From positions 1 to 30,433 of the IMG/VR virus record IMGVR_UViG_3300011115_000460: a stretch of 30,433 nucleotides of DNA, one strand, 5' to 3'. Origin of the DNA: a virus. Position numbers and translations under genes: made by a program. Below the pieces are notes generated by a model, which saw only the letters and a program-made list of their open reading frames with translations, had not been told where the DNA came from and did not search any database. Numbering within the stretch: the stretch's first letter is position 1; every line of letters starts with the position of its first letter. Below, piece after piece: positions 1 through 30,433 of the stretch.

Positions 1-476
1 CTCATTGCGTGTAGTGCTTTCAGACCTCCAACCTGCAACGATAAATCAATTATAACGGAATCTTTAGTTACCGAAGCCGAATCTGATAGCATTTTAGCAC
101 TTAATAAATCGGCATAAACTGAATCCTTTGCCGCTTCGATTTCAATGTGGTAAACATTGGTTGAATCAATGTATGGTTGACAATCTTTTGGTGCGTTTTG
201 GCGCAGTTTCTTTATCAATTCAATGTTAGATGCTGCTAACTTGTTTGCGTAGCTGTTAGATGCCTTATATTTGTTATTCGCATCTGCTAACTTCTTATTG
301 ATTTCTGTTAATTCATTCATCAGCAAAGAGGCTTCGTGTCCGTGCTGCTTGACTGCAAGTTCTAATTGCTCCTTATAGTCAATATTGTGTGGCAAAGGTT
401 GAGGTTTATTGCAGAATTTAACGAGGAGCAAAGTTAAGATTATTGCTATTCCTATTGCGGTTGTTTTTATGTTCAT
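1..476 (-). CDS. Spanin-like membrane coiled-coil protein (partial, C-terminus beyond window)
   Basis: The frame is open from the ATG at 476 to the left edge, giving 158 codons with no stop, so the end lies outside the window. The protein starts with a short charged N-terminus and one hydrophobic helix at about residues 5-20, followed by long charged helical stretches with heptad-like spacing at about residues 34-95 and 112-158. A single N-terminal anchor plus a periplasmic coiled coil is the architecture of inner-membrane spanins (Rz-like), which help disrupt the outer envelope at lysis of Gram-negative hosts. It is the last visible gene of the leftward lysis operon, 11 nt after the holin-like gene. 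The function is inferred from architecture and position only; a structural coiled-coil protein is the alternative. Confidence 0.6.
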   Translation of the reverse strand, partial: MNIKTTAIGIAIILTLLLVKFCNKPQPLPHNIDYKEQLELAVKQHGHEASLLMNELTEINKKLADANNKYKASNSYANKLAASNIELIKKLRQNAPKDCQPYIDSTNVYHIEIEAAKDSVYADLLSAKMLSDSASVTKDSVIIDLSLQVGGLKALHAM

Positions 477-487
477 ATTATTTTTAT

Positions 488-742
488 TTAGCACCCATCA
501 CCATCAATAACCGCAGTTGTGGTAGGTTTGTTTGTTGTAAATTTAGTTAAAAACTTCGTATTAACAAGCAGAAATGTCGCAACCAAACCGCCCCAAAAGG
601 CTTGTTTAAGAGTGATTAATCCTTGCGTTTCTGCCAGTGCTAAACTTGTTTGAATGAATGGTAGCAGAACGTATATTAAATAATCCGCAATCTTTTTCAG
701 TTGGCGGTTGTCGGGGCTGTGGTACTTTTGTTTTAGTTTCAT
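488..742 (-). CDS. Putative holin, 84 aa, two hydrophobic helices
   Basis: This small protein has a basic N-terminus, a first hydrophobic segment at about residues 19-38 and a second at about 47-64, joined by a short loop, and then a polar tail ending in acidic residues and a cysteine. Two helices, a positively charged end and fewer than 100 residues are typical of phage holins, which make lesions in the cytoplasmic membrane at lysis. It lies between a lipoprotein gene and a spanin-like gene and downstream of the endolysin, which fits. Holin families are too diverse for a firm family name from sequence alone. The 63-aa protein at 2151-2342 is a rival candidate, or the two could act as holin and antiholin. 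Confidence 0.55.
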   Translation of the reverse strand: MKLKQKYHSPDNRQLKKIADYLIYVLLPFIQTSLALAETQGLITLKQAFWGGLVATFLLVNTKFLTKFTTNKPTTTAVIDGDGC

Positions 743-760
743 ATTTGTTTGTTTTTGTTG

Positions 761-786
761 TATATGCGAAATTAGTAGCGCATATA
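761..786. other. Perfect 8-bp inverted repeat between lysis genes
   Basis: TATATGCG at 761-768 and CGCATATA at 779-786 are exact reverse complements separated by 10 nt. They sit in the 50-nt gap between the lipoprotein stop and the holin-like start. No T-run follows on the minus strand, so this is not a standard terminator. It may be an RNA hairpin affecting processing or translation of the holin-like gene, or a protein-binding site. Confidence 0.45.
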
Positions 787-792
787 TGTTAG

Positions 793-1056
793 TTAGCGGT
801 AATGCTGAAATGACAGCGTATCGTCAACATTGAACCTACCAATACTATCAACAAACCAAGTTGAACTCATATTCAAATCCATTTTACCAATAGGTTCAAC
901 TAAGTAAATACTTGTTTCTTTTGTTTTGTTATGTTCAATTCTTGTTACCACGAATTTTGATTGGCTATTAGGAAATTTAGTTTCTTCACCGCAAGAAGAA
1001 AGCACTACCGCTAACAGCACATAGGCAAAAAAGCCGTTCATTTTTCTATTCATCAT
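793..1056 (-). CDS. Small lipoprotein, 87 aa, unknown function
   Basis: The N-terminus is a type II signal peptide: basic residues, a hydrophobic stretch (residues 9-18) and the lipobox L-S-S-C with Cys22 followed by Gly. The mature part is about 66 residues, beta-rich in appearance, with charged and aromatic residues and a D-S-I-G-R-F-N-V-D-D-T stretch near the end. Lipoproteins in lysis operons are often outer-membrane spanins, but this one has no obvious proline-rich linker. Small lipoproteins of phages can also block superinfection. Two ATG codons are in tandem (1056 and 1053); either gives the same signal peptide. The lipoprotein call is strong and the role is open. Confidence 0.75.
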   Translation of the reverse strand: MMNRKMNGFFAYVLLAVVLSSCGEETKFPNSQSKFVVTRIEHNKTKETSIYLVEPIGKMDLNMSSTWFVDSIGRFNVDDTLSFQHYR

Positions 1057-1131
1057 TTTGTTTAATTTTTAAAGTTTGTCATTCTATTTAAGTTCTCGTT
1101 TCGGCTTCTTCACCTATCTGCGAACCGTTAA

Positions 1132-1317
1132 TCAATTCGTTATTTCCCATTCAAATTTACCTTTTAAATTCCATTCGACCAAAGGCATAATTAAATCTAC
1201 TTTATCCTTTCTCCTAAAATAAACGTGGTCAATCTTGCGACCTCCGATTACAATAAAATCAATCTTGCTGAAAGTTATGACTTCTTTACCATTCGTGTAG
1301 CGTGTGCCTCGTGTCAT
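1132..1317 (-). CDS. Hypothetical protein, 61 aa
   Basis: I do not recognise this protein. It is short, basic and without a membrane segment or signal peptide; hydrophobic and charged residues alternate in a way that suggests beta strands. Its ATG overlaps the stop of the endolysin gene as ATGA (1314-1317), so it is probably translated by coupling to the endolysin. That coupling and the conserved reading direction of the operon support it as a real gene. It might be a lysis accessory protein, but nothing in the sequence shows this. Confidence 0.6.
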   Translation of the reverse strand: MTRGTRYTNGKEVITFSKIDFIVIGGRKIDHVYFRRKDKVDLIMPLVEWNLKGKFEWEITN

Positions 1318-1736
1318 ACTATTGTAGATTTCCAGTTCGTTAACTCATAGTGAGGCATATCACTTATGTTCTTAAAGTTGCCGCCCCAAGTTAGCTTGTT
1401 AGATACCGATTGCAGGATGTCCCAAAACTCTTTAAAATACTTTGGCGAGTAGTCAAGTTCACGCTTACCGACTTTAACGAATGCTATGTCAAAGGCACGA
1501 GAGGGGTAGTGGTTGTGGGGTGACTGCGAGGCTCTGGCAAGTGACACTTTCGGTCTTTTAGCAAAGTACACCTCCTGCATTGCGTTGTTCCTATAAGTGC
1601 ATACAATGATAACGTGAACATCGTTGTGTATAGCGTTAAATTGCGCTTCGGCTTTCTTATAAGCGTTGGCTAATGTTGGGTGTAAATCTTCGAGCAAACG
1701 TGACTCAAACGGCTTGGTTTCATCTTTTGGTTTCAT
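1314..1736 (-). CDS. Endolysin, M15-type L-alanyl-D-glutamate/D-Ala-D-Ala peptidase
   Basis: This 140-residue protein matches the zinc peptidase family M15 (VanY/endolysin type) that cuts peptide stems of peptidoglycan. Visible family marks are the C-T-Y-R-N motif (46-50) with a following Q, the metal-binding stretch S-P-H-N at 72-75 with His74 and Asp83 in A-F-D-I, and the C-terminal W-G-G (117-119) with P-H-Y-E at 128-131 providing His129. The H-x8-D spacing (H-N-x-x-P-S-x-A-x-D) is a form seen in phage endolysins of this family. There is no signal peptide, so export depends on a holin. It is single-domain, without a separate wall-binding part. It starts 1 nt after the upstream stop and overlaps the next gene by ATGA. 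Confidence 0.9.
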   Translation of the reverse strand: MKPKDETKPFESRLLEDLHPTLANAYKKAEAQFNAIHNDVHVIIVCTYRNNAMQEVYFAKRPKVSLARASQSPHNHYPSRAFDIAFVKVGKRELDYSPKYFKEFWDILQSVSNKLTWGGNFKNISDMPHYELTNWKSTIV

Positions 1737-1737
1737 A

Positions 1738-2154
1738 TTATTTTATTTTTAAATCCATAATTACTATATCAATATCTATTTTCACACCCTCTACACCATC
1801 TTTCTCGGCATAAGGGTATAACTGATAGCCAAAAGGCAAAGAGTGTCTTGGTGCAATCCTAAATGCGTAGCCATCGTTAGCCTTGCATTCAATATAACTG
1901 CCCCAATTTAATTCACACTTGACAAGCTCGCCAATTTCGTATCTGCCAATGCGTTGAATAGTGCGTTGACCTTTAATATACGCATAGAAATATAGCACAA
2001 TGTAGGTATCTTCTTTGCGTATGCCTAAACGAATGCTATTGTAGTGATGCCAACCCCTTGAAAAGCCGATAACCTTTTGCACTCCGTGAGATTTCGCAAG
2101 GTCTGGAACAATGATGTCGCAAGTTAGCTTGGTAGGTTTCCAAAGTAACCTCAT
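1738..2154 (-). CDS. Conserved-looking phage protein, 138 aa, unknown function
   Basis: The start chosen is the ATG at 2154 because it forms an ATGA overlap with the stop of the upstream gene; a longer frame reaches 2190 but would overlap that gene by 40 nt. The protein is soluble, rich in aromatic and beta-forming residues, and contains a G-W-H-H-Y-N-S-I-R-L-G stretch (about residues 34-44), a Y-I-K-G-Q-R segment and an R-H-S-L-P-F-G-Y segment. I recall similar H-H-x-N-S-x-R-x-G patterns in unannotated Bacteroidota phage proteins near lysis genes, but I cannot name a family. It sits between a holin-like gene and the endolysin. It might modulate lysis or bind cell wall; this is a guess. Confidence 0.65.
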   Translation of the reverse strand: MRLLWKPTKLTCDIIVPDLAKSHGVQKVIGFSRGWHHYNSIRLGIRKEDTYIVLYFYAYIKGQRTIQRIGRYEIGELVKCELNWGSYIECKANDGYAFRIAPRHSLPFGYQLYPYAEKDGVEGVKIDIDIVIMDLKIK

Positions 2155-2342
2155 CTTTTCAACCATTGTTGCATAAACCCAGCACCGCATACAGCACTAA
2201 CTAAAGAAGCGCAAAACGATATGCTAAAGGTAAGTAATTCGGAATTACCGAAATTGACTCCAGTCATTGCGAATGATACCGCCCAAAATGACATAAACAT
2301 TGAGGCTACTGCCCACATAAATAATGATAGTTTTGTTTTCAT
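2151..2342 (-). CDS. Small two-helix membrane protein, holin-like, 63 aa
   Basis: The start is taken at the ATG at 2342, just downstream of a Bacteroidota-type promoter; an upstream ATG at 2384 would put the start before that promoter and add an unlikely N-terminus. The protein has a short basic N-terminus, a hydrophobic segment at about residues 5-26, a polar turn (N-F-G-N-S-E), a second hydrophobic segment at about 32-54, and a basic end (W-L-K-R). Size, two helices and first place in the lysis operon suit a holin or antiholin. It overlaps the next gene by ATGA. Confidence 0.55.
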   Translation of the reverse strand: MKTKLSLFMWAVASMFMSFWAVSFAMTGVNFGNSELLTFSISFCASLVSAVCGAGFMQQWLKR

Positions 2343-2357
2343 AAGAATTAATTTTGG

Positions 2358-2388
2358 CAAACATAAAAAAAAAATAATTAACAAACAA
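2358..2388 (-). promoter_or_regulatory. Bacteroidota-type promoter for the leftward lysis operon
   Basis: Read on the minus strand, TATGTTTG (2365-2358) matches the TAnnTTTG -7 element. TTGTTTG lies upstream at 2388-2382, so a TTG element falls 16 or 20 nt from the -7 box, close to the accepted 17-23 nt. The predicted start is about 10 nt before the ATG at 2342. Nothing else in the leftward operon matches as well. Confidence 0.7.
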
Positions 2389-2412
2389 TTTTATTTTAAT
2401 AAAATAATGTTG

Positions 2413-2420
2413 TAGGTTTG
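2413..2420 (+). promoter_or_regulatory. -7 element TAGGTTTG for the rightward early genes
   Basis: TAGGTTTG matches TAnnTTTG and lies 24 nt before the first rightward ATG (2445). No clear TTTG is present at the -33 position, where the sequence is T-rich. It sits back to back with the leftward promoter, so the 2343-2444 gap acts as a divergent control region. Confidence 0.55.
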
Positions 2421-2444
2421 CGGTCTAATTTAAACACTAACACA

Positions 2445-2648
2445 ATGATACAAGGAATTAAAAGTAAATTTTACACAGATGTTAAAACTCCAATTATAGC
2501 AGGAATGCAATTTTGCTATAATAAAGGAGAAACAAAAAATAACAAGTGCAAACAAATTGGTTATGATTTAGTTAGAATATATTTTGACACAATACAAAAA
2601 GATTGCACAATTGGTCAAGAAAGAATAAAAAGGATATTCAATGACTAA
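2445..2648 (+). CDS. Hypothetical early protein, 67 aa
   Basis: I do not recognise this protein. The ATG at 2445 is preferred over a TTG in the same frame at 2418 because it follows an A-rich leader (AACACTAACACA) of the kind used throughout the window, and the TTG overlaps the promoter. The product is basic, with two cysteines in the middle and a helical, lysine- and isoleucine-rich C-terminal half. As the first gene after the divergent promoter it is likely expressed immediately on infection. Small basic early proteins often bind host enzymes or DNA, but no motif supports a particular role. Confidence 0.6.
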   Translation: MIQGIKSKFYTDVKTPIIAGMQFCYNKGETKNNKCKQIGYDLVRIYFDTIQKDCTIGQERIKRIFND

Positions 2649-2704
2649 TAAATAACCAGATAAAATAAAACACTACACATTTACAAACTAAACTAACTAA
2701 CAAT

Positions 2705-3037
2705 ATGAAAACAAAAACAAAGCCTTTAAAAAATAATTTTCATAATTTATTTGTAAATACAACATTAAGTAATTATGGTTTCAAATTAGTAATGAATGAT
2801 TATTTTATTAAAAAGAAATATAAACCAAGGGGAAACTATGATGATGCAGTGTTTTTATGTAATTTATGGAATAAACTTTGTCCAAGCGGATGGAATATAG
2901 ATATGTCTATACCAAAACACCAACAAGACAGATATGTAAGATTACTTATTGCTGCAAAATATTCTATACAATATGAAAGATATGATTTAACTATAAGAAT
3001 AAACAAATTACTAATTACTTACTTTTCTAAAAACTAA
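2705..3037 (+). CDS. Hypothetical early protein, 110 aa
   Basis: I do not recognise this protein. It is very basic, mainly helical in its second half, with aromatic residues spread through it and the stretch K-Y-K-P-R-G-N-Y-D-D-A (about residues 38-48). There is no signal peptide or membrane segment. It begins after a 56-nt gap and an A-rich leader, and is followed 7 nt later by the next gene. Base composition is more AT-rich than the structural genes, as for its neighbours. It is probably an early, host-directed or DNA-binding protein. Confidence 0.6.
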   Translation: MKTKTKPLKNNFHNLFVNTTLSNYGFKLVMNDYFIKKKYKPRGNYDDAVFLCNLWNKLCPSGWNIDMSIPKHQQDRYVRLLIAAKYSIQYERYDLTIRINKLLITYFSKN

Positions 3038-3044
3038 CAACACA

Positions 3045-3206
3045 ATGAAAACACTCATCCAACGCTTACTCTTTGGTTACAGACCTAACCGAGATGCCTA
3101 CTTCCCAAGAGGTGGCGCAAAACTTACTTACAAAGGTGGCAATGCAGAAGCCATACATTCTGCGCTTGTTCTACTTAAATTTCAACTGCAAAATGGAAAA
3201 GGTTAA
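3045..3206 (+). CDS. Small basic protein, 53 aa, overlapping the next gene
   Basis: The ATG at 3045 follows CTAACAACACA, the same leader style as neighbouring genes, and the frame runs 53 codons to the TAA at 3204-3206. It overlaps the start of the following gene (ATG 3193) by 14 nt, which suits coupled translation. The product is basic (K-T-L-I-Q-R-L-L-F-G-Y-R-P-N-R near the start) with a glycine-rich middle. It also explains why the longer frame starting at 3073 in the next gene should be shortened. I do not recognise it. Confidence 0.6.
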   Translation: MKTLIQRLLFGYRPNRDAYFPRGGAKLTYKGGNAEAIHSALVLLKFQLQNGKG

Positions 3207-3558
3207 ACAAAAACGCAAAATGGCACGAGTGATATGTGATAGCTACGTTCACATCCCGAAACCTGCAACGATAACGCAAGAACATTGGGATATTTGGCTT
3301 AACTATAATAGTGGCTTAAACACCATTGAGTGCGCTATGGTATCAAAAATGCAACCGCACGATATAACTAAAATCATTTCTGAAATAGTAGAGAGGCTGA
3401 AAAACAAAAGCAAGTTAGCAGAAGACTGGAGCGAAGATTTTGCCACAATAGAGGCAGCAATGGATTTTAAACAACGAATAGCTAACAACATTTATATGGC
3501 TATTCGAAAAGCAAAGAAAATGAATACAAACGAAATATTAATAATGAGTGAACTATGA
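3193..3558 (+). CDS. Hypothetical early protein, 121 aa
   Basis: The frame opens at 3073, but the ATG at 3193 is preferred because the upstream part is the out-of-frame coding sequence of the 53-aa gene. The protein starts with a lysine-rich segment, then I-P-K-P-A-T-I-T-Q-E-H-W, and is helical through the remainder, with a segment at about residues 40-65 (T-I-E-C-A-M-V-S-K-M-Q) that could be a weak helix-turn-helix. I do not recognise the family. It shares an ATGA overlap with the next gene, which may be a DNA-binding protein, so the pair may act together. Confidence 0.55.
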   Translation: MEKVKQKRKMARVICDSYVHIPKPATITQEHWDIWLNYNSGLNTIECAMVSKMQPHDITKIISEIVERLKNKSKLAEDWSEDFATIEAAMDFKQRIANNIYMAIRKAKKMNTNEILIMSEL

Positions 3559-3800
3559 AACAATCAAAACCAACACCCGAACAACTACAACAGGCATACG
3601 ATGCAATTAAAACCATTAACATTAAACGAGTCGAAACCTATGGCCGCAATGCTGGTAAAGGCCCATTTGTTACCATTGGCGAAAAATGCCATATGACACA
3701 GGAGCAGGTCAAAAACATTCTTCGAAATCGTGTGGCTAACTGGAAGCCACAACATTTTAAAGTCTATAACCTTGCTAAACGATTTGTTAAAATATGTTAA
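3555..3800 (+). CDS. Possible helix-turn-helix DNA-binding protein, 81 aa
   Basis: This small basic protein has an N-terminal helix (P-T-P-E-Q-L-Q-Q-A-Y-D-A-I) and a central segment F-V-T-I-G-E-K-C-H-M-T-Q-E-Q-V-K-N-I-L (about residues 38-56). That pattern suits a helix, a turn and a recognition helix, so a compact DNA-binding fold is plausible. It starts inside the previous stop (ATGA) and ends at 3800, among four GTTAAAA repeats that surround the next promoter. A protein encoded right beside an operator-like array is often its own regulator. The DNA-binding call is inference from pattern and context, not from a recognised family. Confidence 0.5.
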   Translation: MKQSKPTPEQLQQAYDAIKTINIKRVETYGRNAGKGPFVTIGEKCHMTQEQVKNILRNRVANWKPQHFKVYNLAKRFVKIC

Positions 3801-3828
3801 AAGGTTAAAATAAATTTGTAGGTTAAAA
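3786..3828 (+). repeat. Four GTTAAAA repeats around the 3815-3845 promoter
   Basis: The heptamer GTTAAAA occurs at 3786, 3796, 3804 and 3822, all in the same orientation, with start-to-start spacings of 10, 8 and 18 nt. The copies flank the TTTG element at 3815-3818. Short directly repeated words at a promoter suggest a binding array for a regulator, possibly the small DNA-binding candidate encoded immediately upstream. An AT-rich chance pattern cannot be excluded. Confidence 0.45.
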
Positions 3829-3845
3829 AAGTATAGTTACATTTG
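3815..3845 (+). promoter_or_regulatory. Strong Bacteroidota promoter TTTG-N19-TACATTTG
   Basis: TTTG at 3815-3818, a 19-nt spacer and TACATTTG at 3838-3845 match the Bacteroidota housekeeping consensus (TTTG at -33, TAnnTTTG at -7). The expected start is near 3849, leaving a leader of about 36 nt before the ATG at 3885. It is the clearest promoter in the window and should drive 3885-6446, which ends at a terminator. Confidence 0.8.
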
Positions 3846-3884
3846 TCGGGTCAAATAACAACAACAACTAAAAACACACACATT

Positions 3885-4142
3885 ATGAAAGCAAAATTTG
3901 AAGTAACAAACTGGTTAAGCGCAAATAGAGATAGCATCATTGCAAAATATGAAGCATTAACTAAAGAAAAATTTTTTCAAGGTCATTCTCTTAAAATGTT
4001 TATGGTTGAAATTTTACAAGCTATGCAACGTAACAATGTTAAAAGCGAAAAAACAGCAGCTTCAAAATTACCTTTTTTAATGGGTCAAGTTTATTTTGAC
4101 TTTTCAAATCCAAGCGCACAAGCAAATAAATCTAATTATTAA
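3885..4142 (+). CDS. Hypothetical early protein, 85 aa
   Basis: I do not recognise this protein. The ATG at 3885 is preferred over an in-frame TTG at 3843 that lies inside the promoter's -7 element. The product is mixed helical, basic, and contains a helix-rich centre (L-K-M-F-M-V-E-I-L-Q-A-M, about 36-47) followed by a K-x-E-K-T-A-A-S-K-L segment. It is the first gene of the operon that goes on to the recombination genes, so it is probably made in quantity early in infection. Confidence 0.6.
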   Translation: MKAKFEVTNWLSANRDSIIAKYEALTKEKFFQGHSLKMFMVEILQAMQRNNVKSEKTAASKLPFLMGQVYFDFSNPSAQANKSNY

Positions 4143-4164
4143 TCAATCTTAAAAACTAAACACA

Positions 4165-4404
4165 ATGGACACAACAACAATTTACACAAACGGCAAAAGC
4201 CTATTTACTTTAGAAAACTATTCTAAATCAGCTGGTGTATGTCACGCAAATCAAATTACTATACATAGTGTAGTAAGCAAGTTAAAAGCACGCTCAATGC
4301 ACTCAAATGGCTCTTTACATTATGTGTTTGGTACTGGTGATTCAAAACACATTGCAGGTATATCATTGAAAAGAGGTCAAATTTCTACTTTTAAAATCAA
4401 CTAA
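4165..4404 (+). CDS. Hypothetical protein, 79 aa
   Basis: I do not recognise this protein. It looks beta-rich with many Ser, Thr and His residues, no membrane segment and no cysteine pairs that would suggest a zinc site (one Cys only). It follows the 85-aa gene by 22 nt with an A-rich leader (AAACACA before the ATG) and is followed 2 nt later by the next gene. The pattern of sizes and spacing is that of a phage early operon. Confidence 0.6.
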   Translation: MDTTTIYTNGKSLFTLENYSKSAGVCHANQITIHSVVSKLKARSMHSNGSLHYVFGTGDSKHIAGISLKRGQISTFKIN

Positions 4405-4406
4405 CA

Positions 4407-4580
4407 ATGCAAAAAACTAAAGAAGTAACCATCACCATTACATTTGAATGGGAGGATGCCGACATCGAATGCGGAATAAATGCAGGTTATTTAGTAACCG
4501 ACATTATTAATTGGGACACCAAAAAACAAATTGATTTCTCACACGAATTTTACACAGAACTAACCGAAAAACTAACTTAA
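4407..4580 (+). CDS. Hypothetical acidic protein, 57 aa
   Basis: The ATG at 4407 follows the previous stop by 2 nt, and the frame ends at the TAA at 4578-4580, one base before the next ATG. The product is strongly acidic (F-E-W-E-D-A-D-I-E around residues 13-21) with a beta-like N-terminus V-T-I-T-I-T-F. The perfect fit into the gap between neighbours and normal codon use support it as a real gene. Small acidic early phage proteins are sometimes DNA mimics, but nothing here proves that. Confidence 0.65.
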   Translation: MQKTKEVTITITFEWEDADIECGINAGYLVTDIINWDTKKQIDFSHEFYTELTEKLT

Positions 4581-4581
4581 A

Positions 4582-4893
4582 ATGAAACCACATCAAAACA
4601 TCACCAAAACCATTACAAGCGTAACAACTTGGAAAATCGATGGCAGTCAAATGCGTATCGAATATGAAAGTGACTCTAAAACATTCTACGTTTGGGATGT
4701 TGACGGACAAATCGAAGCAACCTTTGAACTTAAAGAAGCCGATTGGATTATGAAGCTATGCGGTTTAGCGCGTGAATGCGACAACTGGGAACTTGAAATA
4801 GGCGGTAATGACATCATCACCAACCCGTCATTCGTAGAGGTAATTTTAGACCAATTTTTATACAAAGCAAAAGTTAATAATCATAATCAATAA
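4582..4893 (+). CDS. Hypothetical protein, 103 aa
   Basis: I do not recognise this protein. It is acidic, with a beta-rich first half (W-K-I-D-G-S-Q-M-R-I-E-Y, then F-Y-V-W-D-V-D-G) and a helical second half with two cysteines about six residues apart. It starts one base after the previous stop. It is the last unknown gene before the recombination set and could be an accessory to it. Confidence 0.65.
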   Translation: MKPHQNITKTITSVTTWKIDGSQMRIEYESDSKTFYVWDVDGQIEATFELKEADWIMKLCGLARECDNWELEIGGNDIITNPSFVEVILDQFLYKAKVNNHNQ

Positions 4894-4904
4894 TAACAAA
4901 CAAA

Positions 4905-5249
4905 ATGACAATCAAAGGCACAATTAAGCGCATTGGCGCAACAGTAACAGTTAGTGATGGTAAGTTCTCAAAGCGAGAAATTATACTCACAACAGCAGAC
5001 ACTTACCCTCAAATCGTATCAATCGAATTGCAGCAGAAGTCCTGCTCATTAGCAGATGACCTCAAAGTAGGTCAAGACATTGAGGCGCACATTAACATTC
5101 GTGGCAGAGAGTGGACAAGTCCGCAAGGAGAAGTTAAGGTGTTTAATACGATTGCTTGTTGGAAAGTTGATGCTAATCCGTTTACTCAAACCGAAGACAC
5201 GCAAGTGGAGTATTCAAAGCCGAGTAATAATCAAGAAGTACCATTTTAA
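4905..5249 (+). CDS. DUF3127-family single-stranded DNA-binding-like protein
   Basis: The 114-residue protein fits the DUF3127 family, small OB-fold proteins of Bacteroidota and their phages. The pattern is an N-terminal strand G-T-I-K-R-I, K-R-E-I-I-L-T-T (about 23-30), a Y-P-Q-I-V-S-I-E-L segment, V-G-Q-D-I-E-A-H-I-N-I-R-G-R-E-W (about 55-70) and a late A-C-W-K-V. After the fold comes an acidic, polar tail ending in Q-E-V-P-F, which copies the acidic, Pro-Phe tip of bacterial SSB proteins that recruits repair enzymes. It stands directly before RecT-like and Gp157-like genes, so a role as the phage's ssDNA-binding protein in recombination and replication is likely. Binding itself is not shown by the sequence. 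Confidence 0.75.
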   Translation: MTIKGTIKRIGATVTVSDGKFSKREIILTTADTYPQIVSIELQQKSCSLADDLKVGQDIEAHINIRGREWTSPQGEVKVFNTIACWKVDANPFTQTEDTQVEYSKPSNNQEVPF

Positions 5250-5271
5250 TAACCCCTAAAAACAATTAACA

Positions 5272-5952
5272 ATGAACACACAAGTTTCAATCGTACAACA
5301 ACTGCCAATATCAGAATTAATGAACTTGGCTAAAGCATTTGCAGAGAGCGGAATGTTTGCTGATACTAAAAGTGCAGCGCAAGCAATAGTCAAAATTCAA
5401 GCAGGGCAAGAAATCGGAATACCTCCATTTGCTGCAATGACAGGAATTCACATCATTCAAGGCAAGCCGACAATCGGTGCTGGTCTTATAGCATCACGAT
5501 TAAAAGGGAGTGGCAAGTATGACTATCGTGTTGTTGAAGCATCTGAAAAGGTTTGCAGCATTGATTTCTATCAAGGTAAAGATAAGATAGGTAACAGCAC
5601 ATTCACTATTGAAGATGCAAAAAAAGCACTTACAAAAAACATTGATAAATTCCCAAAGAATATGCTATTTGCAAGGGCTATCAGTAATGGAGTTAAATGG
5701 TATTGCCCAGACATCTTTAGTGGGCCAGTTTATGTACCAGAGGAAATGCAAGTGGTGACTACTGAAGAAGCTACCCATATTGAGATTGACACTACTATTG
5801 ATGAAATCATTAATGACATTCAAGTGTGCGTATCACTTGATGAAATCAAAGCAGTATGGAAGAAATTAACACTTAACCAAAAAACAGACCTACGAGTATT
5901 AGCAGCAAAAGATGATATGAAAGCTAAATTAACACCTAAAACCGAAGCGTAA
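5272..5952 (+). CDS. recT: RecT-like single-strand annealing protein
   Basis: The 226-aa protein has the layout of a common phage RecT-type annealing protein: a helical start with A-F-A-E-S-G-M-F (22-29), A-A-Q-A-I-V-K-I-Q-A-G-Q-E-I-G-I-P-P (35-52), I-I-Q-G-K-P-T-I-G-A-G-L (61-72), a F-T-I-E-D-A-K-K-A segment, then K-F-P-K-N-M-L-F-A-R-A-I-S (129-141) and C-P-D-I-F-S-G-P-V-Y-V-P-E-E. These are the conserved blocks of the family that anneals complementary ssDNA in phage recombination. A C-terminal helical extension follows. It lies between the OB-fold protein and Gp157-like gene, the usual setting. Its stop overlaps the next ATG (TAATG). No partner exonuclease of the YqaJ/lambda-exo type is visible nearby. 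Confidence 0.75.
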   Translation: MNTQVSIVQQLPISELMNLAKAFAESGMFADTKSAAQAIVKIQAGQEIGIPPFAAMTGIHIIQGKPTIGAGLIASRLKGSGKYDYRVVEASEKVCSIDFYQGKDKIGNSTFTIEDAKKALTKNIDKFPKNMLFARAISNGVKWYCPDIFSGPVYVPEEMQVVTTEEATHIEIDTTIDEIINDIQVCVSLDEIKAVWKKLTLNQKTDLRVLAAKDDMKAKLTPKTEA

Positions 5953-6446
5953 TGAAGTTAACTATCTATCAAATCGAACAAAGCTATAACCAGTTAGCAG
6001 AGGAACTTATAGAGAATGGGGGCGAGTTAACCCCCTCTCTTGAGGAAGCGTTAGCAATCACAGAAGAGCAACTACAAAACAAATCAGTCGCCTATTCTTT
6101 TGTAATTAAACAAATGGATGCTGATGTTGACATCATTGATGCTGAAATTAAGAGGTTGCAGAATTTAAAAAAGCAGCGTGAGAAAGCATCGGAGTATCTT
6201 AAAGAGCGCATTAAACACGCAATGGACACATTCCAGATTGAAGAAATAAAGACACCATTGGTGAAGATTAACTTTAGGAAGTCTGAATCAGTTGAGGTGG
6301 AGGATGTAAACCAACTGCCTGCTGCATTCAAGGTGGTTAAGGTTACTGAACAAGCAGACAAAGCAGCTATTAAAGCAGCACTTAAGGATGGTGTTGAGGT
6401 TACTGGATGCAGCATAGCAACACATCGGAATTTGCAGATAAAGTAA
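5952..6446 (+). CDS. Siphovirus Gp157-like protein
   Basis: The protein (164 aa) is helical and coiled-coil in its first 95 residues, with E-E-Q-L-Q-N-K and K-R-L-Q-N-L-K-K-Q-R-E-K-A (about 67-79), then Y-L-K-E-R-I-K-H-A-M. A beta-rich end follows with K-I-N-F-R-K-S-E-S-V-E-V and L-P-A-A-F-K-V. This is the pattern of the Gp157 family (first described in Streptococcus phages), which normally neighbours recT or other annealing proteins; its role is not established, although resistance to phage and a recombination accessory role have been proposed. It begins on the last base of the recT stop and is followed by a terminator, so it closes this operon. Confidence 0.75.
   Translation: MKLTIYQIEQSYNQLAEELIENGGELTPSLEEALAITEEQLQNKSVAYSFVIKQMDADVDIIDAEIKRLQNLKKQREKASEYLKERIKHAMDTFQIEEIKTPLVKINFRKSESVEVEDVNQLPAAFKVVKVTEQADKAAIKAALKDGVEVTGCSIATHRNLQIK
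6018..6035 (+). other. GC-only hairpin inside the Gp157-like gene
   Basis: GGGGG (6018-6022) and CCCCC (6031-6035) can pair around an 8-nt loop. Such a run is rare in this AT-rich sequence. It may slow ribosomes or alter mRNA stability near the start of the gene, or it may simply reflect the codons for Gly-Gly-Glu-Leu-Thr-Pro. Confidence 0.4.
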
Positions 6447-6455
6447 AAAACAATT

Positions 6456-6490
6456 GCCCATAGTTAGTAAAATAGCTATGGGCTTTATTA
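6456..6490 (+). terminator. Intrinsic terminator after the recombination operon
   Basis: GCCCATAG (6456-6463) pairs with CTATGGGC (6476-6483). The stem extends inward by a G-U and two A-U pairs to 11 bp with a 6-nt loop, and is followed by TTTATTAT. It begins 10 nt after the stop of the Gp157-like gene. The T-tract is imperfect, which lowers confidence a little. Confidence 0.75.
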
Positions 6491-6591
6491 TGACTACTCC
6501 GCAACGCTGCAACACATTGAATGGCAAATTATTTATAATATAGAATATAAAAAAATGATAAAATATTATTTTTTAAATTTTTTGGGTTTCA

Positions 6592-6668
6592 ATGTGGTGT
6601 TTTTGCCAAAAAACAGATTGCAAAAAGTGTTTATATCAATGTTTATAAGTAATTAATACGCACCACAT
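6592..6668. repeat. Separated 8-bp inverted repeat, possible operator
   Basis: ATGTGGTG at 6592-6599 and its exact complement CACCACAT at 6661-6668 lie about 60 nt apart, upstream of the -7 element at 6687. The arms are too far apart for a simple operator dyad but could be two half-sites for a looping regulator or for a replication initiator. Confidence 0.4.
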
Positions 6669-6686
6669 CAATACGTTTTAAAGTGT

Positions 6687-6694
6687 TATATTTG
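6687..6694 (+). promoter_or_regulatory. -7 element TATATTTG before the replication genes
   Basis: TATATTTG matches TAnnTTTG and is followed by an A-rich leader to the ATG at 6718. No TTTG is visible at the -33 position, so the promoter may need an activator. Confidence 0.55.
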
Positions 6695-6717
6695 TTGCGT
6701 AATCAAAAAAAAATAAA

Positions 6718-7089
6718 ATGAACTGTACCAAAATTGAAAAAGTGTTGCGAGAACAAACCATTAATATGTTCTCAAAAGAGTGGTATCATAACACATCTTT
6801 GATAATTGCTAAAAGTATTGAAGCACCATCACCAAGATATGGAGATGTGGTCTTAAATTTTTCGCTAAAGGAATTTCAAAAACTAAATGATTATTTTGAA
6901 ACATTGCAATTAAATTATATTTATACCAATAGAGATTTTTTACCCATTGTTTCCGATATAATTCCAAACATCACTCCAAAAAGAGTAAGGATGGAATTAA
7001 AAAGGTTTGCAATTGAAAAAAAACTATACATTAAAGAAAAAAACACTACACCATTTGGTAGAACATTTGTTTTACTAAAAGATTATTAA
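6718..7089 (+). CDS. Possible winged-helix DNA-binding protein, 123 aa
   Basis: I cannot name the family. The N-terminal half is mixed (I-E-K-V-L-R-E-Q-T, then K-E-W-Y-H-N). The C-terminal half runs F-L-P-I-V-S-D-I-I, I-T-P-K-R-V-R-M-E-L-K-R-F-A (about residues 87-100), then K-K-L-Y-I-K-E-K and a final strand F-G-R-T-F-V-L-L. A helix, a turn, a basic recognition-type helix and a beta hairpin are the order of a winged helix. It is the first gene after the origin-like gap and precedes the primase, so it might be a replication initiator or a regulator of this operon. Confidence 0.5.
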   Translation: MNCTKIEKVLREQTINMFSKEWYHNTSLIIAKSIEAPSPRYGDVVLNFSLKEFQKLNDYFETLQLNYIYTNRDFLPIVSDIIPNITPKRVRMELKRFAIEKKLYIKEKNTTPFGRTFVLLKDY

Positions 7090-7097
7090 TATATTTG
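7066..7097 (+). promoter_or_regulatory. Promoter TTTG-N20-TATATTTG ahead of the primase leader
   Basis: TTTG at 7066-7069 (inside the end of the preceding gene), a 20-nt spacer and TATATTTG at 7090-7097 fit the Bacteroidota consensus. The expected start near 7101 gives an unusually long structured leader of about 120 nt before the primase ATG at 7223. Confidence 0.7.
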
Positions 7098-7122
7098 CAA
7101 ACCGATTTTAAATAATAATAGA

Positions 7123-7221
7123 ATGATACAGATTCTAAATAATAATATTGGCAGCAATGCCAACAACAAACCATCTACTTACTTGGCTGTATCCCTTGTA
7201 AGAGATGGTTTTGTTTTCTAA
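7123..7221 (+). CDS. 32-codon leader ORF upstream of the primase-helicase
   Basis: An ATG at 7123 opens 32 codons and ends at the TAA at 7219-7221, leaving one base before the primase ATG at 7223. The peptide begins M-I-Q-I-L-N-N-N-I-G-S-N-A-N-N-K, with six Asn in eleven residues, then a hydrophobic end. Both RNA hairpins of the leader (7148-7163 and 7168-7211) lie within it. It may encode a real small protein, or act as a leader peptide whose translation controls hairpin folding. No other evidence of function exists. Confidence 0.45.
   Translation: MIQILNNNIGSNANNKPSTYLAVSLVRDGFVF
7148..7163 (+). other. Small RNA hairpin with GCAA tetraloop
   Basis: TTGGCA (7148-7153) and TGCCAA (7158-7163) form a perfect 6-bp stem closed by GCAA, a GNRA-type tetraloop that is especially stable in RNA. 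It precedes the larger hairpin by 4 nt in the primase leader. Confidence 0.5.
7168..7219 (+). promoter_or_regulatory. Terminator- or attenuator-like hairpin at the primase start
   Basis: AAACCATCT (7168-7176) pairs with AGATGGTTT (7203-7211), and CTTAC (7178-7182) with GTAAG (7198-7202), giving 14 bp with a single bulged A and a 15-nt loop. TTTTGTTTT overlaps and follows the 3' arm, as in an intrinsic terminator. The hairpin also buries the in-frame ATG at 7205. It is therefore a candidate attenuator or translation switch for the primase gene. Confidence 0.5.
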
Positions 7222-7222
7222 T

Positions 7223-9616
7223 ATGATAGTTACAATATACAAATCTCTAAAAGAGGTTACCAATGGATTTCAGCGTGATGTTAACTATGTCTTTGAGCGC
7301 ATTAGGTCTGGGAAGTCACAAAAGTTAATCGAACAAATTCAAGCGGAAACAGATGAGGAAAAGCAGCAGGCACTTAAAAAAGAGTTACCTGCAATAAATT
7401 TTCAAGGTGTTTTCAAGGAGCGAAATGATAAAGGAATAAAGCAATTTAGCGGATTGATGCCATTAGATTTTGATAAGTTCAAAGATAAGGCTGAAATGAC
7501 TGCGCTAATGGACTCATTAAAAGATAATGAGTATGTATTCGCAATGTTTATTTCGCCTCGTGGAAATGGCTTTAAATTGATAATTAAGATACCTTTAGAT
7601 GGTGCATCAAATTACAAAGGTTACTTTGATTCATTAAAGAACTATTTTGATTCTGATTATTTTGATGCAAGTAGTAGTAATATTTCAAGGTTGTGCTACG
7701 AAAGTTATGACCCAAACATTTACATCAATCCAAAGGCTTTAATCTATAATGAAGTTGAAGAACCAGAGTATAGTGACATAGGAACTATAACACCAATATT
7801 TGCCATAAATAGTGATAATAGAATAATTTCAAATTTACTTACTTGGTGGAAGAAAAAATATGGCAACACTAAAGGGAGTAGAAATACAAACCTATTCAAA
7901 TTAGCAATGGCATTGAACTGCTTTGGCATTGATAAGCACGAAGCATTGAACGTACTTAACGAATTTCAAGAAAGTGATTTCACACTATCGGAAATTGAAA
8001 CCTTATGCAAATCAGCCTACAAAAAATCTGAAGTACACGGAACGAGATTTTTTGAGGACAATGCCATTAAGTTTAAAATTGAGAAGCAAGTTAGGCAGGG
8101 AAAAACTGCAAAAGAAATAATTAAACTATTGCCAGATGTTGACCCTAAAAAAATTGATGAGGCATCAGAAACTATTAGAGAAAATATTGACATAGAAGAC
8201 TACTGGTCATTCGATGACAAAGGAAAGTTTAAATTGTCACCTCATAAATATAAATTTTGGCTGGAGAATAACAACTTTTCTAAATTCTTTCCAACCGAAA
8301 GTAAAACCTTTACGTTTATTCAGATTGACCAAAATCAAGTTGAAGAAACTAATGAGAAAAGAATAAAAGATTATGTCCTCAATAATTTAATGGAGCGCAA
8401 AGATATTGGCTATTCTCCATACGATTCAATGGCATCTTCAACTAAAGCATTCAACATTGATTTTCTTGGTTTACTTGCAAGTGCTAACATCAAGATTAAA
8501 GAAGACACGCAAGATGAGATATTTCTTTACTACAAAAATTGCGTTGTTAAAATCACTAAAGATAGCTTTGAAACTATTGATTACCTTGATGTTGATGGTT
8601 ATGTTTGGAAAAATCAAATTATTGATAGAGATTTTGCCATTAAAGACCATCACAATAGTGAATATAGAAGTTTTATCTGGTATATTGCTGGAGAAAATAA
8701 GCAGAAATATAACACTTTTAAATCAGTAATAGGCTATTTAATGCATTCCTTCAAGACCTCTGCCAACAACAAGGCAGTAATTCTTAACGATAGTGTAATA
8801 AGCGAAAACCCAAACGGAGGAAGCGGCAAGGGCTTATTTTGCAATGCTTTAAGTCACTTGAAAAAGGTAAGCAGCATTGATGGGAAAACCTTTGATTTTA
8901 ATAAATCGTTTCCCTATCAAACAGTAAGTACGGACTGCCAATTGTTAGTATTCGATGATGTTAAAAAAAACTTTGACTTTGAGCGTTTATTCTCTTTGAT
9001 TACTGAAGGAATAACTATCGAATATAAAGGGCAGGATGCAATCAAGCTACCAGTACAGAAGTCACCGAAAATTATAATCACTACTAACTACACAGTAGGT
9101 GGTGTGGGTGGTAGTTTTGAACGCAGAAAGTTTGAAATTGAACTATCCGATTACTTTAACGCTGGTAACACACCATTGATGAAGTTTGGCAAGTTACTAT
9201 TTGATGAGTGGGATGATGATGAGTGGAGTAGGTTTGACAATTATATGATTCAATGCGCCCAATATTACCTCAACAAAGGTTTAGTGTCTGCTGAATTTGG
9301 AAATATTCACACACGCAAATTCATCAAGAACACCTCATTTGAATTTTACGAATGGACAAAGACACACGAAGTTTTCTCATTCAACGATAGGCTTTCAAAG
9401 AGAGAGAAGTATAATGAATTTCTTGAAGAGTATCAAGACTTTAAGAAGTGGCTTTCACAAAAGAAATTCAAACAATGGCTTGAAAACTATTGCACTTTTT
9501 ATGACTACAAATATGCTGAAGGTAATTCAACACCAATAGGCAGGTGGTTTACCATTGAGAATGAAACTAAAATGTGGGAAGATTTAAGAACTGAAGAAAA
9601 ACCAAGTTTTCAATGA
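7223..9616 (+). CDS. Primase-helicase (VirE-N/AEP-like primase with SF3-type ATPase)
   Basis: This 797-aa protein combines two replication activities. The N-terminal part resembles the BT4734/VirE-N primase-like domain: G-L-M-P-L-D-F-D-K with Asp82 and Asp84, then S-P-R-G-N-G-F-K-L (111-119). A linker region with a primase C-terminal-like helical domain follows. The C-terminal half carries a superfamily 3 helicase core: Walker A G-G-S-G-K-G (532-537), Walker B L-L-V-F-D-D (Asp578, Asp579) and a sensor stretch I-I-I-T-T-N-Y, ending in an E-R-R-K-F-E-I segment. It would open the replication fork and prime synthesis. The ATG at 7223 is chosen over one at 7205 because it follows the leader ORF stop by one base and the earlier ATG lies inside a hairpin. 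Confidence 0.85.
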   Translation: MIVTIYKSLKEVTNGFQRDVNYVFERIRSGKSQKLIEQIQAETDEEKQQALKKELPAINFQGVFKERNDKGIKQFSGLMPLDFDKFKDKAEMTALMDSLKDNEYVFAMFISPRGNGFKLIIKIPLDGASNYKGYFDSLKNYFDSDYFDASSSNISRLCYESYDPNIYINPKALIYNEVEEPEYSDIGTITPIFAINSDNRIISNLLTWWKKKYGNTKGSRNTNLFKLAMALNCFGIDKHEALNVLNEFQESDFTLSEIETLCKSAYKKSEVHGTRFFEDNAIKFKIEKQVRQGKTAKEIIKLLPDVDPKKIDEASETIRENIDIEDYWSFDDKGKFKLSPHKYKFWLENNNFSKFFPTESKTFTFIQIDQNQVEETNEKRIKDYVLNNLMERKDIGYSPYDSMASSTKAFNIDFLGLLASANIKIKEDTQDEIFLYYKNCVVKITKDSFETIDYLDVDGYVWKNQIIDRDFAIKDHHNSEYRSFIWYIAGENKQKYNTFKSVIGYLMHSFKTSANNKAVILNDSVISENPNGGSGKGLFCNALSHLKKVSSIDGKTFDFNKSFPYQTVSTDCQLLVFDDVKKNFDFERLFSLITEGITIEYKGQDAIKLPVQKSPKIIITTNYTVGGVGGSFERRKFEIELSDYFNAGNTPLMKFGKLLFDEWDDDEWSRFDNYMIQCAQYYLNKGLVSAEFGNIHTRKFIKNTSFEFYEWTKTHEVFSFNDRLSKREKYNEFLEEYQDFKKWLSQKKFKQWLENYCTFYDYKYAEGNSTPIGRWFTIENETKMWEDLRTEEKPSFQ

Positions 9617-11025
9617 TACAATTAAGAGACTACCAAAACAAAATTGTAGATGAGGTTAGAAAATCATTTACCAATGGCAAAAAAAGAGTGATACTTTGCG
9701 CTGCAACTGGCTCTGGCAAAACTGTGATGTTTACTTACATCGTTAAAAATGCAATTGAAAAAGGTGGCAGGGTGCTAATATTCACGCATCGAACAGAGCT
9801 GCTCAAACAATCCTCAAAAACATTTGGAAACTTTGGCTTAACACCAGAGTTAATTACTGCCAATTCAACACCAGACCTTTCACTATCTCTTCACGTTTCA
9901 ATGGTCGAAACATTCAACCGAAGAATTGAAGACTACCTACTATTTCTTCAGTCAAGAACATTGATTATAATTGATGAGGCACACCTTGAGAGTTTTACAA
10001 AATTGCTACCTTACTTTTCGCCACAAACGTATGTGATAGGTGCTACTGCAACACCATATCGAAAAGGCAAACAGAATTCATTATCGGATTTCTACACCGA
10101 TATGATTCAAAATGTTGACACACCAGACCTCATCAGAGATGGTTACCTTTCCGATAGCATCACCTACGGAGTCAACATTGATATGAAAAACTTAAAGAAA
10201 AAAGGTGATGATTACGATACTGAAAAGTATTATGAAGAAAACAAAACTTATGAAGGAGTTGTTGCTAATTACATAAGGTTAACACCAAACAAAAAGGCTA
10301 TTGTTTTTGCATCCAATGTCAATTCTTCAAAGCAGGTTTGCTTTCAATTTAATTGCAATGGCATCAAAGCAAAGCATATTGATGGTAATACTCCAGATGC
10401 TGAAAGAGTAAACATTCTTGATTGGTTTGCCAATACACCTAACGCAGTAATTTGCAATTGCGGAATTCTTAACGCTGGATATGACCAGCCCGATATTGAA
10501 GTGGTAATTCTTTACCGAGCCACAACATCACTACCATTATTCTTGCAAATGTGTGGCAGAGGTAGCAGAGTAACACCAACCAAAAATAAGTTTACTATTT
10601 TGGATTTTGGTAACAATGTTTCGAGGCACGGATATTGGGAGGATGCAAGGATTTGGTCGCTGCATAAGGAAGTGAAAAAAGCAAAAAAAGCAGAACTAAT
10701 GAAGTCCTGCAAACAATGTGAGGCACTTATACCTATTCGTTCAGTTGAATGTAAATTTTGTGGTTACGTTTATAAATCGAAAACTAAAGTACAAAGTGAA
10801 TTTGCTGAACTTGTTTTGATGCCAAAAAAGGAAATTAATTCATACGCTATGAAACAAGATTTACTAACTATTGTTGAAATGTGCAAAGCTAAATTAATTA
10901 AACCAGCATTTGTTCTACATTCAATGACTGATAAGCAAAAAGCACTTGATTTCGTTAAATTAATGGGTTACAAAAAAGGTTGGTTACATTTTAATAAAGA
11001 TAGATTCAATGTGTTCAGAGGATAA
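9613..11025 (+). CDS. SF2 DEAH-box helicase with C4 zinc finger, RadD-like
   Basis: The 470-aa protein has a complete superfamily 2 helicase core: Q-motif-like L-R-D-Y-Q, Walker A A-T-G-S-G-K-T (31-37), D-E-A-H (121-124), G-A-T-A-T-P-Y-R (143-150), a second RecA-like domain and motif VI Q-M-C-G-R-G-S-R (312-319). After the core sits a four-cysteine zinc site, Cys366-x2-Cys369-x10-Cys380-x2-Cys383. A helicase core plus C-terminal C4 finger is the layout of RadD-type (YejH) repair helicases, which in E. coli bind the SSB tail. The phage DUF3127 protein has such a tail. It overlaps the primase stop by ATGA, so both are translated together. Branch migration or fork repair is the likely job. Confidence 0.85.
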   Translation: MIQLRDYQNKIVDEVRKSFTNGKKRVILCAATGSGKTVMFTYIVKNAIEKGGRVLIFTHRTELLKQSSKTFGNFGLTPELITANSTPDLSLSLHVSMVETFNRRIEDYLLFLQSRTLIIIDEAHLESFTKLLPYFSPQTYVIGATATPYRKGKQNSLSDFYTDMIQNVDTPDLIRDGYLSDSITYGVNIDMKNLKKKGDDYDTEKYYEENKTYEGVVANYIRLTPNKKAIVFASNVNSSKQVCFQFNCNGIKAKHIDGNTPDAERVNILDWFANTPNAVICNCGILNAGYDQPDIEVVILYRATTSLPLFLQMCGRGSRVTPTKNKFTILDFGNNVSRHGYWEDARIWSLHKEVKKAKKAELMKSCKQCEALIPIRSVECKFCGYVYKSKTKVQSEFAELVLMPKKEINSYAMKQDLLTIVEMCKAKLIKPAFVLHSMTDKQKALDFVKLMGYKKGWLHFNKDRFNVFRG

Positions 11026-11341
11026 ACTACATCAAGATTGTTACGTTTGGTTTCACAACACCTATCCCAATTTGCGTGGCTTATTGTGCTATAACTTAAA
11101 CAATAGCAAGAATAAAATTGATGGTGCAAGAAATAAGGCAAAAGGTCTAATTGCAGGGCGGTCTGATATGGTGCTTTACTACAATAGCAATGCGTTTATG
11201 ATTGAATTCAAGACATCAGATGGTTCGCAGTCAGAAGGTCAAAAAGAGTGGGAAGCATTGGTTAGGAGTAATGGTTTCCAATATCACATTATAAGGTCAC
11301 TTGAGGAGTTTAAATCACTTATTCTTATGTTATTAAAATAA
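11009..11341 (+). CDS. VRR-NUC-type nuclease (PD-(D/E)xK fold)
   Basis: This 110-aa protein fits the VRR-NUC group, stand-alone phage nucleases related to Holliday-junction and flap-cutting enzymes. The catalytic core is visible: G-R-S-D-M-V (50-55) with Asp53, M-I-E-F-K (64-68) with Glu66 and Lys68, and G-Q-K-E-W (77-81) with Gln78-type helper residue; Glu4 lies in the first helix. The segment N-L-N-N-S-K-N-K-I-D-G-A-R-N-K-A-K-G is a family hallmark. It overlaps the helicase gene by 17 nt, so it belongs to the replication set and may resolve branched DNA before packaging. It is the only nuclease near the RecT-like gene. Confidence 0.85.
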   Translation: MCSEDKLHQDCYVWFHNTYPNLRGLLCYNLNNSKNKIDGARNKAKGLIAGRSDMVLYYNSNAFMIEFKTSDGSQSEGQKEWEALVRSNGFQYHIIRSLEEFKSLILMLLK

Positions 11342-11345
11342 TACT

Positions 11346-11353
11346 TATCTTTG
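11346..11353 (+). promoter_or_regulatory. -7 element TATCTTTG four bases before an ATG
   Basis: TATCTTTG matches TAnnTTTG and begins 4 nt after the nuclease stop. The next ATG is at 11358, only 4 nt from the end of the element, so a transcript would start at or beside the ATG. No -33 TTTG is seen. Confidence 0.5.
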
Positions 11354-11357
11354 TGGT

Positions 11358-11435
11358 ATGAAAGCGAAAGCGCAAAAACTTGTTGATTTGCAGATATTAA
11401 GCAAGTGCAAAACAGAAATTCCAAAAGATGGGTAG
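11358..11435 (+). CDS. 25-codon micro-ORF, lysine-rich
   Basis: The frame runs from the ATG at 11358 to the TAG at 11433-11435 and encodes a 25-residue basic peptide beginning M-K-A-K-A-Q-K-L-V-D-L-Q. It follows a TATCTTTG element so closely that its mRNA would be leaderless. Reality as a gene is uncertain. It may instead be a short leader ahead of the 63-aa gene. Confidence 0.35.
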   Translation: MKAKAQKLVDLQILSKCKTEIPKDG

Positions 11436-11466
11436 GTTGAGTGGCTTTTTTGCTTTAAAAAAAATG

Positions 11467-11474
11467 TAATTTTG
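11467..11474 (+). promoter_or_regulatory. -7 element TAATTTTG five bases before an ATG
   Basis: TAATTTTG matches TAnnTTTG and ends 5 nt before the ATG at 11480. A TTTG occurs upstream but with only 14 nt spacing. The placement again predicts a leaderless or nearly leaderless mRNA. Confidence 0.5.
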
Positions 11475-11479
11475 AGGCT

Positions 11480-11671
11480 ATGAAAAAAGGAATGAAATAT
11501 AAAAGGATAATTGATTTTGAATTGATAAAGGTGGCTTGGCCTTTTAATTGCTTAGATGCATTGTTTGATAATGATGCGAGTAATATAGTTAGTAAACGAG
11601 GTAGGTATATTTTGAGTAAAGGGAATCGTTATTTGAGGGCTTATTTGGCTGATGAAAGTAATTTTGGTTAA
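11480..11671 (+). CDS. Hypothetical protein, 63 aa
   Basis: I do not recognise this basic protein, which has F-E-L-I-K-V-A-W-P-F-N-C-L-D-A-L-F in its first half and K-R-G-R-Y-I-L-S-K-G-N-R-Y-L in its second half. It could be a small DNA-binding protein from its charge. Its own promoter-like element lies just upstream, and the 30-codon ORF and terminase genes follow with overlaps, so it may head the packaging operon. Confidence 0.55.
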   Translation: MKKGMKYKRIIDFELIKVAWPFNCLDALFDNDASNIVSKRGRYILSKGNRYLRAYLADESNFG

Positions 11672-11744
11672 GGGCAAAAATATTACTGATTTAACAGCAA
11701 TTGAAAAAGATTGCGGAGATTATATAAGAATTAAAATATCGTAA
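11652..11744 (+). CDS. 30-codon ORF between the 63-aa gene and terminase small subunit
   Basis: The ATG at 11652 lies inside the end of the 63-aa gene (20-nt overlap) and the TAA at 11742-11744 directly abuts the ATG of the terminase small-subunit gene. The peptide begins M-K-V-I-L-V-K-G-K-N-I-T-D-L, with a balanced composition that looks protein-like. The tight fit suggests translation through this frame hands ribosomes to the terminase gene. Confidence 0.45.
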   Translation: MKVILVKGKNITDLTAIEKDCGDYIRIKIS

Positions 11745-12245
11745 ATGAAAGCAGACCAAGAAAAACAAATTAATTTTATTCTTTTTGAATTAAGAATCGG
11801 CTCGGAGCGTGGAAATATTTTACAAAAGTTTACAAAAGTTTACAAAAGCAGTATAAAAACATTTGATAACCGATTAAAGATTGCAAAAGAGCGTTTTTAT
11901 ATTGAATCTGAACGAATAAATAAACAAACTGAACAAGTATTAACAGATGTGCATAAAGATGCTTTAAAAATCGGTTTAAATACTAAATTAGAAAGACAAC
12001 TACAATTGCAAAATAAAATCAATGAACTTGATGAGATATTATTAAGGGGTACAACACCAGATACTATTTTTGATAATAAAGCAATGATTTCAGTTGATGT
12101 GATACGCAGTTTGACTGCCATTGAAAGGGCTAATCTTATGAAAGTCCAAAGAGAAATTACTGCCGAACTAAACAAAATGGGCGGTGATTATGCCCCTGCG
12201 AAAAGTGAAGTAAAATTAGTTGGTGAACAACCGCTATTTAATTAA
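11745..12245 (+). CDS. terS: Putative terminase small subunit
   Basis: The 166-aa protein directly precedes the large terminase. Its N-terminal region (about 10-50) has a helix-turn-helix-like layout, with I-L-Q-K-F-T-K-V-Y and a following S-S-I-K-T-F-D-N-R-L-K-I-A-K helix, and the rest is long charged helices and coiled coil (about 50-100), typical of small terminases that form rings and recognise the packaging start. The C-terminal end is flexible. There is one base between its stop and the large-subunit ATG. The identification rests on position, size and fold pattern, as small terminases share little sequence. Confidence 0.65.
   Translation: MKADQEKQINFILFELRIGSERGNILQKFTKVYKSSIKTFDNRLKIAKERFYIESERINKQTEQVLTDVHKDALKIGLNTKLERQLQLQNKINELDEILLRGTTPDTIFDNKAMISVDVIRSLTAIERANLMKVQREITAELNKMGGDYAPAKSEVKLVGEQPLFN
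11819..11848 (+). repeat. Three tandem 10-bp repeats inside terS
   Basis: TTTACAAAAG is repeated three times without change or gap at 11819-11828, 11829-11838 and 11839-11848, encoding the K-F-T-K-V-Y-K-S part of the protein. Ten bp is one helical turn, so the copies face the same side of DNA. Phage packaging start sites often lie in or near the small-terminase gene, so this is a candidate pac/cos recognition site. Confidence 0.6.
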
Positions 12246-12246
12246 T

Positions 12247-13446
12247 ATGTTTCGCAGAACAACCGCCATTAACAAGTTATTGGCTATGAAAGCCCGAAAG
12301 CGTGTTGTACAAGGTGGCACAAGTGCAGGAAAAACATTTGGCATCATTCCAGTTGCTGCTATTGATTACGCAACTAAACATCCAAGACACCTCATCACAG
12401 TAGTAGCTGAATCAATACCAGCAGTAAGAAATGGAGCGGTTAAAATCTTTCAAGACACAATGTTTGACACTAATCGTTGGATTGAAGAACATTGGCGAAG
12501 TAACCCAATGGAGTACAAATTCTCAAATGGTGCAATAGTTCAGTTTACTGCTTTCGATTCAGTAGGTAAAGCAAAGGCAGCAGGGAAGCGTGATGTACTA
12601 TTCTTGAATGAGGCTAACCACATTGATTATGAAATTGCCGATGCGCTAATTACAAGGAGTAACACGATTTGGATAGATTACAACCCAGACCGACAGTTTT
12701 GGGTACACGATGAGATATTAACCGAATCAGATTCAGAATTCTTATTGCTTACTTACAAAGACAATGAGGCAATTCCTCCAGAAATACTTTCAGAGTTGAA
12801 CATTAAGTTAGGCAAGGCATACCATAATCCTTTAGGTGATAAAACAGACCCAAACAACATCAAGAACGAATATTGGCATAACTGGTGCAGAGTGTACATT
12901 GATGGTGAAGTAGGCACATTGCAGGGTGCTATATTTCAAAATTGGGATATTGGTGAATTCGATGAGAGTTTACCTCACGTTTATGGTTTGGATTTCGGAT
13001 TTTCAAATGACCCAGATTCACTAATTAAAATAGCAGTAGATAAAAAAAGAAGAGTAATATACTTGCAGGAATGTATGTACAAAACTGGCAATTCAACCGA
13101 GCAATTGAGCGAATCGTTGAGGTTGCGAGTAAATCCCATCAATAGCATCATCGTTGCTGATAGTGCTGACCCACGAACCATAAACGATTTAAGGCAAAGA
13201 AACTTTAACGTAATGCCAGCGCAAAAGGGCAAAGATAGTGTGAGAAATGGCATCAAGCGAATGCAGGACTACCAAATAGTTGTAACTGCTGATAGTTTAA
13301 ACCTAATTAAAGAATTACGCAATTACATCTGGCACGATAAGAAAAGCGAAACACCTATTGATGCATACAACCATCAAATTGACCCTGCACGATACGGATT
13401 TGATTATTTAGTACCAGTATCCACATTAGCCATTGGAGGTGCTTAA
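12247..13446 (+). CDS. terL: Terminase large subunit (packaging ATPase-nuclease)
   Basis: The 399-aa protein drives DNA into the procapsid. The ATPase domain shows Walker A G-G-T-S-A-G-K-T (23-30) and Walker B V-L-F-L-N-E-A-N (117-124, catalytic Glu122). The RNase H-like nuclease domain follows with Y-G-L-D-F-G-F (Asp249), V-A-D-S-A-D-P (Asp305) and H-Q-I-D-P-A-R-Y (Asp379), giving the acidic triad. The length is normal for the PBSX/HK97-like group. An in-frame TTG at 12220 is rejected because the ATG at 12247 follows the terS stop by one base. Confidence 0.92.
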   Translation: MFRRTTAINKLLAMKARKRVVQGGTSAGKTFGIIPVAAIDYATKHPRHLITVVAESIPAVRNGAVKIFQDTMFDTNRWIEEHWRSNPMEYKFSNGAIVQFTAFDSVGKAKAAGKRDVLFLNEANHIDYEIADALITRSNTIWIDYNPDRQFWVHDEILTESDSEFLLLTYKDNEAIPPEILSELNIKLGKAYHNPLGDKTDPNNIKNEYWHNWCRVYIDGEVGTLQGAIFQNWDIGEFDESLPHVYGLDFGFSNDPDSLIKIAVDKKRRVIYLQECMYKTGNSTEQLSESLRLRVNPINSIIVADSADPRTINDLRQRNFNVMPAQKGKDSVRNGIKRMQDYQIVVTADSLNLIKELRNYIWHDKKSETPIDAYNHQIDPARYGFDYLVPVSTLAIGGA

Positions 13447-13461
13447 AATGAATTATTTTAG

Positions 13462-13499
13462 TAAATTTGCTAATATGAAAAGAATTATTAATACATTTG
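13462..13499 (+). promoter_or_regulatory. Tandem -7 elements before the portal gene
   Basis: TAAATTTG (13462-13469) and TACATTTG (13492-13499) both match TAnnTTTG. The TTTG of the first lies 22 nt before the second, so it can serve as the second's -33 element. The first ends 5 nt before the micro-ORF ATG, and the second predicts a leader of about 16 nt before the portal ATG. This is a likely start of head-gene transcription. Confidence 0.6.
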
Positions 13500-13522
13500 T
13501 CCAATATTTATTCAATAAATGA
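13475..13522 (+). CDS. 15-codon micro-ORF coupled to the portal gene
   Basis: ATG at 13475 opens 15 codons whose TGA (13520-13522) overlaps the portal ATG as ATGA. The peptide is basic and aromatic (M-K-R-I-I-N-T-F-V-Q-Y-L-F-N-K). It is too short to judge by composition. If translated, it would feed ribosomes to the portal start. Confidence 0.3.
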   Translation: MKRIINTFVQYLFNK

Positions 13523-14817
13523 ATTTCATTCAAAAGGTAGTTGGAAAATTAGCAAACAAAGCATTAAGCTATGCCAATACTATTTCGTTGACAGAGCAGA
13601 ATAGAGAAACAATCTGGCGAGAGTTTGGTGGATTAATGCCATTAAATTGGGGTAATAGAGCAGATTTAATGATTAGGGAGGGCTATTCAGAGAATGTTGA
13701 TGTTTATGCCATCGTTAAGAAGATAGTTGATGTAAGCAAATCTATTCCTTGGATAATTGAAAAAAAGAGAGTTGATGGTACTTGGGAAAAGATTTATAAC
13801 ACATCTCTTCACGAATTAATGGATGAGCCAAACAACTATAAGGGCTATACTTGGAATGATATTGAAGAGCAAACCTTACTTTACTTATTAATAACTGGCA
13901 ATGTTTATTTGGTTGGTAATACTCAATTTAATTCAAGACTAATTCAAGAATTAGATATTCTACCAAGTTCAGCTATTAATATCTATAACAGAAACTTAAA
14001 CTTTTTTATGCCACAACTTGAATATCAATTCAATTTCGGTGGCACATCAAGGGTATACACGCAGAATGAATTAAAACACATTAAGTTCTACAATCCAAAC
14101 TTGCAGACCTTTGACTATGGTTTAAGTCCAGTACAAGTGGCTGCATACGTTGTTAAGGTTGGAAATGAGCGTTGGATTGCCGATGCAAGTATATTGAGTA
14201 ACAAAGGTGTTGCAGGTTTAATTAGTGATAGTTCACAATTACCGATGACACCAGATGAGGCTACAAGGGTAGATGCTGAATTGAGAAATAGAGTAGGAGG
14301 AGCGCATAACTTTGGTAAGATAATTACCACTAATAAAGATTTAAAGTACATTCAGATAGGTATGTCACCAAGTGATATGCAACTACTTGAAAAAGGCATA
14401 GTTAATACCAGAGCATTGTGTAATGTGTTCGGTATTGATGCTAAACTATTCAACGATACTGCTGCATCTACATTCAATAATAGTTTGGAAGCGCAGAAAG
14501 CTATGTACACAAATTGCATCATTCCTCTATCAGATAAAATGGCAGAGGCATACACGCAATATCTTTGCGCTAATCACTTTCCGAGTCAACAAGTGAGAAT
14601 GCGACAAGACTTTAGCGGTGTGGAATGTCTGCAAGAAAACAAAATGCAGTTAGCAGACTTTAAAATGAAAGGCATATTTACTGCGAATGAAGTTAGAGTA
14701 GCAATGGGAAAACCTCCCATTACTGATGACCCGAATGCAGATAAATTAATTATATCAACAACATTACAAAGCACAATAGGCAATGAGCAAAACCAAAGCA
14801 CAACTGGAAGCAATTAA
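13519..14817 (+). CDS. Portal protein (HK97-like family)
   Basis: The 432-aa protein fits the HK97-type phage portal family that forms the twelve-subunit ring for DNA entry and tail joining. Family features include the early N-V-D-V-Y-A-I-V-K-K-I-V-D segment (about 60-72), P-W-I-I-E-K-K, L-L-I-T-G-N-V-Y-L (about 122-130), H-I-K-F-Y-N-P (about 187-193), S-P-V-Q-V-A-A, and late segments E-A-Q-K-A-M-Y and I-P-L-S-D-K-M-A-E. The position after terminase and before the prohead protease is standard. The C-terminal tail is Asn/Gln/Thr-rich and probably disordered. Confidence 0.88.
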   Translation: MNFIQKVVGKLANKALSYANTISLTEQNRETIWREFGGLMPLNWGNRADLMIREGYSENVDVYAIVKKIVDVSKSIPWIIEKKRVDGTWEKIYNTSLHELMDEPNNYKGYTWNDIEEQTLLYLLITGNVYLVGNTQFNSRLIQELDILPSSAINIYNRNLNFFMPQLEYQFNFGGTSRVYTQNELKHIKFYNPNLQTFDYGLSPVQVAAYVVKVGNERWIADASILSNKGVAGLISDSSQLPMTPDEATRVDAELRNRVGGAHNFGKIITTNKDLKYIQIGMSPSDMQLLEKGIVNTRALCNVFGIDAKLFNDTAASTFNNSLEAQKAMYTNCIIPLSDKMAEAYTQYLCANHFPSQQVRMRQDFSGVECLQENKMQLADFKMKGIFTANEVRVAMGKPPITDDPNADKLIISTTLQSTIGNEQNQSTTGSN

Positions 14818-14854
14818 GATTAAGAAATTAGCAACTAAAATTGTAAAGAAATGA
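14783..14854 (+). CDS. 23-codon lysine-rich ORF bridging portal and protease genes
   Basis: The ATG at 14783 lies within the end of the portal gene, and the frame stops at the TGA at 14852-14854, overlapping the protease ATG as ATGA. The peptide starts M-S-K-T-K-A-Q-L-E-A-I-K-I-K-K and is helical and basic. The most likely role is to carry ribosomes across the 33-nt gap. It could also be a real small protein. Confidence 0.35.
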   Translation: MSKTKAQLEAIKIKKLATKIVKK

Positions 14855-15693
14855 AGTTACCAAAATTCAATGATAAGAGTGAGAAGTGGGCTTTCTTGAA
14901 GAAGAATAAAGACCTCATCATTGCTGAAAAAAAGGCAGCAACAAAGTATGCTGATTGCATTGCTTATTCACTACCAACTGAATATAAAAAAGATGGTGTA
15001 ACGAAATCAATGATGGATGACATTGATATGCCAGATGAGGTTGAAGTTATTACTGCGAAAGTGGTAATAAACACAACTAATTTAGTTGACAGTCACGATG
15101 ATTGTCACATTCAAGGCATCTGGAAGAAGTCACTAAATGAAACAAAGTCATTTTATCTATTGCAGGAGCATAAAATGGCATTCGATAAGGTTATAAGTGA
15201 TACCATTGTTGCAAGTACAAAGAAAATGACTTGGGATAAGTTAGGCTTTCCAGAGTTACAAGGTGATACTGAAGCGTTGATATTTGAGGCCGAAATAAGC
15301 ATTGATAGGAATGAATTTATGTTCAACCAATATCTTAATGGTTGGGTGAAAGAACATTCAGTAGGGATGAGATATATCAATTTATATTTGTGCATCAATT
15401 CTACATCGAAGCAGTTTATTGAAGAGAAAGCAAATTGGGATAAATATTATCCGATGGTAGCGAATAAAGATTATTTAAAAGAAGATGAATATTTTTGGGC
15501 AGTAACAGAAGCTAAAATTATTGAAGGTAGTGCTGTATTAAAAGGCAGCAACTATGCTACACCAACAATTAGCGTGACCATACCAAAAGAAAATATTGAG
15601 CCGTTAAGCAACACTCAAACAAACGAAGCCGCAATAGCACTTCAAAAAACTAAACAAAAACAATTATTTATTAATCTCACAAAAAACATTTAA
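14851..15693 (+). CDS. Prohead maturation protease
   Basis: The protein (280 aa) fits the HK97-type prohead protease fold, a serine protease that trims capsid scaffolding. Visible marks are V-I-N-T-T-N-L-V-D-S-H-D-D (72-84), Q-E-H-K-M with candidate catalytic His107, and E-H-S-V-G-M-R with candidate catalytic Ser170, matching the H...S-V-G pattern of the family. The C-terminal 60 residues are polar and probably a scaffold-like tail. It lies between the portal and the major capsid gene, and the capsid protein carries a coiled-coil N-terminal part that it would remove. Confidence 0.8.
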   Translation: MKLPKFNDKSEKWAFLKKNKDLIIAEKKAATKYADCIAYSLPTEYKKDGVTKSMMDDIDMPDEVEVITAKVVINTTNLVDSHDDCHIQGIWKKSLNETKSFYLLQEHKMAFDKVISDTIVASTKKMTWDKLGFPELQGDTEALIFEAEISIDRNEFMFNQYLNGWVKEHSVGMRYINLYLCINSTSKQFIEEKANWDKYYPMVANKDYLKEDEYFWAVTEAKIIEGSAVLKGSNYATPTISVTIPKENIEPLSNTQTNEAAIALQKTKQKQLFINLTKNI

Positions 15694-15695
15694 AA

Positions 15696-16991
15696 ATGAA
15701 GAGTAAATTTGAAAATTTCCTTGAAACAAAAGGATTGAACACCATATCTTTCGCAAACCAAGAAGCAGAAGAAATGGCGAAGTTGTATAACGAATACAAC
15801 GAAGAAGCAAGAAAAGCATTAGAAGATGCGGTTGCTAAAAGTGCAAGTAAAGAAGACATCGAATCTTTGAAATCGGAACTTGCTACTGCTCAAAAAGAGC
15901 AAATGGTACAATTGAACAAAACATTGAAAGAATATGGTTTGGCAATTGAGAAATTGAACAAAGATAACCAAGCAAATTCTTTGACCTCTCAAGCATCTGA
16001 TATCAGAAAAGCATTAGAAGAAAACAAAGCTAACTTGACAAAGTTGAAAGACCTTGATAAGTCTGCTGCTCACGGTGCTGGATTCAGTTTCAAAGCAGTA
16101 GGTGATATGTTAGAATCTACTAACATTAGCGGTGGTAATGTGCCAGTTGAGCAACGTATTGCTGGATTGAATTTAATTGCTACACGCAGACCAAGACTAA
16201 TTGATTTATTCGCTAAAGGTCAAGCAGCAAGTAACATTATTTCTTGGGTTTACCAAGCAAACAGAGATGGTGCTGCTGGTGGAACTACTGAAGGTTCAAC
16301 AAAGAATCAAATTGATTTTGATTTAGTAGTTGCAAGCCAAGCGGTTGTTAAGCGTACTGCATTCATCAAGGTATCTACAGAAATGTTAGATGATATTGAT
16401 TTCATCGAAAGCGAAATTCGTAACGAATTAATGCGTTTATTGATGTTAGATGTTGAGAATACATCTTATAGCGGTAACGGAACTGCACCAAACTTAAATG
16501 GTATCAGAACAGTTGCAACTGCGTTTGCTGCTGGTACTTTCGCAGGTACAGTTGACAATGCTAATAGTGCCGATGTACTTGTTGTTGCAATGAATCAAAT
16601 TGCTATTGCAAATCAAGAAGCACCTAACGCTATTTTGATGCACCCATCAGACATCGCAGCATTGAAGTTAATGAAAGTAAGTGCTACTGATAAGCGTTAT
16701 GTTGATAGATTACTTTACGTTGGTATGGAGTTAACACTTGATGGTGTGCCGATGATTGGAAGCACATTGGTGACTGCTGGTACTTACCTTGTAGGTAACT
16801 TTAATTTGTCTGTATTGTACCAAAAGCAAGGTATAATGATTAACATCGGTTTAGATGGTAATGACTGGACAAAGAATATGCGTACTATCATTGCAGAGTG
16901 GAGAGGTGCATTAGTAACCAAGAACAACGATAGAACTGCGTTTGTGAAAGGTACATTTGCAACTGACATTGCTGCATTAGAAACTGCTTAA
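15696..16991 (+). CDS. Major capsid protein (HK97 fold) with scaffolding N-domain
   Basis: The 431-aa product has a charged coiled-coil N-terminal part (about 1-122) like the HK97 delta domain, then a junction rich in small residues (S-A-A-H-G-A-G, about 123-129) where cleavage is likely. The remainder shows HK97-type capsid features: V-E-Q-R-I-A-G-L-N-L-I near the start of the mature protein, I-S-W-V-Y, K-R-T-A-F-I-K-V-S-T-E-M-L-D-D, A-P-N-A-I-L-M-H-P-S-D-I (P-domain), L-D-G-V-P-M-I-G-S and a C-terminal W-R-G-A-L-V-T-K. Codon use is more regular than in the early genes, as expected for a highly expressed gene. It starts 2 nt after the protease stop. Confidence 0.92.
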   Translation: MKSKFENFLETKGLNTISFANQEAEEMAKLYNEYNEEARKALEDAVAKSASKEDIESLKSELATAQKEQMVQLNKTLKEYGLAIEKLNKDNQANSLTSQASDIRKALEENKANLTKLKDLDKSAAHGAGFSFKAVGDMLESTNISGGNVPVEQRIAGLNLIATRRPRLIDLFAKGQAASNIISWVYQANRDGAAGGTTEGSTKNQIDFDLVVASQAVVKRTAFIKVSTEMLDDIDFIESEIRNELMRLLMLDVENTSYSGNGTAPNLNGIRTVATAFAAGTFAGTVDNANSADVLVVAMNQIAIANQEAPNAILMHPSDIAALKLMKVSATDKRYVDRLLYVGMELTLDGVPMIGSTLVTAGTYLVGNFNLSVLYQKQGIMINIGLDGNDWTKNMRTIIAEWRGALVTKNNDRTAFVKGTFATDIAALETA

Positions 16992-16995
16992 TTAA

Positions 16996-17211
16996 ATGAG
17001 CAAAGTAAAATCTAAAGAAGTAGTAGCGGAGGTGCAAACCTCTGCTGCTGCTCCTTCTGAAAAGAAATCAGAAGCGAAAGAAGTAACGCAATCAAAAAGA
17101 GAAGTTGAGGTTGTTGTTATTAAGGATTTTAAAGGCTTAAAAGCAGGTGAAAAAGTAGTTGTTTCTGAAAACATTGCTGAATTATTAACTAATAAAGGTC
17201 TTGTAAAATAA
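16996..17211 (+). CDS. Small head-region protein, 71 aa, KOW-like end
   Basis: The first 35 residues are low-complexity and rich in Lys, Glu, Ala and Ser. The second half has a compact pattern: V-V-V-I-K-D-F-K-G-L-K-A-G-E-K-V-V-V (about 39-56), then N-I-A-E-L-L-T-N-K-G-L-V. Small proteins of this type often follow the major capsid gene in Bacteroidota and Gram-positive phages and may be head accessory or connector parts. No firm family can be assigned. It starts 4 nt after the capsid stop. Confidence 0.6.
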   Translation: MSKVKSKEVVAEVQTSAAAPSEKKSEAKEVTQSKREVEVVVIKDFKGLKAGEKVVVSENIAELLTNKGLVK

Positions 17212-17212
17212 T

Positions 17213-17719
17213 ATGGGAATTCTAATATCAGCCTCCGATTTTACTGGCGAAAATAAAATAGCAACGGATGTATTTACGGATGCTGAATTAGATGCTTTTA
17301 TTACCATTTATGAGGCAAAGTTACTTTATGAGTTGATGGGCATTGAGTTGTATGATTTATTCATTGCAGACCTTGTTGGAGGTGTGCCACAGACTCCAAA
17401 GTATGTGACCATTTACGAAGCGTTTGTCAAGGAAATAGATGATGAGATGATTATGAGTGATGGTATGAAAGTAATGTTGGTTAAGTGGGTGTTTTTTCAC
17501 TATGTTAGAACGCAAAGCCAGACCAATACCATTCAAGGTAACACACAAAGCGAAGGCACTATTAATATGCCAAGCGCAATGAGTTACACATCACTATGCA
17601 TTGACTACAACAAAATGATTAGTACATTCAAGGCAATTCAAAACTATATTGAGTCGGTAAAAGATGCCGATTATCCAACATTCAAAGGTGTTTATAAAAA
17701 ATATATATCGTGGGCTTAA
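17213..17719 (+). CDS. Putative head-tail connector (adaptor) protein, 168 aa
   Basis: The protein is mainly helical: I-S-A-S-D-F near the start, F-T-D-A-E-L-D-A-F-I-T-I-Y-E-A-K-L-L-Y-E-L-M-G as a long helix pair, then M-I-M-S-D-G-M-K-V-M-L and V-F-F-H-Y-V-R. A helical bundle of this size directly after the capsid genes is typical of head-tail adaptors that sit below the portal. I am not sure of the family; it resembles unnamed Bacteroidota phage connectors (DUF6712-like). It starts 1 nt after the previous stop. Confidence 0.6.
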   Translation: MGILISASDFTGENKIATDVFTDAELDAFITIYEAKLLYELMGIELYDLFIADLVGGVPQTPKYVTIYEAFVKEIDDEMIMSDGMKVMLVKWVFFHYVRTQSQTNTIQGNTQSEGTINMPSAMSYTSLCIDYNKMISTFKAIQNYIESVKDADYPTFKGVYKKYISWA

Positions 17720-18393
17720 TAACTACTAAAGACCATATCAAAAATGTTGTTGACTCAATAGATAAAACTATTGTAGTTAGTTCAGTTGTTGCCGATGGTA
17801 GCAACTGGAAACTGATGACAACAAATACGAAGTGGGCAACCTTTGGCAAGGTGTTAAGCGGTAAGGTTATTAAGGCAGTTGTATTCAACGAATCAATCAC
17901 CATTGCATCTGCTACAGAGCCAACCATCGGCATCTATAATTTAACAGCGCCATTCTTTTATTTTGGGACATTTTTAGAAACCAATTCAGAACTTATCAAA
18001 GTGTCAAGCAGTAACAATAAATTACCATTGATTTACCTGCATATGAATGCACCAGAGAGTTTTTCTGATGAAGAATCTACTATTGATTTTGAAAGTGATT
18101 GCGCAATCTATTTTCTTGTTGATGCCGACCCCAAAAACTGGTTGAGGTCAACACATTTAGAGCAGGCAATTAAACCAATGAAATCACTATGTTCCGAGTT
18201 TATTCGTTCTTTATTTGCGTATAGTAGAACTAACGCAAGCAACAAGATTACATACGTTGAAAATGACTATGCCAATTTCGGTAAGGTGCAATGGGAAGGA
18301 GTGAAGACACAAATCTTTGCTGATAATACCTCTGGTACTGAATTGCTAATTAAAATACCATTCAACAAATGTTTTTCCTGCTGCGAAAATTAA
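17710..18393 (+). CDS. Putative neck/tail-completion protein, 227 aa
   Basis: The start is a GTG at 17710, giving a 10-nt overlap with the previous gene; no in-frame ATG lies near. The protein is beta-rich, with a hydrophobic strand region (T-A-P-F-F-Y-F-G-T-F) and L-P-L-I-Y-L-H-M (about 105-112), and a D-A-D-P-K-N-W segment, and ends with a K-I-P-F-N-K-C-F-S-C-C pattern containing three cysteines. Its place between connector candidate and tail tube candidate suggests a neck or tail-terminator role. This is a context-based call. Confidence 0.55.
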   Translation: MGLITTKDHIKNVVDSIDKTIVVSSVVADGSNWKLMTTNTKWATFGKVLSGKVIKAVVFNESITIASATEPTIGIYNLTAPFFYFGTFLETNSELIKVSSSNNKLPLIYLHMNAPESFSDEESTIDFESDCAIYFLVDADPKNWLRSTHLEQAIKPMKSLCSEFIRSLFAYSRTNASNKITYVENDYANFGKVQWEGVKTQIFADNTSGTELLIKIPFNKCFSCCEN

Positions 18394-18430
18394 ATTAAAA
18401 CAAATTATTAATACTTAATACAAAAACAAT

Positions 18431-19384
18431 ATGTCATTATGTTCTTGCGATGTGTCGCTACAAAACACAGGTTCACCAAGTTGCGCCCCAATTATGGGTG
18501 TTGCAGCAAATTTTATTTTAGTTCCGTTAATTGCCAACGATGGTACATTTAACTACATTGACCCATCAGATACCTTGAATGATGCATACTTTACTGCATT
18601 AATCAACGAAGCCGATGATAGTAAGCGTTGGTATCCAACTGGAAAGTTAAAGAATGTTACTACTGATAGAGCAGACCCTATTTTAGAAACATTTGAAGAT
18701 GGTTCAAGTGTATTTATCCGTGATGGTATCAGAAACTTTACTGCTATGATTATCAAGGGTAGCTTTGAACTTGCAAAACAATTCAACGCTAACAGATGTT
18801 CAACTTTCGGTATCTTTATCGTTGATTTAGATGGTAACATTTTAGGCACTACCAAAACTGGAAGTGATTACCTTTACCCTATTGCGGTTGATGCTGCTAC
18901 TTTCTATGCAAAGCCAGTGTTTACAACTGACACAACTATCCAAAAGATAATGTTGCAAGGTCAATGGGATGTGTTACAAAAGGATGATGATTTAAGAATG
19001 ATTTCAGCATCTTCAATAACTGCTGCTAACATCGTTAACTTGAAAGGTCTAATGAATGCTTATACAACTATTCTTTATACATCACAAGTTGAAATGGGTT
19101 TGAGTATATATGCTAAAGTTGGTAACATCGTTACAAACTACAAAATCGAAGGTCTTGTGGCTGCTGATTTTGTTTCAAGTGATACTGGTTCAACAGGTAA
19201 AATCTACAATGTTACTGATGATTCTGATGTTTCATTAATTTCAGTAGTTGAATCAACCACATATCCAGGCCAATATATGCTTACTTATGCTTCACAAGTT
19301 GTTTCTGATGTGTTACAACCTTTAATCAAGAAGAATGGTCTTGATGGTGTTACAATGTTAGGCACAACTGGAATAGTTGATTAA
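18431..19384 (+). CDS. Putative major tail (tube) protein
   Basis: This 317-aa protein is beta-rich, with no membrane segment. It begins with a cysteine-containing stretch (M-S-L-C-S-C-D) and runs through I-L-V-P-L-I-A, R-W-Y-P-T-G-K-L-K-N-V and I-R-N-F-T-A-M-I-I-K-G. It is followed by an excellent terminator, so it ends a transcription unit with the head genes. A well-expressed structural gene upstream of chaperone candidates and the tape measure is normally the tail tube protein. I do not recognise a named family, so the role comes from order and fold character. Confidence 0.55.
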   Translation: MSLCSCDVSLQNTGSPSCAPIMGVAANFILVPLIANDGTFNYIDPSDTLNDAYFTALINEADDSKRWYPTGKLKNVTTDRADPILETFEDGSSVFIRDGIRNFTAMIIKGSFELAKQFNANRCSTFGIFIVDLDGNILGTTKTGSDYLYPIAVDAATFYAKPVFTTDTTIQKIMLQGQWDVLQKDDDLRMISASSITAANIVNLKGLMNAYTTILYTSQVEMGLSIYAKVGNIVTNYKIEGLVAADFVSSDTGSTGKIYNVTDDSDVSLISVVESTTYPGQYMLTYASQVVSDVLQPLIKKNGLDGVTMLGTTGIVD

Positions 19385-19402
19385 TTAGAATGTTAAATTA
19401 AG

Positions 19403-19432
19403 AAGCCTTTGCAGAAATGCAAGGGCTTTTTT
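19403..19432 (+). terminator. Strong intrinsic terminator after the tail-tube candidate
   Basis: AAGCCTTTGCA (19403-19413) pairs with TGCAAGGGCTT (19418-19428), with one G-U pair and a GAAA tetraloop (GNRA type). It is followed by a run of six T (19427-19432). It starts 18 nt after the stop codon. This is the best terminator in the window. Confidence 0.85.
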
Positions 19433-19442
19433 AGTATATTTG
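19408..19442 (+). promoter_or_regulatory. Promoter fused to the terminator, TTTG-N23-TATATTTG
   Basis: TATATTTG (19435-19442) lies 2 nt after the terminator T-run and ends 4 nt before the ATG at 19447. A TTTG inside the terminator's left arm (19408-19411) lies 23 nt upstream and can act as the -33 element. Transcription would restart here for the second tail operon with an almost leaderless mRNA. Confidence 0.6.
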
Positions 19443-19446
19443 CAGT

Positions 19447-19905
19447 ATGTGGAATCTTGAAGTAATTGCCAGAAATGTCAAGAAGTTAAACGAAGAGAAA
19501 GCGTTTCAAAAAGTTATTCGTAATCCAGCCATACAACTTGAGGCTATTAGGTTGAATCGTGATGAACAATTATATCAAAAAGGTGTAGACAATCAAGGAA
19601 ATAAAATGCGTTCAGATTACGCAAGATTTGGCAACTTTTACGCAAATTCTACAATAGCAATTAAGAATGAGAAAAATCAGCCAACAGATAGGGTTACATT
19701 GCGTGATAGTGGCGCAATGTATCAAACATTTAAGACAAAAATAGTTGGTGATGAGTTGATGCTGGATGTCAATTCAATTAAGGAGGGCAAAGATTTAGTG
19801 AATAGATTTGGACAATTTGCAGGGCTTGATGAAGAGAGCAAGAATAAATTATTAATAATGGCAAAACCAATAGTTTTAGATTATGTTAAGAACACAATTT
19901 TATAA
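19447..19905 (+). CDS. Conserved-looking tail-region protein, 152 aa
   Basis: The protein is basic and mostly helical at its ends. Its centre has a distinctive pattern: Q-L-Y-Q-K-G-V-D-N-Q-G-N-K (about 41-53), Y-A-N-S-T-I-A-I-K-N-E (about 63-73), then R-V-T-L-R-D-S-G-A-M-Y-Q-T-F (81-94). I recall similar G-x-D-x-x-G-x-x-x...D-R-V-T-L-x-D-(T/S)-G patterns in unnamed Bacteroidota phage tail-region proteins, but no role is known to me. It is the first gene after the new promoter, and overlaps the next gene by 23 nt. Confidence 0.6.
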   Translation: MWNLEVIARNVKKLNEEKAFQKVIRNPAIQLEAIRLNRDEQLYQKGVDNQGNKMRSDYARFGNFYANSTIAIKNEKNQPTDRVTLRDSGAMYQTFKTKIVGDELMLDVNSIKEGKDLVNRFGQFAGLDEESKNKLLIMAKPIVLDYVKNTIL

Positions 19906-20335
19906 CAACATTGACACGATGCCCATCTACAACTACTTACAAGTTGTGGAGCAGGGAAACAAGAATGCATTGATACGTAAATGGGGACTATTCAAGCGCA
20001 ATTTCACCATTGCATTTGAAGATTTGCAGCGACAAATTGTGAATAGATTTGGCATATCGGAAAGTTATATGGAGGTACTTGAAAAAAAGTGCGAAATAGC
20101 GTGTTTGCAGATAGATTTGCACATCACCGATGATAGGTTTAACAAAACATTAATAGGCATTGCACAAAGCGAATTAAAGGAGTTAACAGACCGCAAATCA
20201 TCAACTACTGATGAGATAAAAGATTATTTGGAAAAGTATAAAGGATTTCATTTATCTTTGCATACAATTACTGTAGCTGAATGGTTCAGTTATGTTAAAA
20301 ATTATTCAAAGCAGCAGGTTAAAACAGAGAAATAA
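19883..20335 (+). CDS. Tail-region protein ahead of tape measure, 150 aa
   Basis: The ATG at 19883 is chosen because the F-Y-N-N-I-D-T-M-P-I-Y-N-Y-L segment (about 6-19) looks conserved in Bacteroidota phage proteins and would be cut by a start at 19919. The rest is helical, with K-K-C-E-I-A-C-L-Q-I-D-L and a D-E-I-K-D-Y-L-E-K segment. Genes in this place often encode tail assembly chaperones. There is no clear slippery sequence in the 23-nt overlap, so programmed frameshifting with the previous gene is not supported. It overlaps the tape-measure start by TAATG. Confidence 0.55.
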   Translation: MLRTQFYNNIDTMPIYNYLQVVEQGNKNALIRKWGLFKRNFTIAFEDLQRQIVNRFGISESYMEVLEKKCEIACLQIDLHITDDRFNKTLIGIAQSELKELTDRKSSTTDEIKDYLEKYKGFHLSLHTITVAEWFSYVKNYSKQQVKTEK

Positions 20336-23220
20336 TGGCAGAAGGTAAAGCGTTAGGTAAAGATGATTTATTTGAAAGTGATGCATTTAGTGATGCCATT
20401 AAAGGTGCTGATGCATTGTTGAAAATTATTCGTGAAACTAACAAAGAAATAAAGGGCAGTTTAGCATCTCAAAAGCAGTTTGTTTCTACGTTTAAAGCCA
20501 AATCTTTTGATGATGTAAAAAAGTTAAATACTGGACTAAAAGAAACATCAAACCTCATCAAGATAAAGCAGCAGTTGGAGGTTGCTGAATTAAAAGTATT
20601 GCAGCAGCAACAATCATTAGAGCAATCAGTAATAAAAACTACGATTGAGAAAAATAAGTTAACCAGAGAGCAGTTAAGAGCGGAACAAGACTTAACAAAA
20701 GCCATTGAAGCAGAAGAAAAACAAAAGCAAAAGCAACTTAAATCTTTAAAGGATTTAAATTCAGAATACAAGCAGGGTGTAAAAAGGTTAGCAGAAATAA
20801 AAGTACAATTAAAGGAATTAAAATTTACTGGTCAAGAAAACACCAAAGTTTATCAATCATTAAGCAAAGAATTTAGCGAATTAGATAAGCGTGTGAGAGG
20901 TGCTGAAGAAAGCGTTGGTGAGTTTCAAAGGTCTGTCGGTAATTACAAAGAAGCATTAAGTGATGTTATTGGCGAAACTGGTTTATTTAATAGTGGTATT
21001 GGTAAACTTATTGGCACACTAAAGAAATTAAAACAGCAGCAAGATGATACTGGTTCAAGTTCAAGCAAGTTAACTAACCTATTAAAGTTATCTGGAATAG
21101 GAATTGCAATTGCAGCAGTTACAGCATTAGTAGCAGCGTTTAATGCACTAAAAGATGTATCACAAAAAGTATATGATGAGTCACAAAGATTGAAAGAAGC
21201 AGGAATAGCATATGCTATTGCATTGGCAGTTCCTGGTCAAAATGCGGATGCAGCACGAATAGCTACACTTGCATATTATGATGCGTTAGTATTATTCAGA
21301 AAAGAGTTAAGGTTGCAGCAAAAAGAATTGCAGCAATTATCACTTGATGAGCAGGATTACAATGAGATTTATCAAGATTCAACATTATCTTTTCAAAAGA
21401 GAAATGAGGCACTTGCATTGGCTATTGCATTGAGTGAAAAGAGGGCAGCAAAAGGTGTTGACATTGCACAAGCGGAATTGAATATTATTAATCAAGAAAT
21501 AGCAGCGAGAGAAGCAATTGTTGGAGCAGGTAACGCTACAAATGATTTATTAGATAAAAGATTGAATGCTGAATTGAGTTTAAATGTAGCATTAGATGAC
21601 CAAGCAGATTTGGTAAGGATAAATGCACAAAGAACAAGGGAAGCAAATGTTAATGCTGCTATTGCTGAAATTGAATTGACAAGGAGCAAAAAGTTAAGCG
21701 CAAAAGGTGAAGAGCAGATATTGAAACAACAACTTGAAGACCTGCAGCGACAATTAGAGGAGCGAATAGACATCAATAAAAAGTTACTTGCATCACAAAA
21801 GGCTACAAGTCAAGAAGAGATTAGAATATTTAAAAGCAAAATAGGTATTCAATTCAATGAAACAAAACTATTTAATGAGGAGAATGCAATAGCTTTAAAA
21901 AGGCAATTAGAAGCATTAGGATTAGGTGAAGCAGCAACAACTGAACTTGCAAAAATAGTTAAGATTTATCAAGACAATGTCATTGCCAACAATGAAACGA
22001 TAGCAAAGCAAGAAGAGGAAAAAATAAAAAGAACGCAAAAGATTGCTGAAATTGATAGACAAATATTGCAAAATCAGTTAGATTATGATGCTGAAATAGC
22101 GCAACAAACAACGGAAAATGTCAATAAAAAGCGTGAAGAAAACAATGCTAAATTATTAGAGGGGGATAAGGCTTTTAATTTAAAGAGATTAAAATTAAGA
22201 GAGTATTACATATCAATTCAAAATAATTTAATACAACAAGAATATGACACCGCAAAATTAGCGTTAGAAGCAAAGGCAGAAGATGAAAGAATAAAAGCAA
22301 CGGAGTCAATTGCTGATGAGAAAATAAGGGCAGAAGAAATAAAAAAAATAAATGAAAAATTAGCTATTGATTTAGACAAGTTAGCTAACAAAAAATATGA
22401 GGCTGAAAAGGATGCAACGCAAAAAACAAAAGAAGAAACTGAAGCGTTAAGAAAAAAACAAACTGAAGTTGTAATAGATGAGATTGACAAGGTAACCAAC
22501 GCAATTTCAAAGGCGGTTCAAAGAAGAAATGAATTGGCGAATCAAGAATTAGATACTAAAATATCTGATACTGAAAAAGCCATTGAGCAGCAGCAAAGAT
22601 TGGCAGAAAGAGGTCTTGCAAACACATTAGCATTTGAGCAAAGTAAGGCAGCGAAGTTACAACTTGAGCGTAAGAGGTTGCAAGAACAAGAAATTAAGCA
22701 GCAAAAGCGTGTTGCATTCTACAACTTGTTAAGTGGTTATGCAAAAACAGAGCCAGCAACTGCATTGCAAAAAGCAATATTAGAAACTACGTTAGCTGAA
22801 ATAGTTGCAGGTAGCTTTATTGATGGTACTGAAAATGTTCAGCGTGACTTGAGCGGAAATAAAGTGCATAATGGCAAAGATGGTTATGTAATTGCGGTTG
22901 ATGGTAGTGAGCGCATATTTAACCCCAAGCAGAACGCTAAAATAGGTGATATAAGCAATGATGAGGCAGCTCAAATACTATCGGACTACCAGAGTGGAAA
23001 ACTATTCAACTATGGTGATGTAACGCAGCCAATAATTAATGTGCCAAATCATCACATTGATTTAAGAAGCACTAATAGTTTATTGTTAGAAGTCAAAAAA
23101 GCCATTGAAAATAAGCCAGTAAACCACACCAATTTAACGAATTTGGGTGATGTGATAGAAACGCAAATAACTGCTGGTGTGAAAAGGGTATTAATACACA
23201 AAAGACAACGTAGAATCTAA
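20335..23220 (+). CDS. Tail tape-measure protein
   Basis: This 961-aa protein is the longest in the window. Charged coiled-coil runs cover most of its length (about 40-230 and 420-850), with Ala, Gln, Glu and Lys rich composition. The motif S-V-G-E-F-Q-R-S-V-G-N-Y-K-E-A-L (about 198-213) is typical of Bacteroidota phage tape measures. A hydrophobic segment at about 248-270 may insert in the host membrane during DNA entry. The C-terminal part (G-S-F-I-D-G-T-E-N-V, then S-E-R-I-F-N-P-K-Q-N) also fits the group. At about 1.5 angstrom per residue, the tail would be near 140 nm if all residues span it. Its stop overlaps the next ATG as TAATG. Confidence 0.88.
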   Translation: MAEGKALGKDDLFESDAFSDAIKGADALLKIIRETNKEIKGSLASQKQFVSTFKAKSFDDVKKLNTGLKETSNLIKIKQQLEVAELKVLQQQQSLEQSVIKTTIEKNKLTREQLRAEQDLTKAIEAEEKQKQKQLKSLKDLNSEYKQGVKRLAEIKVQLKELKFTGQENTKVYQSLSKEFSELDKRVRGAEESVGEFQRSVGNYKEALSDVIGETGLFNSGIGKLIGTLKKLKQQQDDTGSSSSKLTNLLKLSGIGIAIAAVTALVAAFNALKDVSQKVYDESQRLKEAGIAYAIALAVPGQNADAARIATLAYYDALVLFRKELRLQQKELQQLSLDEQDYNEIYQDSTLSFQKRNEALALAIALSEKRAAKGVDIAQAELNIINQEIAAREAIVGAGNATNDLLDKRLNAELSLNVALDDQADLVRINAQRTREANVNAAIAEIELTRSKKLSAKGEEQILKQQLEDLQRQLEERIDINKKLLASQKATSQEEIRIFKSKIGIQFNETKLFNEENAIALKRQLEALGLGEAATTELAKIVKIYQDNVIANNETIAKQEEEKIKRTQKIAEIDRQILQNQLDYDAEIAQQTTENVNKKREENNAKLLEGDKAFNLKRLKLREYYISIQNNLIQQEYDTAKLALEAKAEDERIKATESIADEKIRAEEIKKINEKLAIDLDKLANKKYEAEKDATQKTKEETEALRKKQTEVVIDEIDKVTNAISKAVQRRNELANQELDTKISDTEKAIEQQQRLAERGLANTLAFEQSKAAKLQLERKRLQEQEIKQQKRVAFYNLLSGYAKTEPATALQKAILETTLAEIVAGSFIDGTENVQRDLSGNKVHNGKDGYVIAVDGSERIFNPKQNAKIGDISNDEAAQILSDYQSGKLFNYGDVTQPIINVPNHHIDLRSTNSLLLEVKKAIENKPVNHTNLTNLGDVIETQITAGVKRVLIHKRQRRI

Positions 23221-25043
23221 TGGTAAACTTGAAGATATATCTTAATAATGTACTGATTAATCCTCCAAAGAATTTACGAGAATTATCGGTTGAGGTTAAC
23301 TTTCAAGATGGTGAATTTGCGAATCAGCAATTGACCATAAATGATTTTGATTTTGTGCGTGAGAATATTGATGCAATAAACAACTGGATAAGTGCTGGAT
23401 TTATTTTTGAGGGTATGCCATTTCGCATTGAAGAAACCGATTTGAATGGTGTTACTACTAATTTCTTTGATGGTTATATTGACCTTTCCGACCAAACACA
23501 ATTCGATGAGTATGGCATCATTGCGAAAAGCAAACCAAAGTATAGCATTGATTGGTTAAATGATGTAGCAACTGGCTTTAGCTTTGATTTCTTGTATACT
23601 GAAGCATTAGTAATTACGCAGGCTGATTTCGTTGATATTCCTTATGTAATTTCATCAATACCAGATTATGAGAAGTTGGCTATTACTGTCATCGGTTTAA
23701 CTTTAATTATTGATTCATTAGTTGCATCAACAAAGACATTAGCAGGTACTATATCATCTGTACTATCAGCATCCCCAGATTGGGGAAATTACTTTATTTT
23801 GATTGGCGAAATCCTTAAATTTATTGGGCTAATGATTGGCGCATTTGCATTGATAAAAAGAATGTTTGCGGTTATAATTCAGAGGGTAAAATATCACAAA
23901 GCAATTCCGATAAGAACACTATTTATCAGAGGTTGTCAATATTTAGGCTTAACATTTCAAAGCAGCATTATACTTGCAAACGATGTTATACTGCCAAAGA
24001 AATATTATGTACCAAAGAACCCATCGAACCCATTTAATTTAGATTTATTGGGTGCATTTTCGCCTAACGAATTTATGCAATATGGATTTCCAGCAGGCAC
24101 ATTTGCTGATTTCATTATCAGTATGAAAGATTTGTATAATGGCAAGATATTATTCAATGGCAATCAGCTATTATTTGAGCGCAAAGATTTTCAATTAGCA
24201 TTGCCACAATACACTATTCCAAGTGTGATAAACACAAAATATCAGTTAAATACTAATGAATTTACAAGTAATTTTCTTTGCTCATTTCAAACTGATTTGA
24301 GTGATAGCAATACAATTACAGATTATTTAGGCACTAACTATCAAGTGACATTAAGACCTCAAAATATCTTGAATAATGAATTGGTTTTGATGAAAGGATT
24401 AAACCAAGTTGAATTTGCCTATGCACTTGGTAAAAGAAAACTTGAATTGACAGCAGTAGAGCGTTTATTTGATGAAATAAATGAGCAGATTGATAACATT
24501 GTAGGCGGTGCTGTAAACCTTCTTAATACCATCATTTATGTCATCAACGATGTTATAGATGGAATCAATAATTTAGTTGATTTCTTTGAAGATTTGGGTG
24601 GTCTTGTTGGATTTGATATTACCATTCCAGATATTCCACAGATACCAGATGTACCTTACTCACCATTGGGCGAATTATTAGACAATAGAATAGGAATGTT
24701 GCTGCTTGAAAAGGATAGCTTTATGGTGGATAAAATATTGCGAATAGAGATTGATGGCAAGCTAACCACAACGCAGCCAAGCGCAAGGCAGCAGTTTGAT
24801 TTGTTCTACACCATTGACTACTTTACTCAATATAAGTATCAAGATTGGGCAGGTTTACCATTCAATACTGTTAGCTTTAATCAAATAAGATTAAACCCAT
24901 TAGTGTTCAATGGCGCAGCAGTTGGCTTTATTGAATCAGCAAAATACAATATTTGGAATAAAATTTGCGACATTAAAACAAAAACTCCTTATATTTACAC
25001 CACGAATTTAATCAAAACTACCAATGAGCCAACTGGAGAATAA
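23220..25043 (+). CDS. Putative distal tail/baseplate hub protein, 607 aa
   Basis: This protein follows the tape measure, the usual place of the distal tail and hub proteins. The N-terminal part is beta-rich (L-K-I-Y-L-N-N-V-L-I, then L-S-V-E-V-N-F-Q-D-G-E-F). Unusually for a tail part, it has two strongly hydrophobic stretches (about 152-172 and 190-220, including I-G-E-I-L-K-F-I-G-L-M-I-G-A-F-A-L) and another helical, amphipathic one near 420-455. A receptor-like mixed fold closes the protein. The hydrophobic parts could reach the host envelope during injection. The family is not recognised. It overlaps the next gene by 20 nt. Confidence 0.6.
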   Translation: MVNLKIYLNNVLINPPKNLRELSVEVNFQDGEFANQQLTINDFDFVRENIDAINNWISAGFIFEGMPFRIEETDLNGVTTNFFDGYIDLSDQTQFDEYGIIAKSKPKYSIDWLNDVATGFSFDFLYTEALVITQADFVDIPYVISSIPDYEKLAITVIGLTLIIDSLVASTKTLAGTISSVLSASPDWGNYFILIGEILKFIGLMIGAFALIKRMFAVIIQRVKYHKAIPIRTLFIRGCQYLGLTFQSSIILANDVILPKKYYVPKNPSNPFNLDLLGAFSPNEFMQYGFPAGTFADFIISMKDLYNGKILFNGNQLLFERKDFQLALPQYTIPSVINTKYQLNTNEFTSNFLCSFQTDLSDSNTITDYLGTNYQVTLRPQNILNNELVLMKGLNQVEFAYALGKRKLELTAVERLFDEINEQIDNIVGGAVNLLNTIIYVINDVIDGINNLVDFFEDLGGLVGFDITIPDIPQIPDVPYSPLGELLDNRIGMLLLEKDSFMVDKILRIEIDGKLTTTQPSARQQFDLFYTIDYFTQYKYQDWAGLPFNTVSFNQIRLNPLVFNGAAVGFIESAKYNIWNKICDIKTKTPYIYTTNLIKTTNEPTGE

Positions 25044-25227
25044 CGCAAAAATAGCATTAAGTGGTTTAGCAGGGATGTTTGGCGAGGTCGAAGCACTTAT
25101 TAGCAAGGCTAAAGAGGGCATTGAAACTAATGAAGAGAAGGCTATTTTTGTGCAGAAATTAGAGCAGAGTGGGATATTAAAAGAATTTGAAGCAGTAAGA
25201 GAAAAACTTAAAGACTTGCATAAATAA
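25024..25227 (+). CDS. Small tail-operon protein, 67 aa
   Basis: The ATG at 25024 lies 20 nt before the previous stop, and the frame ends in a TAATG overlap with the next gene. The product is helical and acidic with some basic residues: A-L-S-G-L-A-G-M-F-G-E-V-E-A-L (about 11-25), then a long charged helix ending K-D-L-H-K. It could be a small assembly or linker protein between baseplate parts. I do not recognise it. Confidence 0.6.
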   Translation: MSQLENNAKIALSGLAGMFGEVEALISKAKEGIETNEEKAIFVQKLEQSGILKEFEAVREKLKDLHK

Positions 25228-27704
25228 TGGCAGTATCAATAATTGGTCAAACATTTTATGAAGGCATTAGAGGTGGTGCAAGTTCAAGCAATTTCTCATT
25301 ATTCAATATTGGCGAATCAATATTAGCGTGGACTGATGTTGAATTTTTTACTGAAGTTAAATTTAGCGGTGCTGCTCCTTTAGTTACTGGTAGTGTTGTA
25401 AATCAAAACCATTTATATGGAAGCAATAGATTTGCAAATGTAAGTGTTGGTGATACCATAAGAATAATTTGTGGCGCAGGTTTCTTTGCTACTGCTAACA
25501 ATCAAAAAGTAACAGTTTTAGTAAAGTATAGCAACAATGAAGTGTTTGTTTCTAATGCTATTGTGAGTGGTTTGCCAGTTACAAATAACGAAAGCAATGC
25601 TGATGCTATTCTGTATAACTTAACTGAAATTCAAAGTTTAGATTTTCAATATAATTTTATTGAAAATGGGCAGCCAAACCAATTTAATTCTTTAACCACA
25701 AATCAACTGCAATGGTTTAAGGGATATAACATTGCTGCATCAAGTAGTGGGTCACCAGTTACGATGTTACCGCAAGGTAGTGGCGAATGGAGACCTAACG
25801 CAATGGATGGTACAAATGTAACTGATGCTTATCGTGTAAGCTATGATTCAAGCAATGGTAGACAAGTATTCAAGATAAGGCATTCAACGATAGTTACACC
25901 ATTGTTTTTGGCATCACAAATTATTGATGCAACTAACAACATTGCACCTGCTTATTACTTAAATGGTAATTGTCTAAAATATATTGTAAAGATATCTGGA
26001 TTACGCAGTTTAAATGACCCAAATTCTTTGCAAGTTGTTGAAACAGATTCAACTATTTTAGGCAATAGTGGATGGTTTGATGAGTCATTTAATCAAGGTG
26101 TTCAAGATTACTTTATTGAAAATATTGAATACTTTAATAATGGCATTCCAGCTACTGAATTAAGTAGTTTTATTGGCTATGACCAAACTATAGAATTTGA
26201 TATTACAAGTGCAAGTGGTGACTTTGCAGTAGACCAAAGAATTTCAATTGGTGGAATGAAATTGCCAAACAATCAAATCGAATACCAAAATAATGGCAGG
26301 CTACTAACTGAAAACTTTTTGTTTGCCAATATTTATGGTTATGTAAATGGTCTTGTTTATGCAAATCCGTATGCTAATGATGGTAATTTTATTGATGGTT
26401 GGAAAGCAGATTTGATTGATGCAAACACCATTCACATTACTATGTATTTGGTGTTGGATACTGATACAATAGCAATATTAAACGAAAGTTTAACACCTCG
26501 TTTTTGCTTTTGGACAACGATTGCAAACCCAGCATTAACAACTGTTTTAACGCAAAACAAACAAGTAATTTGGAGCGGTGTAAAGCAGTTCAATAATGTT
26601 GTAAAGCCAGCCGACCTCAATTGCGTTCAAACATTTAAAAGGCATTACGAAGATGCTAATGATGTTGGCATTACTGAAGACATCACTACATTCAAGAATG
26701 ATGAGTGCGTTATGGAAAGCCTTATTTATGGCACTTGGGAGGAATTTCCAAGTACTGTGGATTCAGTTTATTTAAATCGAATTTATCAGCAAGTAGTTGC
26801 AAAGAGAATAAGTGATGGTGCTGAATTTTTGTTAGAAGATTTTCAGTTGAATGTGCCAGTTATATTTCAAAATGGCGCACCATTTATTAACTATTCAAAC
26901 AATACTGTTTTCAATATTCCAACAACTGAAATTCGCAAGCCGATAACAGTTACAATAGTTGATGCATCACCAACACCTGCTAACGCAAAGTTCAAAATTA
27001 GCTATCCATTTATGATTCGTTGGGAAGCGTGGGTAGCTTTACTCAATGTCAATTCAGATTTCTTCAATCCATCGGAGCAAAACAATGGACAAAATCAAGA
27101 TTGGTTTCATTACTTGACTGCGAATTGGGAGATTTATTTTAGGACTGGCTACGATGTTGTGTCAAGCATTAATCCTTACCATTTCGATGAGGATATTTTG
27201 ATTCCGATTAATGACTATGCAACAAATCCAAACTATTCAGTAAAGAAAGTTGAAACATTTACAACTGGAGGCACATCACTATCTGCTGGAGGTGTTGATT
27301 ACATTCAAGCAGGCAGCAACACAGTAGTAAGGGCTACGTTTACCAAGCCAACTGGTCTATTAGTTGAAAATAGCATAGTAGTTTTTGGCATTGAAATTCA
27401 CGAACAAGGTGGCATAGGGGGGCGAGTAAGGTTTTCAAGCGTTTGGGAAACAACTTTCCCATTAACTTGGTTTGTTCCCATTTCTGGAATAGATGATAAG
27501 GTTGTTTTAACGCAAATAAATTCAACAACGATAAAGGCAGAGGCGGTTCTTGACCACAATGCATTGCCAGTTGGTAACATTACCTATGACATCGTTGCAA
27601 GAATTTACGATGTTGATAAAGCACCAGACCCAGAACTTGACAAAACAATGACTGATGGTACATTTAAGAATACAACTTATGGTAATTATAAAACTATAGC
27701 ATAA
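25227..27704 (+). CDS. Large virion tail-tip protein, 825 aa
   Basis: The protein is beta-rich with many Asn, Ser, Thr and aromatic residues, lacks membrane segments, and looks extracellular. Segments include Y-E-G-I-R-G-G-A-S-S near the start, W-R-P-N-A-M-D-G-T-N-V-T-D-A-Y-R-V-S-Y (about 189-207) and an immunoglobulin-like set of strands in the last 150 residues. Such composition after the hub protein suits a tail-tip or receptor-contact protein. No enzyme motif is visible. It sits between TAATG junctions on both sides, so it is translated in step with its neighbours. A run of six G occurs at 27417-27422. Confidence 0.6.
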   Translation: MAVSIIGQTFYEGIRGGASSSNFSLFNIGESILAWTDVEFFTEVKFSGAAPLVTGSVVNQNHLYGSNRFANVSVGDTIRIICGAGFFATANNQKVTVLVKYSNNEVFVSNAIVSGLPVTNNESNADAILYNLTEIQSLDFQYNFIENGQPNQFNSLTTNQLQWFKGYNIAASSSGSPVTMLPQGSGEWRPNAMDGTNVTDAYRVSYDSSNGRQVFKIRHSTIVTPLFLASQIIDATNNIAPAYYLNGNCLKYIVKISGLRSLNDPNSLQVVETDSTILGNSGWFDESFNQGVQDYFIENIEYFNNGIPATELSSFIGYDQTIEFDITSASGDFAVDQRISIGGMKLPNNQIEYQNNGRLLTENFLFANIYGYVNGLVYANPYANDGNFIDGWKADLIDANTIHITMYLVLDTDTIAILNESLTPRFCFWTTIANPALTTVLTQNKQVIWSGVKQFNNVVKPADLNCVQTFKRHYEDANDVGITEDITTFKNDECVMESLIYGTWEEFPSTVDSVYLNRIYQQVVAKRISDGAEFLLEDFQLNVPVIFQNGAPFINYSNNTVFNIPTTEIRKPITVTIVDASPTPANAKFKISYPFMIRWEAWVALLNVNSDFFNPSEQNNGQNQDWFHYLTANWEIYFRTGYDVVSSINPYHFDEDILIPINDYATNPNYSVKKVETFTTGGTSLSAGGVDYIQAGSNTVVRATFTKPTGLLVENSIVVFGIEIHEQGGIGGRVRFSSVWETTFPLTWFVPISGIDDKVVLTQINSTTIKAEAVLDHNALPVGNITYDIVARIYDVDKAPDPELDKTMTDGTFKNTTYGNYKTIA
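27417..27422 (+). repeat. Run of six G in the 825-aa tail gene
   Basis: GGGGGG encodes part of Ile-Gly-Gly-Arg. It is one of the longest G runs in an AT-rich sequence. Such runs can slip during replication or be misread in sequencing; the frame is intact here. Confidence 0.6.
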
Positions 27705-28630
27705 TGCCAACATTCGACGGAGAAGCAGCAACGCAAACATTCTATACACTACCAGCGGCGAGTGCAGTAGTGCCTACGTTACTATTGCCTAACACGGATT
27801 TGTGGGATTGTTGTGCTGATTTTAAACTATTGCAGTTAGCATATGGTGATGGGAGTGATGCAATGAAGAATGATTTCTTTACCTTTATGGACATCTGCTC
27901 ACCTACCGCTACTGGAGCAGTTTACAAGATATACAAAGAAAATGTTTTGTTGGCAACAATGAGCGGTGGCACTACTTATGGTGTTGACTATCCTTTTGGT
28001 TTTCAAACTGTCAATAATCAAAAATATGTTGGCTACAAAATAGAGTGGTATAAGGTGTTGACATTGCACGGAGCAGGGATTTACAAGGTGGAATTAGCAG
28101 TTACTGATGGTGTGTTGGGGAATGTATCAATATTCTCATTTGATTTTAAAATGTGTGAATACAGAGCGGATAGAGCAGAGATGACCATTAGATTACAATG
28201 GTATCAAAATGGATTGATAGGTAGCTTGAGTGATGATAAACTAACTGTGAATTACTTAAACTTAAATTGGGTAAATCAGATAAGATTATCTGGTTACTTT
28301 GGCTATCCAAGTGCCGATTACACGAAAGAAGAAATTCAATATCAAAATGGTGTGCGTGAGTGGACATTTGATGAGCAAGAACCTATTTATATTTTAGAAA
28401 CGAAAAGAATACCTGCACAACTGCACAACTTATTTCGCATTTCAATAATGCAATCAGATAGATGCACTATAACGGACTATAATTCAAGAAATGCAGAAAA
28501 GTATGTTGACAAAGAGATAATGTTTCAAACGGAATATAAACCAGTTTGGAAGCCTTTAATTAGTAAATTAGCACCAGTAAAATTAGAGGTGCGCCAAAGA
28601 TATAATAATTACAAAAAACATCGTAACTAA
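27704..28630 (+). CDS. Tail-tip/baseplate-associated protein, 308 aa
   Basis: The protein is mixed alpha/beta and beta-rich, with two adjacent cysteines (W-D-C-C-A-D, about 34-39) and several aromatic strands (V-G-Y-K-I-E-W-Y-K, F-D-F-K-M-C-E-Y-R). A late segment I-M-Q-S-D-R-C-T-I-T-D-Y-N-S-R and a basic C-terminus follow. It lies between the large tail-tip protein and the fibre, with TAATG overlap on both sides, suggesting it joins the fibre to the tail tip. No family is recognised. Confidence 0.55.
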   Translation: MPTFDGEAATQTFYTLPAASAVVPTLLLPNTDLWDCCADFKLLQLAYGDGSDAMKNDFFTFMDICSPTATGAVYKIYKENVLLATMSGGTTYGVDYPFGFQTVNNQKYVGYKIEWYKVLTLHGAGIYKVELAVTDGVLGNVSIFSFDFKMCEYRADRAEMTIRLQWYQNGLIGSLSDDKLTVNYLNLNWVNQIRLSGYFGYPSADYTKEEIQYQNGVREWTFDEQEPIYILETKRIPAQLHNLFRISIMQSDRCTITDYNSRNAEKYVDKEIMFQTEYKPVWKPLISKLAPVKLEVRQRYNNYKKHRN

Positions 28631-30433
28631 TGGAAATTAATCAGTATGCAGTAACCGCTTCAGAGATGAAGGATTTGTCCTTTTTGGACATAGACCAATA
28701 TGTAAGTGCTGGTGTTTACCAATCACAAAAAGTGCCAGTAAGTTTAGTCAAGGCATATATGTTATCGGAAAACATTGAGCAGATTTTGTTAGCAGATATG
28801 CAAGCATTAGCAACTGCTGGTGATTTGGTATCATTGAAAACTTACTTGGTTGATGATGGTAGCACATTGTATATGGTAATGGCTGCTGGAGGTGTTGGAA
28901 ATCAAATATATCAATATGCTATTGATGTTACAACTGGTTTGTTTGGCACATTTGACTTGGTGAGTGGTGTGTTTACGCAATTACCAACACCAACATTGTC
29001 ACAAGTATTAATAGCAGGCAACACATCTGGCGCAAATGATATTGAATTCGATGCAACACAAGGCTTACTTTTTGCGAATACATCAAGGTTAAGAGAGGGA
29101 ACTATTGATGCAGGTTTAGGAGGCACAAAAGGTATTGCTCAAATTTGCGCAGTTGGTTACGAATTGAAGTGGGAAGCAGGTCGGTTGTATGTAATGGGTG
29201 ATGGTGGTACAACAATTAGATTATCTTTGTATAACTTTGCAACCATTCCAACAGTAACAGATGATAATACAAAAGGCTATGCAAGTGGCTCATTGTGGAC
29301 ATTAGATGATGGCACTATTTACACTTGTTTAAACGCTGCAACTGGTGCTGCTATTTGGATACAAGAATCAAGTGTTCCCAACATCCAACAAGTGTTAGAT
29401 ATCGGAAACACCTCAACAACATCTATAAAAATTGATGATGGTGTAGGTAACTATGTTCGTGTTAATTCTTCTAATATAATAATGGAAGATAGTTCTGGAA
29501 ATGCATTAACTGTTTATCCAGATTCTATAACAATTCAAAATCCAACATTTGGTGCTGGCACAATTAAAGCTACTACATTAGCTAACAATGTTACATTTGA
29601 ATTGCCTAACAAGGCAGCAGGCACAGAAACCTTTGCAATGTTGAGTGATATTACTGCTGGTAGTGGTGATATGCTTAAATCTACATATGACATCAATAAT
29701 GATGGTATAGTTGATAGCGCACAAGCTATGGTAACGCAAGGCAGAAATTCAACTGGCGCAACATTGTACAAAGGTACAATAGTGTACATAAGTGGTGCAA
29801 CTGGTCAAATGCCTAATTTTGTAAAAGCCCAAGCCAATAGTGAGGCTACATCAGCAGGTACATTTGGTGTGGTAAATGCTGATATTGCTAATAATAGCAA
29901 TGGATGGGTAACTACAATAGGTCTATTAGATAATATTGATACACGCACTACAGCAACACATCCATTTACAGATGTGACATTGGCTATCGGTGATACCATT
30001 TATTTACATCCTACTGTAGCTGGTTATATCACAAATGTGAAGCCCTATGCACCTTATCACTTGGTGTATGTTGGGAAAGTTGTAAATGTAGGACCATCAA
30101 CACAAGGAGCAATAGTTTATCGTATACAAAATGGCTATGAGTTAGATGAACTACACGATGTTTCTGCACAAACACCTTCTAACAAGAATGGTTTGTTCTT
30201 TAACACCTCAACATCATTATGGGAAGCAAGGGCAGTAGCAGCAACGGACATTGATGCGAATGTAAGTAATACTGAATTTGGTTATTTGGATGGTGTTACA
30301 AGTTCAATTCAAACGCAAATTAATGGCAAACAAGCTACGTTAACAAACCCTGTAACAGGCACAGGAACGAATAACGAAATAGCAGCATTCAATTCAACAG
30401 GCAGTACCATAACATCGTTAGCGGTTGCTACTT
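28630..30433 (+). CDS. Tail fibre protein (partial, C-terminus beyond window)
   Basis: The ATG at 28630 overlaps the previous stop (TAATG) and the frame stays open to the right edge: 601 codons plus one base. The N-terminal part (E-M-K-D-L-S-F-L-D-I-D) resembles tail-fibre attachment regions. A W-T-L-D-D-G-T-I-Y-T-C (about 224-234) repeat-like segment follows, then N-V-T-F-E-L-P-N-K-A-A-G and L-S-D-I-T-A-G (near 318-342), common fibre pieces. D-I-N-N-D-G-I-V-D (about 355-363) looks like a calcium-binding loop. Near the edge, E-F-G-Y-L-D-G-V-T-S-S-I-Q-T-Q (about 548-562) matches trimeric shaft segments. It likely recognises the host surface; the receptor-binding end is missing here. Confidence 0.82.
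   Translation, partial: MEINQYAVTASEMKDLSFLDIDQYVSAGVYQSQKVPVSLVKAYMLSENIEQILLADMQALATAGDLVSLKTYLVDDGSTLYMVMAAGGVGNQIYQYAIDVTTGLFGTFDLVSGVFTQLPTPTLSQVLIAGNTSGANDIEFDATQGLLFANTSRLREGTIDAGLGGTKGIAQICAVGYELKWEAGRLYVMGDGGTTIRLSLYNFATIPTVTDDNTKGYASGSLWTLDDGTIYTCLNAATGAAIWIQESSVPNIQQVLDIGNTSTTSIKIDDGVGNYVRVNSSNIIMEDSSGNALTVYPDSITIQNPTFGAGTIKATTLANNVTFELPNKAAGTETFAMLSDITAGSGDMLKSTYDINNDGIVDSAQAMVTQGRNSTGATLYKGTIVYISGATGQMPNFVKAQANSEATSAGTFGVVNADIANNSNGWVTTIGLLDNIDTRTTATHPFTDVTLAIGDTIYLHPTVAGYITNVKPYAPYHLVYVGKVVNVGPSTQGAIVYRIQNGYELDELHDVSAQTPSNKNGLFFNTSTSLWEARAVAATDIDANVSNTEFGYLDGVTSSIQTQINGKQATLTNPVTGTGTNNEIAAFNSTGSTITSLAVAT

Follow-up and report, generated by a model that had tools for sequence, protein, structure and literature searches.

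The stretch of DNA analysed here, hereafter called the window, is a contig of 30,433 nt from an IMG/VR virus record. It carries a primase gene that is preceded by a promoter and a structured leader (Table 1). A 123-amino-acid ORF without family match occupies positions 6718-7089, such that the leader promoter lies in and just past its 3′ end, and further upstream, after a Gp157/Gam-like gene, there is a conventional terminator-like hairpin (GCCCATAG..CTATGGGC followed by TTTATT, positions 6456-6483). The promoter (TTTG-N20-TATATTTG) fully matches the −33/−7 consensus of Bacteroidota. In Flavobacterium johnsoniae promoters, the G of the −7 box resides at −5 (PMC6847099), and when it is placed there in the window, transcription is predicted to start around position 7102 and to yield a leader of about 121 nt, in agreement with the consensus promoter and the leader of about 120 nt of the original prediction. 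A second in-frame ATG at position 7205 falls within the 3′ arm of hairpin P3 and is absent from relatives such as L010, so that position 7223 is the likely start of the primase.

Table 1. Features of the primase leader; positions are those of the window
Feature	Position	Strand	Remarks
−33 element TTTG	7066-7069	+	Bacteroidota promoter; consensus TTTG/TANNTTTG (PMC6847099)
−7 element TATATTTG	7090-7097	+	predicted transcription start at about 7102
P1, 5′ hairpin TAGAAT-[GATACAG]-ATTCTA	7119-7137	+	outermost pair UA to AU on both sides in 5/14 sequences
Leader ORF, 32 codons	7123-7221	+	open in window clade; neither peptide nor Asn run conserved
P1 loop, 7 nt, kissing strand a, GATACAG	7125-7131	+	GATGCAG in L010-L014 and L090; compensatory AU to GC
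P2 hairpin TTGGCA-[GCAA]-TGCCAA	7148-7163	+	window clade only
P3, terminator-like hairpin	7165-7215	+	predicted by folding; eight pairs altered on both sides
P3 apical loop, 7 nt, kissing strand a′, CTGTATC	7187-7193	+	CTGCATC in L010 group; exact complement of P1 loop
T-run TTTTGTTTT	7209-7217	+	3′ side of P3; from sequence
Primase gene, putatively regulated	7223-9616	+	BT4734-like N-terminal and PriCT_1 domains

The leader region folds better than all of 200 shuffled sequences (z = −3.75). Both hairpins that had been proposed at the outset, a 6-bp stem with a GCAA tetraloop (P2) and a large hairpin followed by the run TTTTGTTTT (P3), are indeed present, the latter with about 17 pairs, a further two close to the loop and a predicted folding energy of about −20 kcal/mol. 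The earlier list of features included neither the 5′ hairpin P1, which begins 21 nt past the −7 box, nor the complementarity between its loop and the apical loop of P3. Both loops comprise 7 nt and are fully complementary, from which a kissing complex of 7 bp is predicted for the window; P1 and P3 thus represent a candidate kissing-loop pair, with two hairpin loops that are complementary within the usual range of about 6-8 nt. P3 also has the make-up of an intrinsic terminator, a G+C-containing stem followed by a T-run, with some of the T-runs being weak. A standard terminator scan of the window did not flag P3, because the limits set in the scan for loops and internal loops exclude it. A dedicated detector (see below) located the end of P3 11 nt ahead of the primase start, with the elements arranged in the order promoter, P1, P3, T-run and ATG, and reported no further kissing leader with a score above 16 in the window. 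The pairing first appeared, at 80 loci in relatives, as an interleaved pattern conserved in position but not in sequence, and was resolved on closer look into two hairpins with complementary loops. A plain H-type pseudoknot model was dropped after P1 had been recognized, except for a subgroup (L024, L032, L121, L123, L128) in which the 5′ strand does not form a clear hairpin.

The original prediction was that this leader acts as an attenuator governed by translation of a leader peptide. A 32-codon ORF with six asparagines in eleven residues is present as described (MIQILNNNIGSNANNKPSTYLAVSLVRDGFVF*, with the run NNNIGSNANNK), and its TAA stop codon (7219-7221) ends one base ahead of the primase ATG. 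The ORF is open in all variants of the window clade, where it terminates at or overlaps the primase start, and this speaks for a coupled leader peptide. The peptide itself does not: in L010 and L012, whose primases are 85-88% identical, the ORF reads MMQILIHNIGLIAKQSPCVIG... and lacks the asparagine run, substitutions within the first 13 codons are distributed 2, 3, 3 over the codon positions without third-position bias, and inspection of leader sequences from other clades (e.g., L024, L032) revealed no comparable ORF. A conserved ORF with a run of regulatory codons, the hallmark of leader-peptide attenuators, is therefore not seen. Pairing of the linker or P1 with the 3′ arm of P3 or with the T-run was considered as an antiterminator and rejected; over 32 leaders, the mean pairing between 5′ segments and the 3′ arm of P3 was 5.3 nt compared with 5.2 nt after shuffling, i.e., it equals chance. 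Since pairing of 5′ segments with this arm does not rise above that level, the usual antiterminator alternative is absent, and with it the mutually exclusive pairings by which attenuators switch. Translation-dependent sensing of asparagine is thus extremely improbable, while the promoter, the structured leader and the terminator-like hairpin directly before the primase gene stand, and support the broader notion of an attenuator-like element.

In order to assess the structural model, we collected 14 distinct close leaders and used column shuffles and slid partners as controls. Paired cells amounted to 95.0%, compared with 83.7% in column shuffles and 39-45% with slid partners. Changes on both sides were observed for ten pairs: eight belong to P3, and P1 (UA/AU) and the kissing helix (AU/GC) contribute one each. 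The mere number of such pairs is not in excess (10 versus 9.5 in column shuffles), whereas the number of cells changed on both sides is (52 versus 20.9, reached in 0 of 500 shuffles); the changes mainly separate two subclades and hence reflect few independent events. The compensatory changes that had been sought in both originally proposed stems thus exist for P3 but not for P2, which showed no covariation among the 14 leaders and whose top pair is broken in five of them. Orthologous leaders of a sister clade contain the kissing pairs GTGGTGG/CCACCAC (L031), CTGGAAG/CTTCCAG (L028) and GTGGTAG/CTACCAC (L037, L163), in which three of the seven kissing positions are changed with compensation. Strands a and a′ might alternatively be read on the DNA level as inverted half-sites of a repressor operator, with the hairpins being incidental. 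Inverted repeats near a promoter and the position of P1, which overlaps or is near +1 in many elements, are in line with such an operator, but each of the half-sites is positioned precisely within a hairpin loop, the stems covary on their own, including a change from U-A to a U-G wobble in P3, and the T-runs are confined to one strand, all of which makes an operator very unlikely.

The same design is encountered with unrelated sequences, as exemplified by GTATT[GGTCCAG]AATAC with CTGGACC (L060), AGTATT[GGCCAG]AATACT with CTGGCC (L055), TTCAATA[GTTGCGT]TATTGAA with ACGCAAC (L038) and GAGTT[GGTCAG]AACTC with CTGACC (L054). When leaders were chosen solely by homology of the primases and the apical region of the strongest hairpin near the start codon was compared with the upstream 75 nt, complementarity surpassed that with shuffled upstream sequence in 18 of 32 leaders at p < 0.05 and in 9 of 32 at p < 0.01, noting that many of the 32 are related and do not constitute independent tests. 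The remaining cases are mostly leaders of a second type (see below) or cases in which the script picked the wrong stem; in L024, L032 and L182 it took the kissing pair itself as the hairpin. A detector combining P1, linker, P3 and T-run was then applied to 1.2 Mb of phage and related DNA and yielded 45 distinct matches on the forward strand, compared with 10 in shuffled sequence and 25 on the reverse strand; of these reverse-strand matches, two are true elements in oppositely oriented loci. The forward excess is concentrated among high scores and among matches with a gene 9-30 nt downstream. The TANNTTTG box is not part of the detector, and among forward matches scoring at least 23.4 it is located 0-9 nt ahead of P1 in 22 of 33, compared with 0.26 expected and 0 of 23 on the reverse strand. 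This position of the promoter box is the clearest independent support for the generality of the element. With a distance of mostly 3-5 nt between the box and P1, the hairpin comes to lie at about +1 in many phages. The linkers between P1 and P3 are A-rich; a shared motif, AAA..TT[AT], occurs in 19 of 42 (shuffled mean 7.5, maximum 17 in 500) and is weak, as it was picked after inspection.

The genes downstream of the elements encode primases and nucleases of the HNH, NUMOD4 or GIY-YIG types. Among isolated phages, phi10:1, phi19:1, elemoA and morran9-1 (in the latter case spotted by eye in the sequence) have the leader before operons leading to primase/helicase, and in 11b and P2559S it precedes genes whose relatives in other phages encode replication proteins. 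In two of these genomes an annotated CDS overlies the leader RNA: morran91_gp042 (L284, 258-401) probably does not represent a real gene, and gp48 of P2559S, whose annotated beginning covers the leader (L249, 33955-34000), probably starts at position 34000. In L059, L127, L137, L155 and L183, nuclease-like genes lie between a kissing leader and the primase, with the leader directly before the inserted gene; those that could be identified are of the HNH, NUMOD4 or GIY-YIG type. In Cellulophaga phage Nekkels_1 (L287, 2540-2680), a leader before the replication operon seemingly has two loop pairings (GTCTAAC/GTTAGAC and TTGGAA/TTCCAA). The top-scoring element of all, AGAG[ACGCGAC]CTCT with the partner GTCGCGT (L179, 2418-2530), stems from a contig binned as an Ignavibacteria MAG and suggests a spread past flavobacterial phages. 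An occurrence in host genomes was considered and rejected: 574 kb of Pedobacter and Flavobacteriaceae chromosomal DNA, including a Pedobacter prophage region, gave 22 matches; a start codon lies no more than 45 nt away in only three of them, and none is convincing. The leader was not found in the relatives L016, L057, L171 and tant8-1, and one sister group carries a different one, referred to as type 2 (L040). This second leader is located about 100 nt before the primase in L040, L051, L056, L058, L063, L072 and L212 and has the layout GGGG-GTTGTCGGAGGCATCCAC-TTAAAAGG[TTCACTGTT]CCTTT-CCCC-T8-AACAGTGAA-ATG. Its terminator loop is complementary to a segment past the T-run, and it is strongly conserved in sequence, riboswitch-like, without an Rfam match for L040.

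The reading that best accounts for these observations is that of a cis-acting, kissing-loop terminator leader that controls entry into the replication genes, and we assign it a probability of about 60%. RNA polymerase would start near position 7102 and form P1 first, to be followed, after the linker, by the intrinsic-terminator-like P3, with its end about 10-20 nt upstream of the primase start codon. The apical loop of P3 and the loop of P1, both 7 nt long, would then pair and thereby dock the beginning of the transcript onto the terminator hairpin, and docking would set how often polymerase or ribosomes get past P3 into the gene. The most likely outcome would be premature termination, unless a phage or host factor or the timing alters the docked structure; control would thus act on the docked terminator without a swap to an antiterminator hairpin. 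The structure itself, that is, the hairpins, the complementarity of their loops and their order, is well supported by the sequence comparisons, whereas the direction of control and its trigger are inferred. A weak point is that some T-runs are short or displaced (TTTTGTTTTC in the window, CTTTATT in L010, AACTTTTT in L031), and termination may therefore be weak. Kissing and closure of P3 are compatible with each other, so that it is not evident how docking would affect termination, and neither a trans factor nor an alternative fold was identified.

The short distance between the end of P3 and the start codon also suits control of translation and makes it the main rival to termination. The docked leader, with P3 adjacent to the ribosome binding region, might act on translation or mRNA life by shielding the 5′ end or gating the entry of ribosomes, and the T-run would then be no more than an unstructured spacer. 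In most matches, 9-27 nt separate the stem of P3 from the ATG, P1 begins at about +1 in many phages, and in F. johnsoniae structure around the start codon tunes translation (PMC6847099). On the other hand, a mere spacer needs no adjoining T-run, and when pseudoknots were scanned for without any T requirement, at least five T within the 8 nt past the stem were present in 21 of 30 forward matches compared with 1 of 29 on the reverse strand; upstream of other ATGs, at least five T occur in 13% of 9-nt windows. We thus regard an action on translation or mRNA life as the less probable option, albeit one to be taken seriously.

Kissing loops, terminators and leader control are all known, and several established systems resemble the element in part. 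Plasmid attenuators of the pT181 type likewise combine kissing hairpin loops with a leader that contains an intrinsic terminator and controls a replication gene. There, however, an antisense RNA supplies the partner loop and antiterminator pairing occurs, while here the partner loop is part of the same transcript and antiterminator pairing was not found; moreover, no TANNTTTG is present on the minus strand between position 7215 and about 7480 from which an antisense RNA opposite the leader could originate. In purine riboswitches, hairpins are docked by loop-loop pairing, and riboswitches of this type resemble the element in having two docked hairpins followed by a terminator. In contrast to them, the element has no conserved aptamer core, nor do the elements share any other core, as their sequences are wholly different, and the docked loop belongs to the terminator hairpin itself. 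Plain intrinsic terminators share the stem and the T-run, but not the position upstream of a gene or an apical loop that exactly complements the loop of a 5′ hairpin. Flavo-1 (RF01705) and the 64 structured 5′ regions of F. psychrophilum (PMC9723704) are also structured RNAs upstream of Flavobacteriaceae genes; the elements described here differ in residing in phage DNA and in having no Rfam match at the gathering score. Searches of 14 loci with Rfam retrieved no family at this score, and searches at a loose threshold gave only sub-threshold matches. One of these, to S15-Flavobacteria in the window (E = 0.072, 30.3 bits versus a gathering score of 46.5), extends from the promoter to P1 only and was rejected.

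The CI RNA of phage P4 and the C4 antisense RNA of phage P1 are associated with a primase-operon leader that contains internal complementary segments and terminates early. The likeness to the present leader raises the option of immunity or copy control in trans, in which terminated leader RNA would accumulate, pair with nascent leaders of the same type and increase termination ahead of the primase operon. The position before a primase or replication operon agrees with this, as do loops that diverge strongly between phages and yet stay self-complementary, as specificity determinants would. Nevertheless, the compact order P1-linker-P3 and the loop-loop pairing are unlike P4 CI/C4, homing nucleases and small genes are also preceded by elements, the same pairing is reached faster in cis, and neither an integrase nor a repressor is among the window genes that were checked. 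A covariance search gave no match to the C4 antisense family (RF01695; PMC2864571). Furthermore, elements within one phage have different loops (L038, L037, L054, L059), which fits orthogonal pairs that act in cis better than one shared regulatory RNA. Altogether, we consider regulation in trans unlikely.

The open-access literature on kissing or loop-loop attenuators, P4 immunity and leaders of Flavobacterium phages yielded no description of this combination of known parts, which possibly constitutes a distinct class. More tentatively than the assignment of the primase leader itself, and with odds slightly below even, we propose that a sequence-independent class of cis-regulatory RNA, hitherto undescribed, is widespread in phages of Bacteroidota, in which a hairpin at or near +1 docks via 6-8 kissing base pairs onto the loop of a terminator near the gene start, each gene has its own orthogonal loop pair, and a structure-specific factor probably reads the docked form. 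As the design rather than the sequence is conserved, family searches with sequence profiles (Rfam in our case) miss such leaders. Gene control in Bacteroidota phages is poorly known, and a recognizable leader at the head of replication operons offers a testable handle on the timing with which replication is switched on, as well as a naturally occurring collection of orthogonal kissing-loop terminators for hosts in which genetic parts are scarce.
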